Of a DNA stretch of 64,000 nucleotides, positions 1-64,000 are shown piece after piece. The translations under genes were made by a program, and so were the position numbers. The stretch lies in assembly GCF_012163145.1 (NCBI RefSeq), contig NZ_JAAVTX010000008.1, forward strand, positions 186,001 to 250,000, read 5' to 3'. The notes beneath the pieces were generated by a model. It saw nothing but the letters and a program-made list of their open reading frames with translations. It was not told the origin of the DNA and made no database searches. Source of the stretch: Falsiroseomonas frigidaquae. GTDB taxonomy: Bacteria > Pseudomonadota > Alphaproteobacteria > Acetobacterales > Acetobacteraceae. Position 1 is the first letter of the stretch, and each line of letters starts with the position of its first letter.

Positions 1-656
1 CGCCGCTGAACCACGGCGTGCCGCCCACCGTCACCGCCTCCGGCCGCACCGATGCGGGCGTGCATGCGGAAGGCGCGGTGGCCGATCTGGAACTGGCGCT
101 GGACCTGCCGCCGCAGCGTGTGCGGGACGCCATCAATTTCCGCACCCTGCCCCACCCCGTGGTGGTCCGCGCCGCCGCGCGGGTGGCGGATGGCTGGTCG
201 GCGCGCTTCGATTGCCTCGGCCGTGGCTATCGCTACCGCATCCTCAACCGTCCGGCGCGGCCAGCGCTGGAGGCCAGCAAGCTTTGGCATGTGAAGCGCC
301 CGCTGGATGCGGCGGCGATGCATGAGGCGGCGCAGATGCTGCTCGGCCGGCATGATTTCTCCGCCTATCGCGCCGCCGCCTGCCAGGCGAAATCCGCCAT
401 CCGCACGCTGGACCGGCTGGATGTGGCGCGGGTCGGGGAGGAGGTGCAGGTGACCGCGGAAGCCCGCAGCTTCCTGCACCATCAGGTCCGCAACCTGGTC
501 GGCACGCTGTACGAGGTCGGCCACGGCCGCCGCCCCGTGACCTGGCCGCGCGAGGTGCTGGAGGGGCTGGACCGCGGCAAGGCGGGCCAGACGGCGCCGC
601 CGGATGGGCTGGTCTTCCGGTTCGCGCGGTACGAGCCGGCGCCGGAGTGGGTGTAG
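1..656 (+). CDS. truA: tRNA pseudouridine(38-40) synthase TruA, 5' end outside the window
   Basis: TruA converts uridines 38-40 of the tRNA anticodon arm to pseudouridine. The reading frame is already open at base 3 (codons from 3, 6, 9...), so the N-terminus lies upstream of the window and roughly 217 residues are visible. The family signature GRTDAGVHA sits near the visible N-terminus and carries the catalytic aspartate (Asp60 in the E. coli enzyme). Later family segments include the RARNxVG-like stretch VRNLVGTLYEVG. A TAG stop at 654-656 ends the gene. In related genomes truA is often near def, fmt and dapE, which fits dapE 2 kb downstream. The identity is secure; only the start is unseen. 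Confidence 0.95.
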   Translation, partial: PLNHGVPPTVTASGRTDAGVHAEGAVADLELALDLPPQRVRDAINFRTLPHPVVVRAAARVADGWSARFDCLGRGYRYRILNRPARPALEASKLWHVKRPLDAAAMHEAAQMLLGRHDFSAYRAAACQAKSAIRTLDRLDVARVGEEVQVTAEARSFLHHQVRNLVGTLYEVGHGRRPVTWPREVLEGLDRGKAGQTAPPDGLVFRFARYEPAPEWV

Positions 657-668
657 TCATCCCCCAGA

Positions 669-923
669 TCAAGTGACCTGCACCGGATTAGGCTTAAGGC
701 CCTGGCCATCGTAGCCCACGCTTCTTGGGCACCCATGCCACCGCGACTGGTGCTCGGCATGAGCTTCTTGCTTGCCGTCAGCCGAGGTGCCGTGGAGCCT
801 GACCGGCCCCTTGCAGTCGACGCAGCGGATCATCTGACGCCTATTGCCGAGTGCCAGCGCGACGCTCAGTCTGCGCCATTCGCCATCTGTGCCCTTGATC
901 TCGATATCCGTTGCGAGCGGCAC
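669..923 (-). CDS. small Cys-rich protein coupled to the Ldh-family dehydrogenase
   Basis: An 84-residue protein read from a GTG whose first base is the last base of the TAG stop of the upstream dehydrogenase gene (overlap at 923), so it is probably translationally coupled. It has an IRCVDCKGPVRLH segment (CxxC) followed by an AHAEHxxxWHGCP segment with further Cys and His. That pattern suggests a small metal-binding (zinc) fold, but no catalytic motif is visible. I recognise it only as a type of short hypothetical protein seen in high-GC alphaproteobacteria; I cannot give a function. It faces truA tail to tail with 12 bp between the stops. No signal peptide or membrane segment is present. 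Confidence 0.6.
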   Translation of the reverse strand: MPLATDIEIKGTDGEWRRLSVALALGNRRQMIRCVDCKGPVRLHGTSADGKQEAHAEHQSRWHGCPRSVGYDGQGLKPNPVQVT

Positions 924-1972
924 TACACCGCCTCCGGCAGCGCCAAATCGAACCGCTGTGCCAGCTTGGCCAGCGCCGGCAGGATCGCCGGGTGCAGCGC
1001 CACCCCTTCCGCCATCGCCTGCGCCCGGCGCGCCATGGCGCGTTCGCCCGGCAGGCGGGGCGCCTCGCCGCCCGGCTTCGGCGGATTGCCGTGCACCGCA
1101 TCCGCCATCCAGCCGGTTTCCCGCAGGAAGGCCTGGGTACCGCCGAAGCGGGCCGGGTCGATCACCATGACCAGGACGGAGGCGCCCCAGCCGGTCGGCG
1201 CATCGGCGCGGCCATGGCCGGCGAGCGCGCTGGTCAGCACCTCGATCAGCAGGCCGAGCGCGAAGCCCTTGTGCCCAGCCTCCACCCCGCCGAGCGGCAT
1301 CAGCGTGCCATCCGCCCAGAACACGTTGGGGTCCCGCGTCGGCGCGCCATTCGCGTCCAGCAGCACCTCATGGTCGAACAGCTTGCCCTCGGCGCGCTTG
1401 CGGCCGGTCATGCCGTTGGTGGTGACGGACATCGACACATCGATCAGCACCGGGCCATCCGGCGTCGGCCAGGCGGCGGCCAGCGGGTTCGGCGTGTAGA
1501 TCCGCCGCGTGCCGCCCCAGGGCGCGACCGACCCGGTGGCGGGGTCGGAGCAGGTCAGCAGCAGCATACGCCCGGCGGCGGCCACGGGCGGGCCATAGGC
1601 GGCAAGGCAGCCGATATGGTGGCAGCGGCCGATGCTGACCACGCCGATCCCGGCCTCGGCCGAGGCTGCCTCCGCCCGCGCGATGGCGCGGCGCACCAGC
1701 CAGGGGCCGGGCAGCTTGCGGCCATCCCAGGTCTCGGCGACCGCGGTGGCGGAGACCAGTTCCGGCTCACCCGTCGCGCGCATGTCGCCGGAAACCAGGG
1801 AATCCAGGTACGGGGTCAGCAGCGCCAGGCCATGCGTGTCGTGGCCCATCAGGTCGCCCTCGAGCAGCACCTCCGCCACCGCGCGGGCCTTCTCCGATTC
1901 GAGCCCCGCGGCGGCGCAGGCCGTGGTGGCGAAGCGCAGCAATCCCGCCACCTCGTAGCGCGCATCCGGCAT
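923..1972 (-). CDS. Ldh family oxidoreductase (malate/L-lactate/sulfolactate dehydrogenase type)
   Basis: 349 residues, a usual length for the Ldh_2 family of NAD(P)-dependent 2-hydroxyacid dehydrogenases, which use a fold unrelated to classical lactate dehydrogenase. Visible family marks are GHDTHGLALL near residue 55 (the conserved His in the DxHG segment), GRCHHIGCLAAYG near 135, and the PWGGTRRIYTPNPLAAAWP cofactor-side segment near 170. The substrate cannot be read from sequence: malate, L-lactate, 3-sulfolactate and ureidoglycolate enzymes share this architecture. It is cytoplasmic. Its stop overlaps the start of the small Cys-rich gene. Upstream lies the 2000-2566 membrane protein on the same strand, 27 bp away. 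Confidence 0.88.
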   Translation of the reverse strand: MPDARYEVAGLLRFATTACAAAGLESEKARAVAEVLLEGDLMGHDTHGLALLTPYLDSLVSGDMRATGEPELVSATAVAETWDGRKLPGPWLVRRAIARAEAASAEAGIGVVSIGRCHHIGCLAAYGPPVAAAGRMLLLTCSDPATGSVAPWGGTRRIYTPNPLAAAWPTPDGPVLIDVSMSVTTNGMTGRKRAEGKLFDHEVLLDANGAPTRDPNVFWADGTLMPLGGVEAGHKGFALGLLIEVLTSALAGHGRADAPTGWGASVLVMVIDPARFGGTQAFLRETGWMADAVHGNPPKPGGEAPRLPGERAMARRAQAMAEGVALHPAILPALAKLAQRFDLALPEAV

Positions 1973-1999
1973 GGTTCGTCTCCCTGATCCGTTGTTGCG

Positions 2000-2566
2000 T
2001 CAGCCGCCCGAAAGCCGCTGCACGAAGCCCGCGATGAACAGGCCGAGCGCCAGGTCCAGCACCACCAGCCCGGTCGCCCGCCCGCCGGAAATTCCCAGCG
2101 CGGCCCGCGCCATGAACCATTCCAGCCACAGCGAATAGCCGACCACCGCCAGCGTCAGCCCCTGCGCCAGGATGGCGGGCGGCCCGGCCAGCAGCACCAG
2201 CGCCAGCGCGATCTGCACAAGGTACTGCATCACGCTGATCCAGTTCCACGCCACCACGAAGCGCGGCCACAGCGCGGCGCGGCCCCAGCCGGCGATCACC
2301 GGCAGGCAGACCAGGGCGAACAGCACCCAGCCATAGACATAGCCGGTAAGCTCCGCCGCCAGTGGCCGCAGCAGCCCGGCCGGCGGCATCTCCATGGTTG
2401 CCCAGGCAAAGACGCGCAGGCCGAGGAAGGCCGGCAGGCAGATCGCCGCCGCGGCGAAGGACCGCAGGGCGCCGGCCGGCGTCGTCTCCATCAGCGCCAG
2501 CCCCTCCGCCCGGCCACGGCCGAGCAGCAGGGCGCCGAGCAGGCCGGCGGTGATGGCGAGGCGCAA
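2000..2566 (-). CDS. multi-pass membrane protein of unknown function
   Basis: 188 residues from a TTG start, with about five hydrophobic stretches (near residues 5-20, 35-55, 75-95, 110-135 and 160-182) separated by short charged loops, so an inner-membrane protein is likely. I do not recognise a family. It lies 62 bp downstream of dapE on the same strand and is probably co-transcribed. The start is uncertain: an AGGAGGTG Shine-Dalgarno-like run lies inside the last codons of dapE at about 2635-2642, which could serve a non-standard start about 20 codons further upstream that would add a proline-rich tail. The codon usage matches the neighbours. Confidence 0.6.
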   Translation of the reverse strand: MRLAITAGLLGALLLGRGRAEGLALMETTPAGALRSFAAAAICLPAFLGLRVFAWATMEMPPAGLLRPLAAELTGYVYGWVLFALVCLPVIAGWGRAALWPRFVVAWNWISVMQYLVQIALALVLLAGPPAILAQGLTLAVVGYSLWLEWFMARAALGISGGRATGLVVLDLALGLFIAGFVQRLSGG

Positions 2567-2628
2567 CGGTGGCTCCGGCGGCAGGCCCGGCGGTGGCGGG
2601 CCGGGCGGCGGCGCGTTGGGGGTGCCGC

Positions 2629-3762
2629 TCAGCCGAGCACCTCCTCGATCACCCGGGCATAAAGCCGGGTGAGAGCGCGCAATTCCTCGACCGGCGTCGA
2701 TTCATCCGCCTTGTGCATGGTGGCGCCGACGGCGCCGAGTTCCGCCACCGGGCAGAACCGCGCGATGAAGCGGGCGTCGGAGGTGCCGCCGCCGGTATCG
2801 AGCTTCGCCGCCTGCCCCGTCTCCGCCAGCACGGCGCGTTCCAGCGCGGCGACGAAGGGGCCGGGCTGGGTGAGGAAGGATTCGCCGCTGCACACCACGT
2901 CCAGTTCGTGTCGCGGCGCCTCGCGTTCCAGCGCCGCGCGCAGATGCGCGGTCAGGCTGGCCTCGCTGTGCAGGTCGTTGAAGCGGATGTTGAGCCGCGC
3001 GGTCGCGCTGGGCGGGATGACGTTGGTCGCCGGGTTGCCGACGTCGAAGCTGGTGACCTGCAGCGTCGTCGGCTCGAAGAATTCGCTGCCCTGGTCGAGC
3101 GGCGTGCCGGTGAGCGCGGCCAGCACGCGGACCAGGCGGTGGATCGGGTTGTCGGCGCGCTGCGGATAGGCGCTGTGGCCCTGCGTGCCATGCACCGTCA
3201 GCGTCGCATTCAGGCTGCCGCGGCGGCCGACCTTGATGGTGTCGCCCAGCACCGCCTTGCTGGTGGGCTCCCCCACCACGCAGCAATCCGGAACTTTTCC
3301 CGAGTTGGCCAGCCAGTCCAGCACCTTGGCGGTACCGTCGATGGCTGGGCCTTCCTCGTCTCCCGTGATGAGGAGCGAGAGGGTGCCTGGCATGTCGGGG
3401 CGCCGCGCCAGCACATCCGCCACGGCGGCGACCCAGGCGGCGACGCCGCCCTTCATGTCCGTGGCGCCGCGGCCGAACAGCAGGCCGTCCCGCACCTCCC
3501 CACCGAAGGGATCAACGCTCCAGCCGGTTGTACCGGGCGGCACCACATCGGTGTGCCCGGCGAACATCAGATGCGGGCCAGCCTCGCCGCGGATGGCGAA
3601 CAGGTTCTCCACCTCGCCGAAGCGCAGCCGGTGGCAGGCGAAGCCGAGCGGCGCCAGCGCCGCCTCCAGCACCGCCAGCGCGCCGTCATCGACGGGTGTG
3701 ACGGATCGGCAGCGGATCAGCGCCTGGGCCAGCGGCACCGGGTCCGGAACGTCATTCCTCAC
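2629..3762 (-). CDS. dapE: succinyl-diaminopimelate desuccinylase DapE
   Basis: DapE removes succinate from N-succinyl-LL-2,6-diaminopimelate in the lysine and peptidoglycan precursor pathway; it is a cytoplasmic di-zinc M20 peptidase. From the GTG at 3760-3762 the protein has 377 residues, the normal family length; longer frames that read back into dapD are not needed. Visible motifs are FAGHTDVVPPG (His70, Asp72), GRGATDMKGG (bridging Asp102) and TGDEEGPA (general base Glu136 and metal ligand Glu137). A C-terminal GGTSDARF segment is also typical. It starts 8 bp after the dapD stop, so dapD-dapE is an operon carrying two consecutive steps. Confidence 0.96.
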   Translation of the reverse strand: MRNDVPDPVPLAQALIRCRSVTPVDDGALAVLEAALAPLGFACHRLRFGEVENLFAIRGEAGPHLMFAGHTDVVPPGTTGWSVDPFGGEVRDGLLFGRGATDMKGGVAAWVAAVADVLARRPDMPGTLSLLITGDEEGPAIDGTAKVLDWLANSGKVPDCCVVGEPTSKAVLGDTIKVGRRGSLNATLTVHGTQGHSAYPQRADNPIHRLVRVLAALTGTPLDQGSEFFEPTTLQVTSFDVGNPATNVIPPSATARLNIRFNDLHSEASLTAHLRAALEREAPRHELDVVCSGESFLTQPGPFVAALERAVLAETGQAAKLDTGGGTSDARFIARFCPVAELGAVGATMHKADESTPVEELRALTRLYARVIEEVLG

Positions 3763-3769
3763 CCGGGGT

Positions 3770-4609
3770 CTAGTCCCGCAGCAATTCGTTGATCGAGGTC
3801 TTCGAGCGGGTCTGCGCATCCACCCGCTTCACGATCACGGCGCAGTACAGCGACGGCCCCGGCGAGCCATCCGGCAGCGGCTTGCCCGGCAGGCTGCCGG
3901 GGACCACCACGGAATAGGCCGGCACGCGGCCGATGAAGACCTCACCGGTCGCGCGGTCGATGATCTTGGTGGAGGCGCCGAGGAACACGCCCATGGACAG
4001 CACGCTGCCGCGCTCCACGATCACGCCCTCGGCCACTTCGGACCGGGCGCCGATGAAGCACTCATCCTCGATCACCACCGGGTTGGCCTGCAGCGGCTCC
4101 AGCACCCCGCCGATGCCGGCGCCGCCGGAGATGTGGCAGTTCTTGCCGATCTGGGCGCAGGACCCGACCGTCGCCCAGGTATCCACCATGGTGCCCGAAT
4201 CGACATAGGCGCCGAGGTTCACGAAGGACGGCATCAGCACCACGCCCGGCGCGATATAGGCGGAACGCCGCACCACGGCGCCCGGCACGGCGCGGAAGCC
4301 GGCTTCCTTGAAGCGGTTGGCACCCCAATCGGCAAACTTCAGCGGCACCTTGTCATAGGCGCCGAGGCCCACATCCATCGGCGCGCTGTCGGTCAGGCGG
4401 AAGGACAGCAGCACGGCCTGCTTCAGCCACTGGTTGACGCTCCAGACGCCATTGGCGCCGGGCTGGGCGACGCGCGCCTGGCCGGAATCGAGCAGTTCCA
4501 GCGCGGCCTCCACCACCTGCCGGTCCTCGCCCTGGGTCTGGGCATTCAGCGTATCCCGCCGGTCCCACAGCGCCTCGATCTTGGCCTTCAGGGGCGTGGT
4601 CGTGTCCAT
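3770..4609 (-). CDS. dapD: 2,3,4,5-tetrahydropyridine-2,6-dicarboxylate N-succinyltransferase DapD
   Basis: DapD transfers succinyl from succinyl-CoA to tetrahydrodipicolinate in lysine/diaminopimelate synthesis. The ATG at 4607-4609 gives 279 residues (family 274-284). After an alpha-helical N-terminal domain the middle of the protein shows the left-handed beta-helix hexapeptide pattern, with segments such as [32 protein letters not shown] and [14 protein letters not shown], all standard for DapD. It is the first gene of the dapD-dapE unit and diverges from the diguanylate cyclase gene at 4801. A reading frame continuing upstream to 4831 would overlap the divergent gene and lacks family similarity, so it was trimmed. 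Confidence 0.97.
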
Positions 4610-4663
4610 GGTCTGCGGTGTGTCCTGGCTGGCCGTATGGCGGTTCTGCTTCGCGCCGGACCA

Positions 4664-4689
4664 TGCATAGGCTGCCGCCGCGATGTCAA
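4664..4689 (-). promoter_or_regulatory. candidate dapD promoter
   Basis: On the minus strand a perfect TTGACA (4689-4684) is followed by TATGCA (4669-4664), 55 bp upstream of the dapD ATG. The -35 box is consensus but the spacer is only 14 bp, short for a sigma-70 promoter, so this is tentative. Confidence 0.3.
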
Positions 4690-4800
4690 CGCGCCCCGGC
4701 CGCCTCCGCGGCACACGCCCCGCCCGCTTCCGGGCGCCGCGTGCCCTTTGGCAGGCCGTCGCTAACCGCGCCTTCACCGGCGGCGCCTTAGCCTGCCGAC

Positions 4801-6096
4801 ATGGACGGACCGCCCCCGCTCTCGCCCCCACCGCCCAAGCTGCAGCCGCGCAGCGCAGGACCGGAACCGCTGGCCGCCGCGCTGATCGATAGCCGGGCCC
4901 GATGGCGCGACTTCGCGCTGCTCTCGGCAGACCTGCTGTTCGAGACGGACGCCGAGGGCCACTTCACCTTCCTGGCGCCCGAGACGGTGCTGGGCCACCC
5001 GGCGGAGGCGCTGATCGGCGCGCCGGCCGTGACCCTGTTTGCCGGCCCCGGCCCGGGCGTCTTCGGCATCGGCGCCTTCCGCCGCCAGCGCATGACCAAG
5101 GCCTGGCTGGATTGCGCCGATGGCAGCAAGGCCTGCCTGGAATTCACCCTGCTGCGGCATGGCGACGGGCTGCGCGGCTCGGCGCGGGACATCACCGCCG
5201 CGGAACGCCGGGGGGAAGTGGTGGCGCGCGCGCTGCGCCGGGCCAATGCGCTCGGCCGCCTGCTTCGGCTGGGCCAGCGACAGGGCAGCGCCGAGGCGGG
5301 GCTGACCGCCATGCTGGCGGCGCTGCCGGCCGCGCTGTCCTGCCAGGGCGCGGCGCTGCTGCTGCCGGAGGGCGCTGCCTGGCGGGTGGCGCATTACGTC
5401 AAGGACCAGCCGCCGCTGCACCTGCTGCCGCCGCCCCTCATCCAGGCACCCGGCAGCCAGGCCGCGCCGTCCCACCACGCCATGGCCGGCACCGAGGGCG
5501 GCCCCTGCCTGCTCGCCTGGCGCGAGCCGCAGGACCCGCCATTCGATTCGGATGACCGCGAATTGCTGGCCGCCCTGGCCCTGCCGATGGCGGCGCTGCG
5601 CGGCGAGATGCAGCGCCAGAAGGCGCTGACCGCCGCGGCGGATGGCGACCCGCTGACCGGCCTGCTGAACCGGCGCGGCTTCACCGCGGCGCTGGAGGAG
5701 CAGCTTCCGGGCGGCGGCGCGCTGGTGTTCCTCGACCTCGATGGGCTGAAGCCGCTGAACGATCGCCTGGGCCATGAGGCCGGGGATTCCGCGCTGCGCG
5801 CCATGGGCGCCCGGCTGCGCGCCGCCGCGGCGCGGGAGGATCTGGCCGCGCGGCTCGGCGGCGACGAATTCTGCCTGTGGCTGCACGGCGCCAGCCAGCT
5901 GGAGGCGGAATGCCGCATGGTCGGCATCGGTGCGCCCGGGCCGTTGCCGGACTGGCCGGAAGCCGGCCCCGCCGCCTTGCGGGCCAGCCTGGGCATTGCC
6001 ATGGCACAGCCCGGCGAGCCGGTGGCCGACCTTCTGGCCCGCGCCGATGCCGCCATGTACGCCGCCAAGCGCGCCTCCGGGGACCGCCGGAAGTGA
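4801..6096 (+). CDS. diguanylate cyclase with PAS-like N-terminus (GGDEF protein)
   Basis: 431 residues. The C-terminal third is a GGDEF domain: [12 protein letters not shown] near 285, [21 protein letters not shown] near 310, and an intact GGDEF signature near 353, so cyclic di-GMP synthesis from two GTP is expected. An RxxD inhibitory site five residues before GGDEF is absent, so no product inhibition through that site. Residues about 35-130 look like a PAS fold ([21 protein letters not shown], a [11 protein letters not shown]-like end), and residues 170-270 resemble a small GAF-like region. No membrane segment is seen, so it is cytosolic. Its TGA overlaps the GTG of the DUF2336 gene (GTGA, 6093-6096), and pyp follows on the same strand. 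Confidence 0.9.
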
Positions 6097-7256
6097 CCGA
6101 CAGCCCGGATGCCATCCACGCCGCACGGCACGGCGACGCGGCGGCGCGCACCGCGGTCGCGCGTGCGCCGAACGCCTCCCCGGAATTGCTGACCTTCCTG
6201 GCGGCGGACCCGGCGGCGCAGGTCCGCCAGGCGGTCGCCGCCCATGCCTCGACTCCGCCCGCGGTGGCGCGGCTGCTGGCGGCCGATGCGGATGCCGAAG
6301 TGCGCCGGGTGCTGGCCGGCCGCATCGCCGCCCTGGCACCGGAGCTGGACAGCAAGACGCGCAGCCGCATGGCGCGGCTTTCCGCCGGCACGCTGGCGCT
6401 GCTGGTGGAGGATGCGGCGGTGGAGGTGCGTGCCGCCATCGCCGCCGCGGTGCGGGAGATGCCGGACGCACCGCGGGAGCTGATCCTGCGCCTGGCGCGC
6501 GACACGGCGATGCCGGTGGCGGAACCGGTGATCCGCCTGTCGCCCCTGCTGACCGAGGCGGACCTGCTGGCACTGATCGCCGCCCCGCCGGTGCCCGCCA
6601 CCCGCCGCGCCGTCGCCCGCCGCCCGGCGCTGAGCGAGACGGTCTCGGACGCCATCGCGCACACCACGGACACGCCGGCCGTCGCCGCCCTGCTGGCCAA
6701 CCCCTCCGCCGCGATCCGGGAGGCGACGCTGGACCAGATCGTGGCCGGCGCAGGCAACCGGCCGAGCTGGCAGGCGGCCCTGGTGCGGCGCGCGCAGCTT
6801 CCGGCGCCGGCCGCTCGGGCGCTGGGGGAAATCGTGACCGACCACCTGCTGAGCGTGCTGGCGGCCCGCACCGACCTGCCGCAGGGCCTGGCCGCCGCCC
6901 TCCGCACCCGGGTCACCGCGCATCTGGCGGTGGAGGACGACGCCCAGGATGCGGAGGCCGAGCTGCTCGCCGCGGCCCAGGCCGGCGACCGGGACCTGCT
7001 GCTGTCCCGCCTGGCGGAGGCGGCCGGGGTCAGCCATGCACGGGTGGAGGCCGCACTGGCGCTGCGGAGCGGCCGCGCCATCGCCGGGCTGTGCCACAGC
7101 GCCGGCTGGTCCGCGCCCCTGGCGGCGGAAGTGCAGGCGGTGCTGGGCGGCCTCAGCCCGGCCGAGGTGGTTCACCCGACCGTCGAGGGAAGCTGGGCGC
7201 TGGGCGAGGCGGAGCTGCTCTGGCAGGCGGAACTGCTGGAAGGCCTGCCGGCCTGA
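6093..7256 (+). CDS. DUF2336 domain protein (HEAT-like alpha-helical repeats)
   Basis: 387 residues from a GTG at 6093 that overlaps the stop of the GGDEF gene by four bases; frames extending upstream merely reread the GGDEF gene. The protein is almost entirely alpha-helical, with repeated short helices of the type [22 protein letters not shown] and [15 protein letters not shown], as in DUF2336 proteins, a family found mainly in alphaproteobacteria and of unknown biochemical role. No catalytic residues or membrane segments are evident, so a protein-protein scaffold is likely (inference). Being sandwiched between a diguanylate cyclase and a photoreceptor suggests it links or modulates their signalling. 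pyp starts 79 bp downstream on the same strand. Confidence 0.85.
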
Positions 7257-7335
7257 TGGCCTTCAGCGGCGGTTAATCCCGTTCTGCGAGGTTGTCCCGG
7301 CCGGGATGTGCCCGGTCGCGACAGGGAGTTCCGCA

Positions 7336-7725
7336 ATGGACGGCATGATGGGTACCGTGGCCTTTGGCCGCGAGGACATGGAGAATGTGCTGGCGAAGAT
7401 GTCCGCCGCACAGATCGAGAAGCTGGCCTTCGGCGCGGTGGAACTGGACCGCGAGGGCAAGATCCTGACCTACAATGCCGCCGAAGGCGCCATCACCGGG
7501 CGCGACCCGAAGGCCGCGATCGGCAAGAACTTCTTCACCGACATCGCCCCCTGCACCAACAAGCCCGCCTTCAAGGGCGTGTTCGACAAGGGCGTGGCCT
7601 CGGGCAAGCTGAACGCGATGCTCGAATACACCTTCGACTACAACATGAAGCCGACGAAGGTGAAGGTGCACATGAAGAAGGCGATCTCCACCGAAAGCTA
7701 CTGGGTCTTCGTGAAGCGGCTCTGA
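7336..7725 (+). CDS. pyp: photoactive yellow protein (PYP), blue-light photoreceptor
   Basis: 129 residues, PAS fold; the Halorhodospira halophila protein has 125. Compared with that protein as I know it, this one is offset by +4 and keeps Tyr46 (Tyr42), Glu50 (Glu46), Thr54 (Thr50), Arg56 (Arg52) and the chromophore-carrying Cys73 (Cys69, in APCT). Long matching blocks include [36 protein letters not shown] and [10 protein letters not shown] functional PYP binds p-coumaric acid by a thioester to this Cys and undergoes a blue-light photocycle. A GGGAG run 8 nt upstream supports the ATG at 7336; Met4 and Met5 are alternatives. Tyrosine ammonia-lyase and coumaroyl-CoA ligase, which supply the chromophore, are not in this window. 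It follows the GGDEF and DUF2336 genes. Confidence 0.95.
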
Positions 7726-7746
7726 TACCGGATCCCGCGGAACAGT

Positions 7747-7798
7747 AGCCGGCGCGCGCCCCAGGGCGCGACAGCCGGCACGCGCCCTGGGGCGCGAC
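7747..7798. repeat. two tandem 26-bp units, each a hairpin; likely bidirectional terminator
   Basis: Two adjacent units (7747-7772 and 7773-7798) both contain a CGCGCCC/GGGCGCG stem with a two-base centre (CA in one, TG in the other). Read across units, 7755-7770 and 7781-7796 also form a perfect 16-bp inverted repeat with a 10-nt loop. The site lies between convergent pyp and argB, so termination in both directions is plausible. No T-tract follows on either strand. Confidence 0.6.
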
Positions 7799-7804
7799 GC
7801 CAAT

Positions 7805-8689
7805 TCAGGCGCGGATCAAGGTTCCGGCGCCCTGCCCGGTGAACAGTTCCAGCAGCACGGCGTGCGGCACGCGGCCATCCACAATGACCGCACCCTTCAC
7901 GCCGCGCTCCACCGCATAGATGCAGGTCTCCACCTTCGGGATCATGCCGCCGGAGATCCAGCCGGCGTCGATGCCGGCCTTGACCTCGGCCACCGTCATC
8001 TCCGGGATCAACTGCCCGTCCGGGCCGAGCACCCCGCGCACATCGGTCAGCATCAGCAGGCGCTCGGCGCCCAGCGCCCCGGCGATGGCACCCGCCACTG
8101 TATCGGCGTTGATGTTGTAGGTCTGGCCATCGGCGCCGACGCCGACGGGCGCCACCACGGGGACTATGTCCGCGCCGATCAGCAGCTTCAGCACGCGCGG
8201 GTCCACATGCTCCGGCTCACCCACGAAGCCGAGATCCATCACCTTCTCGATATGGCTGTCCGGGTCGCGGTAGGTGCGGGTCAGCTTGCGCGCCTGGATC
8301 AGCCCGCCATCCTTGCCGGAAATGCCCACGGCAATGGCCCCGGCGCGGGTGATGGCGGAGGCGACCTGCTTGTTGACCGGGCCGGCCAGGACCATCTCGA
8401 CCACGTCGAGCATTTCCTCATCCGTCACCCGCAGGCCCTGGACGAAGTTGGACTTCACGCCGAGGCGCTTGAGCATGGCGTTGATCTGCGGCCCGCCGCC
8501 ATGCACCACCACTGGGTTCACGCCCACCTGCTCCAGCAGCGCGATGTCGCGGCCGAAGCGGAGCGCCGTCTCCTCCTCCCCCATCGCGTGGCCGCCATAC
8601 TTCACCACCACGATCTGGTCGTCGTAGCGCTTCAGGAAGGGCAGTGCGCCGGCGAGGATCGCCATCTGGTCGAGCGCGTCGTCGGTCAT
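7805..8689 (-). CDS. argB: acetylglutamate kinase ArgB
   Basis: ArgB phosphorylates N-acetyl-L-glutamate, the second step of arginine synthesis, in the cytoplasm. 294 residues, normal length. Visible motifs are [10 protein letters not shown] (ATP phosphate-binding Lys) near residue 30, [13 protein letters not shown] near 62, [17 protein letters not shown] near 85, and [28 protein letters not shown] near 195, with a SGGMIPKV segment near 245 that contributes the catalytic Lys. The C-terminal [11 protein letters not shown] end is typical of the family. It stands alone on the minus strand, convergent with pyp, with 122 bp to the next gene upstream. Confidence 0.97.
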
Positions 8690-8764
8690 GGCAGCGTCCC
8701 CGGTCCGCTCCGGGCCTTCCGCCGCGGGCGGCGCGGTTTGCAGCCAATGGAAGGCAGGGTCAAG

Positions 8765-8788
8765 CCCGGCCGGCCACAGCCGGCCGGG
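8765..8788 (-). terminator. GC-rich hairpin downstream of the 8812-9150 gene
   Basis: CCCGGCCGG (8765-8773) and CCGGCCGGG (8780-8788) form a perfect 9-bp stem with a 6-nt loop, 23 bp past the stop of the secreted protein gene. There is no T-tract after it on the minus strand, so intrinsic termination is only likely, not certain. Confidence 0.4.
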
Positions 8789-8811
8789 GAATGATGTTCT
8801 GCGCCGGGTGT

Positions 8812-9150
8812 TCAGCGCGCCTCGATGCCGCGGCGCGTCGCGATGATCTCGGAAGCTTCACAGATGTTCACCCGCATCACCTCCGCCGTCTCGCCATTCG
8901 CCCAGACCACCTTGAAGTCATAGGCGCCGCCGCGGCCGCCGGGGGTGAAGTTCATCTGCCGCCCGGCCGGCAGCACGTTCTCTCCCAGCCGATCGCGGCC
9001 CCAGTTGGAATTGGCGGAGGGACCGAAATAGAACTCGTTCACCTGCGTCCCGGAATTGTTGCGCAGGGTGAAGCGGGTGTCGCACTGCGCGGCCGCGGGT
9101 GCGGCGGCGGCCGCCATCAGCACGGCAGCGAGAGCCAGGCGTCGAAGCAT
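8812..9150 (-). CDS. secreted protein of unknown function (small beta-rich)
   Basis: 112 residues from the ATG at 9148-9150, chosen because an AGGA run precedes it and because it opens directly with a signal peptide ([11 protein letters not shown], ending near APAAAQ at residue 22). The mature part begins [12 protein letters not shown], has two Cys that could form a disulfide (early CDTR and later NICEAS), and a glycine-rich middle, consistent with a small periplasmic beta protein. I do not recognise a named domain. It has its own 47-bp upstream gap to the end of the 9246-9767 gene region and a hairpin downstream; it may be cotranscribed with that gene. Confidence 0.65.
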
Positions 9151-9245
9151 CGGAGATCCTTGGGTGAGGTGCCGCGTCGCCGCGAGGCGCGGCGACACGT
9201 GGCCGAGCTTAGGCCCGGAACCTCACCAAACCCTTGCAGGCGAGG

Positions 9246-9767
9246 TCAGCCTTTCGGCGCCCCGCTGCCCCCGCGGCCCCCGCCCGTGGCGGGCGCGCCG
9301 CTGCAGCTGAGGCGCACCTGAAGCCGGCCGCGCACCACGGTGGGCGTGGCCCGGCGCAGCCGGTAGGCCACGCCACCCAGCCGCGCCGAATTGCGGCCAT
9401 CACCCTCCCACGTCACCGCGCCATCCAGCGTCTCGGCGTAGTAGTACAGCCGGTGGTTGGACAGATGCTGGATGCGACGGCCGCGGGTGGTGAGCGCCCG
9501 GGGCCGCTCCATCGGGTCGAGCCGCCACCAGCCGCGCGACTGCCACCGGCGGGCCTGCTCCGCGTGACGAACCAGCAGGCGGACCGGCCGGTTGCAAGAA
9601 TTCTGGAACCAGACATCACGCCGGATTTCGGTCTGCGCATGCACAGATCTTGGCACCGCAAGTAGAATTCCGCTCAAACCTGTCGCGGCCAATACAACAC
9701 CAAGCATGGATGCGCGCCGAAAATCCAATTTTCCGTTCCTCGCCGAGATAGTTGTCTCAGGCTGCAT
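9246..9767 (-). CDS. exported protein resembling DUF1036
   Basis: About 173 residues from the ATG at 9765-9767. An N-terminal basic stretch is followed by a hydrophobic segment (MLGVVLAATGLSGILLAV) and a cleavage-like VHAQ, so it is exported. The mature part, with VWFQNSCNRPVRLLV then GWWRLDPMERPRAL and HRLYYYAETLDG, resembles DUF1036 proteins (aromatic GWW and YYYA segments), a periplasmic family of unknown function. The C-terminus is a Gly/Ser/Pro-rich tail. No clear ribosome-binding site precedes the chosen ATG, and the intrinsic terminator of the engB operon ends only about 20 bp upstream, so how it is transcribed is unclear. The start could also be the later Met before LGVVL. Confidence 0.6.
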   Translation of the reverse strand: MQPETTISARNGKLDFRRASMLGVVLAATGLSGILLAVPRSVHAQTEIRRDVWFQNSCNRPVRLLVRHAEQARRWQSRGWWRLDPMERPRALTTRGRRIQHLSNHRLYYYAETLDGAVTWEGDGRNSARLGGVAYRLRRATPTVVRGRLQVRLSCSGAPATGGGRGGSGAPKG

Positions 9768-9785
9768 ATCCGGAACAGGTTCGTC

Positions 9786-9820
9786 AACAAAAACGGCCCG
9801 GCACTCACGTGCCGAGCCGT
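9786..9820 (-). terminator. intrinsic terminator of the rpmH-engB operon
   Basis: On the minus strand an 11-bp stem (9819-9809 with 9804-9794, one G-U pair, loop GTGA) is followed directly by a run of five T, about 50 bp after the engB stop. This is a textbook rho-independent terminator. Confidence 0.85.
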
Positions 9821-9867
9821 CCCTGCATTGTCTTGCTTGGAATCCGTCAACGAGGCGCGACGGCGAT

Positions 9868-10584
9868 TCAGCCCGCCAGCGTTGCCAGTTCCGCACGCAG
9901 CTCGGGAATGCCCTGGCCGGTCTCGCTGCTGGTGATCAGCACCAGGGGATGCGCGGCCGTGCGCTTCTTCACGATCGCCTCGATCTCGGTGATGCGCTTC
10001 TCGAGCTGCGCCTTCTTCACGTCATCGGCCTTGGTGATGACGATCTGGAAGGCAACCGCCGCATCGGACAGCAGGTCGAGCGCGGCGCGGTCGGCCGGCT
10101 TGGTCTCGACCCGCGCATCCATCAGCAGCAGCACCCGGCGCAGCACCGGGCGGCCGCGCAGGAAGTCGAACATCAGACCCTGCCAGTCGGCCTTCAGCGT
10201 CTTGGCGGCCTTGGCATAGCCATAGCCGGGCATGTCCACCAGGGTCAGCCGGCCCTCGTCGCAGGTGAAGAAGTTGAGCTGCCGCGTACGCCCCGGCGTG
10301 ACCGAGACCCGCGCCAGGGCCTTCTGCCCGGTCAGCGCGTTCAGCAGCGAGGATTTGCCGACATTCGAGCGGCCACAGAAGGCCACCTCCGGCGCGCCCA
10401 TCGGCGGTAGCTGGTTGATGGCCTGGGAGGCATAGAAGAAGGTGCAGGGGCGTGCGAACAGCAGGCGCCCGGCCTCGATCAGGCCGGCGCGCTGCTCGTC
10501 ATTCACCGCCTCCGCCAGGCCGCCGGCGGGAAGCTCCACCGGATGCGGGCCGGGTGATTGAGGGCCGGGGCTCGGCGTGCTCAT
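9868..10584 (-). CDS. engB: ribosome biogenesis GTPase YihA/YsxC (EngB)
   Basis: An essential-type small GTPase acting in late assembly of the large ribosomal subunit. 238 residues from the ATG at 10582-10584, which overlaps the yidC stop as ATGA; a longer frame upstream only rereads yidC. GTPase motifs in order: GRSNVGKS (G1) at 71-78, TPGRT (G2), VDMPGYG (G3), TKAD (G4) and a late SSE-type G5. The N-terminal 35 residues are Pro/Gly-rich and longer than usual. It is the last gene of the rpmH-rnpA-yidD-yidC-engB unit and is followed by an intrinsic terminator. Confidence 0.95.
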   Translation of the reverse strand: MSTPSPGPQSPGPHPVELPAGGLAEAVNDEQRAGLIEAGRLLFARPCTFFYASQAINQLPPMGAPEVAFCGRSNVGKSSLLNALTGQKALARVSVTPGRTRQLNFFTCDEGRLTLVDMPGYGYAKAAKTLKADWQGLMFDFLRGRPVLRRVLLLMDARVETKPADRAALDLLSDAAVAFQIVITKADDVKKAQLEKRITEIEAIVKKRTAAHPLVLITSSETGQGIPELRAELATLAG

Positions 10585-12494
10585 CCCTTCTTGCCCTTGG
10601 CCACGGGCTTGGCGATCGCGGCCGGCTTGGGCGGCGGCGGGGCGGCCGGGCCACGGGACTGGCGCTTCTTGTCCATCTTCATGATCCAGTACTGCTGGGC
10701 GATGGAGAGCAGGTTGTTCCAGGTCCAGTAGATCACCAGGCCGGCCGGGAAGCTGGCCAGCATGAAGGTGAAGATCAGCGGCATCCAGGCAAAGATCTTG
10801 GCCTGGATCGGGTCCGGCGGCGTCGGGTTCAGCTTGAACTGCAGGAACATCGTGATGCCCATCGCGATGGCCCAGGCCGGCATGTGCAAGAAGCTGGAAA
10901 GCTGCGTCGGGTCCCAGGGGATGACCCCGAACAGGTTGAACAGGTTTGTCGGATCCGGCGCCGAAAGGTCCTGGATCCAGCCGAAGAAGGGCGCGTGCCG
11001 CATCTCGATGGTGACGAACAGCACCTTGTACAGCGCGAAGAAGACCGGGATCTGCAGCAGGATGGGCAGGCAGCCCGATGCCGGGTTCACCTTTTCCGAC
11101 CGGTACAGCGCCATCATCTCCGCCTGCGCCTTGGCGGGGTCGTCCTTGTAGCGCTCCCGCACCTCCGTCATCTTCGGCGCCAGCACCTTCATGCGGGCCA
11201 TGGAGGTGTAGGCCTTGCTGGCGAGCGGGAAGAAGGCCGCCTTCAGCGCCAGCGTGAAGATCAGGATGGCGACGCCGAAATTGCCGAAGATGCCGAACAG
11301 CCAGTCGATCGCGTAGAAGAACGGCTTGGTGATCCAGTAGAACCAGCCGAAGTCGATCGCCTTGTCGAAGCCCTCGATGTTCAGGTTGTCGGCATAGCCA
11401 TCCAGCAGGCGCACTTCCTTGGCGCCGGCGAACAGCCGCGTGGCCAGCCCGGCCTCGGCCCCGGCGGCGACGCTCTGCACGGCCGGCGGCGCCATGTCGA
11501 TCTGCCAGCGGTCCTGGCCGCCCTCGGCCGAGTGGCGATAGGCGGCGCGGATCTGCGTGCCCTGGTCCATCGGCGTCAGCGCGGTCAGCCAGTACTTGTC
11601 GGTGAAGCCGATCCAGCCGCCGGTGCTTTCCTGCTCCATCGCCGGGCCGCGGCGCTTCTCGGCCTCGGATTTCGCGTCGCTGTAGGTCCACTCGGTCAGG
11701 CGCTCGCCGAGCACGCCGGTGAAGCCCTCATGCAGGATGAAGAAGCCGGCGGTGCGTGGCGTACGCTCACGCCGCACCCGGGCCCAGGGCAGCACCTGCA
11801 CCGGCTCGGCGCCGCTGTTGCGGACGCTCTGCTCGGCGGTGAGCATGAAGTCCTCGTCGATGCCGAGGCGGATGGTGAATTCCTGGCCCTGGCCATTGTC
11901 CCAGCGCAGCGTCACCGGGGTGGTGGGCGTCAGGTTGGTGCCGTCCGCGGTCCAGTCGGTCTCCGGCCCCGGAACGGGCGTGCGGCCATCGGCGGCGGTC
12001 CAGCCCCATTGGGCGAAATACGGGTTGGCATCGCTGCGCGGCGCCAGCAGGCGGACCAGCGGGCTGTCCGGCTGCACCGTCTCCCGGTAGCCGCGCAGGA
12101 TGGCGTCATCCAGCCGCGCGCCACGCAGGCTGATGCTGCCCTGCAGGCGCGGATTCTCGATGCGGATGCGCTGCTCCGGCGGCAGGCCGGGGGTCGCGGC
12201 GGCGACAGTGGCGCCCGGCGTGGCGCCCGGCGTGGCGCCCGGTGTCGTACCCGGGGCAGCCCCCGGCTGGGCCAGCGGCGCTCCGCCAGCGGAGGGCACT
12301 GGCACCGGCGCCTGGGCAAGCGGCACGCCCGGGGTGGTGGCGGGAACGCCCGGGGTGGCGGCGGCCGGCACCTGGGCGGCGATTTCCGCCTGGCGGCGCT
12401 GTTCCGCTTCCCGCGCCGGGCGGTTCCACAGATCGAACAACAACAGGATGCCGACCGACAGGGCGATGGCGGCGAGGAGACGCTTCTGGTCCAT
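10581..12494 (-). CDS. yidC: membrane protein insertase YidC
   Basis: YidC inserts and folds inner-membrane proteins, alone or with SecYEG. 637 residues, on the long side for the family. In order: an N-terminal membrane anchor (AAIALSVGILLLFDLW), a Pro/Thr/Ala-rich linker of about 90 residues with tandem TPGA repeats, the large periplasmic beta domain, and the C-terminal five-helix insertase core (from about residue 390, e.g. WFYWITKPFFYAIDWLFG, with the conserved hydrophilic-groove Arg region in KYYWITK-like context). The C-terminus is Lys-rich (KPVAKGKKG), which can contact the ribosome. It overlaps engB by four bases and follows yidD by 11 bp. Confidence 0.97.
   Translation of the reverse strand: MDQKRLLAAIALSVGILLLFDLWNRPAREAEQRRQAEIAAQVPAAATPGVPATTPGVPLAQAPVPVPSAGGAPLAQPGAAPGTTPGATPGATPGATVAAATPGLPPEQRIRIENPRLQGSISLRGARLDDAILRGYRETVQPDSPLVRLLAPRSDANPYFAQWGWTAADGRTPVPGPETDWTADGTNLTPTTPVTLRWDNGQGQEFTIRLGIDEDFMLTAEQSVRNSGAEPVQVLPWARVRRERTPRTAGFFILHEGFTGVLGERLTEWTYSDAKSEAEKRRGPAMEQESTGGWIGFTDKYWLTALTPMDQGTQIRAAYRHSAEGGQDRWQIDMAPPAVQSVAAGAEAGLATRLFAGAKEVRLLDGYADNLNIEGFDKAIDFGWFYWITKPFFYAIDWLFGIFGNFGVAILIFTLALKAAFFPLASKAYTSMARMKVLAPKMTEVRERYKDDPAKAQAEMMALYRSEKVNPASGCLPILLQIPVFFALYKVLFVTIEMRHAPFFGWIQDLSAPDPTNLFNLFGVIPWDPTQLSSFLHMPAWAIAMGITMFLQFKLNPTPPDPIQAKIFAWMPLIFTFMLASFPAGLVIYWTWNNLLSIAQQYWIMKMDKKRQSRGPAAPPPPKPAAIAKPVAKGKKG
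12209..12244 (-). repeat. three 12-bp tandem units inside yidC
   Basis: Units TGGCGCCCGGCG at 12209-12220, 12221-12232 and a one-base variant at 12233-12244 code for the TPGA repeats of the YidC periplasmic linker. Being a multiple of three, copy-number change would keep the frame. Confidence 0.75.
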
Positions 12495-12505
12495 GACGGC
12501 CTGAT

Positions 12506-12784
12506 TCAGCCTTTCGTCGGTCGCGGAGCGGCAGAATCAACCGCCCCCGAGACGTTCGGGAAATTGAGGGGCACCGGGTCGTAGCCACCCGGATGCCACG
12601 GGTTGCAGCGCAATACACGGCGCGCGGTCAACCAGCCACCTCGCAGCGCGCCGTGCTCGGCCACCGCTTCCATCCCGTATTCGCTGCAATGGGGGTAGAA
12701 TCGGCAATTGCAGCCGATGATCGGCCGCAGGGTCAGCTGGTAGGTGCGAATCGCACCGCGCAGCAGATGCTGCTGCGGGGTCAT
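12506..12784 (-). CDS. yidD: membrane protein insertion efficiency factor YidD
   Basis: 92 residues. YidD is a small amphipathic inner-membrane-associated protein that assists YidC-dependent insertion. The family signature is fully present: an amphipathic N-terminus with TYQLTLRPIIG, then CRFYPHCSEYGMEAVAEHG and the C-terminal RRVLRCNPWHPGGYDPVP. The last 20 residues are a loose tail. Its ATG overlaps the rnpA stop (ATGA, 12781-12784), and yidC follows after 11 bp, matching the near-universal rpmH-rnpA-yidD-yidC order. Confidence 0.96.
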   Translation of the reverse strand: MTPQQHLLRGAIRTYQLTLRPIIGCNCRFYPHCSEYGMEAVAEHGALRGGWLTARRVLRCNPWHPGGYDPVPLNFPNVSGAVDSAAPRPTKG

Positions 12785-13194
12785 GATGGCTCCGTCGGCG
12801 GCAGGTCGCCGGCCGGTTGTTCCTTCGGCGCCAAAACGGCGTGCTGTTCCTTCGGCGGCAGAACGCCGCCTTGGCGCAGCGCGCCGCGCAGGTCGCCCAG
12901 AAGGGTGGCGAAGTCGCGCCGGGCGGTGGCGTCCCGCCCGATCATCACCAGGTCGAAGCCGGCCGGGGCATCCTGGCCCAGCAGCAGGCGCGCCGCCTCC
13001 CGCAACCTGCGTTTGGCGCGGTTGCGGATGACGGCGTTGCCGACCTTCTTGGTAACGGTGAAGCCGACCCGGAGCGGTCCGTCCGTGCCCTTCAGGACCT
13101 GGACCACCACCCCCGGCCGCGCCGCGCGCAGGCCGCGGGAAGCCACGAGCTTGAACTCACGGCGCAGCTTCAGACGGGGCGGGCGCGCCGGCAT
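12781..13194 (-). CDS. rnpA: ribonuclease P protein component RnpA
   Basis: Protein subunit of RNase P, which trims tRNA 5' leaders together with the M1 RNA. The ATG at 13192-13194 gives 137 residues; a longer frame upstream would overlap rpmH and is not needed. The core shows LKLRREFKLV, RVGFTVTKKVGNAVIRNRAKRRLREAAR split over the RNR motif (RNRAKRRLRE), and FDLVMIGRDAT. The C-terminal 30 residues are an unusual Pro/Lys/Glu tail with a near-repeat of PPKEQ and APKEQ, absent from most homologues. It overlaps yidD by four bases and follows rpmH by 25 bp. Confidence 0.94.
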   Translation of the reverse strand: MPARPPRLKLRREFKLVASRGLRAARPGVVVQVLKGTDGPLRVGFTVTKKVGNAVIRNRAKRRLREAARLLLGQDAPAGFDLVMIGRDATARRDFATLLGDLRGALRQGGVLPPKEQHAVLAPKEQPAGDLPPTEPS

Positions 13195-13219
13195 GACACA
13201 AGGTTGGCCCGCCGCGATC

Positions 13220-13354
13220 TCAGGCGGAGAGCTTCTTGCGGCCCTTGGACCGGCGATTCGCCAGCACATTGCGCCCGCCGACCGTCGCCGTGCGAGCACG
13301 GAAGCCATGGCGGCGCTTCCGGACGAGCTTCGAGGGCTGATAAGTACGCTTCAC
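13220..13354 (-). CDS. rpmH: 50S ribosomal protein L34
   Basis: 44 residues, the standard L34 length, read from a GTG at 13352-13354: [18 protein letters not shown] at the N-terminus, then the [23 protein letters not shown] end, all typical. A GGGAG run precedes the GTG at suitable spacing. It is the first gene of the five-gene operon running to engB. The start codon GTG rather than ATG is a small oddity. Upstream, 211 bp separate it from the divergent oxidoreductase; the leader holds a CCAGGG/CCCTGG hairpin (13388-13405) whose role is unknown. Confidence 0.97.
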
Positions 13355-13565
13355 GACACACTCCCGCGGGCTCCGGCCCCAGGCGGTCCAGGGGGATCTC
13401 CCTGGCCATCCATGCGCCGGCTGGTATCTAGAGGAAATGCCGGCGGCCGCCCCACATAACAAGGGCCACCCCGGCGAGGCCGGACGTATAGGGAAGCGCC
13501 ACCCCTGCCGTCAACCGCGCGGATCGGGCATGAGGGGCGCCACATGCCTCGAACATGGAGCGATG

Positions 13566-15020
13566 ATGCCCGATTTCGATCCGCCTGACTTCGATGTGGT
13601 GGTGATCGGTGCCGGTGCCGCCGGCCTCTCCGTCGCCGCCTTCTCCGCGGGCCTCGGCCTCAAGGTGGCGCTGGTGGAGCGCGGGCGGATGGGTGGCGAC
13701 TGCCTGAACTACGGCTGCGTGCCGTCGAAGGCCCTGCTGGCCGCCGCCCATGCCGCCGCCGCCGCCCGCCGCGCCCACCGATTCGGCGTGCGCCTGCCGG
13801 AACCCGAGATCGACTGGGCCGCGCTGCGCGCACATGTGCAGGGCGCCATTGCCCATATCGCCCCCATCGACTCGGAAGCCCGCTTCCGCGGCATGGGTGT
13901 GGAGGTGGTTCGCGCCTCGGCGCATTTCGTGGCGTCGGACATGATCGAGGCCGGCGGCCGCCGCATGACCTTCCGCCGCTGCGTCATCGCCGCCGGCAGC
14001 CAAGCGATCGTGCCGGACATCCCGGGACTCGGCCCGGTGCCCTGGCTGACCAATGAGACGATCTTCGACCTGGAGGACCCGCCGGGCCACCTGATCATCC
14101 TCGGCGGTGGCCCGATCGGGCTGGAGATGGCGCAGGCGCATGCGCGACTCGGCTGCCTGGTGACCGTCATCGAGGCCGGGCGCATCGCCGGGCGGGACGA
14201 CCCGGAGCTCGCCGATGGCCTGCGCCGTGCCCTGCTGCGGGATGGCGTGACGCTGCTGGAGGGCGCCAGGCTCGCCCGCGTCACCTCCGACCGCCCGGCG
14301 GAGGGCGGGCCGGGGCTGGTGGCGCATCTGGAGGATGGCCGGCAGATCGGCGGCACCCACCTGCTGCTGGCGGTGGGCCGCACGCCGCGGCTGGCCGGGC
14401 TCGACCTGGTGGCCGGTGGGGTGGAGGCAACGAAGCGCGGCATCGCGACGGATGCCGGGCTGCGCTCCACGACCAACCGCCGGGTCTGGGCGGTGGGCGA
14501 CATCGCCGATCCCGCCGGCATCGGCCCGCGCGCCTTCACCCACGTGGCATCCCAGCATGCCGGCATCCTGGCGCGGCGCATGCTGTTCCGTCTGCCGGCC
14601 AAGGTGAACTACGCCGCCCTGCCCCGCGTGACCTACACCGACCCGGAACTGGCCCAGATCGGCCTGACGGAGGATGAGGCGCGGGAGGCGGGGCACGAGG
14701 TCACCATCCTGCGCTTCCCGGTGGCCGAGACCGACCGCGCGGTGGCGGAGGGGATCGAGGAAGGGCTGGTGAAGCTGGTGGTGACGCCCAAGGGCCGGCT
14801 GCTCGGCGCCGGCATCCTGGCGCCGCATGCCGGCGAGATGGCCGGCACCTTCGCCCTGATGATCGGCCGCAAGCTGCCGCTGTCCGCCCTCGCCGGGCTG
14901 GTGCTGCCCTACCCGACACTGGCGGAGGCCGCGAAGCGGGCGGCGGGGGATTTCTACGCGCCGAAGCTGATGTCGCCGCTGGTGAAGCGCGTCGTCGGCT
15001 GGCTCAAACGGCTTCCCTGA
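13566..15020 (+). CDS. FAD/NAD(P)-dependent disulfide oxidoreductase (mercuric reductase/lipoamide dehydrogenase-like)
   Basis: 484 residues from the second of two adjacent ATGs (13566), which lies 5 nt after GGAG. Order of domains: FAD-binding GAGAAGLSVA near 15, redox-active Cys pair in GGDCLNYGCVPSK (Cys46, Cys51), NAD-binding GGGPIGLEMAQA near 180, the second FAD site TTNRRVWAVGDIA near 305, and a C-terminal dimerisation domain. The C-terminal His-x-x-x-x-Glu active-site base of lipoamide dehydrogenase is not there; the equivalent segment reads LPYPTLAEAAKRA. This points to the subgroup of uncharacterised pyridine-nucleotide disulfide oxidoreductases rather than a true Lpd. No vicinal C-terminal cysteines as in MerA. 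The substrate is unknown. Confidence 0.85.
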   Translation: MPDFDPPDFDVVVIGAGAAGLSVAAFSAGLGLKVALVERGRMGGDCLNYGCVPSKALLAAAHAAAAARRAHRFGVRLPEPEIDWAALRAHVQGAIAHIAPIDSEARFRGMGVEVVRASAHFVASDMIEAGGRRMTFRRCVIAAGSQAIVPDIPGLGPVPWLTNETIFDLEDPPGHLIILGGGPIGLEMAQAHARLGCLVTVIEAGRIAGRDDPELADGLRRALLRDGVTLLEGARLARVTSDRPAEGGPGLVAHLEDGRQIGGTHLLLAVGRTPRLAGLDLVAGGVEATKRGIATDAGLRSTTNRRVWAVGDIADPAGIGPRAFTHVASQHAGILARRMLFRLPAKVNYAALPRVTYTDPELAQIGLTEDEAREAGHEVTILRFPVAETDRAVAEGIEEGLVKLVVTPKGRLLGAGILAPHAGEMAGTFALMIGRKLPLSALAGLVLPYPTLAEAAKRAAGDFYAPKLMSPLVKRVVGWLKRLP

Positions 15021-15112
15021 CCGGAGGCTATCGGAGCCGGAGGCTCGTCTTTTCGGCCAGATTGCGCAAGGCTCGGCAACAAGATGCTGCAATGCAGAAT
15101 GAGGGCGCCAAC

Positions 15113-15907
15113 ATGACGAAGAAGCTGGAGGGCCGGGTGGCCCTCGTGACGGGTTCCACCTCCGGCATCGGGCTGGCCATCGCGCTGGGTTTCGCCCGCG
15201 AAGGCGCGCGGGTGATGCTGAACGGCTTCGGCAGCCCGGACGACATCGCCAAGGCGCGCGCCGCGGTGGGCGAGGCGATGGGCATGGCGGAAGCGCCCTA
15301 CTCCCCCGCCGACATGTCGAAGCCGGAGGAGATCCGCGGCATGGTCGCGGCCTGCCAGGCCGAACTCGGCGCCTGCGACATCCTGGTGAACAATGCCGGC
15401 ATCCAGTTCGTCTCGCCGGTGGAGGAATTTCCGGACGACAAGTTCGACCGGATCATCGCCATCAACTTCACCTCCAACTTCCACGCCATCAAGGCGGCGC
15501 TGCCGGGGATGAAGGCGCGGGGCTTCGGGCGCATCGTCAATGTCGCCTCCGCGCACGGGCTGGTCGCCAGCCCGTTCAAGACCGCCTATGTGGCCGCAAA
15601 GCATGCGGTGGTCGGGCTGACCAAGTCAGTGGCGCTGGAAGTGGCGCGCGGTCCGGTCACCTGCAACGCCATCTGCCCCGGCTTCGTCCGCACCCCGCTT
15701 GCCGAGGCCCAGGTGAAGCCGCTGGCGGAGAAGCATGGCGTCTCCGAGGATAAGGCGCTGACCGATTTCCTGCTCGACCGCCAGCCGACCAAGCGGTGGG
15801 TGGAGGTGGAGGAGGTTGCGGAGATGGCGCTTTTCCTCTGCGGCCCGAACAGCGGCAGCATCAACGGGACCGCGCTGTCGATCGATGGCGGCTGGACGGC
15901 GCAGTAA
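15113..15907 (+). CDS. bdhA: 3-hydroxybutyrate dehydrogenase (short-chain dehydrogenase)
   Basis: 264 residues, a usual length for D-3-hydroxybutyrate dehydrogenase, which oxidises 3-hydroxybutyrate to acetoacetate with NAD in polyhydroxybutyrate or ketone-body use. The ATG at 15113 follows GAGGG at good spacing. Rossmann motif TGSTSGIGLAIA near 12, NNAGIQFVSPVEEFP near 95 (a strong BDH signature), catalytic Ser in NVASAHGLVASPFK, Tyr-x-x-x-Lys in AYVAAKHAVVG, then CPGFVRTPLAEAQ and a C-terminal LSIDGGWTAQ end. The QFVSPVEEFP and LVASPFKTAYV stretches make BDH the best call among SDR enzymes. It stands 92 bp after the oxidoreductase gene. Confidence 0.88.
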   Translation: MTKKLEGRVALVTGSTSGIGLAIALGFAREGARVMLNGFGSPDDIAKARAAVGEAMGMAEAPYSPADMSKPEEIRGMVAACQAELGACDILVNNAGIQFVSPVEEFPDDKFDRIIAINFTSNFHAIKAALPGMKARGFGRIVNVASAHGLVASPFKTAYVAAKHAVVGLTKSVALEVARGPVTCNAICPGFVRTPLAEAQVKPLAEKHGVSEDKALTDFLLDRQPTKRWVEVEEVAEMALFLCGPNSGSINGTALSIDGGWTAQ

Positions 15908-16023
15908 TGTTCAGGCCCTCGGTTGTCGTGCCGGAGGCACGCCTGCGGCGTGACTGGCGCGGCCTCCGGCCGCTTGCCTTCGCGCCCTGCACCGTTTCGC
16001 AAGGGCGGCAGGTCATGCTGGGC

Positions 16024-16051
16024 GCGGGCCGCATCCGCGGCCGCGGCCCGC
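16024..16051. other. GC-rich hairpin between bdhA and the patatin gene
   Basis: GCGGGCCGC (16024-16032) pairs with GCGGCCCGC (16043-16051) around a 10-nt loop. Together with an earlier CGGAGGC/GCCTCCG pairing near 15931-15967 the 196-bp gap could fold into two hairpins; no T-tract follows, so it may only slow transcription. Confidence 0.35.
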
Positions 16052-16103
16052 TGAACTGCGCGGCCCGCCAGCACCCGGTGGGCATTCAACTGATTGAGGC
16101 CGC

Positions 16104-17216
16104 ATGATCGAGAACGAGTTCCGCGCCGAGGCGGCCGATACGCTTGGCGCCGCCGGGGCCATACCCGGCCCCACCCCGCGCGCCACCCGCGCCGCGCCGA
16201 CCTCGCACCGCATCAACCTGGCGCTGCAGGGCGGGGGCACGCATGGCGCCTTCACCTGGGGGGTGCTGGAGCGCCTGCTGGAGGATGAGCGGCTGGAATT
16301 CGAGGCGGTCTCCGGCACCTCCGCCGGGGCGATGAACGCCGCGATCTTCGTCCAGGGCCTGTGCGAAGGCGGCCGCGACGGTGCCCGCCGGGCGCTCGAC
16401 CGCTTCTGGCGCAACGCCGCCGGGCGGATGGCGAACAGCCCGTTGCAGAACACGCCGCTGGAGAAGGCGATCTGGGGCCACGACCTGACCTGGTCCTTCG
16501 CCTACCAGGCCTTCGAGACGCTGACCCGCGTCATGTCCCCCTACCAGCTCAACCCGACCTCCTACGAGTTCAACCCGCTGCGCCAGGTGCTGGAGGAGGA
16601 GATCAAGCCGGACATCCTGCGCCACGGCAAAGGGCCGAAGCTGTTCATCTCCGCCACCTCCGTCCGCACCGGCAAGCCGCGGGTCTTCGCGCGGGAGGAG
16701 GTGACGGTGGACACGCTGCTCGCCTCCGCCTGCCTGCCGCAATTCTTCAAGGCGGTGGAGATCGACGGCGAGCCGTTCTGGGATGGCGGCTACCTCGGCA
16801 ACCCGGCGCTCTGGCCGCTGTATGAACAGGGCGGGCCGCCGGACATCGTGCTGGTTCAGCTCAACCCCATCGTGCGGGACGAGCTGCCGACGCGGCCGAC
16901 CGAGATCGTCAACCGGCTGAACGAGATCAGCTTCAACGCGTCCCTGATGGCGGAAATGCGCGCCATCGACTTCGTGCAGCGGCTGCTGGAGGCCGGGCGG
17001 CTGGAGCAGCCGCGCTACCGCAAGCTGTTCGTCCACTGCATCGAGGACGAGGCGCGGATGCGGGACTTCAAGCTCAGCACCAAGCTGAACGGGGACTGGG
17101 AGTTCCTGATGACGCTGAAGCGCTATGGGCGCGAGGCCGCCGGGCTGTGGCTGGAGACTCATTCCCACAAGTTGGGCCGCGAGAGCAGCGTGGACATCCG
17201 CGAGCGCTTTCTCTGA
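16104..17216 (+). CDS. patatin-like phospholipase
   Basis: 370 residues. Ser-Asp dyad lipid acyl hydrolase of the patatin family. Visible are the oxyanion-hole glycines in LALQGGGTHGAF (43-45), the nucleophile elbow GTSAG with Ser73, and the Asp motif in FWDGGYLGNPAL near 232. The length and the central ADPRHVMSPYQLNP-like region match the cytosolic bacterial patatins often found beside polyhydroxybutyrate genes, so a role in lipid or granule turnover next to bdhA is plausible (inference). There is no signal peptide; the first 30 residues are Pro/Ala-rich. The start ATG at 16104 lacks a strong ribosome-binding site but family similarity begins soon after. Confidence 0.88.
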   Translation: MIENEFRAEAADTLGAAGAIPGPTPRATRAAPTSHRINLALQGGGTHGAFTWGVLERLLEDERLEFEAVSGTSAGAMNAAIFVQGLCEGGRDGARRALDRFWRNAAGRMANSPLQNTPLEKAIWGHDLTWSFAYQAFETLTRVMSPYQLNPTSYEFNPLRQVLEEEIKPDILRHGKGPKLFISATSVRTGKPRVFAREEVTVDTLLASACLPQFFKAVEIDGEPFWDGGYLGNPALWPLYEQGGPPDIVLVQLNPIVRDELPTRPTEIVNRLNEISFNASLMAEMRAIDFVQRLLEAGRLEQPRYRKLFVHCIEDEARMRDFKLSTKLNGDWEFLMTLKRYGREAAGLWLETHSHKLGRESSVDIRERFL

Positions 17217-17223
17217 ATTCAAC

Positions 17224-17276
17224 CATATGGCGAATATTCTCTGGTAAATTTACCGTTATTTGGTAGATTTCTCTGG
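17224..17276 (+). promoter_or_regulatory. AT-rich palindromic leader upstream of the paralog pair
   Basis: In a strongly GC-rich background this stretch is AT-rich and ordered: GGTAAATTTACC (17243-17254) is a perfect 12-bp palindrome, GGTAGATTT (17262-17270) repeats its left half 19 bp later, and TTCTCTGG occurs at 17237-17244 and 17269-17276. It lies 55-105 bp before the 17331 gene. An operator for a dimeric regulator plus promoter is the natural reading; no clear -35/-10 pair could be fixed. Confidence 0.45.
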
Positions 17277-17330
17277 CGGGGCAGGCCCGTGCGATCCGCG
17301 CGGAACCGCGCAACGGCGCCGGAGAACACC

Positions 17331-17687
17331 ATGAGACCGCTGCCGCTTCCGGAATGCCTCGGCGTTCTGCACGACGCTCCGCCGCCGGCGCCCGCAAACG
17401 ATACGGCGCCCCCGCCGGGGCCCGAGACCATCATCTGGCGCCAGGGCGATGGCGAGGACACGGTGATCGGCGGCGGCGGCGGCGACACGCTCTGCATTGC
17501 CGCCAGCGACCTCACCCTGCCGCTTCTCCTGCTGGCGATCGAGGTGGATGATGGCGGTCCCGCGCCCAGCCTGCATGGCGGCTGGATCGACATCGCCGGC
17601 ATCAAGGGCCGCCTGGTGCTCGGCTCGGAGTGCCTCTGCTTCCAGGCGATGGAGCGGCTGATCCTGCAGCCGCCCGCGGCCGGATAG
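17331..17687 (+). CDS. uncharacterised protein with calcium-repeat-like segment, first of a paralogous pair
   Basis: 118 residues from the ATG at 17331, six nt after GGAG. No signal peptide and no known domain that I can name. The centre has IIWRQGDGEDTVIGGGGGDTL, reminiscent of one RTX/hemolysin-type GGxGxD calcium turn, followed by a predicted beta-rich stretch. It aligns end to end with the protein at 17800: both have a (T/I)IW..GDG segment, a TL.(I/L)...D.TL...L.AI helix, an (I/V)AG(I/V)(K/R)G turn, LG.E and a final MERLIL/LHRIVI strand. They are thus diverged tandem duplicates of one small fold of unknown role. The spacing of 112 bp allows one transcript. Confidence 0.65.
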   Translation: MRPLPLPECLGVLHDAPPPAPANDTAPPPGPETIIWRQGDGEDTVIGGGGGDTLCIAASDLTLPLLLLAIEVDDGGPAPSLHGGWIDIAGIKGRLVLGSECLCFQAMERLILQPPAAG

Positions 17688-17799
17688 GCCGCGGCCCAGG
17701 CATCGGCTGCGCCTATCGGCCTGAGAGGGTCTTCGGATTGGAGGCGCGGCGCCCGGACGGGCTTGATCTGTTCAGCGAAACAAAGCTGGAGATCAGGCA

Positions 17800-18198
17800 G
17801 TGAACGATACCGCGCCGGGCCATGGACGCTGGGACCTCGACTACCTCATGCCGGAAATGCCGGCGCAGGGTCGCTGGCGCGGCGGCCCCGTGAACCACCG
17901 GCTGCGATCGGGGAACGAGACCCTGATCTGGCATCCGGGCGATGGCAGCCGGGTGATCACGCTGCAGGATGGCGTCCGCACGCTACGGCTGGAGGATACC
18001 GACCGGACCCTGGAACAGGTGCTGGCCGCCATCCGGCCGGAGCCGAATTCCGCCGGCAAGCCCCGGCTGCTGCTGGGCGAGATCAGCGTGGCTGGGGTGC
18101 GCGGCACGGTGGCACTGGGGGAAGAACAGATCCGCTTCGCCGGGCTGCACCGCATCGTCATCGGCGGCTACAGCGCCTATCCGGCCCGCGGCGGCTGA
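17800..18198 (+). CDS. uncharacterised protein, second of the paralogous pair
   Basis: 132 residues from a GTG at 17800, preceded by GGAG at 8 nt. It is homologous to the 17331 protein along about 85 residues (TLIWHPGDG, DRTLEQVLAAIRPE, ISVAGVRGTVALGEEQIRF), but the RTX-like glycine run has been replaced by a TLQDGVRTLRLED strand. It lacks transmembrane segments and signal peptide. Function unknown. Its 3' end overlaps the DUF3293 gene on the other strand tail to tail by 22 bp (18177-18198). The pair does not resemble the adjacent patatin or DUF3293 genes, so it is probably a separate small unit. Confidence 0.65.
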   Translation: MNDTAPGHGRWDLDYLMPEMPAQGRWRGGPVNHRLRSGNETLIWHPGDGSRVITLQDGVRTLRLEDTDRTLEQVLAAIRPEPNSAGKPRLLLGEISVAGVRGTVALGEEQIRFAGLHRIVIGGYSAYPARGG

Positions 18199-18626
18199 AC
18201 CGCCAGGCGCAGCCGGGCCGGCTGGCGGGGCGCGACGGTGACGATGGCCCATTGCCGGAAGCGCCGCGCCAGCACCGCCAGGCGGCGCGGGTCGCCTTCC
18301 AGAAGCAGGTGGTGCTCGGCCCAACCTCCGGCCTTGCCGAAGCCCTCCGCCAGCACGAGGCCGCGTGCCGCCTGGCGCAGGGCGTGCTGCATGCGGCGGT
18401 TCCAGCCGGGCGGCATGCGGCGGCTGAGCGGGTTCCAGGCTGTGACGAAGCCGGCCTGGCGCACGCCATGCCGCGCCAGCAGCGCATCCACCGCCGGGCT
18501 GCGCCGGCCGATCCGCGCCACGGCGCCGGTAGCCCCATGGCCGGTAGCCCCATGGCCGGTAGCCCCATGGCCGGCGGCCTCATAGGCCGTGGCCCGGAAG
18601 GCGCGCAGCGGCGGCATCCGGCTCAT
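18177..18626 (-). CDS. DUF3293 domain protein
   Basis: 149 residues. The central FVTAWNPLSRRMPPGWNRRM and the later GGWAEHHLLLEGDPRRLAVLARRFRQWAIV segments match the DUF3293 pattern (TAWNP, then N-x-x-R, then a WxE and FGQNA-like end), a family of unknown function in bacteria. Residues 17-35 are a low-complexity GHGAT triplicate encoded by a 15-bp tandem repeat and are not part of the domain. No membrane segment or signal. It overlaps the 3' end of the 17800 gene on the opposite strand. rlmI lies upstream on the same strand, 130 bp away. Confidence 0.72.
   Translation of the reverse strand: MSRMPPLRAFRATAYEAAGHGATGHGATGHGATGAVARIGRRSPAVDALLARHGVRQAGFVTAWNPLSRRMPPGWNRRMQHALRQAARGLVLAEGFGKAGGWAEHHLLLEGDPRRLAVLARRFRQWAIVTVAPRQPARLRLAVQPPRAG
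18525..18569. repeat. three perfect 15-bp tandem units inside the DUF3293 gene
   Basis: GCCGGTAGCCCCATG occurs at 18525-18539, 18540-18554 and 18555-18569 without a mismatch. On the minus strand it adds GHGAT three times to the protein. Identity of the copies suggests recent slippage. Confidence 0.85.
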
Positions 18627-18627
18627 G

Positions 18628-18754
18628 CCAGATCCCGGTGATCGTGACCCATCACCGCCTCAACCGCCGGCTTGGCTACGCGCCACTTGGCGCGGCGGCC
18701 CTTCGGCCGCTCGTCCGCCTTCGAGGGGCGCAGCTTCCCATCAACGGGATCTGG
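18628..18754. repeat. 127-bp intergenic element with 15-bp imperfect terminal inverted repeats
   Basis: 18628-18642 and the reverse complement of 18740-18754 match at 14 of 15 bases (CCAGATCCCGgTGAT versus tTGAT). Inside are three small hairpins: GGTGAT/ATCACC (18637-18656), GCGCCA/TGGCGC near 18675-18688 and GCGGCC/GGCCGC near 18690-18705. It fills the whole gap between rlmI and the DUF3293 start. A small palindromic repeat of REP or MITE type is possible. Confidence 0.4.
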
Positions 18755-18756
18755 TA

Positions 18757-19938
18757 TCACGTCAGGTGCAGCAACAGGCCCTTGAGATAGGCGCTCTCCG
18801 GCAGGCCGGGATGCACCGGATGGTCCGGCCCGGCGCCGACCGTGGCCAGCAGCCGCGCCTCCCGCCTCGCCTTGTGCACGCCCCAGCCCACCGCATCGGT
18901 GAAATCGCCCGGCGAGACGTGGTGGGAGCAGGAGGCGATGAACAGGATGCCGTCCTTCGCCACCAGCCCCGCCGCCAGCCGCGCCAGCTTGCCATAGCCG
19001 CGCAAAGCCGCCGGCTGGTCCTTGCGGGTCTTGGCGAAGGCGGGCGGGTCCGCCACCACCACGTCGAACTTCCGGGCGCTGGCGGCCATCTTTTCCAGAT
19101 GTTCCAGCGCCTCCGCCTTCAGCGGCGTGACGCGGTCGGCGAAGCCGGCGAGGCGCGCGGCCTGCATGGCGTGGTCCAGCGCGTGCTCGCTGCGGTCCAG
19201 CAGCGTGACCTTCGCCGCGCCGGCCGCCGCCGCGGCCAGGCCGAAGCCACCGGTGTGGCAGAAGGCGTCCAGCATGGACCGGCCGCGGCAAAGGCGGGCG
19301 ACCATGGCGCGGTTGGCGCGCTGGTCGAAGAACCAGCCGGTCTTCTGCCCACCCAACAGGTCCACGGGGAAGCTGAGCCCGGATTCCTCGACCGTCGCCG
19401 TGCCCTCCCCCTGCAAGGCCGTGACCGATTCGGCCAGGCCTTCCAGCTTGCGGACGGCGCTGTCGTTGCGGGCGACCACCAGGCGCGGGGCGAACAGGGC
19501 GTTCAGCGCAGCCAGGATGTGGGGCGTCGCGGCATCCATCCCGGCCGTATTGGCCTGGATCGCCACCGCATCGCCGTAGCGGTCGATCACCAGGCCAGGC
19601 AGGCCGTCGGCCTCGGCATGCACCAGCCGGTAGAAGGGCGCGTCGAACAGGCGTTCCCGCAGCGCCAGGCAGGCGGCCAGCCGCCGCTGGTACCAGGCGG
19701 CGTCGATGGTGGCGGCCGGGTCGGCATCCAGCCGGCGCGCGGCGATCAGGCTGTGCGGGTTGAAGTGCCACACGCCATGCTTCACCCCGTCATCGCCTTC
19801 CAGCCGCACCGGGGTGCCGGGCGGGATGGCGCGCAGCGCGGGGGTCATGGCGATCTCGTTGGAGAAGGCCCAGGGGTGGCCCATCTTCACGCGGCGGTCG
19901 CCGCCGGGGGCGAGGCGGATCAGCGGATGCTCGGTCAT
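18757..19938 (-). CDS. rlmI: 23S rRNA (cytosine-C5)-methyltransferase, RlmI family
   Basis: 393 residues. RlmI methylates C1962 of E. coli 23S rRNA. An N-terminal PUA-like domain (RLAPGGDRRVKMGHPWAFSNEI, then GTPVRLEGDDG) precedes a central EEHI-type linker and a class I SAM-dependent Rossmann domain: GWFFDQRANRAMVARLCRG near 190, MLDAFCHTGGFGLAAAAAGA (SAM-binding) near 215, LLDRSEHALDHA, and the catalytic VVVADPPAFAKTRKD near 300, then SCSHHVSPGDF near 350. Length and motif order fit RlmI; assignment to the exact nucleotide is by family. The start ATG at 19938 is just after the EamA transporter's stop region (18 bp). Confidence 0.88.
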   Translation of the reverse strand: MTEHPLIRLAPGGDRRVKMGHPWAFSNEIAMTPALRAIPPGTPVRLEGDDGVKHGVWHFNPHSLIAARRLDADPAATIDAAWYQRRLAACLALRERLFDAPFYRLVHAEADGLPGLVIDRYGDAVAIQANTAGMDAATPHILAALNALFAPRLVVARNDSAVRKLEGLAESVTALQGEGTATVEESGLSFPVDLLGGQKTGWFFDQRANRAMVARLCRGRSMLDAFCHTGGFGLAAAAAGAAKVTLLDRSEHALDHAMQAARLAGFADRVTPLKAEALEHLEKMAASARKFDVVVADPPAFAKTRKDQPAALRGYGKLARLAAGLVAKDGILFIASCSHHVSPGDFTDAVGWGVHKARREARLLATVGAGPDHPVHPGLPESAYLKGLLLHLT

Positions 19939-19956
19939 GCCCGGGCTATGGCCCGA

Positions 19957-20859
19957 TCAGCCGCGGATCGCCAGTACGACTCCACCGATGGTCATGGACA
20001 GCGCCACCACCTCCCGCACCCCCAGCGTCTCGCCGAGGAACAGGGCGGCGGCGGCCACGCCGATGACAGGAGTCAGCAGGGTACCGGAAGCGGCGGCCTC
20101 CGCCGGCAGGCGACGCAGGGCTGCGAACCAGGCGAGGTAGCACAGGCCGAGCGGCCCGATGCCGCCATACAGCATCACGGCCCAGCTTGAGGCCGACAGC
20201 GCCCCGAAGTCCGGCCTTTCGACAGCCAGCGCACCGAACAGCAGCGGCACGCAGCCCAGGGTGAGCTGCCAGGCGGCCGACGCCGTGGGCGGCAGCGCCA
20301 TCGGCCAACGCTTGGTCACAACGGTGCCGAGCGAGAACAACACGGCGGCCGACAGCGCCACGGCCACACCCGGCAGCTTGGCCAAGCCGAGATCCACCCC
20401 GGAGCCCAGCACCAGCACCAGCAGGCCGCCGAGCCCGAGTGCCAGGGCCGCCAGCCGCATCCGGCTAGGCGGGTCGCCCAGGATGATCCAGGCGAAGATC
20501 GAGGCCCAGACCGGCATGGTGTAGCAGACGATGGTGGCCTCCCCTGCCGCCAGCCACAGCAGGGAAAAGGCGGCGAGGCCCATCCAGGCCGTGACGTTCA
20601 GCAGGCTGGCCAGCACAAGCCGCGGCCACAACACGCGGGGCACCGCCAGCGATTCGCCCTTCCAGCGCGCGATGCCGAACAGCATCGAGATGCCGATGGC
20701 GGCGCAGGCCAGGCGCATGGAAAACGGCGGCAGTTCCGCCAGCAGCAGCTTCATGGCCGGCCAGTTCAGGCCCCAGCCGACCACGGTGACCAGCAGCAGC
20801 GCCAAGCCACGTGGGTCCAGCGCTGGCTTGCGAGCCAATCCAGCCGCGGCCTGGGTCAA
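19957..20859 (-). CDS. EamA/DMT family transporter
   Basis: 300 residues with ten hydrophobic segments in two homologous halves, the drug/metabolite transporter layout (for example GLALLLVTVVGWGLNWPAMKLL at the start and GTLLTPVIGVAAAALFLGE near 255, a family signature). It probably exports or imports a small metabolite; the substrate cannot be read. It starts with a TTG at 20857-20859 that overlaps the stop of the class II aldolase (TTGA), which suggests translational coupling and possibly a shared substrate pathway. Confidence 0.88.
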   Translation of the reverse strand: MTQAAAGLARKPALDPRGLALLLVTVVGWGLNWPAMKLLLAELPPFSMRLACAAIGISMLFGIARWKGESLAVPRVLWPRLVLASLLNVTAWMGLAAFSLLWLAAGEATIVCYTMPVWASIFAWIILGDPPSRMRLAALALGLGGLLVLVLGSGVDLGLAKLPGVAVALSAAVLFSLGTVVTKRWPMALPPTASAAWQLTLGCVPLLFGALAVERPDFGALSASSWAVMLYGGIGPLGLCYLAWFAALRRLPAEAAASGTLLTPVIGVAAAALFLGETLGVREVVALSMTIGGVVLAIRG

Positions 20860-21638
20860 TCGAGGTAGTCCGGCTCCTCCTTCGCCAGGCGGCGCTTGAT
20901 GCTCTCCAGGTGGAGCACCGCGCTCTCGCGGTCGCCGAGGCGCATCTGGTCGTAGGTCCTCTGCGCCATCTCCGGCGGTACCGGCTTCAGCGGGCGGCCG
21001 GTGGACAGCGCAAGGCGCTGCGCCTCCGCCGCGCGTTCCAGGTAGTACAGGTCGTCCCAGGCCTCCGCGGCGCTGGCGCCGACCACCATCACGCCGTGGT
21101 TCTTCATGAAGACGATGTCGGCATCGCCGATGGAAGCCGCGATGCGGTCACCCTCCCGCTCATCCAGCGCCAGGCCGTTATAGTGCTCGTCCACCACGGT
21201 GCGGCCGTAGAATTTCAGCGCGGATTGCCCGGCCCAGGCCAGCGGCGGGCCTTCCAGCATGGCCAGCGCCGTCGCGTTCGGCATGTGGGTGTGGAAGGCG
21301 GCCTTGGCACGCGGCAGGTTCTTGTGGACCCGTGCATGGATGTAGAAGGCAGTCGCCTCCGGCACGCCTTCGCCGGCCACCACATTGCCCTCGAAATCGC
21401 AGACCAGCAGGCGGGAGGCGGTGATCTCGGCGAAGGCCCAGCCATAGGGGTTCACCAGGAACAGATCGTCCCTGCCCGGCACGACCAGGGAGAAGTGGTT
21501 GCAGATGCCCTCATGCATGCCGAGGCGGGCGGCCATGCGGAGGGTGGCGGCGAGATCGACCCGCGCGGCGCGCACCGCATCGGCATCGAGTTCCGAGTTG
21601 CGGAGGATGGCGGGGGCAGCGTTCAGCGCATGCGCCAT
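20856..21638 (-). CDS. class II aldolase/adducin family protein
   Basis: 260 residues from the ATG at 21636-21638; upstream frame residues are not family-like. The fold binds zinc and catalyses aldol or decarboxylation reactions on small sugar phosphates or hydroxy acids. Visible are GMHEGICNHFSLVVPG near 42, NPYGWAFAEITASRLLV near 65, the zinc histidines in AFHTHMPNATAL near 118 and MKNHGVMVVGASAAEAWDDLYYLERAAEAQ near 190. This is close to the fungal/bacterial class II aldolase proteins annotated only by family; the substrate is unknown. It is coupled to the EamA transporter and diverges from the M20 amidohydrolase gene, with 121 bp between the starts. Confidence 0.85.
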   Translation of the reverse strand: MAHALNAAPAILRNSELDADAVRAARVDLAATLRMAARLGMHEGICNHFSLVVPGRDDLFLVNPYGWAFAEITASRLLVCDFEGNVVAGEGVPEATAFYIHARVHKNLPRAKAAFHTHMPNATALAMLEGPPLAWAGQSALKFYGRTVVDEHYNGLALDEREGDRIAASIGDADIVFMKNHGVMVVGASAAEAWDDLYYLERAAEAQRLALSTGRPLKPVPPEMAQRTYDQMRLGDRESAVLHLESIKRRLAKEEPDYLD

Positions 21639-21759
21639 ATCGGGGGCCTTTCCACGTGACCCCTGATGATTCGCAGCACCGCCGCCCGGCCGCAAGCCCG
21701 CGATCTGGCCAATCACGGCAATCCGGGCCAGATCAGGTGCAATACGAAAGGGCGGCAGG

Positions 21760-23007
21760 ATGAGCGGCACCAACCAGCGGATCGACGGCAGGCGGTTGTG
21801 GGACAGCCTGATGGCCATGGCGCGGCACGGCGCAACGCCGAAGGGCGGCGTGCGGCGGCTGACGCTGACCGATATCGACAAGGCGGCGCGGGATGATTTC
21901 CGCACCCAATGTGAGGCGCTGGGCCTGACGGTGCGCGTGGATGCCATCGGCAACATGTTCGCAAGGCGGGAGGGCCGTGACCCGTCCCGCCCGCCCGTGC
22001 TGTTCGGCAGCCACCTGGACAGCCAGCCCTCGGGCGGGAAGTACGATGGCGCGCTCGGCGTGATGGCGGGGATGGAGGTGATGCGCACGCTGCATGACCT
22101 CGGCATCACCACGGAGGCGCCGCTGGAGCTGGTGAACTGGACCGATGAGGAAGGCAGCCGCTTCGGCCTGTCGCTGATGGGCAGCGGCACCTGGGCGGGT
22201 ATCTATCCGCTGGAGCGCAGCTACGCGCTGGCGGACCAGCAGGGCGTCACGGTGGAGCAGGCGCTGCGCGACATCGGCTACCAGGGGGACCAGCCGGCCG
22301 CCCCCTTCCCGGCCGATGCCTATTTCGAGCTGCATATCGAGCAGGGGCCGATCCTGGAGAAGGAGGGAAAGCGCATCGGCATCGTCACCGGCGCGCAGGC
22401 GCAGGTCTGGTGGGATGCCCGCATCACCGGCCAGGACGCCCATGCCGGCACCACGCCGCCCTCCACCCGGCGCGACGCGCTGGTGGCGGCGGCGCAGGTG
22501 ATCTCCCTGGTGGACGGGCTGATGCGCGACCGCGGCGAGGATGGCCGCGGCACGGTGGGCTTCCTGAAGGTGGAGCCCAACAGCCGCAACGTGATCCCCG
22601 GCGAGGTGAGTTTCTCCATCGAGTTCCGCCACCCGGACAGCGCCGACATCGCCGCCCTGGCGCGCGACTTCCCGCCGATGGCGAGCGCGGTGGTGAAGGA
22701 GACGGGCTGCACGCTCGAACTCACCCAGGTGCTGCACTACGACGCGCAGCCCTTCGATGCCGATTGCGTGGCCCTGGTGGAGCAGGCGGCGCAGCGGCTC
22801 GGCCACAAGGCGCGGCGCATCGTCTCCGGCGCCGGGCATGATGCGGTCTATGTGGCCCGGCGGATGCCGGCGGCGATGATTTTCACGCCCTGCAAGGATG
22901 GCCTCAGCCACAACGAGGCGGAAAGCATCGAGCCCGAGGAGGCCGAGGCCGGCTGCCAGGTGCTGTTCGAGGCGGTGGTGGCGCGGGCCAACCGGGCATT
23001 GCGGTAG
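21760..23007 (+). CDS. M20 family amidohydrolase (hydantoinase/carbamoylase or allantoate amidohydrolase type)
   Basis: 415 residues. These cytoplasmic di-metal enzymes hydrolyse N-carbamoyl amino acids, ureidoglycine-type compounds or beta-ureidopropionate. Metal and active-site motifs: GSHLDSQPSGGKYDGALGVMAGMEVM near 83-105 (His and bridging Asp), NWTDEEGSRF near 127 (catalytic Glu pair), the dimerisation-domain QDAHAGTTPPSTRRDAL near 227, FLKVEPNSRNVIPGEVSFSIEFRHPD near 270 and SGAGHDAVYVARRMPAAMIFTP near 360. The exact substrate cannot be fixed. It is a single gene, divergent from the aldolase, and its ATG follows an AGG run. Confidence 0.87.
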   Translation: MSGTNQRIDGRRLWDSLMAMARHGATPKGGVRRLTLTDIDKAARDDFRTQCEALGLTVRVDAIGNMFARREGRDPSRPPVLFGSHLDSQPSGGKYDGALGVMAGMEVMRTLHDLGITTEAPLELVNWTDEEGSRFGLSLMGSGTWAGIYPLERSYALADQQGVTVEQALRDIGYQGDQPAAPFPADAYFELHIEQGPILEKEGKRIGIVTGAQAQVWWDARITGQDAHAGTTPPSTRRDALVAAAQVISLVDGLMRDRGEDGRGTVGFLKVEPNSRNVIPGEVSFSIEFRHPDSADIAALARDFPPMASAVVKETGCTLELTQVLHYDAQPFDADCVALVEQAAQRLGHKARRIVSGAGHDAVYVARRMPAAMIFTPCKDGLSHNEAESIEPEEAEAGCQVLFEAVVARANRALR

Positions 23008-23220
23008 GGGCGCGGGCGGGCGGCGCGGCGAGGCAAGCGAGCACGCCGCGACCTTCTTTCCGATGCGAATGCGGCGCATGCGCATCTTGCGCAACGGCTC
23101 ACGATGCTCATGCTGACGCCCCGTAGTTCACCCCATGCCTCGCAACTTTCACGTGATTGGGACGCTTCGCGCGGGGCATGTCCCGAGCCTCAACCTCATT
23201 TGACGGAGCAGCAGCGCATC

Positions 23221-24624
<1,404 letters not shown>

Positions 24625-24649
24625 CAGGCTTTGACAGGCTGTGGAAAAG

Positions 24650-24675
24650 CCCTCTCCACCCGACGGGGGAGAGGG
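24650..24675. terminator. convergent-gene hairpin terminator
   Basis: CCCTCTCC (24650-24657) pairs with GGAGAGGG (24668-24675), with CCCG/CGGG able to extend the stem inside. On the minus strand it is followed by CTTTTCC, fitting termination of the VIT-family gene; it also lies 25 bp after the coiled-coil gene. Confidence 0.6.
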
Positions 24676-24701
24676 ATTTCAAGGCGAATTTCCGCAGCCT
24701 G

Positions 24702-25451
24702 TTAAGCCAGCGCGGCGGCCAGGCTCCAGGCCGCCGCGGCAGCGGCACCGCCCAGCGCAACGGCCTGGACGGCGCCACGCAGCGGCGGCAGGCCCTCCGA
24801 CCGCGCCTTCAGCCAGCCGAGCCCGACGAGGGCTGCCGCGGTCAGCGCGGCGGACCAGCCCAGTGCGGCGCCGGGTGCCGCCAGCGCATGGGGCAACACC
24901 GGCAGCAGGCCCGCCACCACCTGTGCCACCGCCAGGATCGTGGCGGAGCGGGCGGCGCGGCCGGGATCGGGCTCCGACAGGTCCAGTTCGAAGCGCATCA
25001 TGAAATCCACCCAGCGCCGGCGATCGCTGGCGATCGCCTCCACCGCCTGGCGCAGCAGCTGCCCGCGCACGCCATAGCGATGCAGGATGGCGGCGACCTC
25101 CCACCGTTCCCGGTCCGGGTAGAGGTGGCTTTCCTCCTCCTCCCGCACCCGCTCCGCCTGATAGCGTGCCGCGGCGTCGCGAGCGGCCAGTGCATGGCCG
25201 AGTCCGGCCGAGGCGGCGCCGGCGGCGGCGGCGGCGAGTCCGGCAAGAATGGTCTGGGATGGCGCGGCGCCGAGCCCGGCCATCGCCGCGGTTACGGCGA
25301 AGGGCAGCACCAGCCCCTGCGCCGCGCCGGCCACGACCTCGCGGACCGGGGCGACGGCGGCGAAGTGCAGCTCCTCATGCGGCGGGCCGGGCGGCATGGG
25401 TGGCAGGCCGTCGCGGGTCGGCTCCAGGGTGGGGGCATTTGCGGTCTGCAT
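24702..25451 (-). CDS. VIT1/CCC1 family membrane protein
   Basis: 249 residues from the ATG at 25449-25451, which has AGGGTG at 6 nt; a GTG three codons earlier is an alternative. Family members are vacuolar-iron-transporter-like iron/manganese carriers with five helices. Here hydrophobic segments lie near 40-60, 65-90, 165-185, 190-210 and 225-245, and the soluble middle carries HLYPDRERWEVAAILHRYGV, the charged loop usual between helices 2 and 3 of VIT proteins. The N-terminal 35 residues are Pro-rich. Fe2+/Mn2+ efflux is the likely role by family; not shown directly here. Next upstream on the strand is DUF2171, 137 bp away. Confidence 0.75.
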   Translation of the reverse strand: MQTANAPTLEPTRDGLPPMPPGPPHEELHFAAVAPVREVVAGAAQGLVLPFAVTAAMAGLGAAPSQTILAGLAAAAAGAASAGLGHALAARDAAARYQAERVREEEESHLYPDRERWEVAAILHRYGVRGQLLRQAVEAIASDRRRWVDFMMRFELDLSEPDPGRAARSATILAVAQVVAGLLPVLPHALAAPGAALGWSAALTAAALVGLGWLKARSEGLPPLRGAVQAVALGGAAAAAAWSLAAALA

Positions 25452-25587
25452 GGTCGGCACCCTACGCCGCCCAGCCCCCTGAAGTCACGCGCCGAGAAAC
25501 CTCGGCGCAGCCGCAAGACCTTGTGATTAAACGATAAACTGGGAATGAGACGCATCCTCATCAGGATCGTCCCATCCCCGGTCGAGG

Positions 25588-25839
25588 CTAGGCCTGGCCG
25601 CTCATGATCGCGCGGTTGCGCGCCTGGTCGGCCGGCATGTTGAGGCGCACCTGCTGCCCCTCCACCGCGGCGATCAGGCTGACCGGCAGGAAGTGATGGT
25701 GCTTGCGGGTCCCGTCCGGGTCATCCAGCCGGGTGAGCTTGATGCGGTCGCCCTCCAGCGCATCGACGGTGCCGACATGCCCGCCATCGCTGCCGACCAC
25801 TTCCATATGTTCCTCGACGCGCGCTGCCTGGTCGCTCAT
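25588..25839 (-). CDS. DUF2171 domain protein
   Basis: 83 residues from the ATG at 25837-25839, 4 nt after an AGGAGAA ribosome site. The pattern EEHMEVVGSDGGHVGTVDALEG, RIKLTRLDDPDG, KHHHFLPVSLIAAVEGQQVRLN is that of DUF2171/PRC-barrel-like small proteins, beta-rich domains common in alphaproteobacteria and often linked with stress responses. No catalytic residues are visible; a small adaptor is likely. The protein ends with an unstructured RNRAIMSGQA tail. No partner gene is obvious; the VIT-family gene is downstream. Confidence 0.8.
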   Translation of the reverse strand: MSDQAARVEEHMEVVGSDGGHVGTVDALEGDRIKLTRLDDPDGTRKHHHFLPVSLIAAVEGQQVRLNMPADQARNRAIMSGQA

Positions 25840-25920
25840 CCGGGTTCTCCTGATCATTGTGTCAGGTCTGCATAACGACCGGATGGGCGCCGGGATGCGC
25901 CGCGGCGGCGACCGTTCCGC

Positions 25921-26005
25921 CCGCCGGCTGAAGCCGGCCAGGCGCCCCCGCCGGCTGAAGCCGGCTAAGCGCCCCCCGCCGGCCAAGCCGGCAGAACGCC
26001 CCCCC
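25921..26005. repeat. three tandem 27-28 bp hairpin units
   Basis: Units begin at 25921, 25948 and 25976. Each contains GCCGGCT-GA-AGCCGGC (third unit degenerate), a 7-bp stem with a two-base loop, followed by a C-rich spacer. They fill the gap between DUF2171 and tkt. No spacer diversity, so not a CRISPR array. Confidence 0.7.
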
Positions 26006-26106
26006 CAACCGGGGCGGGCAACCCAGCCCCGCCACAGGCGCGGTACCGGATCGGGTTGTCGCAGGCGCGGCCGATGTCTATAGGCTGGGCCGTCCGGAGT
26101 ATCCCC

Positions 26107-28155
26107 TTGGCCACCACCGAACCTGATACCCAACCTCGCGCAGAGCCCACCCCCGCCCAGGCGGCCCAGGCGCTGTTGCTTGCCCGTCCCGCCAGCGAGG
26201 ATCGGCGCATGGCCGATGCCATTCGCGCGCTGGCGATCGATGCGGTCGAGCAGGCCAAATCCGGCCACCCCGGCATGCCGATGGGCATGGCCGATGTGGC
26301 GACGGTGCTGTTCACGCGCTTCCTGAAATACGATGCCGCCGACCCGCGCTGGCCCGACCGCGACCGCTTCGTGCTGTCCGCCGGCCATGGGTCCATGCTG
26401 CTATACGCGCTGCTGCACCTGACCGGGCAGGAGGGGATGTCCATCGAGGACATCAAGCGCTTCCGCCAGTTGCATTCCCCCGCCGCCGGCCATCCGGAAT
26501 TCGGCGAGCATCCGGGCATCGAGACCACCACCGGCCCGCTCGGCCAGGGCATCGCCACCGCGGTCGGCATGGCGCTGGCGGAACGCATGCTGGCGGCGCG
26601 CTTCGGCAAGTCCCTAGTGGACCACCGCACCTGGGTCATCGCCTCCGACGGCGACCTGATGGAGGGCATCAGCCACGAGGCCGCCTCCTTCGCCGGGCAC
26701 ATGAAGCTGGAACGGCTTTGCGTGCTGTATGACGACAACAATATCTCGATCGACGGCGACACCTCGATCTCGCTTTCGGACGACGCGCTGCGCCGGTTCC
26801 AGTCCTATGGCTGGGCGACCCGCCGGGTCGACGGGCATGACCATGAGCAGGTCGCCGCGGCGATGGCCTGGGCGATGCGGAACCGCAAGCCCACCCTGAT
26901 CGCCTGCCGCACCATCATCGGCTTCACCTCACCCAACAAGGCTGGCACCGCCGCCAGCCACGGCGCCCCGCTGGGCAAGGCGGAGGCGGATGCCGCCAAG
27001 GCCGCGATGGGCTGGAACCACGGACCCTTCGAGGTGCCGGAAGGCCTGAAGGCGCGTTGGGAGGAAGCCGGCCGTCGCGGCGCCGGCACCCGCCGGTCCT
27101 GGCTGAAGCGCCTGGCCAACCACGCGCAGAAGGACGAGTTCGACCGCGCCATCTCCGGCCGCCTGCCGGAATCCTGGCACGAGAAGCTGGCGGAGCTGCG
27201 CGCGAAGCACGCCGAGGAACGCCCGAAGATCGCCACCCGCATCGCCAGCCAGCGCGCGCTGGAAGCCCTGGTGCCGGCGGTGCCCGAGATGGTGGGCGGC
27301 TCGGCCGACCTGACCGGGTCGAACAACACCAACGTCAAGGGCATCCCCTCCGTCTCGCCCGGCAACTATGCCGGCCGCTACATCCATTACGGCGTGCGCG
27401 AGCATGCGATGGCCGCCGCAATGAACGGCATGGCGCTGCATGGCGGGCTGATCCCCTATTCCGGCACCTTCCTGGTCTTCGCCGACTATCTGCGCCCGGC
27501 GCTGCGCTTGGCGGCGCTGATGCGCCAGCGCGTCATCCATGTGCTGACGCATGACAGCATCGGCCTGGGCGAGGACGGCCCGACGCACCAGCCGGTGGAG
27601 ACGCTGGCCTCGCTGCGCGTCATCCCGAACCTGGCGGTGTTCCGCCCGGCGGATGCGATGGAGACGGCGGAGTGCTGGGAACTGGCGGTGAAGCGGGCCG
27701 ATGGCCCCTCCGTGCTGGCCCTGTCGCGGCAGAACCTGCCGGCACTGCGGTCGGATTCGGGCGAGAATCGCTGCGCCCGCGGCGGCTACGTGCTGGCCGA
27801 AAGCTCCGGCCCCCGCCGCGCCACGCTGATCGCGACCGGATCCGAGGTGCACCTCGCCATCGCCGCCCGCACCGCGCTGGAGGCGGAAGGGATCCCGACC
27901 GCCGTGGTGTCCCTGCCCTGCTGGGAAATCTTCGCGCTGCAGGATGAGGGCTACCGGAACCAGGTGCTCGGCGACGTGTTGCGGGTGGGGATCGAGGCGG
28001 CGCTGTCCTTCGGCTGGGACCGCTGGCTGGGGCCGGACGGCATCTTCATCGGCATGCAGGGCTTCGGCGCCAGCGCGCCGGCCGAGGAACTGTACCGCCA
28101 TTTCGGAATCACGGCGGAAGCCACCGTCGCGGCGGTAAAGAAGCGCCTCGGCTGA
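26107..28155 (+). CDS. tkt: transketolase
   Basis: Transketolase moves two-carbon ketol units between sugar phosphates using thiamine diphosphate, in the pentose phosphate and Calvin cycles. A TTG at 26107, 7 nt after GGAG, gives 682 residues; the first 35 are a Pro/Ala/Glu-rich extension before [22 protein letters not shown], where E. coli homology starts, so an inner ATG at 26210 remains possible. ThDP motif [19 protein letters not shown] near 180 ending [20 protein letters not shown] near 405, [18 protein letters not shown] near 435 and [17 protein letters not shown] near 490 are all standard. It is followed after 33 bp by gap. Confidence 0.96.
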
Positions 28156-28188
28156 ACTGAGATTGCTGACACAAGGGGATAGACGACC

Positions 28189-29208
28189 ATGACGGTGAAG
28201 GTTGCCATCAACGGCTTCGGGCGCATCGGCCGCCTCGTGCTGCGCGCCGCATGCGAAGCGGGCCGCCAGGACCTGGAATTCGTCACCATCAACGATCTCG
28301 GCAGCGTCGAGGCGAATGCCCACCTGTTCCGCTACGACAGCGTGCATGGCCGCTTCCCCGGCGAGGTGATTGTCGAGGGCGACACCATCACCATCAAGAA
28401 CGCCGGCAAGACCTGGGGCCCGATCAAGATCACCGCCGAGCGTGATCCGTCCAAGCTGCCGCTCGCCGGCATCGATGTCGCGATGGAATGCACCGGCATC
28501 TTCACCAGCAAGGAGAAGGCCTCCATGCTGCTGGCCGCCGGCGCCCGCAAGGTCGTCATCTCGGCGCCGGGCGACAATGCGGATGCGACCATCGTCTATG
28601 GCGTGAACCATCAGATCCTGACCAAGGACATGACGGTGATCTCCAACGCGTCCTGCACCACCAACTGCCTGGCGCCGGTGGCCAAGGTGCTGCACGACAA
28701 TTTCGGCATCGTGCGCGGCTACATGGTGACCATCCACGCCTATACCGGCGACCAGAACACCGTCGACACGCTGCACAAGGACCTGCACCGCGCGCGTGCG
28801 GCCGCCGTCTCCGCCATCCCGACCAGCACGGGTGCCGCCAAGGCCGTCGGCCTGGTGATGCCGGAGCTGAAGGGCAAGCTGGACGGCACCGCCATCCGCA
28901 TCCCGACGCCGAACGTGTCCCTCGTCTCGCTCGACTTCGTGCCGAAGAAGGAAGGCATCACGAAGGAGGAGATCAACGCGGTGATGAAGGCGGCCTCCGA
29001 ATCCGGGCCGCTGAAGGGCATCCTCGGCTACAACACCGCGCCGCTGGTCTCCATCGACTTCAACCACGACCCGCACAGCTCCACCTTCGATGCGACGCAG
29101 ACGCAGGTGGTGGACGGCGCGCTGGTGCGCGTGATGTCCTGGTACGACAATGAGTGGGGCTTCTCGAACCGCATGTCGGACACCGCGGCGCTGTTCGGCA
29201 GCCTCTGA
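28189..29208 (+). CDS. gap: type I glyceraldehyde-3-phosphate dehydrogenase
   Basis: 339 residues. GAPDH oxidises glyceraldehyde 3-phosphate to 1,3-bisphosphoglycerate with NAD, reversibly, in glycolysis or gluconeogenesis. N-terminal NAD-binding [14 protein letters not shown], catalytic Cys in [19 protein letters not shown] near 155, GRRGR-loop-like [23 protein letters not shown] near 200 and C-terminal [13 protein letters not shown] near 315 are present. A ribosome site (AAGGGGA) precedes the ATG. It lies between tkt and pgk, in the order tkt-gap-(DUF6636)-pgk, so sugar-phosphate metabolism is clustered. Confidence 0.97.
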
Positions 29209-29219
29209 TACTGCGATCG

Positions 29220-29247
29220 CCCCCCGGCGCCTTCCGGCGCCGGGGGG
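29220..29247. terminator. 12-bp perfect stem with UUCC loop after gap
   Basis: 29220-29231 and 29236-29247 are fully complementary around TTCC, 11 bp after the gap stop and just before the DUF6636 gene end on the other strand. It serves convergent genes; no T-tract follows. Confidence 0.6.
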
Positions 29248-29256
29248 CAGGCAGTC

Positions 29257-29655
29257 TCAGAACATCCCGAGCTGGCGGCGCGACAATTCGAAGCCGCGGC
29301 CGTCGGCGTTGATGCATTTCAGGCCGCTGCGCTCGGCGTGGCAGGTAACTCCCACGCCGTCCCACCGATCGCCGTAGTTCAGCCGGCGCGCGCCGCGGTT
29401 CACCACCGTGTCGCCGGCACACAGCACGCGTGGGCCGCCCCGCGCGCCGATGCTGTAGGCGTGACCCCAATCCGTATCGCAATCCTTCGGCTTCGGCGGC
29501 CTGGCGAAGCTGAACTCGACGAGGTCGCAGCGCAACGCGCCTTCCTCCACCTCGCAAAAGACGTTGCCCGAGGGCAACTGGAAGCCCTGCTGGGCCGATG
29601 CTACGACCGGAAAACCGAGCAGGGTGAGAGTGGCGGCAGCGACAAGCAAGCGCAT
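29257..29655 (-). CDS. secreted DUF6636 domain protein
   Basis: 132 residues from the ATG at 29653-29655, beginning with a signal peptide ([22 protein letters not shown], cleavage near 22). The mature chain shows [69 protein letters not shown] and [14 protein letters not shown], the DUF6636 pattern with six Cys that can make three disulfides. The function of the family is unknown. It sits inverted between gap and pgk, converging with gap and diverging from pgk by 60 bp between the starts. Confidence 0.8.
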
Positions 29656-29715
29656 CGTTCGTCCTTCATGAATGCACCCCATTTCACCAACCTCGAGTTG
29701 AGGAGAGCCGAAGCG

Positions 29716-30909
29716 ATGCAGTTCCGGAACATTGATGCGATGGACGCCCAAGGCAAGCGGGTACTGCTGCGCGCCGACCTAAACGTGCCTGTCCGGGACG
29801 GCGTCATCACCGACCGCACCCGCATCGAGCGCCTGGCGCCGACGATCCGCGAACTGGCCGAGAAGGGCGCGCGCGTCATCATCTGCAGCCACTTCGACCG
29901 CCCCAAGGGCAAGCGCGTGCCGGAGATGTCGCTGCAGCCGATGGTGGAGGCGCTGTCCGCCGCGCTTGACCGCCCCGTTGCCTGGGCCGAGGACTGCATC
30001 GGGCCGCAGGCCGAGGCCGCGGTGGCCGCGCTGGCGGATGGCGAGGTGCTGCTGCTGGAGAACACCCGCTTCCACGCCGGCGAGGAAAAGAACGACCCGG
30101 CGATGGCCGCGGCCCTGGCGAAGCTGGCCGATGTCTATGTGAACGATGCCTTCTCCGCCGCCCATCGCGCGCATGCCAGCACGGAAGGCGTCGCCCATCT
30201 GCTGCCCGCCTATCCGGGCCGGCTGATGGAAGCCGAGCTGAAGGCGCTGGATGCGGCGCTGGGCAATCCGGCGCGGCCGGTGGTCGCCATCGTCGGCGGC
30301 GCCAAGATCTCCACCAAGCTGGAGCTGCTGGGCAACCTGACGCGGCGCGTGAATGTGCTGGTGATCGGCGGCGCCATGGCGAATACCTTCCTCGCAGCCC
30401 AGGGCCACCCGATGGGCCGGTCGCTGCAGGAAGCCGAGATGCATGACACGGCGCGGACCATCATGGCCGAGGCGCAGGCCGCCAATTGCGAGATCCTGCT
30501 GCCGGTGGACCTGGTCGTCGCCAGCGAATTCGCCGCGCAGGCGCCGCACCGCACGGTCGCCGTCGACCGCGTGCCGCAGGACATGATGGCGCTCGATGTC
30601 GGGCCGGATACGGTGGAGTTGGTGGAGAAGCGGCTGCGCCAGGCCTCCACCCTGGTCTGGAACGGCCCCTTCGGCGCATTCGAGATCCCGCCCTTCGACA
30701 CGGCGACGGTGGCGGTGGCGCAGTCCGTGGCGGGGCTGACCTCCTCCGCCGGGCTGAAATCCATCGCGGGTGGCGGCGATACCGTCTCCGCACTGCGCCA
30801 TGCAGGGGTGATGGAACGCCTTACTTATGTCTCCTCCGCCGGCGGGGCCTTCCTGGAATGGCTGGAGGGCAAGACGCTGCCGGGGGTGAAGGTGCTGGAG
30901 ACGGCCTGA
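29716..30909 (+). CDS. pgk: phosphoglycerate kinase
   Basis: 397 residues, the usual length. PGK transfers phosphate between 1,3-bisphosphoglycerate and ADP in the step after GAPDH. The start at 29716 is supported by the upstream AGGAGAG and by family alignment ([14 protein letters not shown] near 15); longer frames overlap the DUF6636 promoter. Visible are [12 protein letters not shown] near 57, [17 protein letters not shown] near 112, [14 protein letters not shown] near 148, [16 protein letters not shown] near 190, [12 protein letters not shown] near 312 and the hinge/phosphate loop [10 protein letters not shown] near 350. Downstream 31-kb hairpin and small gene follow. Confidence 0.97.
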
Positions 30910-30973
30910 GGGGAAGATTCACAAAATCTCAACCTGAGGCGCCGATTCCACTATAGGTTGCTAGATTCTTAAC

Positions 30974-31004
30974 GGCGCATTTCGGCACTCTGCCGATATG
31001 CGCC
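30974..31004. other. 31-bp near-perfect hairpin after pgk
   Basis: GGCGCAT-T-TCGGCA-CTC-TGCCGA-T-ATGCGCC folds into 7 plus 6 pairs with a single T-T mismatch and a three-base loop. It lies 64 bp after pgk and 62 bp before the 31067 start, without a T-tract. Confidence 0.5.
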
Positions 31005-31066
31005 CCATCCGGCCGACATCGGCGAAATCCGCTTACAGGTTCACGGATCATTCAGACCTTAGCTTC

Positions 31067-31276
31067 ATGGTCGTCCGCATGATCGCCATGAACTCCCTGT
31101 CCGCCTTCACGGCGGAAGTCTCGCGGACGCAAGGTGCGGCGCAGGTGCGCGGCACGGGCGCCGGCCCGCAACCGCTGCAGCCGATGCCGGCGCCGCAGCA
31201 GCGCACGCTGGATGCGCTGCCGGCGCCGCCCACCGGCCCGATGCCGCGCGGGTCGCTGCTCGACCTGCGGGTCTGA
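31067..31276 (+). CDS. small proline-rich hypothetical protein
   Basis: 69 residues if read from the ATG at 31067; ATGs at 31079 and 31088 are equally possible and would give 65 or 62 residues. The N-terminus has MNSLSAFTAEVSRTQGAAQV, which may form a short helix; the rest is Pro/Gln/Leu-rich and probably unfolded, ending SLLDLRV. No signal peptide is convincing and I recognise no family. The frame's codon usage is similar to the neighbouring genes, which is the main reason to keep it. It stands between pgk and the Nudix gene. Confidence 0.4.
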   Translation: MVVRMIAMNSLSAFTAEVSRTQGAAQVRGTGAGPQPLQPMPAPQQRTLDALPAPPTGPMPRGSLLDLRV

Positions 31277-31396
31277 GACCCGCGCCGTAGCCGGCGCGAT
31301 TGCAGGCGTGGCGAGAACCGCACGATCTGAGGAAGCTGGCCGTGGCGTGATCCTGCGCGCCTTGCGAAGCGGCCCGACCGGCGCCACCCTGTTGGG

Positions 31397-31954
31397 ATGT
31401 CCAGCGACCCGGCCCGCTTCATCCGTAGAACGCCCCCCGGGGAAGACCGCGAGCGCCTGACCTGCGGCGAATGCGGCTACATCGCCTACGAAAATCCGAA
31501 GATCGTCGTCGGCTCCGTCGTCGGGGTGGATGGCAAGGTGCTGCTCTGCCGCCGCGCCATCGAACCGCGCCGCGGCTTCTGGACCATCCCCGCCGGCTAC
31601 ATGGAGCTCGGCGAGACGGTGGAGGAAGGCGCAAGGCGGGAAGCGCTGGAGGAAGCCTGCGCCGAGCTGCGGCTGGATGGCGTGCTGGCGGTCTATTCCA
31701 TCGCCCGCATCGGCCAGGTGCAGATCCTGTTCCGCGCCGGCCTGGCCACCCCCGGCTTCGCCGCGGGGCCCGAAAGCCTGGAGGTGCGACTGTTCGCCTG
31801 GGAGGAAATCCCCTGGGACGACCTTGCCTTCCCCTCCGTCCACTGGGTGCTGCAGGCGTGGCGGGAGGCCGGGGATGCGCCGCTCGGCGCGCCGCGCGGC
31901 AATCCGGCCGGCGATCTACGCGGCACCACCCCCTTGAAGGCGGCGGCGCTATGA
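31397..31954 (+). CDS. Nudix hydrolase with N-terminal zinc ribbon
   Basis: 185 residues. The Nudix box is complete: GYMELGETVEEGARREALEEACAEL near 72 matches GX5EX7REUXEEXGU with metal-binding glutamates. Before it, LTCGECGYIAYENPKIVVG (near 22) is a CxxC half zinc ribbon plus the NP segment found in the NUDIX proteins that hydrolyse NADH or ADP-ribose type dinucleotides, so an NAD- or nucleoside-diphosphate-linked substrate is plausible. The last 30 residues are a disordered tail. The stop overlaps the ATG of the next gene as ATGA. Confidence 0.88.
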   Translation: MSSDPARFIRRTPPGEDRERLTCGECGYIAYENPKIVVGSVVGVDGKVLLCRRAIEPRRGFWTIPAGYMELGETVEEGARREALEEACAELRLDGVLAVYSIARIGQVQILFRAGLATPGFAAGPESLEVRLFAWEEIPWDDLAFPSVHWVLQAWREAGDAPLGAPRGNPAGDLRGTTPLKAAAL

Positions 31955-32310
31955 ACCGGCGCGGCCTGCTCGCGGCCGGACTGGCGCTGCTGGCCCCCGG
32001 CACGGCGCTGGCGCAACGGCGCGGGGCGGCACAGGTGCTGCCGTATCCCCCGCCCCCTGCCCCGCCGCTGCCGGGCATGATCCGCCCGCCGTTGGTGGTG
32101 GGCGATCTGGCGCCGATGCCCAACCGCAACATCCAGGCGCCGCCCGACATCTATGGTGACCAGGTCGGCCCGCGGCTGGAGCCGATGATCATCGATGAGC
32201 GCGAACAGCGCCGCGGCTTCACCTTCGGCCGGGAGCATCTGTCGGACCGGCAGGACGTGCTGCTGAAGGACCTCGCCCCCGGCGCGCGCCTGCGGATTCC
32301 GCTGGATTAG
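31951..32310 (+). CDS. small exported protein of unknown function
   Basis: 119 residues. The start ATG at 31951 overlaps the Nudix stop by four bases, so the two genes are coupled. MNRRGLLAAGLALLAPGTALAQ is a signal peptide with an arginine pair (possibly Tat-type, though lacking the full motif), cleaved after about residue 22. The mature part is Pro-rich (LPYPPPPAPPLPGMIRPPL) and then a short charged region (DEREQRRGFTFGREHLSDR) with no recognised domain. Function unknown; the genes run convergently with the binding proteins at 32334. Confidence 0.6.
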   Translation: MNRRGLLAAGLALLAPGTALAQRRGAAQVLPYPPPPAPPLPGMIRPPLVVGDLAPMPNRNIQAPPDIYGDQVGPRLEPMIIDEREQRRGFTFGREHLSDRQDVLLKDLAPGARLRIPLD

Positions 32311-32333
32311 CGCCGGCACGCGGCGCGGCGGCT

Positions 32334-33365
32334 TCAGCGCATCGGGATCGGGTACATCAGCCCGCCGCGGTTCCACAGCGCGTTCAGCCCGCGCTCCAGC
32401 TTCAGGCTGGAACCCTGGCCTAGGTTGCGCTCGAAGACCTCGCCGTAATTGCCGACCTGGCGGAGCACCTGGAACGCCCAGTCATCGGACAGGCCGAGCG
32501 GCGTGCCGAGGCCCGGTTCCGCGCCCAGGATGCGGCGAACGAGTGGCGACGGGTCGGCGCGGCGGGCGGCGGCATTGGCGGTGCCGATGTCCCGCGCCTC
32601 GCCTTCCAGCATCACGTTCACCACCCAGAACACCAGGCTGCGCCAGTGCGGGTCGCCATCGCGCACCAGCGGGCCGAGCGGCTCGCGGCTGATGATATCA
32701 GGCAGCAGGAGGTGGGCCGCAGGGTCCGCGGTGCCGGTCTGCCGCAGCACCAGCAGGCTGGACAAGTCGGCGCTGATCGCATCGCAGCGGCCGGCGGCAT
32801 AATCATCCCGCAGGCCGGCGAAGCCAGGGGATTCGACGGGCGTGGTACGAATGCCGAGGCGGCGCGCCGCATCGGATTGCGCCTGCGCATTCGAGGTGCC
32901 GGCGACGACGCAGATGCGCTTGCCGTCCAGCCCCTTCGCCTCAGTGATCCTGGCGGCGGCGGGCACCAGGAAGCCCTGGCCATCATTGAAGTTGATCCCG
33001 GCGGGGGACAGGCCAAGATCGGTATCGCGGCCCATGGTCTGCGTCAGGTTGCGGCTGGCGACATCCACCCGTCCCTCGCGCAGCGCCGCGATCGCCTGCG
33101 GCGTGGTCATGCCGAGGAAGCGCACCTTGTTCGCATCGCCCAGCGCGGCGGCGGCGATGGCGCGACAGGTATCCGCGTCCAGCCCGCGCACCACGCCCTG
33201 GGCATCGGCCTGGGCAAAGCCCGCCAGGCCGGTATTGGTGGCGCACAGCAATTCCCCCCGCGCCCGCACCTGTTCGAGCGTGGATTGCGCGGCGGCCGGC
33301 AAGGCGGCCAGGCCGGCGAGAAGGCTGGCGGTCAGGCCGAGGATCAGCATCGGTCGCATCGGCAT
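32334..33365 (-). CDS. amino-acid ABC transporter periplasmic binding protein, copy B
   Basis: 343 residues, signal peptide at 1-26 (ending PAAAQ). General L-amino-acid binding protein type (AapJ/BztA size and layout): STLEQVRARGELLCATNTGLAGFAQAD at the mature start, FDADTCRAIAAAALGD-like LDADTCRAI near 65, GINFNDGQGFLVPA near 128, CVVAGTSNAQAQSDAARRLG near 155 and a C-terminal NRGGLMYPIPMR end. It is a tandem paralog of the next gene upstream (33371-34477), with which it shares the same order of motifs, 5 bp apart and under one GAGGAG ribosome site. No permease or ATPase gene is nearby. Confidence 0.87.
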   Translation of the reverse strand: MPMRPMLILGLTASLLAGLAALPAAAQSTLEQVRARGELLCATNTGLAGFAQADAQGVVRGLDADTCRAIAAAALGDANKVRFLGMTTPQAIAALREGRVDVASRNLTQTMGRDTDLGLSPAGINFNDGQGFLVPAAARITEAKGLDGKRICVVAGTSNAQAQSDAARRLGIRTTPVESPGFAGLRDDYAAGRCDAISADLSSLLVLRQTGTADPAAHLLLPDIISREPLGPLVRDGDPHWRSLVFWVVNVMLEGEARDIGTANAAARRADPSPLVRRILGAEPGLGTPLGLSDDWAFQVLRQVGNYGEVFERNLGQGSSLKLERGLNALWNRGGLMYPIPMR

Positions 33366-33370
33366 GCTCC

Positions 33371-34477
33371 TCAGCGCAGCGGCAGGGGGAACATCAGCCC
33401 CCCGCGCTGCCAGTTGTCATTTGGTCCGCGGTCCAGGCCGAAGCGGCTGCCGGCGCCCAGGTTGCGGTGGAACACCTCGGCATAGGACCCGACCTGGGCC
33501 AGCACGCGCTGCGACCAGTCTCCGTCCAGCCCGATATTCCGGCCCAGCGCGTCCTCCATCCCGATAAGCCGGCGCAGCACCGGGTCGTTCGACTGCACCA
33601 TCTCCACCAGGTTGGTGCTGGTGACGCCGAACTCATCGGCTTCCAGCATCGCCTGCACTACCCAGAACACGGCCTGGCGCAGCGGCTCCTCGCCCTCCCG
33701 CACCAGCAGGCCGAGCGGCTCGCGGCTCAGGAATTCGCGCAGCAGGGTGAAGTCATCGGGGTTCGGCAGTTCCGTGACGCGACGGATGGCGAGCTGGGAG
33801 GCATCGGTGGAGGCCGCCTCGCACCGTCCCGCCGCCAGCGCCTGGAGCAGCGCGGTGCCGCCGCCGGCCTCGATGACGGTGATGGTGATGCCGAGGCGCG
33901 CGGCCTCGCTCTCCACCACTTCCCGCCCGGTGGAGCCGGCGATGCCGGTGACGCAGACCCGCTTGCCGTCCAGGTGGCGCAGGCTCGCATAGCCGGAGTC
34001 GCGGCCGACCAGCAGGCCCTGGCCGTCGAAGAAGGTGATGCCGGCGAAGGCCACCGGCTGCGCCGTCTCCCGCGAATAGGTGAAGGTGGTGTTGCGCGAC
34101 AGCAGGTCGATCCGCCGCGCGCCGAGTGCCGCGAAGCCGGCCTCCGGCGTGTCGATCTGGACGAAGCGCACCTTGGCGGCATCGCCCAGCACGGCGGCGG
34201 CGACGGCGCGGCAGAAATCCGCATCGAAGCCGCGCATGGCGCCCTGCGCATCCGGCGCGGCGAAGCCGGGCAATGCGCCGTTCACGCCGCAGGAAAGCTC
34301 GCCACGGGCACGTATGGCGGCCAGCGCGCCATTCGCCGGCTGCGTCTGGGCTGTCGGCAAGGTCTGGGGTGCCGGCAAAGTCTGGGGTGCCGGCAAGGTC
34401 TGGGCCGCACCCGGGATGGCCGGCGACAGCAGGCCGAGCGTGAGAAGCGTGGCCGAGAGGATCTTGTGCATGATCAT
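33371..34477 (-). CDS. amino-acid ABC transporter periplasmic binding protein, copy A
   Basis: 368 residues; signal peptide to about 25, then a low-complexity TLPAPQ repeat linker (residues 27-48) made by three 18-bp DNA units. From residue 50: GALAAIRARGELSCGVNGALPGFAAPD, MRGFDADFCRAVAAAVLGDAAKVRFVQ, TFFDGQGLLVGRDSGYASL and a final QRGGLMFPLPLR end, the same scaffold as the adjacent copy B, so the ligand is probably a polar amino acid. The start may be Met1 or Met3. Because the pair lacks its own membrane subunits, it presumably feeds a transporter encoded elsewhere. Confidence 0.87.
   Translation of the reverse strand: MIMHKILSATLLTLGLLSPAIPGAAQTLPAPQTLPAPQTLPTAQTQPANGALAAIRARGELSCGVNGALPGFAAPDAQGAMRGFDADFCRAVAAAVLGDAAKVRFVQIDTPEAGFAALGARRIDLLSRNTTFTYSRETAQPVAFAGITFFDGQGLLVGRDSGYASLRHLDGKRVCVTGIAGSTGREVVESEAARLGITITVIEAGGGTALLQALAAGRCEAASTDASQLAIRRVTELPNPDDFTLLREFLSREPLGLLVREGEEPLRQAVFWVVQAMLEADEFGVTSTNLVEMVQSNDPVLRRLIGMEDALGRNIGLDGDWSQRVLAQVGSYAEVFHRNLGAGSRFGLDRGPNDNWQRGGLMFPLPLR
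34356..34404 (-). repeat. 18-bp tandem units in the copy A binding-protein gene
   Basis: Two full units (34356-34373, 34374-34391, one mismatch) and a partial third (34392-34404) encode repeated TLPAPQ residues just after the signal peptide. Confidence 0.8.
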
Positions 34478-34483
34478 ATCCGC

Positions 34484-35263
34484 CTAGCAGCCGGAGGCCG
34501 CGACGCGGCAGGTGACGCCCGGCAGCGCGCGGCAGGACTGCATGGCTTGCGCCTCCGCCTCCTGCTCCGTTGCGCCGAGGCCGGGGAAGTTGCGGGCCAG
34601 CACCACGGTGCTGATGTCGCTGGTCATCGCCATCGCATTCGGATGGCGCATCACCCCCTGCACCAGGGCACCGCAGCGATTGACGAGTTCGCCCTGGAAC
34701 TTGCAGGGGATCCGCCCCGCCATGGTCTGGCAGGCGCGTACCGCCGCGGTGTTCACCGCCAGCCGGTCCGTCGCGCCATTGCCGAAGCCGAATGCGGCCG
34801 TTGGCGCATCCGTGGCATAGACGGCGCCGTAGCGGCTGCCGGACTCGGCCGCCTGCTGGCCCCCGGCGAGCTGCACTCCCATGCCCGTACCCGCCGAGGC
34901 CACGGCGCGCGCGCCGCCGACCGGCTGGAAGCACGGGCCGGAGGCGATGCCGCCGCCGAGCGCGCCGCAGACGGCCACCGTCAGCCGCGCGAAGCGCTGC
35001 GGCGGAAGCATCATGCGGTACTGCCCCCCGGCGCTGCAGCGCAGGTCCCAATAGGCGGTGCGGTCCTGGTCGAAGCCGGCGAAATAGGTCGTGTTGACCG
35101 CCTGGCAGCTTGCGCCGCCGCCGGTGAGGACCCGGAAGACCTCCGTCCGCCGCACAGTCTCCGACATGCTCGAGAGCTGGTCATGCAGGGGGTTGCCCGA
35201 TTGCGCCTGCGCCACGGCCGGCAGGGCAAGAAGGAAGGCAAAGGCAAGCCAGCTGCGGCGCAT
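34484..35263 (-). CDS. exported protein with C-terminal DUF4189 domain
   Basis: 259 residues from the ATG at 35261-35263; longer frames only add charged codons. MRRSWLAFAFLLALPAVAQA is a signal peptide cleaved near 20. The first half holds SGNPLHDQLSSMSETVRRTEVFRVLTGGGASC and a Cys-rich beta region; from about residue 150 YGAVYATDAPTAAFGFGNGATDRLAVNTAAVRACQTMAGRIPCKFQGELVNRCGALVQ matches DUF4189, a family with conserved Cys and unknown function, and the end has VTCRVAASGC. Eight or more Cys suggest disulfides. AT-rich DNA just upstream holds TTGTCA/TGACAA (35337-35342 and 35358-35363). Confidence 0.7.
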   Translation of the reverse strand: MRRSWLAFAFLLALPAVAQAQSGNPLHDQLSSMSETVRRTEVFRVLTGGGASCQAVNTTYFAGFDQDRTAYWDLRCSAGGQYRMMLPPQRFARLTVAVCGALGGGIASGPCFQPVGGARAVASAGTGMGVQLAGGQQAAESGSRYGAVYATDAPTAAFGFGNGATDRLAVNTAAVRACQTMAGRIPCKFQGELVNRCGALVQGVMRHPNAMAMTSDISTVVLARNFPGLGATEQEAEAQAMQSCRALPGVTCRVAASGC

Positions 35264-35336
35264 CCTGCGTCGTCTCCAAATTCGTACGCGCACGATCCAT
35301 TGCGCATACGGATATGAACCTAGGCGCAAGCACACA

Positions 35337-35363
35337 TTGTCAGAAGCGTTAACAACATGACAA
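35337..35363 (-). promoter_or_regulatory. AT-rich upstream region with TTGTCA/TGACAA inverted repeat
   Basis: A 6-bp inverted repeat with 15-bp spacing, and an inner GTTAAC at 35348-35353, in the gap between ftsY and the DUF4189 gene. It may be a regulator site for the DUF4189 gene; no exact promoter could be fixed. Confidence 0.3.
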
Positions 35364-35437
35364 TAAGTTGATAACTCGGTTGGGCAGGTGGCGCAGCCTT
35401 CCGCGAAGGCCGCTCCGCCACGCGGCGGTGGCCGAGG

Positions 35438-36712
35438 TTAGCCCAGGCCCACCAATCCGCGCGCGTAATCCACCGCGGTGAAGGGCCGCAGATCGGCGGC
35501 CTTCTCGCCCACGCCGACGAAATGCACCGGTAGCCCGATCTCCTGCGCCAGCGCCACCACCACGCCGCCCTTGGCGCTGCCATCCAGCTTGGTGACCGCG
35601 AGGCCCGAAACCGCGACCATGTCCTTGAAGGTCCGCACCTGCTGCAGGGCGTTCTGCCCGGTGGTCGCATCCAGCGTCAGCAGCACCGAATGCGGCGCGG
35701 AGGGGTCGAGCTTGCGGATCACGCGGATGATCTTGGCCAGTTCCTCCATCAGCGCCGATTTGTTGTGCAGCCGGCCGGCGGTGTCGATCAGCAGAAGGTC
35801 CATCCCCTCCGCCCGCGCGCGGGACAGCGCATCATGCGCCAGGCCCGCGGCGTCGGCGCCCATCTTGGCTGGCGCCACCACCGGGCAGCCGGTGCGGTCG
35901 CCCCAGATCTGCAGCTGCTCCACCGCCGCGGCCCGGAAGGTGTCGCCGGCGGCGAACATCACCTTGAGGCCCTGGGCACGGTATTGCTGGCCGAGCTTGG
36001 CGATGGTGGTGGTCTTGCCGGTGCCGTTCACGCCGACCACCAGCACCACATGCGGCGCCAGGTCGCGGCGGATCTCCAGCGGCTTCGCCACGGGGGCCAG
36101 GATCTCCGCGATCGCCTCCGCCAGCGCGGCCTTCACTTCCTCGTCCGAGACCTCCCGGCCGAAGCGGGTCTTCCGGAAACCCTCGACGATGCGGCGCGCG
36201 GCGGCGACGCCGAGATCGGCCGCGATCAACGTATCCTCCAGCTCCTCCAGCGCCGCGTCGTCCAGCCGGCGCTTGCGGAAAACGGTGGTGAGCGCATCGG
36301 TCAGCCGCGCCGTGGAGCGGGACAGGCCGGTCTTGAGGCGGGAGAACCAGCCGCCGGCCGCCGGGGTGGCCGGCTCCGGCTCGCTGCTGGCCAGCGCCTC
36401 ATTCAGCGCCGCGTCGTCATCGGCCGGGGCCAGGAGTTGTTCCGGCCCGGGCATGGGCAGCGCTTCAGGTGCCGGCTCCGGCTGCGGCTGTGGCGACAAC
36501 GTGGTGAAGGGCGCCGGGGTGGCCGGCACCGGCGGCAGCGGCGACACCGGCGGCAGCATGGGCGGCTGCGGTGTCTCGGGCCCCGGCGCGACGGGGATCG
36601 GCGGCTGGGCCGGCGGCGGGGTTACCTGTGCCGGCTCGGGGCTCGGCTCAGGGCTCGGCTGGGGGGCAGGTTCGCGGCCGCGCAGGCGGTCCCAAAATCC
36701 CTTGAGTGCCAT
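35438..36712 (-). CDS. ftsY: signal recognition particle receptor FtsY
   Basis: 424 residues. FtsY is the membrane-peripheral GTPase receptor for SRP and targets ribosome-nascent chains to SecYEG. The first 130 residues are an acidic, Pro-rich A domain with repeats such as PSPEPSPEPAQ. NG domain follows: helical N part (LKTGLSRSTARLTDALTTVF near 135), GTPase P-loop GVNGTGKTTTIAKLGQQ near 220, DTFRAAAVEQLQ (the conserved insertion-box region), DTAGRLHNKSALMEELAKI near 305 and TKLDGSAKGGVVVALAQEIGLP near 385. It follows mtaB by 3 bp on the same strand and ends the dapF-mtaB-ftsY unit. Confidence 0.96.
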   Translation of the reverse strand: MALKGFWDRLRGREPAPQPSPEPSPEPAQVTPPPAQPPIPVAPGPETPQPPMLPPVSPLPPVPATPAPFTTLSPQPQPEPAPEALPMPGPEQLLAPADDDAALNEALASSEPEPATPAAGGWFSRLKTGLSRSTARLTDALTTVFRKRRLDDAALEELEDTLIAADLGVAAARRIVEGFRKTRFGREVSDEEVKAALAEAIAEILAPVAKPLEIRRDLAPHVVLVVGVNGTGKTTTIAKLGQQYRAQGLKVMFAAGDTFRAAAVEQLQIWGDRTGCPVVAPAKMGADAAGLAHDALSRARAEGMDLLLIDTAGRLHNKSALMEELAKIIRVIRKLDPSAPHSVLLTLDATTGQNALQQVRTFKDMVAVSGLAVTKLDGSAKGGVVVALAQEIGLPVHFVGVGEKAADLRPFTAVDYARGLVGLG

Positions 36713-36715
36713 GTG

Positions 36716-37960
36716 TCAGGCCGCCTCCGCGATCAGGCCCCGGTCATCGGCGGCCAGCACCCGCATCGGGCGCAGGCTGCCGGGGGCGGGCGCGTGGCCC
36801 TGCACCCGGACCGGGGCGAATTGTTCGGTATGGCCGCGGCCACCCTGTTCCAGCAGCACAGATTCCACCCGGCCGAGCCGGCTGGCAAACAGCGCCTGGC
36901 GCGCTTCGGCCCCGGCCTGGCGCAGCCGCGCCGCGCGTTCCCGCCGCAGCGCTACCGGAAGCTGCGGCATGCGCGCGGCCGGGGTGCCGGGGCGGGCGGA
37001 GAAGGGGAAGACGTGCAGGAAGCTCAGCCCGGCTTCCGCCACCAGCGCCAGCATCTGCCGGAAATGCGCCTCCTCCTCCGTCGGGAAGCCGGCGATGAGG
37101 TCGGCGCCGAGCGCGATCTCCGGCCGCAGGGCGCGGGCGCGCGCGGCCAGCGCCAAGGCCTCGGCCCGGCTGTGGCGGCGCTTCATGCGCTTCAGCATCA
37201 GGTCCGCGCCATGCTGCAGGGACAGGTGCAGATGCGGCATCAGGCGGGGTTCCTCCGCCAGCAGCCGCCAGAGGTCGTCATCCATCCCGGCCGGGTCCAG
37301 CGAGGAAAGCCGCAGCCGCGGCAGGTCCGGCACCAGCGCCAGCAGCCGCCGCACCATCTGGCCGAGCCGCGGCTGGCCTGGCAGGTCCGGCCCGTAGCTG
37401 GCGATATCGACGCCGGTCAGCACCACCTCCCGGTACCCCTGCGCCACCAGGGCGCGCACCTGCTCCACCACCACGCCGAGCGGGACGGAGCGTGAGGGGC
37501 CGCGGCCATAGGGGATGACGCAGAAGGTGCAGCGGTGGTCGCAGCCCTGCTGCACCTGCACCAGCGCGCGGGCGCGGCCGGCGAATTCTGTAACCGGCAA
37601 AGGTGGCGGCGCCTCGGCCTGCATGATGTCGGGCACCGGGCCGGCCGGCGCATCCGGCGCCCAGGATTCCGGACGCAGCTTCGCCGCATTGCCCAGCACC
37701 CGCGCCACGCCGGGCAGCGCGGCCCAGGCCTCGGGGGCGATCTGCGCGGCGCAGCCTGTGACGATGATGCGGGCCTGCGGCGCCTCCCGCGCCGCGCGGC
37801 GGATCGCCTGGCGGGCCTGGGCCTCGGCCTCCGCCGTCACGGCGCAGGTATTGACGATGATGGTCCGGGCATCATGGCCGGCGGTCTCGGCCAGGCCGCG
37901 CATCGCCTCCGTCTCGTATGCATTCAGGCGGCAGCCGAAATTCAGCGTCCGAACGCTCAT
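36716..37960 (-). CDS. mtaB: tRNA t6A37 methylthiotransferase MtaB
   Basis: 414 residues. MtaB converts t6A37 of tRNA to ms2t6A by radical SAM chemistry with two iron-sulfur clusters. The ATG at 37958-37960 overlaps the dapF stop (ATGA). N-terminal UPF0004 domain with [14 protein letters not shown] (Cys near 10), [16 protein letters not shown] (Cys near 38) and VTGCAAQI (Cys near 72) bind the auxiliary cluster; the radical SAM Cys triad is in [22 protein letters not shown] near 140. [20 protein letters not shown] and [10 protein letters not shown] follow, and the C-terminal region is TRAM-like. MiaB and RimO are alternatives, but the GADLMLKRM and [12 protein letters not shown] forms favour MtaB. 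Confidence 0.9.
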
Positions 37961-38784
37961 GCAACAGCCGAATCGGGCAGCGTGCCGGTGAAGGCGGTGG
38001 CGACCGGGCCGGTCATCAGCACATGGCCGTCCGCCCGCCATTCCATGAACAGGTCGCCGCCCGGCATGGTGATGGTGGCGCGCCGCCCGGTCAGCCCGCG
38101 GCGATGCGCGTTCACCATGGCGGCGCAGGCGCCGGAGCCGCAGGCCAGCGTGATGCCCGCCCCGCGTTCCCAGATCACCAGCCGCATATGCTCGGGCGAG
38201 AGAATTTGCGCAAAGCCGATATTGGCGCGGTCGGGGAAGATCGGGTCCGTCTCCAGCCCCGGCCCGATCTCCGCCACCGGCACGCGGTCCAGGTCCGGCA
38301 CGAAGAAGGTGGCGTGCGGGTTGCCCATGGAACACGCGGCCGGGTCCGCCACCTCACCGCGGGCCAGCGGCAGGTGCAGCGTATCCACCTCCCGCGCCAG
38401 CGGCACGTCGCGCCAGCCGAGCCGGGCCAGCCCCATATCGGCGCGCCACAGGCCGCCGGGCAGGCGTTCCACCGGCAGGTCGCCGGCGATGGTCCGCACC
38501 ACCACGCGGTCCGCCCCCGCCTCATCCGCGACGAGGGAGGCGATGCAGCGCGTGGCATTGCCGCAGGCGCCGGCTTCCGACCCATCCGGGTTGCGGATGC
38601 GCATGAAGACATCGGCGCCATCCGTGCCGGGCTCCATGACGATGAACTGGTCGCAGCCGATGCCGAAATGCCGGTCGGCGATGGCGGCCGCACCGGACGG
38701 GGTGATGGGCAGCGGGCGGGCACGCGCATCCAGCACGACGAAGTCGTTGCCCAGGCCGTGCATCTTGCGGAAGGGAATGGTCAC
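37957..38784 (-). CDS. dapF: diaminopimelate epimerase DapF
   Basis: DapF interconverts LL- and meso-diaminopimelate, the step before lysine and peptidoglycan use. The GTG at 38782-38784 gives 275 residues (E. coli 274) with the family N-terminus [15 protein letters not shown]. The two catalytic cysteines appear in [12 protein letters not shown] (near 73) and [13 protein letters not shown] (near 217); [12 protein letters not shown] and [21 protein letters not shown] are also standard. A further upstream start has no family support. Together with dapD and dapE in this window most of the succinylase route is represented. Coupled to mtaB by a four-base overlap. Confidence 0.96.
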
Positions 38785-38927
38785 ACTCCGGATATAGAGC
38801 GCGCGCCAGCCCGGTGAAACCCGCACAGGCCATGCCATCGGCCCGGCTTCACGCGCCGCTCATCCGCCCGTCATCCACCTGACGCGCATCCTGCCTAGCC
38901 TCCGGCGCGACGCAGAAGGCCCCACCC

Positions 38928-40493
38928 ATGACCCTCACCCGCCGGATGATCCTGGCTGCCCCCTTGGCCGCCCCCTTGGCCGGCCCTGCCCTGCTGCCGC
39001 GCGTGGCCGGTGCCCAGGCGGATGCGCGCCCGGTGCTGCGCATCGCCGTGCAGGCGCTGCCGCCGACGCTGGAACCGCTGGAGGCGATCTCCAATGTCGG
39101 GCTGCGGATCACCACCAATGTCTTCGACACGCTCTGGCGCCGCGACTTCCGGGCGGAGGCGGCGCAGGGCGGCCAGCACCTCACCCCCTTCCTGGCCACC
39201 AGCCTGGAACAGCGCGACCCGCTGACCTGGGTCGCCACGCTGCGCGAGGGGGTGCGGATGCAGGATGGCGGGGAGATGACCTCCGCCGACGTGCTCTCCA
39301 CCTTCTCCGCCGAGCGGATGTGGGGCGACCCGGTGCAGACCTTCGAGGGACGGGTGAATTTCGGCCATCTCGCAGGGGTGGAGGCCGATGGGCCGCGCCG
39401 CGTGGTGTTCCGCACGAAGACGCCGGACCCGGTGATGCCGCAGCGGCTCGCGGCCTATGGCGGCTGGATCCACTCCGCCCGCGCCTATGCCGAGGGTGGC
39501 CGCGACGGGCTGCGCACGAAGCCGGTGGGCAGCGGCCCCTATCGCGTGGCGTCCTTCCAGCGCGACCAGCGCGCCGTGCTGGAGAGCCATGACGACTACT
39601 GGCAGGGCCGGCCGCCGGCGAAGCAGGTGGTGTTCACCGTGGTGCCGGAAGCCTCCTCCCGCCTCGCCGGCCTGCAGGCGGGGGATTTCGACCTGGTCAC
39701 CAACCTGCTGCCGGAACAGATCGAGGGCCTGGCCCAGCACCCGACGCTGGAGGGCGTGGATGTGGCGCTCGATTTCGCCCATATCCTCTACTACGACACC
39801 AGCCGCCCGGCGCTGCGCGACCCGCGCGTGCGGCGCGCCCTGAACCATGCAGTGGACACGGAGCTGCTCGGCCGCAGCCTGTGGGGCGAGGCCTTCCGGC
39901 CGATGCGGGCGCTGCAGATCCCGGCCTTCGGCGAGCTTTACGATGCCGATCGCCGTGGCTTCGCGCATGACCCGGACCTGTCCCGCCGCCTGCTGCGGGA
40001 AGCCGGGTACAAGGGCGAGGAAATCGTCATCCGCATCGCCCCCGGCTACTACCTGCAGATGCTTCAGGCGGTGCAGATCGTGCAGCAGATGTGGCTGGCG
40101 GTCGGCGTGAACACCCGGCTGGAAACGCGGGAAAACCTGTCCCTGCTCACCCAGCCCGGCGCCGATATCCGCCCGACCTCCATCGCCTTCCGCTTCCCGG
40201 ACCCGCTGGGCGGCGGCCTCGCGGTGCATCTGGCGGAGGATTACTCGCTGCAGAAGAACGGCTTCTGGCGCCCGGTGCGGTTCAACGAGCTGGTGCGCGC
40301 GCTGCGCCTGGCGAATGACCCCACGGAACGCAAGCGCCTGTGGCTGGCGCTGCTCGATGAGTTCGAGGCGGAGGCGCCGGCGCTGATCCTGTACCCGGTG
40401 CGCGAATACTTCGCCAAACGCCGCGCCATCCAGTGGCAGCATCCGCCGCTGTATTACATGGATTTTCGCGCCACCCAGCTGCAGTTCACCTGA
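38928..40493 (+). CDS. family 5 extracellular solute-binding protein (peptide/nickel type ABC)
   Basis: 521 residues. N-terminus MTLTRRMILAAPLAAPLAG is a Tat-like signal with two arginines and ends near residue 30 (VAGAQA). The mature protein follows the SBP_bac_5 scheme: PVLRIAVQALPPTLEPLEAISNVG, LITNVFDTLWRRDF, FLATSLEQRDPLTWVATLREGVRMQDGGEMTSADVLSTF, KPVGSGPYRVASFQRDQRAVLESHDDYWQ near 205 and LNHAVDTELLGRSLWGEA near 305, which bind oligopeptides, nickel-type complexes or related solutes. The ligand is unknown. It is followed 13 bp later by a metallophosphoesterase and stands alone without membrane subunits. Confidence 0.87.
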   Translation: MTLTRRMILAAPLAAPLAGPALLPRVAGAQADARPVLRIAVQALPPTLEPLEAISNVGLRITTNVFDTLWRRDFRAEAAQGGQHLTPFLATSLEQRDPLTWVATLREGVRMQDGGEMTSADVLSTFSAERMWGDPVQTFEGRVNFGHLAGVEADGPRRVVFRTKTPDPVMPQRLAAYGGWIHSARAYAEGGRDGLRTKPVGSGPYRVASFQRDQRAVLESHDDYWQGRPPAKQVVFTVVPEASSRLAGLQAGDFDLVTNLLPEQIEGLAQHPTLEGVDVALDFAHILYYDTSRPALRDPRVRRALNHAVDTELLGRSLWGEAFRPMRALQIPAFGELYDADRRGFAHDPDLSRRLLREAGYKGEEIVIRIAPGYYLQMLQAVQIVQQMWLAVGVNTRLETRENLSLLTQPGADIRPTSIAFRFPDPLGGGLAVHLAEDYSLQKNGFWRPVRFNELVRALRLANDPTERKRLWLALLDEFEAEAPALILYPVREYFAKRRAIQWQHPPLYYMDFRATQLQFT

Positions 40494-40506
40494 AGGAACC
40501 GCCCGC

Positions 40507-41382
40507 ATGAGCAAGATCGTCTTCCTCTCGGACCTGCATCTCTCGCCGACGCATGGTTTCTTCTGGCAGAACTTCCTGATTGGCTGCGACGTCGCCAATG
40601 CCGACGGGGCGCAGGCGGTGGTCGTCAACGGCGATTTCTGCATCAACGGACCGGACAGCGACGCCGAGATGGACTTCGCCGCCCGCGCCCTGTCGCGCCT
40701 GCGCGGCGAGGTGCTGGCCCTGCCCGGCAACCATGATGTGGGCGACGAGCCGCCCGGCCAGGACCCCAGCCAGATCATCGACCCGCCGCGCCTGGCGCGC
40801 TGGAACGAGGCGTTCGGCGCCGACCGCTTCGTGCTGGACGCCGGCGCCTGGCGCCTGGTTGGCGTTAACGCCCAGCTCTTCGGCTCCGGCCTGGCGGATG
40901 AGGCGGAGCAGACCGCCTGGATGGTTCAGCAGATGGCCACCGCCCAGGGCCGGCCGGTGGCGCTGGTGCTGCACAAGCCGCTGTTCGTCGAACATGCGGA
41001 GGAGGACCAGGCGACCGCCAGCTCCCTCAACCCCGCCCCGCGCGCGGCGCTTCTGCCGCTGCTGCGGCAGGGCGGCGCGCGGATGGTGATCTCGGGCCAT
41101 CTGCACGCCAGCCGCGACCGCGTGGTGGACGGCATCCGCCACCTGTGGCTGCCGGCGCTGGCCTTCCTCGGATCCCCGACCCATGGCGGCATGCCGGCCG
41201 TCGGCGCGGTGGCGGTGGATTTCAGCGAGGCGGAAGCGGTGGTCACGGAAATGCCCTTGCCCGGCGCCGTGCCGCATAACCTGGCCGCGCTGAAGGGCCA
41301 TGGGCGCTACAAATTCCTCCGCGACATGCCGGAATGCCCGCCGGGGACGGAGCAGGCCGTGCTCGGCGACGCGGCCGAGTAG
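40507..41382 (+). CDS. calcineurin-like metallophosphoesterase
   Basis: 291 residues, no signal peptide. Metal-binding motifs of the calcineurin superfamily in order: VFLSDLHLSP (Asp-x-His) at 6-15, VVNGDFCING (Gly-Asp) near 40, LALPGNHDVG (Gly-Asn-His-Asp) near 75, LVLHKPLF near 155 and MVISGHLHASRDRV (GHxH) near 197. The enzyme should be a di-metal phosphodiesterase or phosphatase in the cytosol; the substrate is unknown, the family including cyclic nucleotide phosphodiesterases. An AAGGA ribosome site lies before the ATG. It is 13 bp from the preceding binding protein, suggesting one operon, and an ATP-grasp gene follows. Confidence 0.87.
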   Translation: MSKIVFLSDLHLSPTHGFFWQNFLIGCDVANADGAQAVVVNGDFCINGPDSDAEMDFAARALSRLRGEVLALPGNHDVGDEPPGQDPSQIIDPPRLARWNEAFGADRFVLDAGAWRLVGVNAQLFGSGLADEAEQTAWMVQQMATAQGRPVALVLHKPLFVEHAEEDQATASSLNPAPRAALLPLLRQGGARMVISGHLHASRDRVVDGIRHLWLPALAFLGSPTHGGMPAVGAVAVDFSEAEAVVTEMPLPGAVPHNLAALKGHGRYKFLRDMPECPPGTEQAVLGDAAE

Positions 41383-41469
41383 AAAGCAGATTTCGCGCCA
41401 ACGAGCCTCGACGTAGAGGAAAAATCTTTCTTAGTCGTCCCTATTGCGCCATCGTGGAAAAATCATCTT

Positions 41470-41498
41470 CTCTCGGCGGGAAATCAGCCTTCCGAGAG
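41470..41498 (+). promoter_or_regulatory. hairpin covering the ribosome site of the ATP-grasp gene
   Basis: CTCTCGG (41470-41476) pairs with CCGAGAG (41492-41498) over a 15-nt loop. The right arm includes the GAGAGGG Shine-Dalgarno of the ATG at 41510, so the hairpin would hide it and may control translation. Confidence 0.35.
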
Positions 41499-41509
41499 GG
41501 TCCGCTGCC

Positions 41510-42481
41510 ATGACCAAGGTCCATGTGATCCACGAGAATGACGCCTGGGTGGCGCCGCTGCGCGCTGCCTTCGACAGCCTCGGCACGCCCTTCGAGGAAT
41601 GGTTCCTCGATCGCGGCGTGCTGGACCTGAACCGGCCGCCGCCGGCCGGCGTGTTCTACAACCGGATGAGCGCCTCCTCCCACACCCGCGGGCATGTCTA
41701 TGCGCCGGAATACGCCGGCGCGGTGATCGAGGTGCTGGAGCGGCACAATCGCCCGCTGGTGAATGGCCGCCGGGCGCTGCAGCTCGAACTCTCCAAGGTG
41801 GCGCAGTACCAGGCGCTGTCGATCCACGGCATCCCGGTGCCGGCGACGCTGGCCGTGGTGGGGCGGGAGAACATTCCCGAAGCCGCCGCGAAGCTCGGCT
41901 ACCCGCTGATCCTGAAGCACAACCGGGCCGGCAAGGGCCTCGGCGTGCGCCTGGTCCGCAGCGAGGCCGGGCTGCGGGAGGCGCTGGCCCTGCTCGACAT
42001 CACCACGGATTCGGAGGCGCATCCGCGCGACGGCATCTGGCTGGTGCAGCGCTACATCGAGGCAGCCGAGCCCTTCATCACCCGCGCCGAATTCGTCGGC
42101 GGGCGCTTCCTGTACGCGGTGAAGGTCGATACCTCCGAGGGCTTCGAGCTGTGCCCGGCGGACGCCTGCAATATCGGCGAAGGCGCCGCCTGCCCGGCCG
42201 TGGCACCCACCCATAAGTTCAGCATCCTCGATGGCTTCCAGCACCCGCTGATCCACCGGATGGAAGCCTTCCTGCTGGCCAACAACATCGGCGTCGGCGC
42301 CATCGAATTCATCACCGACATCCACGGCAACAGCTTCGCCTACGACGTCAACACCAACACCAACTACAACGCCGAAGCCGAAGCCCGCGCCGGCCGCACC
42401 GGCCCGCAAACCGGCATGGGCGCCATCGCCGCCCACCTGACCGCGCTGCTGCGACGGGACAGCCTGGCGGCGGCGGCGTAG
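41510..42481 (+). CDS. ATP-grasp family carboxylate-amine ligase (RimK-like)
   Basis: 323 residues. ATP-grasp enzymes join a carboxylate to an amine via acylphosphate. N-terminal alpha/beta part (VHVIHENDAWVAPL, then GVFYNRMSASSHTRGH) precedes the ATP-binding B domain (GYPLILKHNRAGKGLGVRLVRSEAGL near 145, with nucleotide-contacting Lys) and the catalytic C domain (GAIEFITDIHGNSFAYDVNTNTNYNAEAEAR near 285), where the metal-binding E and N residues are in place. Substrate is unknown; RimK-type glutamate ligases, cyanophycin-like or lysine-pathway LysX relatives are possibilities. The start at 41510 is supported by GAGAGGG and by the start of homology. It may belong with the metallophosphoesterase and binding protein upstream, 127 bp away. 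Confidence 0.8.
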   Translation: MTKVHVIHENDAWVAPLRAAFDSLGTPFEEWFLDRGVLDLNRPPPAGVFYNRMSASSHTRGHVYAPEYAGAVIEVLERHNRPLVNGRRALQLELSKVAQYQALSIHGIPVPATLAVVGRENIPEAAAKLGYPLILKHNRAGKGLGVRLVRSEAGLREALALLDITTDSEAHPRDGIWLVQRYIEAAEPFITRAEFVGGRFLYAVKVDTSEGFELCPADACNIGEGAACPAVAPTHKFSILDGFQHPLIHRMEAFLLANNIGVGAIEFITDIHGNSFAYDVNTNTNYNAEAEARAGRTGPQTGMGAIAAHLTALLRRDSLAAAA

Positions 42482-42498
42482 GGCGGCGCTGGTTGGCT

Positions 42499-42590
42499 TG
42501 CAGGAGGGGCGCTGCCCCTCCTGCACCTCCCCGCCAGGGGCCTCGGGCCCCTGGACCGCGAGGCCTTCGAGCAGGAATGGAGAGGGGCCA
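42499..42590 (+). repeat. palindromic element, left copy
   Basis: Contains two strong hairpins: TGCAGGAGGGGC/GCCCCTCCTGCA (12 bp, 3-nt loop) and CAGGGGCC/GGCCCCTG, then a conserved 22-bp end (42569-42590) that is perfectly complementary to 42618-42639. Confidence 0.8.
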
Positions 42591-42617
42591 AGACGACCGC
42601 ATGTTCGGCGGTACGTC

Positions 42618-42708
42618 TGGCCCCTCTCCATTCCTGCTCAAGATTCATGGGTTCAAAGGGCCAAAGCCCTTTGCGGGAGGGTGCAGGGAGGGCAGAGCCC
42701 TCCTTGCA
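42618..42708 (-). repeat. palindromic element, inverted right copy
   Basis: Read on the minus strand it repeats the left copy: a 22-bp identical end, then AAAGGGC/GCCCTTT and GCAAGGAGGGC/GCCCTCCCTGC hairpins. Both stems differ in sequence from the left copy while keeping pairing, i.e. compensatory change. Confidence 0.8.
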
Positions 42709-42892
42709 ATCACCGGCGCCAGCCCCTCGCTTGCGCCCCGGCTGTCGCGCCGCTACAAGCCGCGCTCCGCGTGTCATGGCCTCTGGTTGGGCATGCCTGG
42801 CCGCGGATACGTGTCCCTGCCGCATGGTGCGGTCTGGTCCTTCGAGAGGGGGGCTGGGGTGAGGTGGGACCGGCCAGACCTTGGAGGTCCAA

Positions 42893-43099
42893 ATGCCCAA
42901 GATGAAGACCAAGTCCAGCGTGAAGAAGCGCTTCACGTTGACGGCGTCCGGCCGCGTCAAGGCCGGCGTTGGCAACAAGCGCCACATGCTGACGGCGAAG
43001 ACGAACAAGATGAAGCGGCAGAACCGTGGCACCTTCCTGCTCCCGAAGCAGGACAGCGACACGGTGAAGCAGTGGATGCCTTACGGTTCGAGCCGGTAA
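42893..43099 (+). CDS. rpmI: 50S ribosomal protein L35
   Basis: 68 residues from the ATG at 42893, 5 nt after GGAGG; a few codons of upstream frame are leader. The sequence [22 protein letters not shown] then [23 protein letters not shown] and PYGSSR is typical of L35 in length and basic content. It precedes rplT by 15 bp. In many bacteria infC stands before rpmI; here no infC is adjacent. The pair is read with pheS and pheT downstream. Confidence 0.97.
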
Positions 43100-43114
43100 G
43101 GGAGGATCTGAACC

Positions 43115-43480
43115 ATGGCACGTGTGAAGCGGGGCGTAACCAAGCACGCCCGTCACAAGAAGATCCTCAAGCTCGCCAAGGGCTATGTCGGTCGGTCCTC
43201 TACCGCCTATCGCCCCGCTCTGGAGCGGGTCGAGAAGGCGCTGCAGTATGCCTATCGCGACCGTCGCAACAAGAAGCGTGACTTCCGCGGGTTGTGGATC
43301 CAGCGCATCAATGCCGCGGTCCGCGAGCACGGCATCACCTATTCCCGCTTCATGGCGGGCATCAAGGCGGCGAACATCGAGATCGACCGCAAGATGCTGG
43401 CGGCGCTGGCCTTCGACGACGCGGCAGGTTTTGCGGCCATCGTCGAGAAGGCGAAGGGCGCCCTCCCCGCGCAGGCCTGA
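43115..43480 (+). CDS. rplT: 50S ribosomal protein L20
   Basis: 121 residues. L20 binds 23S rRNA early in assembly. The N-terminal [28 protein letters not shown] is basic and extended, and the C-terminal globular part [38 protein letters not shown] is standard. A GGAGG ribosome site lies 9 nt before the ATG. It is second in rpmI-rplT, followed by a short gap with a hairpin and T-run (43515-43540) before pheS. Confidence 0.97.
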
Positions 43481-43514
43481 ACCTTTCGGGTTCGGACTGA
43501 GACTGACACAGGAG

Positions 43515-43540
43515 GGCCGTCCCGCAGGGGGCGGCCTTTT
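43515..43540 (+). terminator. hairpin with T-run between rplT and pheS (terminator or attenuator)
   Basis: GGCCG (43515-43519) and CGGCC (43532-43536) with inner CCC/GGG pairing, followed by four T. It lies 19 bp before pheS, so partial termination that separates ribosomal and synthetase expression is likely; no leader peptide rich in Phe is visible. Confidence 0.6.
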
Positions 43541-43558
43541 CCGTATCCGGATGCTGGC

Positions 43559-44647
43559 ATGATGACGGATGACCTTGCGGCTTTGAGGACGGAAGCGGAG
43601 GCGGCACTGGCCGGCGCCGCGGATCTGCGCGCGCTCGATGCGGTGCGGGTGGCGGTGCTGGGCAAGTCCGGCAGCCTGAGCGGTTTGCTCAAGGGCCTGG
43701 GCGCCGTCCCGGCCGACCAGCGGAAGGAACGCGGCGCCGCGCTGAACCGCCTGAAGGGCGAGGTCGAGGCGCTGCTCGAAGCCCGCAAGACGGCGCTGGA
43801 GGCGGAGGCGCTGACGGCGCGGCTGAAGGCGGAGCGGCTGGATGTCTCCCTGCCGCCCCGCCCCTTCGCGCCGGGCACGGCCGCGGATGGCGGCATCCAC
43901 CCGATCAGCCGGACCATCGACGAGCTGACGGCGATCTTCGGCAGCATGGGCTTCCGGGTGGTCGAGGGGCCGGATATCGAGGGCGACTGGTACAATTTCG
44001 GCGCGCTCAACATCCCGGACCATCACCCGGCGCGGCAGGACCACGACACCTTCTACATGCCGGGCACCGATGCCGCCGGGCAGCGGCTGGTGCTGCGCAC
44101 GCAGACATCGCCCTTGCAGATCCGCACCATGCTGGGCGAGCCGCCGCCGATCCGCATCATCGCGCCCGGCCGCACCTATCGCGCCGACCATGATGCGACG
44201 CACAGCCCGATGTTCCACCAGGTGGAGGGGCTGGTGATCGACCGCGGGATTACCCTCGGCCATCTGAAGGGCTGCCTGACGGATTTCCTGCGGGCGTTCT
44301 TCGGCATTTCCGACCTGCCGGTGCGATTCCGCAGCAGCTACTTCCCGTTCACCGAGCCCTCCATGGAAGTGGACATCGGCTGGAACCGGAAGACGGGTGA
44401 GCTTGGCGGCGGTGGCGACTGGCTGGAGATCCTGGGCAGCGGCATGGTCCACCCGAAGGTGCTGGCCAATTGCGGGCTGGACCCGCGCGAATGGCAGGGC
44501 TTCGCCTTCGGCATGGGCATCGAGCGCATCACCATGCTGAAGCACGGCATGCCGGATTTGCGCCCCTTCTACGAAAGCGACCTGCGCTGGCTGCGCCACT
44601 GGGCCGCCGATCCGCTGGCGCCGGCCAGCCTGCACGAGGGGATCTGA
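43559..44647 (+). CDS. pheS: phenylalanine-tRNA ligase alpha subunit
   Basis: PheS carries the class II catalytic core and charges tRNA-Phe with PheT as an alpha2beta2 tetramer. 362 residues; two adjacent ATGs (43559, 43562) are possible starts. An N-terminal coiled-coil (residues 5-90, e.g. LKGEVEALLEARKTALEAEAL) precedes the core: HPISRTIDELTAIFGSMGF near 105, DHDTFYMPG (near 160), LRTQTSPLQIRTM near 180, ITLGHLKGCLTDFL (near 230), FRSSYFPFTEPSMEVDIG near 255 and motif 3 FAFGMGIERITMLKHGMPDLRPFYESDLRWL near 320. Stops 4 bp before pheT. Confidence 0.97.
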   Translation: MMTDDLAALRTEAEAALAGAADLRALDAVRVAVLGKSGSLSGLLKGLGAVPADQRKERGAALNRLKGEVEALLEARKTALEAEALTARLKAERLDVSLPPRPFAPGTAADGGIHPISRTIDELTAIFGSMGFRVVEGPDIEGDWYNFGALNIPDHHPARQDHDTFYMPGTDAAGQRLVLRTQTSPLQIRTMLGEPPPIRIIAPGRTYRADHDATHSPMFHQVEGLVIDRGITLGHLKGCLTDFLRAFFGISDLPVRFRSSYFPFTEPSMEVDIGWNRKTGELGGGGDWLEILGSGMVHPKVLANCGLDPREWQGFAFGMGIERITMLKHGMPDLRPFYESDLRWLRHWAADPLAPASLHEGI

Positions 44648-44651
44648 TCCG

Positions 44652-47126
44652 ATGAAATTCCCCCTGAGCTGGCTGCGCGAGCATCTGGAGACGGATGCGA
44701 CGCTGGACGCCATTGCCACCACCCTCTCCGCCATCGGCATCGAGGTCGAGGGCATCGAGGACAAGGCCGCGCAGCTCGGCAGCTTCCGCATCGCCCGCGT
44801 GATCGAGGCGGTTCAGCACCCGAATGCGGACCGGCTGCGGCAGCTGCGCGTCGATGTGGGCGATGGGCGCGAACTGTCCGTTGTCTGCGGCGCGCCGAAT
44901 GCGCGGACGGGCATGAAGGGCGTGCTGGCGGTGCCGGGCGACTTCATCCCGGGCACCGGCATCACGCTGAAGCTGGGCGAGATCCGCGGCGTGAAGTCCG
45001 AGGCGATGATGCTGTCCTCGCGGGAAATGGGTCTCGGCGATGACCATTCGGGCATCGTGGACCTGCCGGAGGATGCGCCGCTCGGCGAGAGCTATGTGAA
45101 GTGGGCGGGCCTCGATGATCCGGTGATCGAGATCAAGGTCACGCCGAACCGCGGCGACGCGCTCTCCGTGCGTGGCATTGCACGGGATCTGGCGGCGGCG
45201 GGCCTCGGCACGCTGAAGGGCTGGGAGGTGGCGCCGGTGGCGCCGGCCTATCCCGCTCCGCTGCAGTGGAAGATCGCCGATCCGCGGGCCTGCACCTGGG
45301 TGCTGGGGCGTGCGGTGCGGGGCGTGAAGAACGGGCCCTCCCCGCAATGGCTGCAGGACCGGCTGGTGGCGATCGGGCTGCGGCCGATCAGCGCGCTGGT
45401 TGATATCACCAATTTTTTCACGTTTGCTGTCGGTCGCCCGCTGCATGTCTTCGACGTGGCGAAGGTTGCCGGCACCGAGCTGACCATGCGTATGGCCCGG
45501 CCCGGCGAGGAATTGCTGGCGCTGAACGGCAAGACCTATGCGCTGACGGAGGAGGACGGCGTCATCGCCGATGCCGATGGCGCGGAAGCGCTGGGCGGCA
45601 TCATCGGTGGCGAGCATTCGGGCTGCGACGAAGGCACCACCGAATGCTTCATCGAATGTGCGCTGTTCGACCCGGTGCGCATCGCGCTGTCCGGCCGCCG
45701 GCATGATGTGCGCACCGATGCGCGGTCCCGCTTCGAACGCGGCATCGACCCGGCACTGCTGCCCAAGGCGCTGGAAGCGGCGACGAGGATGATCCAGGAG
45801 CTGTGCGGTGGCGAGGCTTCGGAGATTTCCGAGGCCGGGGCCGAGCCGGCCTGGCAGCGCCAGGCGACGCTGCGCTTCGCCCGGGTGCGCGACCTCGGCG
45901 GGCTGGATCTGCCGGAGGCCGAGGTGGTCGGGCGGCTGGAGCGGCTGGGCTTCACCATCGCAGCCCGTGATGCGGCGCAGGTGACGGTGGATGTGCCGTC
46001 CTGGCGCAACGACATCGCCGGCCCTGGAGCGCTGGCGCAGGACCCCTCCCTGCCCGCCGACCGCGCCCGCATCGCCGCCGAGGGCTGTGCCGAGATCGAG
46101 CCGGAATGCGACCTGGTGGAGGAGGTGCTGCGCCTGGGCGGGCTGGATGCGGTGCCGGCGGTGTCGCTGCCCGTCACCTCCGCCGTGCCGCGACCGGCGC
46201 TGGCGCCGAAGCAGGTCCGCGCGGCGCTGGCGCGGCGGGTGCTGGCTTCGCGCGGGATGCAGGATTGCGTGACCTACGGCTTCCTGGACCGGGCGACGGC
46301 CGCCCTATTTGGCGAGACGCCGGATGGGCTGCACCTGGAAAACCCGATCGCCAGCGACCTGGACCAGATGCGGCCGACGCCTGTGGCATCGCTGGCCATG
46401 GCGGCCGCCCGCAATGCGGCGCGTGGCTTCGGCGATGTGGCATTGGGCGAGATCGGCGGCGCCTATCGCGACCCGGCGGCGGGCATCAGCCAGTTGGCGG
46501 TCGCCGCGGGCGTGCGCGCCGGGCAGACGGCGGCCAACTGGGCAGCGCCGGCGCGGCCGGTGGATGCGCTGGATGCCAAGGGCGATGCGCTGGCCGTCGT
46601 GGCGGCGCTCGGCGTGCCGATGGCGGCCGTGATGCTGACCACGGATGCGCCGGGCTTCTACCACCCCGGCCGTTCCGGCGTGCTGCGCCAGGGGCCGAAG
46701 ACGGTACTGGCGACCTTCGGCGAACTGCACCCGCTTGTGGTGAAGGCACTCGGCCTGGCAGGGCCGGTGGTGGCCTTCGAGGTGTTCCTCGACGCGATCG
46801 CGGAGCCGAAGCGCAGGAAGAAGGGCCTGCCCGACCTGCCGGCCTTCCAGCCGCTGCGGCGCGACTTTGCGTTCATTGTCGATGCGAGCGTGCCGGCGGA
46901 GCAGGTGCTGCGTGCGGCCCGCAATGCGGAGAAGACGCTGGTGGCCGACGTGGTGCTGTTCGACCGCTATGCCGGCGACAAGCTGCCGGAAGGCAAGATC
47001 AGCCTGGCGATCCAGGCGACCTTGCAGCCGAAGGAACGCACCCTGACCGATGCCGAGATCGAAGCCGTCACGGGCAAGATCGTCGCCGCCGTGACCAAGG
47101 CAACCGGCGCGGTGCTGCGCGGCTGA
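44652..47126 (+). CDS. pheT: phenylalanine-tRNA ligase beta subunit
   Basis: 824 residues, within the usual 790-830. An EMAP/tRNA-binding N-terminal fold (FRIARVIEAVQHPNADRLRQLRVDVG, near 42, then GVKSEAMMLSSREMGLG near 112), the B3/B4 editing domain (around 220-400), B5 (EISEAGAEPAWQRQATLRFARV near 395, GLDLPEAEVVGRLERLGFTI), a catalytic-like class II domain without motifs (around 480-700) and a C-terminal ferredoxin-like anticodon-binding domain (RDFAFIVDASVPAEQVLRA near 735, LFDRYAGDKLPEGKISLAIQATLQPKERTLTDAEIE) are all visible. It forms a heterotetramer with PheS. Tandem 15-bp repeats follow the stop. Confidence 0.97.
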   Translation: MKFPLSWLREHLETDATLDAIATTLSAIGIEVEGIEDKAAQLGSFRIARVIEAVQHPNADRLRQLRVDVGDGRELSVVCGAPNARTGMKGVLAVPGDFIPGTGITLKLGEIRGVKSEAMMLSSREMGLGDDHSGIVDLPEDAPLGESYVKWAGLDDPVIEIKVTPNRGDALSVRGIARDLAAAGLGTLKGWEVAPVAPAYPAPLQWKIADPRACTWVLGRAVRGVKNGPSPQWLQDRLVAIGLRPISALVDITNFFTFAVGRPLHVFDVAKVAGTELTMRMARPGEELLALNGKTYALTEEDGVIADADGAEALGGIIGGEHSGCDEGTTECFIECALFDPVRIALSGRRHDVRTDARSRFERGIDPALLPKALEAATRMIQELCGGEASEISEAGAEPAWQRQATLRFARVRDLGGLDLPEAEVVGRLERLGFTIAARDAAQVTVDVPSWRNDIAGPGALAQDPSLPADRARIAAEGCAEIEPECDLVEEVLRLGGLDAVPAVSLPVTSAVPRPALAPKQVRAALARRVLASRGMQDCVTYGFLDRATAALFGETPDGLHLENPIASDLDQMRPTPVASLAMAAARNAARGFGDVALGEIGGAYRDPAAGISQLAVAAGVRAGQTAANWAAPARPVDALDAKGDALAVVAALGVPMAAVMLTTDAPGFYHPGRSGVLRQGPKTVLATFGELHPLVVKALGLAGPVVAFEVFLDAIAEPKRRKKGLPDLPAFQPLRRDFAFIVDASVPAEQVLRAARNAEKTLVADVVLFDRYAGDKLPEGKISLAIQATLQPKERTLTDAEIEAVTGKIVAAVTKATGAVLRG

Positions 47127-47140
47127 TCGGCTGGCCCGAT

Positions 47141-47200
47141 CCCGTCAAGCCCGGTCCCGTCAAGCCCGGTCCCGTCAAGCCCGGTCCAGTCAAGCCCGGT
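47141..47200. repeat. four tandem 15-bp units after pheT
   Basis: CCCGTCAAGCCCGGT at 47141-47155, 47156-47170 and 47171-47185, and a one-base variant at 47186-47200. They lie between convergent pheT and the RidA gene; no spacers, so this is a minisatellite. Confidence 0.9.
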
Positions 47201-47229
47201 CCCGCCAGGCGCGGGGCCGGGCCGGGCGG

Positions 47230-47616
47230 TCAGTCCTTGCCGAGATAGACGGTGGCATCGATCTCGACCAGGCAATCGACGGAGCCGAGCCCGCTGACGA
47301 TGCAGGACACGCGGTGCGGCGGGTTCTCGACGAAATTGGCGAAATACACCTCGTTCATCGGCTCCCAATTCGCGCGGTCCGTCACGTAGACGGTGCACTT
47401 CACCACATCATCCATGGTGCCGCCGGCCTCCTCGATCAGGGCGCGGATATTGTCCAGCGTCTGTTGCGTCTGGGCACGGACATCGCCGACGACGAACCTG
47501 CCTTCCACGTCCCGGCCGGTGGAGCAGACGAACAGGAATCCGCCGGCCAGCGTCGCCTGGGCGAAGGGGCGGCTGGATTTGAACACCTTGGGTGACGAGA
47601 TGGCGCGCTTCGGCAT
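47230..47616 (-). CDS. RidA family protein (2-iminobutanoate/2-iminopropanoate deaminase type)
   Basis: 128 residues, usual size for YjgF/YER057c/UK114 trimers. The central FAQATLAGGFLFVCSTG, then QTQQTLDNIRALIEEAGGTMDDVVKCTVYVTD and the C-terminal PPHRVSCIVSGLGSVDCLVEIDATV carry the family features; the conserved arginine of the active site is in PPHRVS. Enamine/imine hydrolysis that protects PLP enzymes is the typical role, but subgroup-level assignment is not certain. It is convergent with pheT, with 103 bp holding the 15-bp repeats between them. Confidence 0.85.
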   Translation of the reverse strand: MPKRAISSPKVFKSSRPFAQATLAGGFLFVCSTGRDVEGRFVVGDVRAQTQQTLDNIRALIEEAGGTMDDVVKCTVYVTDRANWEPMNEVYFANFVENPPHRVSCIVSGLGSVDCLVEIDATVYLGKD

Positions 47617-47699
47617 GGCGTTCGGCTCCTTCGGATGATCCGGTTTGTTCTGATATTTGCTCTTCCGCCGTCGCGAAAGACCCGGCTACCCTTCCGGGC

Positions 47700-48692
47700 A
47701 TGATCGCCCGCCGCACGCTGCTCGCCGCCACCGCCGCCGCGCCTTTGGCGAGCCCCGCCCTTGGCCAGATATCGACCACCCGGCCGATGCGGCTGATCGT
47801 GCCCAATCCACCCGGCGGGCAATCCGACACCATCGCCCGGCTGTATGGCGAGGCCATCCAGGCAACTTCCGGCCAGGCCGTCGTCATCGAGAATCGCAGC
47901 GGCGCCAATGGTCTGATCGCCATGGATGCGGTCTCCAAGGCGCCGCCGGATGGCCTGACCACGGGGCTGTTCAGCATAACGCTGTTCACCTCCCTGCCCG
48001 CCATGATGTCGCGCATGCCGCTGGATGTGGACCGGGACGTGACGCCGATCACCAGCGTCGTCACCTCCACCACGCTGTGCTGCGTGCGGGCGGACCGGGC
48101 GGCGGAGCGGGGCTGGACCGATTTCGGCGCCATGCTGGACTGGGCCAGGCGCCCGGGGAATGAACTGACGAATGGCGCCGCCAGCAGCGGCGGCGCGTCC
48201 CACCTGCTGACGGCGACCATCGCCCGGCGCAGCGGGGCCGCCATCACCGTGGTGCCATACCGGGGCGGCGCGCCGGCGCTGAACGACCTGCTGGCGGGCA
48301 ATATCGACATGGCCTTCGACTTCATGCCGGCCCTGCTGCCGCATGTGGCCGCCGGCACGCTGAAGCCGATGGCCGTAGGGTCCCGCGCCCGGGTGCCATT
48401 CCTGCCGGATGTGCCGGGCCTCGGTGAATTCGCCGGCCATGGCATCGGCGAGATCGACCTGCAGAGCTGGAACATCCTGGCCGGCCCGGCCGGACTGCCG
48501 CCGGCGCTGTGCAGCCAGACGGTTGAGCTGCTGCGCCGCGCCGCCGCCCATCCGGGGCTGGAGGAACGGCTGCGCGCCAATGGCCTGCTGCCGCTGCCGC
48601 CGCTGGAGCCGGCCGCGACCCGCGCCCGGATCCTGGCCGACCGCCCGCGGTGGCGGGAGATGGTGGAGATCAGCGGCGCCCGGATCGAATAA
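47700..48692 (+). CDS. Bug/TctC family tripartite tricarboxylate binding protein
   Basis: 330 residues. Signal peptide MIARRTLLAATAAAPLASPALG at 1-22, with an arginine pair. The mature sequence follows the Bug (TctC) scheme: RPMRLIVPNPPGGQSDTIARLYGEAI, VVIENRSGANGLIAMDAVSKAPPDG near 60, YRGGAPALNDLLAGNIDMAFDF near 180 and GLPPALCSQTVELLRRAA near 268. These periplasmic proteins bind carboxylates or other solutes and usually feed a TctAB carrier encoded elsewhere. The ATG at 47700 is chosen because the signal peptide starts there; the frame upstream is part of the RidA leader. Promoter for lepA follows. Confidence 0.87.
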   Translation: MIARRTLLAATAAAPLASPALGQISTTRPMRLIVPNPPGGQSDTIARLYGEAIQATSGQAVVIENRSGANGLIAMDAVSKAPPDGLTTGLFSITLFTSLPAMMSRMPLDVDRDVTPITSVVTSTTLCCVRADRAAERGWTDFGAMLDWARRPGNELTNGAASSGGASHLLTATIARRSGAAITVVPYRGGAPALNDLLAGNIDMAFDFMPALLPHVAAGTLKPMAVGSRARVPFLPDVPGLGEFAGHGIGEIDLQSWNILAGPAGLPPALCSQTVELLRRAAAHPGLEERLRANGLLPLPPLEPAATRARILADRPRWREMVEISGARIE

Positions 48693-48733
48693 GCGGGCCG
48701 GGTAGCCGGCACAGGCGCCGCGCCCGGAAAAGT

Positions 48734-48762
48734 TTGGACTTACGCGGGTTCTGCCCTATCTC
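48734..48762 (+). promoter_or_regulatory. sigma-70 type promoter of lepA
   Basis: TTGGAC (48734-48739), a 17-bp spacer, then TATCTC (48757-48762), 50 bp upstream of the lepA ATG. Good match and ideal spacing, so a likely promoter. Confidence 0.55.
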
Positions 48763-48812
48763 CCCGGTGACGCAGGCGGGCCTTTCCCGCCATGGCCGGC
48801 GCCCGGAAACAG

Positions 48813-50618
48813 ATGACCGACACACCCCTCTCCCGCATCCGCAACTTCTCGATCATCGCCCATATCGACCATGGGAAGTCCACGCTCGCCGACCGGCTGA
48901 TCCAGACCACCGGCACCGTGGCGCTGCGCGAGATGAAGGAACAGCTCCTCGACAACATGGAGCTGGAGCGGGAGCGCGGCATCACCATCAAGGCGCAGAC
49001 CGTGCGCCTGCAATACAAGGCGAAGGATGGGGAGACCTACATCCTCAACCTGATGGACACGCCCGGCCATGTGGACTTCGCCTATGAGGTGAGCCGGTCG
49101 CTCGCCGCCTGCGAGGGGTCCCTGCTGGTGGTCGATGCCTCGCAGGGCGTCGAGGCGCAGACGCTGGCCAATGTTTACCAGGCGCTGGATGCCAACCACG
49201 AGATCGTCCCGGTCCTGAACAAGATCGACCTGCCGGCGGCGGAGCCGGAGCGGGTGAAGCAGCAGATCGAGGATGTCATCGGCCTCGATGCCTCCGACGC
49301 CGTGATGATTTCGGCCAAGACCAGCCTGAACATCGAAGGCGTGCTGGAGGCCATCGTCACCCGCCTGCCGCCGCCGACCGGCGATGGCGAGAAGACGCTG
49401 ACGGCCCTGCTGGTCGATAGTTGGTACGACGCCTATCTCGGCGTGGTGGTGCTGGTGCGGGTGCGCGACGGGCATCTGCGCAAGGGCATGAAGATCCGCA
49501 TGATGTCGAACGGCACCGCCCATACGGTGGAGCAGGTCGGTGTCTTCACGCCCAAGATGGTGGCGGTGGAAAGCCTCGGCCCGGGCGAGATGGGCTACGT
49601 CACCGCGGCCATCAAGACGGTGGCCGATACCAATGTCGGCGACACGCTGACCGATGACCGCAACCCGGCGACGGAGGCCCTGCCGGGCTTCAAGCCTTCC
49701 ATCCCCGTGGTCTGGTGCGGGTTGTACCCGGTGGATGCGGATGATTTCGAGAAGCTGCGCGAATCGGTCGGCAAGCTGCGGCTGAACGACAGCAGCTTCC
49801 ACTACGAGATGGAGAACAGCGCGGCGCTGGGCCTCGGCTACCGCTGCGGCTTCCTCGGCCTGCTGCACCTCGAGATCGTGCAGGAGCGCCTTTCCCGCGA
49901 GTTCGACCTGGACCTGATCGCGACCGCGCCTTCCGTCGTCTACAAGATCAAGAAGACGAACGGCGAGGAGAGCGAGCTGCACAACCCGGCCGACATGCCG
50001 GACCCCAGCGTGATCGAGGAAATCAGCGAGCCCTGGATCAAGGCCACCATCATGGTGCCGGAGGAATATCTCGGCTCCGTCCTCACGCTGTGCAACGAGC
50101 GCCGCGGCGAGCAGGTGGAGCTGACCTATGTCGGCACCCGCCCGATGGCCGTCTATCGCCTGCCGCTCAATGAGGTGGTGTTCGATTTCTACGACCGGTT
50201 GAAATCGGTCTCCCGCGGCTATGCCAGCTTCGACTACACGGTGGATGGCTACCAGCCGGGCGACCTGGTGAAGATCTCCATCCTGGTGAATGCGGAGCCG
50301 GTGGACGCGCTGTCCTTCATGGCGCACCGCACCCAGGCGGACCGCCGCGGCCGGCAGATCTGCGAGAAGCTGAAGGAGCTGATCCCGCGCCAGCTCTTCA
50401 AGATCCCGATCCAGGCCGCGATCGGCGGCCGCGTGATTGCGCGCGAGACGATCAGCGCCATGTCGAAGGACGTCACGGCAAAGTGCTATGGCGGTGACAT
50501 CAGCCGCAAGCGCAAGCTGCTGGACAAGCAGAAGGAAGGCAAGAAGCGCATGCGGCAGTTCGGCAAGGTCGAAATCCCGCAGAGCGCCTTCATCGCCGCC
50601 CTGAAGATGGACGCCTGA
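48813..50618 (+). CDS. lepA: elongation factor 4 (LepA), ribosome-associated GTPase
   Basis: 601 residues (E. coli 599) from the ATG at 48813, with the family N-terminus [26 protein letters not shown]. GTPase motifs: AHIDHGKST (G1) near 15, [12 protein letters not shown] (G2), [12 protein letters not shown] (G3) and [12 protein letters not shown] (G4). The EF-G-like domains II, III and V follow, then the LepA-specific C-terminal domain with [32 protein letters not shown] near 555. LepA promotes initiation or back-translocation under stress. It is followed 37 bp later by a second Bug protein. A longer in-frame start at 48792 seems unnecessary. Confidence 0.97.
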
Positions 50619-50655
50619 ACCCTAACGCCTGCCTTCCCGAGGGAACGAGACAAGA

Positions 50656-51636
50656 ATGACCAGGATCGGAAAGCGGGGCCTTCTCGGCCTCGCCGGCGCC
50701 GCGCTCGCCGCGCCTGCTTTCGCACAAGGGACGTTCCCGACCCGCACGGTCAACATGATCGTGCCCTTCGCCGCCGGCGGGCCGACCGACACGGTGGCGC
50801 GGCTGATCGCCCAGGCGATGAGCACCTCGCTCGGCCAGACCGTGGTGGTGGAGAATGTGGGCGGCGCCGGCGGCACGCTGGGTGCGCAGCGCTGCGCCCA
50901 GGCGCGGCCGGATGGCTACACCATCCTGATGCACCACATCGGCATGGCGACTATTCCGACTCTGTATCGCCGCCTCGCCTATGACCCGATCAACGGCTTC
51001 GAGACCATCGGCCTGGTGACCGAGGTGCCGATGACGCTGATCGGCCGCAACGGCCTGCCGGCGCAGACCATGACCGAACTCGCGGCCCTGGTGCGGCGGG
51101 AAGGCGAGAAGCTGAACTACGCCAATGCCGGCATCGGCGCCGCCAGCCACCTGTGCGGCCTGCTGCTGCAACAGGCACTCGGCACCAAGATGACCACGGT
51201 GCCCTATCGCGGCACCGGCCCGGCGATGAACGACCTGCTGGCCGGCACGGTGGACCTGATGTGCGACCAGACCACCAATACGACGGAGCAGATCAAGTCC
51301 GGCAGCGTGCGCGGCTTCGCGGCGACCACGCCGGAGCGGATTGCCGCGCTGCCGGACCTGCCCACCGCGGCCCAGGGCGGGCTGCCGGGCTTCGAGGTCA
51401 GCGTGTGGCACGGCCTGTATGCGCCGAAGGGCACACCGGCACCGGTCATCACCCGGCTGAACCAGGCGCTGGTCACTGCGCTGCAGGATGCCAATGTCGG
51501 CACCCGCTTCGCAGCCCTCGGCACCGCGCCGGTACCGGTGGCGCGCGCCACGCCCGATGCACATCGGGCCTTCTGGCAGGCGGACATCGCCAAGTGGCGC
51601 CCGCTGATCCAGGCCGCCGGCCAATACGCCGACTGA
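50656..51636 (+). CDS. Bug/TctC family tripartite tricarboxylate binding protein
   Basis: 326 residues. Signal peptide MTRIGKRGLLGLAGAALAAPAFAQ (cleaved near 24) with a KRGLL segment. The mature chain shows FPTRTVNMIVPFAAGGPTDTVARLIAQAM, VVVENVGGAGGTLGAQRCAQARPDGYTILM near 70, YRGTGPAMNDLLAGTVDLMCDQTTNT near 190 and WHGLYAPKGTPAPVITRLNQAL near 250, all of the Bug/TctC scheme. The ligand is unknown; carboxylic acids such as citrate or other organic acids are common. It follows lepA on the same strand by 37 bp and is diverged from the 47700 copy rather than a recent duplicate. The start lacks a strong Shine-Dalgarno. Confidence 0.88.
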   Translation: MTRIGKRGLLGLAGAALAAPAFAQGTFPTRTVNMIVPFAAGGPTDTVARLIAQAMSTSLGQTVVVENVGGAGGTLGAQRCAQARPDGYTILMHHIGMATIPTLYRRLAYDPINGFETIGLVTEVPMTLIGRNGLPAQTMTELAALVRREGEKLNYANAGIGAASHLCGLLLQQALGTKMTTVPYRGTGPAMNDLLAGTVDLMCDQTTNTTEQIKSGSVRGFAATTPERIAALPDLPTAAQGGLPGFEVSVWHGLYAPKGTPAPVITRLNQALVTALQDANVGTRFAALGTAPVPVARATPDAHRAFWQADIAKWRPLIQAAGQYAD

Positions 51637-51693
51637 TTTCGGTATGCTGCCGCAAGCGGGTTGCCATCTGGGCTGCCCGTCCACCGGCGCCGC

Positions 51694-52188
51694 ATGAAGG
51701 TTGTCGAGCGGAACGCTGAGAGATTGACGCTGGAAGACCGGCCGGTCTTCCTAGGCGTCTTCATGGCCGTCTTCATCTTGGGCTTTGCCTGGCGGGGTAT
51801 CTCGGACGCGCTGGCCGGGGATCTGGAAACGGCCATCGGCACGCTGGCGCTCGCCATCGGCATGACCGCGCTGACTTTCGGCGTGCTGATCGAGGTCGTC
51901 CAACTCCGCTTCGACCGCGTCGAGGGCCTGATCCGCCTGCGCCGGATCAAGGCCAGTGGTACCAGGGAGGAGAGCTTCCCCCTGGCCGAACTGCATGGCG
52001 CGGAGATCGAGAGCCGGCGCGCCGCCGGCTCCGGCAAGCGGCGGCAGTCCGCCACCCATCGCACGGTGCTGGTTCTGGGGGCGGACCAGCGCCGCGTGCC
52101 GCTGTCCCGCACCTTTGCCCAGGGCCGGCAGGCAGAGATCACCGCCGAGGCGATCAACCGCTGGTGGCGCCCCGTCAGCGACGGGTGA
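51694..52188 (+). CDS. small membrane protein of unknown function
   Basis: 164 residues from the ATG at 51694. Two hydrophobic segments (FLGVFMAVFILGFAWRGI near 20 and IGTLALAIGMTALTFGVLIEVV near 47) form a short hairpin; the rest (residues 72-160) is a soluble beta-rich region, LRFDRVEGLIRLRRIKASGTREE and VLVLGADQRRVPLS, resembling a PH-like or DUF-type tail. I do not recognise it. It is a single gene between the Bug protein and the convergent adenosine-deaminase gene, whose stop it overlaps by 14 bp. The Met used is the first that leaves the membrane part intact. Confidence 0.55.
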   Translation: MKVVERNAERLTLEDRPVFLGVFMAVFILGFAWRGISDALAGDLETAIGTLALAIGMTALTFGVLIEVVQLRFDRVEGLIRLRRIKASGTREESFPLAELHGAEIESRRAAGSGKRRQSATHRTVLVLGADQRRVPLSRTFAQGRQAEITAEAINRWWRPVSDG

Positions 52189-53251
52189 CGGCGAGGTCCA
52201 GCGCCCGGTCCTCGGGGTCCAGATCTCGCTCCAGCGCATCCAGCGCCGCGGTGAACTCGGCGCGCAGCGCGGCCTTCTCCACCTCCGGCAGCCAGGATCC
52301 CTCCAGCCCCGCCAGGCTCAGCTTCCGCGCCTCCGCCACGCCCCAGCCGAGATCGGCGAAGACCGTGCGCCAGCTATGGCCCATGGTGGTGCCGAAGATG
52401 GTGGGGTCGTCCGTGCCGAGGCTGATGTTCAGACCGGCATCGAACATCGCCCTGATGCGCTGGCGGCGCGGGGCGCGGTTCCATTCCATGCCGGACCAGC
52501 ATGCCATGGTGAAGGGCACCTGTTCCTGCGCCGCGCGGGCCACCACGGCGGGGTCAGCCAGCATGTTGTAGCCGTGGTCCAGCCGGTCGCAGCCCAGCAT
52601 GTCCCGGCACAGGGTGAAGTGCATCGGCGGCGCCTCGAACAGCGCCTGGTTGTCCTCGCAGACATGGGCGGTGCGGCGGTAGCCATCGCGGCCCGCCTGG
52701 CGCCAGGCCTCGACCCAGAGATGCGCGGGGCCGGCGCGCTCGGCGCCGTCCAGGCCGATGCCGATCACCTCCGCCCGCTTCCACTTGGCCATCCATTCCA
52801 GCATCTGCAGGGATTCGGAAGGCAGGCAGACGCTGCGGTCGATGCAGGCGATCAGCTTCGCCGAGACGCCATAGGTCGCCTGCCCGCGCGCGAGACCTTC
52901 CAGCAACCCGTCCACGATCTCCGGATAGGTCACGCCGTTCGGGGAGAAGTAGTGCGGGTTGAAGAAGATCTCGGTGTGGCGGACATTGCCGTGGCGGTGC
53001 AGGTCCTCGATGCATTCGAAGGCAACTCGGGAAAATTCCGCCGGGGTCCGCACCGCCAGCGCGCCAAGCCGGAGGATGTCGAGGAACTCATAGAAGGTCT
53101 CGAAGTGGTACATCTCGGCGGCGGGCTTCGGCAGGCGCACGCCGTTCTTCGCGGCGAGCTCGTCCAGCGTCTCCGCCCGGATCGCGCCGGCGATGTGCAG
53201 GTGCAGCTCCACTTTCGGCACGGCGTCGAGATAGTCCGAGAAGGACAGCAT
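52175..53251 (-). CDS. adenosine deaminase family protein
   Basis: 358 residues. Zinc-dependent deaminases of this family act on adenosine, adenine or related purines. Metal-binding VELHLHIAGAI (His17, His19), a distal His in TAHVCEDNQALFEAPPMHFTL (near 200), and the C-terminal SLGTDDPTIFGTTM (Asp pair of metal and active site near 290) are in place. The HLHIAGAI form is a variant of the usual HLHLEG. The ATG at 53249-53251 overlaps the last base of the stop of the upstream family-5 binding protein (TGATG), so translation is coupled and the pair may handle the same kind of substrate. The exact substrate cannot be named. Confidence 0.82.
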   Translation of the reverse strand: MLSFSDYLDAVPKVELHLHIAGAIRAETLDELAAKNGVRLPKPAAEMYHFETFYEFLDILRLGALAVRTPAEFSRVAFECIEDLHRHGNVRHTEIFFNPHYFSPNGVTYPEIVDGLLEGLARGQATYGVSAKLIACIDRSVCLPSESLQMLEWMAKWKRAEVIGIGLDGAERAGPAHLWVEAWRQAGRDGYRRTAHVCEDNQALFEAPPMHFTLCRDMLGCDRLDHGYNMLADPAVVARAAQEQVPFTMACWSGMEWNRAPRRQRIRAMFDAGLNISLGTDDPTIFGTTMGHSWRTVFADLGWGVAEARKLSLAGLEGSWLPEVEKAALRAEFTAALDALERDLDPEDRALDLAVTRR

Positions 53252-54813
53252 CAGCGGCGCTCCAGGTTCCACAGGAACATCGCCGGGCCGCGCAGCACGC
53301 CGTGGAGGTCGGACCGCCAGGCGCTGGCCGCGGTGAACTGGCCGAGCGGCATGTAGAAGCCATCCTCCGCCGCCAGCCGGTGGATCTCATCCGAGATGCG
53401 CTTGCGCGCGGCATCATCCTGCGCGCGCGCGAATTCCCGCCGCAGCCGCTCCACCTCCGCATTCTCCGGCCACCCCGCAAACCCGCCGACACGACCGGCG
53501 CCGTTAACAAAAGGGTTCAGCAGCGGGGACTGCATGTCAGGCACCGTGTTGGTGGTGTGCGCCAGGTTCCAGCCCTCCTGCCGCGCGCGGCGGCCGAAAT
53601 AGGTGTTCAGGTCCATGCTCTGCAGATCGACGTTGAAGCCGAGCTGCGTCAGCAGCCCCTGCGAGACCAGGCCCAGCGCCGCGATGCCCGGCGCATCGGC
53701 CGGGTGGATGATGGCGACGGGGCGGGACAGGTCCGCGCCGCTCTCCCGCAGCATCCGCCGAGCGGCCTCCAGGTCGGTCGCCGACGGCATGCCGGCCGTG
53801 GTCTCCAGCGGCGTGCCGCAGCCGAACATGGACCGGCATTCACGGGCATATTCGGGCCGCCCGGCGACGGCCGCCAGGTAGTCCGCCTGGTTCACCGCCA
53901 GCATTACGGCACGCCGCACCTGCGGGTTGTCGAAGGGCGGGTGCAGGTGGTTGAAGCGCAGGATGCCCTGGTAGCCATAGGGGGAGACGGTGGCGACCGT
54001 CACCGCGCGGTTCCGCTCCAGGATCGGCAGCACATCGGCGGGCAGGCGTTCCACATAGTCGATCTCACCCGTGGTCAGTGCGCTGACCTGGGTGGAGACA
54101 TCCGGCATGGCGAGCAGTTCGATGCGTTCCATCCGCGCCACCTTGCCGCCGCTGGCCCAGACCGCGGGCTCCGGCCGGGGACGGTAGGCCGCGTTGCGGG
54201 TGACGACGATGCGATCCCCGGGGCGATATTCCTCGGCCACGAAGCGATAGGGGCCGCTGCCCATCACCTCCGTCACCGGCCGCGTCGGCGGCGTGGCGGC
54301 AAGGCGCGCGGGCATCATCATCGGCACCATGGCGCCGGGCTTGCCGAGGGCCTGCAGCACCAGTCCGAAGGGCTCGCGCAGCACCAGGCGGAAAGTCTTC
54401 GCGTCCACCACGTCGAGGCTGGCGCTGGCGCGCATCATCGCGCCACCCAGCGCGTCCCGCGCGCCCCAGCGACGCAGGGATGCCACGCAATCCTCCGCCG
54501 TGACGGCGCTTCCATCATGCCAGGCAAGGCCGTCACGGAGGACAAAAGTCCAGGTCAGGCCGTCCGCGCTGCGCTCCCACCGCTCCAGCATCTGCGGCGT
54601 CGGCTCCCACCGGTCATTCACCGCGACCAGCGTGTCGAAGACCAGGTAGGCGAAGTCGCGGGTGGTGAAGCTGGTGGTGAAGTGGGGGTCCAGCACCGTG
54701 GTCAGCGTCTCCGGCGCCACGCGCAGGGTACGGGCGCGGTCGGGCTGCTGCGCCACGGCGGGCGTGGCGGCCAGCAGCGCGGCGGCAAGTAGGGAAAGGA
54801 CGGGACGCGGCAT
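53251..54813 (-). CDS. family 5 extracellular solute-binding protein (peptide/nickel type ABC)
   Basis: 520 residues from the ATG at 54811-54813, after AGGAGAA. Signal peptide to about 21 (TPAVAQ). SBP_bac_5 signature: RTLRVAPETLTTVLDPHFTTSFTTRDFAYLVFDTLVAVNDR, WTFVLRDGLAWHDGSAVTAEDCVASLRRW near 82, GSGPYRFVAEEYRPGDRIVVTRN near 180, VRRAVMLAVNQADYLAAVAG near 290 and a C-terminal AASAWRSDLHGVLRGPAMFLWNLERR. A peptide, opine or other small molecule is the ligand. It is coupled to the adenosine-deaminase gene downstream and diverges from idnD. No permease genes are adjacent. Confidence 0.88.
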   Translation of the reverse strand: MPRPVLSLLAAALLAATPAVAQQPDRARTLRVAPETLTTVLDPHFTTSFTTRDFAYLVFDTLVAVNDRWEPTPQMLERWERSADGLTWTFVLRDGLAWHDGSAVTAEDCVASLRRWGARDALGGAMMRASASLDVVDAKTFRLVLREPFGLVLQALGKPGAMVPMMMPARLAATPPTRPVTEVMGSGPYRFVAEEYRPGDRIVVTRNAAYRPRPEPAVWASGGKVARMERIELLAMPDVSTQVSALTTGEIDYVERLPADVLPILERNRAVTVATVSPYGYQGILRFNHLHPPFDNPQVRRAVMLAVNQADYLAAVAGRPEYARECRSMFGCGTPLETTAGMPSATDLEAARRMLRESGADLSRPVAIIHPADAPGIAALGLVSQGLLTQLGFNVDLQSMDLNTYFGRRARQEGWNLAHTTNTVPDMQSPLLNPFVNGAGRVGGFAGWPENAEVERLRREFARAQDDAARKRISDEIHRLAAEDGFYMPLGQFTAASAWRSDLHGVLRGPAMFLWNLERR

Positions 54814-54955
54814 GGCGCGGTTCTCCTGGTATCGAGGGTTTTTGCGCTGGCGCTTTGCGGCGAACCTGACGCCTGGCCCCGGCACCGTCAATGCGGGCGA
54901 AGCTTGATCGCGGGCCGCTAAAGCCCCAAGCATCGGAGCATCGGGAGGACCAGAC

Positions 54956-55996
54956 ATGCTGCCGGCCAAGGCCATCATCATCCACGCCGCGCGCGACCTG
55001 CGCGTGGAGGAACGGGATTCCACGCCGCCCGGCCCGGGCGAGGTGGCGGTGCGAATCCGCCAGGGCGGCATCTGCGGGTCCGACCTGCACTACTACCTGC
55101 ATGGCGGCTTCGGCGTGGTACGGGTGCGCCAGCCCATGGTGCTGGGGCATGAGATCGCCGGCGAGGTTTCAGCATTGGGCGACGGCGTCGCCGGGCTGGC
55201 TATTGGCGACAAGGTGGCGGTCAATCCCTCCCTCCCCTGCGGCGCCTGCCGCTACTGCCTGGCGGGGCAGGCGCAGCATTGCCTCGACATGCGCTTCTAC
55301 GGCAGCGCGATGCGGATGCCGCATGTCGATGGCGGCTTCCGGCAGCACCTGGTCTGCGATGCGACCCAGGCGGTGAAGCTGCCGGCCGACATGCCGTTGC
55401 AGCGCGCGGCCTTCGCGGAGCCTCTGGCCGTTTGCCTGCACGCGGCGCGCCAGGCCGGGCCGTTGCTGGGCGCGCGCGTGCTGATCACCGGCGCCGGTCC
55501 CATCGGCATGCTTTGTCTATTGGTGGCGCGCCATGCGGGAGCAAGGCAGGTGGTGATGACGGACCTTGCGCCGAAGCCGCTGGCCCTGGCCCGCGAATTG
55601 GGGGCCGATGCCACGCATGACCTGCGGGCGGAGCCGGAGGCGCTGGCGCCCTATGGCGCGGACAAGGGCACCTTCGACGTGGTCTTCGAATGCGCCGGCA
55701 GCGGCCTGGCGCTGGCGGGTGCCATCGCCGCGGCACGGCCCGGGGCCACCATCGTGCAGGTCGGCATCGGCGGCGATGCCTCCGTGCCGCTGAACACGCT
55801 GGTGGCGAAGGAGATCACGCTGCGCGGCACTTTTCGGTTCCACGATGAATTCGCGCTGGCGGTGGATGCCCTGGCGCGTGGCGCGATCGACCCGATGAAG
55901 CTGCTGACGGAGGTGGTGCCGATGGAGGATGCGGTGGCCGCCTTCGACCTCGCCGCCGACCGATCCCGCGCCATGAAGGTGCAGTTGGCGCTGTAG
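54956..55996 (+). CDS. idnD: L-idonate 5-dehydrogenase-like zinc alcohol dehydrogenase
   Basis: 346 residues. Medium-chain dehydrogenase; IdnD oxidises L-idonate at C5 to 5-keto-D-gluconate using NAD(P). Catalytic zinc Cys in GGICGSDLHYYLHGG (Cys40), GHEIAGEV (His65, Glu66), structural zinc cluster CGACRYCLAGQAQHC near 95 and the Rossmann motif GAGPIGMLCLLVA near 180. Compared with E. coli IdnD as I know it, shared blocks include DMRFYGSAM, PHVDGGF, FAEPLAV and EITLRGTFRF, so idonate or a related polyol is the best guess. Sorbitol or other polyols remain possible. A 168-bp palindromic element begins within its stop codon. Confidence 0.8.
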   Translation: MLPAKAIIIHAARDLRVEERDSTPPGPGEVAVRIRQGGICGSDLHYYLHGGFGVVRVRQPMVLGHEIAGEVSALGDGVAGLAIGDKVAVNPSLPCGACRYCLAGQAQHCLDMRFYGSAMRMPHVDGGFRQHLVCDATQAVKLPADMPLQRAAFAEPLAVCLHAARQAGPLLGARVLITGAGPIGMLCLLVARHAGARQVVMTDLAPKPLALARELGADATHDLRAEPEALAPYGADKGTFDVVFECAGSGLALAGAIAAARPGATIVQVGIGGDASVPLNTLVAKEITLRGTFRFHDEFALAVDALARGAIDPMKLLTEVVPMEDAVAAFDLAADRSRAMKVQLAL

Positions 55997-56160
55997 GGCC
56001 TGTGGACGGTTGGGGCCGGGATGCGGCCGGCGAGGGATTTTTCGGGCTGGGCAGGAAGACAGCGAAGCCGATGGCAGTCCATCGGCGAGCATGGCTGACG
56101 CACCCAGCGCGGAAAATCACCACCGGACGCGCCCGCGGCCCGGCCGTCCACAGGCCCTAC
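55993..56160. repeat. 168-bp symmetric palindromic element overlapping the idnD stop
   Basis: The ends 55993-56009 and 56144-56160 are a perfect 17-bp inverted repeat. The symmetry centre (between 56076 and 56077) is marked by GCCGATGG/CCATCGGC around CAGT (56067-56086). Arms match imperfectly for about 60 bp inward from each end (with a one-base shift). It starts inside the last codons of idnD and ends 50 bp before the ggt start. Confidence 0.8.
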
Positions 56161-56210
56161 CCCCCTTCCCGCATCCGCCATCGCGGACCAGACTGCGCGG
56201 CGTGCAGCAG

Positions 56211-57917
56211 ATGGGTCCGGCGATGGCATCGGTTTCGGTAGGGCGGAACGGCTTCCCCCTCAATCTGGAGAAGACGCCCGCCACCGGGTCCCGCGGGGTG
56301 GTCACCAGCAACCACCCCATGGCCTCCGCCGCCGGCGCGCAGGTGCTGCTGGAGGGCGGCAATGCGGTGGATGCCGCCATCGCCACGCTGTTTGCGCTGA
56401 CGGTGGTGGAGCCGATGATGGTCGGCATCCTCGGCGGCGGCGTCGGCCATGTCCGCATGGCGGATGGGCGGCACGCCGTGGTCGATGGCCTGTCCACCGC
56501 ACCGGCCGCCGCCACACCCGACATGTATACGCCGCGCACCGACGTGCCGCCGGAGGAGCGGGAGGTGGAGGGCCGCACCAATGCCATCGGTGCGCTTTCC
56601 GTCGCCGTGCCGGCCTCGCTGCGCGGCTGGGCGCAGACGCTGGCGCGCTTCGGCACCTGGTCGCTGGCGGATGTGATGGCGCCGGCCATCCACCTCGCCG
56701 CGAACGGCTTTCGCGTCACGCCCTACCTCTCCGACTGCATCGGCGATGCCGCGGCGGACCTTTCCCGCGACACGGACCTGGCGGCGCGCTTCCTGCCGGG
56801 CGGCGTGAAGCGCGCGGCCGGGGAACGCCTGGTCCAGGGCGCCTATGCGGAGACGCTGCGCGCCATTGCCAAGCACGGCCCGGACCTGCTGCATGACGGC
56901 GCGCTCGGCGGGCTGGTGGCCGATGCGCTGGCCAGCGCGGGCGGCATCATCACCCGCGACGATTTACGCGCCAGCCGCCCCATCGAGCGCGCCCCGATCG
57001 GCGCGCAGTATCGCGGCTACGAGGTCTTCGCCCCGCCGCCCCCGGCCTCCGCCGGCGTGCATGTGGCGCAGATGCTGAACGTGCTGGACGGCTTCGACAT
57101 CGCCGGCATGGGCTTCGGCACGGTGGAATCCTGGCACCTGGTGGCGGAGGTGCTGAAGATGGCCTTCGCCGATCGCGCGGTGGCCACTGCCGACCCGGAT
57201 TTCGTCTCCGTGCCGGTGGAGAAGTTGACCTCCCGCGCCTATGCCGATCTGCGCCGCGCGGAGATCGACCTGGCGCGGGCGCAGGCCTGGGCGGCGCATC
57301 CCTCGCTGGGGGAATCGAACTGCACCACGCATCTGACGGTGGCCGATGCGGCGGGCAATATCGTCGCCACCACGCAGACCATCAACGCGCTGTTCGGCGC
57401 GCGCATCGCGATCCCCGGCACCGGGCTGATCGCCAACAACTACATGCACAATTTCGACCCGCGGCCGGGCCTCGCTTTGTCCGTGCAGCCGGGCAAGCGG
57501 GTCTATACCTCCATGGCGCCGACGATAGCGCTAAAGGATGGCAAGGCCGCCTTCGCGCTCGGCCTGCCGGGCGGGCTGAAGATTTTTCCGTCTGCCTTCC
57601 AGGCGGTGCTGAACCTGATCGACCATGGCATGACGCTGCAACAGGCCGTGGAAGCGCCGCGCATCTGGACGCAGGGCCTGGCGCTGGAGCTGGAGCCGGC
57701 GGTGCCGGACGCAGTTGCGGCAGCGCTCGCCGCGCGCGGCCATGCGGTGCGGCGCGTCGCGACGATCGGCGGCGGCATGAACGGCATCGCTTTCAACGAC
57801 GACGGCACGATGACGGGCGCCGCCTGCTGGCGCGCCGATGGATCGGTGGTGGCACTGGGCGGCGGGCTGGCACGAGCCGGCGTGCGCTTCGTGCTGGAAA
57901 CCGCGAAACCTGTTTGA
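56211..57917 (+). CDS. ggt: gamma-glutamyltransferase family protein
   Basis: 568 residues, N-terminal nucleophile hydrolase. GGT cleaves gamma-glutamyl bonds (for example glutathione) and transfers the glutamyl to water or amino acids. N-terminal GVVTSNHPMASAAGAQVLLEGGNAVDAAIATLFALTVVEP near 28, GGGVGHVRM, and the autoprocessing/catalytic Thr in ESNCTTHLTVADAAGNIVATTQTINALFG near 370 define large and small subunits; PGGLKIFPSAFQAVLNLIDHGMTLQQAVEAPRIW near 460 is also typical. There is no signal peptide visible, so cytoplasmic, unlike the exported E. coli enzyme. Start 56211 (or 56223) is weakly supported by ribosome site. Confidence 0.86.
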   Translation: MGPAMASVSVGRNGFPLNLEKTPATGSRGVVTSNHPMASAAGAQVLLEGGNAVDAAIATLFALTVVEPMMVGILGGGVGHVRMADGRHAVVDGLSTAPAAATPDMYTPRTDVPPEEREVEGRTNAIGALSVAVPASLRGWAQTLARFGTWSLADVMAPAIHLAANGFRVTPYLSDCIGDAAADLSRDTDLAARFLPGGVKRAAGERLVQGAYAETLRAIAKHGPDLLHDGALGGLVADALASAGGIITRDDLRASRPIERAPIGAQYRGYEVFAPPPPASAGVHVAQMLNVLDGFDIAGMGFGTVESWHLVAEVLKMAFADRAVATADPDFVSVPVEKLTSRAYADLRRAEIDLARAQAWAAHPSLGESNCTTHLTVADAAGNIVATTQTINALFGARIAIPGTGLIANNYMHNFDPRPGLALSVQPGKRVYTSMAPTIALKDGKAAFALGLPGGLKIFPSAFQAVLNLIDHGMTLQQAVEAPRIWTQGLALELEPAVPDAVAAALAARGHAVRRVATIGGGMNGIAFNDDGTMTGAACWRADGSVVALGGGLARAGVRFVLETAKPV

Positions 57918-57936
57918 CCCTCCCCAGGATCGAGAC

Positions 57937-58902
57937 ATGACCCAGAAGATTGCCCTGCTGCAGCCCATCGCCGGCGAGATGGCCGAGATCATCCAGTCCC
58001 TGCTGCCCGAGGGTTTTTCCGCCACCGCCGTGAAGGGCCGCAGCGTCGAGGATCTGAAGGCCGAGGTCGCCGATGCCGACTATGCGCTGTGGTGGGACGT
58101 GCCCGTGCCGGCGGAGGTGCTGGCCGCCGGGCCGAAGCTGAAGCTGCTGCACAAATGGGGTGTGGGCATCGACAACATCGACCTGGACTATTGCCGCCAG
58201 CACGGCATCCAGGTGGCGCGCACCACCGGCAGCAATGCGGCGCCCGTCGCGGATTTCACCATCGGCCTGATGCTGGCCTTGGCGCGCCGCATCGTGCCCG
58301 CGCATAACAGCACCGCCGCCGGCGGCTGGGCGAAGAACGAGGTGTGGAAGCAGTCGGTGATGCTGACCGGCAAGACCGTGGGCATCATCGGCCTCGGCGC
58401 CATCGGCAAGGGCGTCGCGAAGCGGCTGCAGGGCTTTGATTGCCGCGTGCTGTACTACAGCCGCACCAGGCTGCCGGAGGATCAGGCGCGTGCGCTGGGC
58501 GTCGAATACCGCGCGCTGGACGATCTGCTGGCGGAGGTCGACTTCCTGTCGCTGAACTGCCCGCTGACGCCGGAGACCGCCGGCATGATCAACGCGGCGG
58601 CACTCGCAAAAATGAAGCCGAGCGCGATGCTGATCAACGTCGCGCGCGGCGGCGTGGTGGTGGAGGCGGATCTCGTCGCCGCGCTGAAGTCCGGCACCAT
58701 CCGTGCCGCGGCGGTGGATGTCTTCGACCAGGAGCCGCCGCCCGCCGACCACCCGCTGCTGCACATGGACAACGTGATCGTCACGCCGCATTGCGCCAGC
58801 ACCGCCTACGAGAACAGCCGCCGCAGCATCCAGCACTGGCTGGGCAACATGGTGCGCGTTTCGAAGGGCGAGCCGATCCCGGAGCAAGACAGGGTGGTGT
58901 GA
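57937..58902 (+). CDS. D-isomer-specific 2-hydroxyacid dehydrogenase
   Basis: 321 residues, from the ATG at 57937, 19 bp after the ggt stop. NAD-dependent enzyme reducing 2-oxoacids or oxidising D-2-hydroxyacids; the family includes phosphoglycerate, lactate, glyoxylate and hydroxypyruvate enzymes. Rossmann motif VGIIGLGAIGKGVAKRL near 150, the active-site Arg in INVARGGVVVEADL (near 235), Glu in DVFDQEPP near 264 and His in TPHCASTAYENS near 287 are in place. Substrate is unknown. A KWGVGIDNIDL segment near 70 and absence of an ACT domain argue against SerA. It may be co-transcribed with ggt. Convergent with the creatininase gene; two hairpins lie between. Confidence 0.88.
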   Translation: MTQKIALLQPIAGEMAEIIQSLLPEGFSATAVKGRSVEDLKAEVADADYALWWDVPVPAEVLAAGPKLKLLHKWGVGIDNIDLDYCRQHGIQVARTTGSNAAPVADFTIGLMLALARRIVPAHNSTAAGGWAKNEVWKQSVMLTGKTVGIIGLGAIGKGVAKRLQGFDCRVLYYSRTRLPEDQARALGVEYRALDDLLAEVDFLSLNCPLTPETAGMINAAALAKMKPSAMLINVARGGVVVEADLVAALKSGTIRAAAVDVFDQEPPPADHPLLHMDNVIVTPHCASTAYENSRRSIQHWLGNMVRVSKGEPIPEQDRVV

Positions 58903-58906
58903 ATCT

Positions 58907-58995
58907 CCCTCCCCCGCAGAGCGGGGGAGGGTCGGGGTGCGGGCTAGGCGCGTGCAAACCCCCACCCAACCCTCCCCCGCAAAAGCTGGGGAGGG
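58907..58995. repeat. inverted pair of GC hairpins between convergent genes
   Basis: CCCTCCCCCGC/GCGGGGGAGGG (58907-58917 and 58921-58931, perfect) and a second, one-mismatch copy with CCCTCCCCCGC (58970-58980) and GCTGGGGAGGG (58985-58995). The two copies are mirror images of one short repeat element and probably terminate transcription of both genes. Confidence 0.75.
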
Positions 58996-59004
58996 CTCAG
59001 GGCA

Positions 59005-59817
59005 TCACTGCTTCGCGTAGTGGTGGCAGAAGCCCGCGCCGATCTCCGTCAGCCGGTCCGCGATCAGCTTGCCGCTCTCCGCGCTGCACAGCCGCGGATC
59101 GCCCGTGCCGAGGCCGTTCGGGCTGACCGCGTCATACTCGATCGGCACCGTCACCTCCGCCCCCTGGAAGCTCAGCGAGCCCCAGCCCTGGAAGGGCAGG
59201 CCGAGCGCAGTCGGGTTGCCGCTGCGCGGTTCCGGGATCAGATCCGTGCGGATGCGCTCGGGGAACAGGTGCATACCGAGGCTCGTCAGCGGATCGGCGC
59301 CGTGGCTGGACACCGCCTTCGCCTTCTCCGCACCCAGCAGCTTCGGCATCTCCGCATAGGCGATGCGCCACAGATACAGCGCCGGGATCACCAGCCCGGT
59401 CTTGTGCATCACCGCGCGCGTCGCCTCGTTCACCACGTTGACGTTGCCGCCGTGCCCGTTGATGACGATGAGCTTCGTCAGCTTGTGCCGCAGCAGTTCC
59501 CCGAACATCTCGTCCAGCACCGCCCGGAAGGTGGCGGCGGACAGCGCGATGCCGCCGGGCATCGGGCCGAAGAAATCGCCCTTGCCGAAGGGCAGCACGG
59601 GCGCGACCACGGTGCGCGTGCCTTCCGCCGTGGCGCGCAGCGCGATCAGCTCGGCCATCTTCTCGGCCAGGAAATAATCGCCCATCGGCGCATGAGGGCC
59701 CTGGTCCTCGTGGCTGCCCATCGGCAGCAGGATCACCGGGTTCTGCGGATAGAGCGTGCGGGCCTCGTCGCCCGTGATCTCGCCCATGCGGACTTTCGTC
59801 GGCGATATCTCAGTCAT
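59005..59817 (-). CDS. creatininase family protein
   Basis: 270 residues from the ATG at 59815-59817, after GAGGAA. Metal-dependent amidohydrolases of this family include creatinine amidohydrolase and mycofactocin peptidase MftE. Metal ligands appear in LLPMGSHEDQGPHAPMGDYFLAEKMAE near 30 (Glu, His, Asp), VINGHGGNVNVVNEA near 125 and the C-terminal SSHGADPLTSLGMHLFPE near 170. The substrate is unknown. It is the last gene of the ABC transporter unit and follows the ATPase by 13 bp, so a role in processing the imported amide or peptide is reasonable (inference). Confidence 0.87.
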   Translation of the reverse strand: MTEISPTKVRMGEITGDEARTLYPQNPVILLPMGSHEDQGPHAPMGDYFLAEKMAELIALRATAEGTRTVVAPVLPFGKGDFFGPMPGGIALSAATFRAVLDEMFGELLRHKLTKLIVINGHGGNVNVVNEATRAVMHKTGLVIPALYLWRIAYAEMPKLLGAEKAKAVSSHGADPLTSLGMHLFPERIRTDLIPEPRSGNPTALGLPFQGWGSLSFQGAEVTVPIEYDAVSPNGLGTGDPRLCSAESGKLIADRLTEIGAGFCHHYAKQ

Positions 59818-59830
59818 GCTGGCGGGTTCC

Positions 59831-60805
59831 TCAGTTGATCTCATCGGCACGGATGCAGGCGACACGATGCGCCGCGCTGCCGAATTCGCGAAGGGGGGGC
59901 ACGGTCTCCGCGCATTCGGGCCGGGCATGACGGCAGCGGGTGCGGAACACGCAGCCGGACGGCGGATTGGTCGGGCTGGGCGGCTCGCCCGGCAGGATTT
60001 CCCGCGTCAGCCGCCGTGCCGGGTCCAGCATCGGCGTCGCCGAAAGCAGCGCACGGGTATAGGGGTGCGATGGCCGGGCAAAGACCTCCGCAACCGGCCC
60101 CTCCTCCATGACCCGGCCGAGATACATGACGATGACGCGGTCACACAGGTGCCGCACCACCGGCAGGTCGTGGCTGATGAACAGCATCGCCAGGCCAAGG
60201 TCGCGCCGCAGCTCCGCCAGCAGCTTCACCACCTGCGCCTGGATCGAGACATCCAGCGCCGAGACCGGCTCATCCGCCACCAGGAAATCCGGGTTCGTCG
60301 CCAACGCCCGCGCGATGCCGAGCCGCTGGCGCTGACCGCCGGAGAATTCATGCGGATAGGCGCCGAGCCGCTGCGGATCGAGCCCGACGCGCACGAACAT
60401 CTCCGTCAATTGCGCGCGCCGTTCGGCGGCAGAGAGGTTCGTGTGGATCGCCAGCCCATCCTCGACCTGCGCGCCGATGGTGCGTCGGGCATCCAGGCTG
60501 CCGAAGGGGTCCTGGAAGACGATCCCCATGCGCGCACGCAGCGCCCGCCAGGCGGCGCTGCCGGGCTTCGGCAGCGCCTGGCCATCGAAGCGCACCGCAC
60601 CGCCCGTGGCGGCCAGCAGCCCCAGCAGCAGGCGGCCCAGCGTGGATTTGCCGCTGCCGCTTTCGCCGACCACCCCCAACGCCTCGCCCCGCGCCACCGT
60701 CGCGTCCACGCCGGCCACCGCCCGCACCGGGCGGCCGCGGGCGAGGATGCCGCGCGGCGCGAAGCTCATCTCGACTTGCTCGGCGACAACCAGCGGCTCG
60801 CTCAT
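59831..60805 (-). CDS. ABC transporter ATP-binding protein (oligopeptide type, F subunit)
   Basis: 324 residues. Walker [20 protein letters not shown] near 55, Q-loop VFQDPFGSLDARRTIG near 92, signature EFSGGQRQRLGIARALA near 157, Walker B FLVADEPVSALDVS near 180 and the H-loop ISHDLPVVRHLCD near 207. The C-terminal extension with PPSGCVFRTRCRHARPECAETVP is the oligo/dipeptide-type Cys-rich tail (Fe-S or zinc-binding in DppF/OppF). The ATG at 60803-60805 overlaps the stop of the permease-ATPase fusion (ATGA). It works with the 60802-62622 and 62619-63569 subunits and the partial binding protein at 63569. Confidence 0.94.
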   Translation of the reverse strand: MSEPLVVAEQVEMSFAPRGILARGRPVRAVAGVDATVARGEALGVVGESGSGKSTLGRLLLGLLAATGGAVRFDGQALPKPGSAAWRALRARMGIVFQDPFGSLDARRTIGAQVEDGLAIHTNLSAAERRAQLTEMFVRVGLDPQRLGAYPHEFSGGQRQRLGIARALATNPDFLVADEPVSALDVSIQAQVVKLLAELRRDLGLAMLFISHDLPVVRHLCDRVIVMYLGRVMEEGPVAEVFARPSHPYTRALLSATPMLDPARRLTREILPGEPPSPTNPPSGCVFRTRCRHARPECAETVPPLREFGSAAHRVACIRADEIN

Positions 60806-62622
60806 GCGCTCAGCTCCCGCCAGCGCACGCAGCGCACCGCCTGGCCTTGAACCTCCTCGAGCGGTGGCGGCGTTTCGCAGGCCGCGGTGGCGAAGGCGCA
60901 ACGCGGCGCGAAGCGGCAGCCGGGCGGCCAGCGGTCGGGGCGCGGCACCACGCCCGGAATCCCCTCCGGCTCCGCATCGCCATCCGGCACGGCGGCCAGC
61001 AGCGCGCGCGTATAGGGGTGCAGCGGTCTGGCGAAGACCTGGTCCACCGGGCCGCGCTCCACCACCTGCGCCGCGTACATCACCACCACATCCTCGGCCA
61101 CTTCCGCGACCACGCCGAGCGAATGGGTGATGAGCACCAGGCCCATCCCCTCCTCGCGCCGCAGTTCCGCCAGCAGGTCGAGGATTGCGGCCTGCACGGT
61201 CACGTCCAGCGCCGTGGTCGGCTCATCCGCGATCAGCAGGCGCGGCTTGTTGGCGATGGCCATGGCGATCATCACCCGCTGCCGCATGCCGCCCGAAAGC
61301 TCATGCGGATAGGCGCGCGCGCGCCGTTCCGGGTCCGCGATGCCGACGCGCTTCAGCAGCGCCACCGCTTCCGCGCTCGCCTGCGCCGCCGGCACCTCGC
61401 GATGCGCGCGGATCGCCTCCGCCACCTGGTCGCCGACGCGATGCACCGGGTTCAGGCTGCTCATCGGGTCCTGGAAGACCATCGCCATGGCACCGCCGCG
61501 CAGCTTTCGGCGCGCGTCCTCCGGCATCCGCAGCAGGTCCTCGCCATCCAGGCGCGCGACGCCGGCCGCGACACGCGCGGCCGGTGGCAGCAGGCCCATG
61601 ATGGCGGTGGCCGCCATGGATTTGCCGGAGCCGCTCTCGCCCACGATCGCCAGCGTGCGCCCGGCATCGAGCCGGAAGCCGAGGTCATCGACCGGCCGGA
61701 TGATGCCGCCGGGCACTGCGATCTCCACCGTCAGCCCCTGCACATCCAGCAGCGGCTGCGGCGCGGCGGGGGCCGGGAACAGGCCGGGCAGCAGCCGGTC
61801 CACCAGCCGCAGCTTCGGGGCGCCGCCGCCGCCGCGCTTGTCCGCCACATCACGCACGGCGTCGCACAGCAGGTTCATCGCCAGGATGGTGATGGTGAGC
61901 GCCAGGCAGGGCCAGAGCAGCAGCATCGGCGCCTGTTCCATGGTGGCGCGCGCACCGCGAATCATCAGCCCCCAGCTCGGCGTCGGCGGCACCACGCCAA
62001 GGCCGAGGAAGGACAGCCCGCTTTCCAGCACCACGGCGGAAGCCACCGCCAGCGAGACCTGCACCAGCACCGGCCCGGCGATGTTCGGCAACACGGTGCG
62101 CAGCAGGATGCGCGGCGTGCGGGCACCCAGCGCGCGCACCGCTTCCACGAAATCCTGCCCGCGCGCCGAGAGCACCTCCGCAAAACTCACGCGGATGAAG
62201 CCCGGCAGGTACAGCACGGACAGCACCAGGATCAGCGTGCCCGTCCCCGGGCCGAGCAAGGTCACCACCAGCAGCGCCAGCAGCACCGGCGGGAAGCACA
62301 GCACCACATCCGCGCCGCGGATCGCCAGCACCTCCACCAGCCCGCGGAACCAGCCGCCGAGCAGCCCCAGCGCCGTGCCGATCACCGCCGCGATGGCAGC
62401 CGAGGCGAAGGCCACCGCGAGCGAGGATCGCGCGCCCCAGATCAGGCGGGACATCACATCGCGCCCGAACTCGTCCCGCCCCATCGGGCTGCCGGGCACA
62501 TAGGCCGCCAGGCGGTTCGCCACATCCTGCCGCACCGGGTCCATCAGCGGCAGCAGCGGCGCCAGCGCCGCGATCAGCACGATCAGCCCGACGATCGCCG
62601 CCGGAAACCACAGCCGCCTCAT
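60802..62622 (-). CDS. fused ABC permease (C type) and ATPase (D type) of a peptide-type transporter
   Basis: 606 residues: residues 1-275 are a DppC-like permease with six hydrophobic segments (for example [26 protein letters not shown] near 47, the EAA-like loop [23 protein letters not shown] near 153), and residues 295-606 are a DppD-like ATPase with Walker [19 protein letters not shown] near 326, signature [16 protein letters not shown] near 444 and Walker [14 protein letters not shown] near 466, ending in a Cys-rich tail [14 protein letters not shown]. In most bacteria these are separate genes; fusion is known in some dipeptide/nickel systems. Overlaps both neighbours by four bases. Confidence 0.94.
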
Positions 62623-63569
62623 GAACGGGTGATCCGCGGGTCGAGGGCGGCGTAGATCAGGTCCATCGCCAGGTTGATCAGCAGGAACAGGCCGGAGACG
62701 GTGATGACGATGCCGACCACCATGGGATAATCCCGCGCCTCCACCGCGCGCAGCAGCGGCGTGGACAGGCCGGGCCAGTTGAAGACGTATTCCACCAGCA
62801 CTGTGCCGCCCAGCAACGTGCCCATCTGCAGGCCGAGCACCGTGGTGACCGGGATCAGCGCGTTGCGCACCACATGCCGGCGCAGCACGCGCTGCGGCGT
62901 CAGGCCCTTGGCGCGCGCCGTACGGACATGGTCGCGTGACAGCGCATCCAGCACGGAGGCGCGGGTCATACGGAAGATGGTCGCCGCCAATCCTTTCGCC
63001 ACGGCGATGGCGGGCAGCGACAGCAGCACCAGGTGGCGCACGGGGTCATCCGCGAAGGGGGTGTAGCCGCCCGCCGGCATCCAGCGCAGCCATTGCGCCA
63101 GCACCAGGATCAGCAGCGTGCCGAGCACGAAGACCGGCACCGCCTGCAGCACCGCGGCGAGCGCGGAGGCCGTGCGGTCGAAGGCGCCGCCCTGGCGCAC
63201 CGCGGCGAAAGTGCCGGCGGGCAGCGCGATGGCCACCGCCAGCAGCGTGCCCGCGACGATCAGTTCCAGCGTGCGCGGCAGGCGCAGCGCGATCTCGGCC
63301 GCCACCGGATAGTCATCGACCAGGGAGGTGCCGAGATCGCCGCGCGTCAGGCCCAACAGGAAGGCGCCATACTGCTCCAGGATCGGCCGGTTCAGGCCGA
63401 GCCGTTCGCGCAATTCCTGGATCGCATAGGCATCCGGCATGGCGCCGCCGGTGGACAGCAGCATCTCCGCCGGATCACCCGGCACCATGTGCAGCGCGAG
63501 GAAGACGATGGTCGCCACCACCCACATCAGCAGCAGCGACAACCCGATGCGTTTTGCCAGCCACCACAT
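62619..63569 (-). CDS. ABC transporter permease (B type)
   Basis: 316 residues with six hydrophobic segments; LSLLLMWVVATIVFLALHMVPGDPAEMLL at the N-terminus, VAIALPAGTFAAVRQGGAFDRTASALAAVLQAVPVFVLG near 110, and the EAA loop DHVRTARAKGLTPQRVLRRHVVRNALIPV near 218, matching DppB-type permeases, which with the C-type permease form the channel for peptides or similar. Overlaps the fusion gene by four bases (ATGA) and begins one base inside the stop codon of the binding-protein gene (TGATG), so the operon is binding protein - B - C/D fusion - F - creatininase. Confidence 0.94.
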   Translation of the reverse strand: MWWLAKRIGLSLLLMWVVATIVFLALHMVPGDPAEMLLSTGGAMPDAYAIQELRERLGLNRPILEQYGAFLLGLTRGDLGTSLVDDYPVAAEIALRLPRTLELIVAGTLLAVAIALPAGTFAAVRQGGAFDRTASALAAVLQAVPVFVLGTLLILVLAQWLRWMPAGGYTPFADDPVRHLVLLSLPAIAVAKGLAATIFRMTRASVLDALSRDHVRTARAKGLTPQRVLRRHVVRNALIPVTTVLGLQMGTLLGGTVLVEYVFNWPGLSTPLLRAVEARDYPMVVGIVITVSGLFLLINLAMDLIYAALDPRITRS

Positions 63570-64000
63570 CAGCCGAACGCCGCGAACTCCAGCAACGCCC
63601 CCGATGAGGTGGTGAGCGCCCCCGGAAGATTGGCGAAGCCCGAAATGCGGCGGTCATAGCCATAGCCCTGCTCGCGCCAGGCCAGCGCCACCACCGGCAC
63701 TTCCTCCAGCGCCGCGCGCTGCATGTCCTTGTAGATCTCGATGCGCTTCGCCGTGTCGAATTCCGTGCGGCCTTTCGCCAGCAATTCCACCGTGCGCGGC
63801 GTGGAAAGGCGGAAGGAGCGGCCATGCGCATCGGACAGTGAGGTATCCAGCACAACCGTGAGCCCGTCCGGATCGTTGAAATCAGCGGAGACGCCATGCA
63901 CCGCGATGTCGTACTGCCCGCGGATGCCGGCGGAGACGCGGGTGGACCAATCCGTCAGCCGCAGCTCCGCCTGGATGCCGATGGCGGCGAGGTATTGCTG
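63569..64000 (-). CDS. family 5 extracellular solute-binding protein, 3' part only
   Basis: Only the C-terminal 143 residues are in the window; the gene continues past 64000. The visible frame reads QQYLAAIGIQAELRLTDWSTRV, IAVHGVSADFNDPDG, TEFDTAKRIEIYKDMQRAALEEVPVVALAWREQGYGY and RISGFANLPGALTTSSGALLEFAAFG, the usual end of SBP_bac_5 proteins. It starts the peptide-type ABC operon read on the minus strand: binding protein, B permease, C/D fusion, F ATPase, creatininase. The ligand is unknown. Confidence 0.88.
   Translation of the reverse strand, partial: QQYLAAIGIQAELRLTDWSTRVSAGIRGQYDIAVHGVSADFNDPDGLTVVLDTSLSDAHGRSFRLSTPRTVELLAKGRTEFDTAKRIEIYKDMQRAALEEVPVVALAWREQGYGYDRRISGFANLPGALTTSSGALLEFAAFG

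Follow-up and report, generated by a model that had tools for sequence, protein, structure and literature searches.

By its sequence, the window (the whole 64,000-nucleotide stretch of DNA that was analysed) holds the gene for a photoactive yellow protein (PYP) that is canonical, has its whole pocket, probably works and stands alone as an orphan, and the neighbourhood that it forms with a GGDEF gene and a DUF2336 gene is probably a matter of chance and not a conserved light-switch system. The explanation that we favour, and regard as fairly likely, is that this working PYP landed singly in an old dapE-dapD / GGDEF-DUF2336 / argB block and is loaded with its chromophore in trans. Thus, the gene would have been acquired as a single gene between DUF2336 and argB and would perhaps owe its transcription to read-through out of the GGDEF-DUF2336 unit; its apoprotein would be loaded by the p-coumarate:CoA ligase (pCL) of a second PYP cluster on the contig C12, with p-coumarate taken up from outside, and blue light would drive the usual trans-cis photocycle at Cys73. 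The output of the protein is not given by its neighbours, and its coupling to the GGDEF and DUF2336 proteins and to c-di-GMP is possible, what speaks for it coming largely from this one genome. PYP has been intensively studied biophysically, while its signal chain is still a gap, called an important gap in knowledge in the available part of PMC12826048.

Table 1. Features of the PYP locus, in positions of the window
Feature	Positions	Strand	Basis and remarks
dapE homologue	2629..3819	-	in conserved block; start codon uncertain, reading frame extends into dapD
dapD homologue	3770..4621	-	divergent from GGDEF; in conserved block
GGDEF diguanylate cyclase homologue, 431 aa	4801..6096	+	PF00990 E 1.2e-28; PAS-like N-terminal part (from homologues)
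DUF2336 protein, 387 aa	6093..7256	+	PF10098 E 9.7e-34; GTG start
Gap DUF2336-PYP, 79 bp	7257..7335	+	no sigma-70-type promoter match; GGGAG before PYP start
PYP, 129 aa	7336..7725	+	profile and PDB-chain matches, residue comparison; single domain, pocket complete
GC hairpin (20 pairs with a single bulged base; T run absent)	7751..7801		strong, z -4.95; between convergent PYP and argB
argB homologue	7805..8689	-	convergent with PYP

The photoactive yellow protein and its transcription

The first-pass annotation had placed a PYP with the pocket Tyr46/Glu50/Thr54/Arg56/Cys73 at position 7336, and this was borne out, with the protein scoring 194.5 bits against the NCBIfam model TIGR02373 'photoactive yellow protein' (cut-off 143.05) and with all five residues kept, as the counterparts of Tyr42, Glu46, Thr50, Arg52 and Cys69 in the Halorhodospira PYP. 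The latter was also its PDB-chain match (E 3.3e-56, phmmer) and is identical to it at 87 of 125 positions at a fixed offset; the family matches of PYP, GGDEF and DUF2336 in the window are all far beyond chance. The same five residues were present in 90 of the 103 PYP-like segments of at least 90 bits in the fetched loci, a set with some double counting, since the loci of a few genomes, that of the window among them, were fetched twice. Both the window protein and the Halorhodospira halophila PYP are single-domain PAS proteins of similar length with a complete p-coumarate pocket; however, the former has a leucine (Leu96) at the place of Phe92 and its gene lacks an adjacent pCL or tyrosine ammonia-lyase (TAL). 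Since the photocycle of the Halorhodospira protein is slowed when Phe92 is mutated, according to the available part of PMC9664959, slower kinetics of the window PYP may be guessed.

The reading frame contains no stop and no frameshift, and the comparison with the Belnapia gene gave dN 0.16 and dS 0.79, the dN/dS values for three further PYP pairs being 0.20/0.44, 0.24/0.62 and 0.26/0.45. In the tree, which has many unresolved forks, the window PYP groups with that of Belnapia, at a support of 93/74 that is not strong, and lies among alphaproteobacterial PYPs located elsewhere, with pCL. The GC3 of the gene (0.923) is like that of its neighbours (0.869-0.929) and, therefore, gives no compositional sign of recent arrival.

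Read-through from the upstream pair is suggested by the short gap before PYP, by the lack of a sigma-70-type promoter match within it in a weak scan, and by the hairpin behind the gene, which may be taken as the end of the transcription unit. The 17-base arm of this hairpin was considered as a dispersed repeat and rejected, with one exact and two one-mismatch matches in the genome and two for the reversed control.

The GGDEF-DUF2336 pair and its block in relatives

The position of the GGDEF and DUF2336 genes directly upstream of PYP, on the same strand and with a four-base overlap, was confirmed as first annotated, the two genes sharing the GTGA at 6093-6096. The first of them encodes a predicted cyclase with the diguanylate cyclase domain and an intact GGDEF motif at residue 353, and the motif is likewise intact in all 21 homologous loci, which comprise 20 family loci and L071; in one of these family loci (L181) an in-frame stop lies inside the aligned GGDEF stretch. 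The RxxD inhibitory site of the window protein lacks its arginine at what we take to be the usual distance. No Pfam PAS match was obtained for the window's own GGDEF protein, while among the 12 members scanned PAS_4 was matched in four, PAS_9 in two and PAS in one (E <= 0.01).

The DUF2336 protein, the single match to PF10098 found in the genome, is predicted to be all-helical in a model built from two sequences (mean pLDDT 76.7, pTM 0.51), with which the PDB fold search returned nothing at E <= 0.001 and weak matches to HEAT/ARM. The protein is distantly related in sequence to Caulobacter SpbR (NCBIfam NF052659), but at 114.4 bits it lies far under the cut-off of 400 and is not a member by this test. 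SpbR was reportedly the subject of a study by Wang and Bowman in 2019, whose title stands in a reference list, and it is mentioned in the available part of PMC12700997. The literature search found no paper on DUF2336, nor any in which PYP and DUF2336 occur together, nor one on PYP with Roseomonas.

The three flanking ORFs listed in Table 1 are presumably dapE, dapD and argB. Among the 398 genomes of the family that were searched, DUF2336 relatives were found in 189 and PYP matches, many of them weak, in 42. Twenty DUF2336 loci of 15-16 kb each (L163-L182) were fetched, nine from the same genus and 11 from the wider family, chosen as the best among the DUF2336 matches listed, plus G006; the genus share covers nine of the 11 other DUF2336-matching genomes, G262 and G287 with weaker matches being left out. 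The order of dapE-dapD divergent from GGDEF-DUF2336 is kept in 20 of 20 fetched loci, and argB lies beyond DUF2336 in 13 of them, which is also the arrangement of the window. The nearest relative is G357, with 90% identity in DUF2336, and there the alignment ends of DUF2336 and argB are 22 bp apart; the distance is 19-28 bp in four other loci and from 36 bp to about 1.4 kb in the other eight, all measured between alignment ends, which do not always reach the stop codon. The whole block, which in the window extends over 2629-8689 and is often closed by argB, thus keeps the GGDEF and DUF2336 proteins together in every fetched locus as an observation in its own right. The broader notion that DUF2336 is generally paired with GGDEF across the class was rejected, the GGDEF of the window giving no tblastn match in 30 class-wide DUF2336 loci with 1.5 kb on each side, which were the best places of 147 matching genomes among 289.

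PYP itself was found in none of the 20 fetched loci (0/20), and a three-gene unit with an order conserved in relatives is thereby not supported. As the block stands without PYP in 20 of 20 relatives, the gene looks like a later arrival between DUF2336 and argB, or like a survivor of a gene lost elsewhere, and the sequences suggest that the adjacency of DUF2336 and PYP is incidental. The similarity of the inserted DNA to other loci lies inside the PYP coding region or reaches at most 9 bases beyond its stop (25 matches listed). Matches to PYP, in many cases weak, and to DUF2336 occur together in thirty other genomes of the family, and among the 27 of them for which both places were listed (G028, G132 and G251 being outside this comparison) G121 alone has the two on a shared contig, at a separation of about 2.4 Mb. 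The search of the genus (16 genomes) gave any PYP match in six and an identity above 60% in the window's genome and in G382 only, the latter with the closest PYP of the genus, which lies with pCL on the contig C11 while DUF2336 is on C33, although separate contigs are not proof of distance in fragmented drafts.

Against the favoured explanation it may be held that PYP may have been lost in relatives, that its composition is like that of the neighbours, and that the pCL of the genome lies slightly under the family cut-off. In its full form, the argument from loss has PYP at the site since the origin of the family with its loss in the sampled relatives, and the codon composition fitting the host agrees with it; however, repeated losses would be needed for the 20 loci without PYP, and the grouping with Belnapia among PYPs located elsewhere with pCL (93/74, not strong) speaks against it as well, so such an ancient residence is very improbable.

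A distant alphaproteobacterium, Q-1 (L071, 640-10378), which contributes a single locus to the 80 nearest ones of PYP, has the same dapE-dapD / GGDEF-DUF2336 block. Its PYP, accompanied by a pCL of its own, stands at about 8 kb from DUF2336 and at 3.4 kb from dapE, in an orientation that differs from the window. Here PYP approaches the block a second time without adjoining it, by which pure coincidence is slightly weakened.

PYP beside GGDEF genes and the proposed light switch

The adjoining of PYP and GGDEF genes is already published as recurrent, GGDEF being reported in 29 of 113 predicted pyp operons in the available part of PMC12826048, and diguanylate cyclases being listed as neighbours for clades A and C in that of PMC9664959. 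The window resembles these operons in that a GGDEF gene adjoins pyp; however, it lies upstream of pyp in the window and downstream in Table 2 of PMC12826048, and the GGDEF-DUF2336 pair of the window exists in relatives without PYP. PYPs with 60-80% identity to that of the window were found on large plasmids in four of the 12 plasmid records with a match, so that transfer is plausible; all 12 of these records are predicted to be non-mobilizable. The best of those plasmids, from Indioceanicola, carries pyp-pcl-ammonia-lyase-hypothetical-GGDEF in one run, and the homology of its GGDEF protein to that of the window was rejected beyond the GGDEF domain, to which the significant match (34% over 178) is confined. 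A viral carrier of PYP was likewise set aside, one 23-base pattern of the gene giving no exact match in viral_contigs, which is a narrow test.

The first-pass annotation had proposed a light-to-c-di-GMP switch with DUF2336 as intermediary. In the form considered here, PYP would be co-expressed with the upstream pair, would dock on DUF2336 or else on the cyclase at its PAS-like part, and would alter the cyclase activity in blue light, the old pair having captured PYP in this lineage only. The short same-strand spacing with no separate promoter found is consistent with it, as are the intact GGDEF motif in the window and in all 21 homologous loci, the predicted all-helical DUF2336 protein with its weak HEAT/ARM matches (such folds are often binding scaffolds), the published recurrence of PYP beside GGDEF, the run of the Indioceanicola plasmid and the Q-1 locus. 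However, the GGDEF-DUF2336 loci of 20 relatives have no PYP, G121 is alone in having both on one contig and holds them megabases apart, the cyclase has a PAS-like region of its own (by PAS_4 in 4 of 12 members, and not in the window's own protein), and the plasmid cyclase resembles that of the window significantly in the common domain only. The switch is, therefore, judged unlikely. It is a doubtful speculation, with the chances well against it, that in this one lineage a newly arrived PYP became connected to a conserved GGDEF-DUF2336 module already in place; DUF2336 would then be the first scaffold known to dock a PYP to a diguanylate cyclase, and Q-1 would be a second, independent approach to the module. 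PYP and GGDEF can come to be adjacent next to a conserved block that occurs without PYP, so the lists of partners drawn from operons need to be checked for the same block in relatives.

Chromophore supply and the second PYP cluster

The nearest PYP homologues, taken as the best 80 of 121 found in genome_contigs, have pCL downstream on the same strand in 79 cases, of which 77 show a distance of up to 300 bp or a slight overlap as judged from the alignment ends; L107, the one left over, stops 310 bp beyond PYP. This count describes nearest homologues only, and the adjacent pCL is not universal, as the available part of PMC12826048 gives pCL in 42 instances (32% of the pyp operons) and TAL in seven. 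The ammonia-lyase was matched in 35 of the best 80 loci (L145 and L001 left out), the weaker matches being possibly other lyases. No pCL match was obtained in the window, where PYP is followed by argB on the opposite strand; in comparison with the canonical pyp operon (pyp-pCL, sometimes with TAL), the window pyp has argB in the place of pCL, and neither an adjoining pCL nor a TAL in the operon or genome was found for it.

The chromophore supply genes looked for in the genome were found in part. The best pCL (G000:C12) scores 329.6 bits with TIGR02372, just under the cut-off of 334.7, and adjoins the second PYP of the genome, which is 46% identical to that of the window and lies above the TIGR02373 cut-off. 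TAL was not found in this genome (rated 97.9% complete), the candidate being rejected as the sole PF00221 match is hutH (TIGR01225, 647.5 bits, cut-off 539.15). Its flanking ORFs are, as we take them, hutU and hutI, and at the place of the His-Leu seen in the annotated ammonia-lyase from a pyp operon it has Ser-His, a motif that we assume to bear on the hutH identity. Ammonia-lyases of other specificity might supply p-coumarate (PMC9664959, available part), and some bacteria may take it up (PMC12826048, available part), so the genome without TAL is compatible with a loaded PYP. It thereby poses a clean question of loading in trans, with one good pCL candidate, two PYPs and no TAL found.

The orphan might also be a non-working remnant, severed from a pCL/TAL operon, never loaded with the chromophore and on its way out, as the missing adjacent pCL, the failure to find TAL in the genome and the leucine in the place of Phe92 would have it. 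Yet the pocket is complete, the frame has neither stop nor frameshift, dN is well below dS, and the genome has the pCL-like gene together with a second intact PYP, which makes the decay of the gene improbable.

The second PYP (L156 8975-12396, G000:C12, outside the window) lies within a run of three small uncharacterised proteins, named smlB, smlC and smlA for the present purpose, with pCL divergent; the sml proteins of this genome gave no Pfam or NCBIfam match. PYP was found in such a run in nine genomes of the family, in the order smlB-PYP-smlC-smlA in eight of them, the ninth (G207) having two PYPs and no smlB, and pCL directly adjoins the run in six of the nine. Similar sml trios without a PYP match occur in six others (L246-L251), the third member in L250 matching smlB better than smlA. 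The sml cluster is a better lead for the partners of PYP than the block in the window. Among the other PYP-like genes of the family, the second-type PYP of L159 (G044:C63) has an in-frame stop at the pocket tyrosine position, and G006 contains four PYP-like genes (C75, C95 and C107) with 53-61% identity to the window PYP, plus a fragment on C113.
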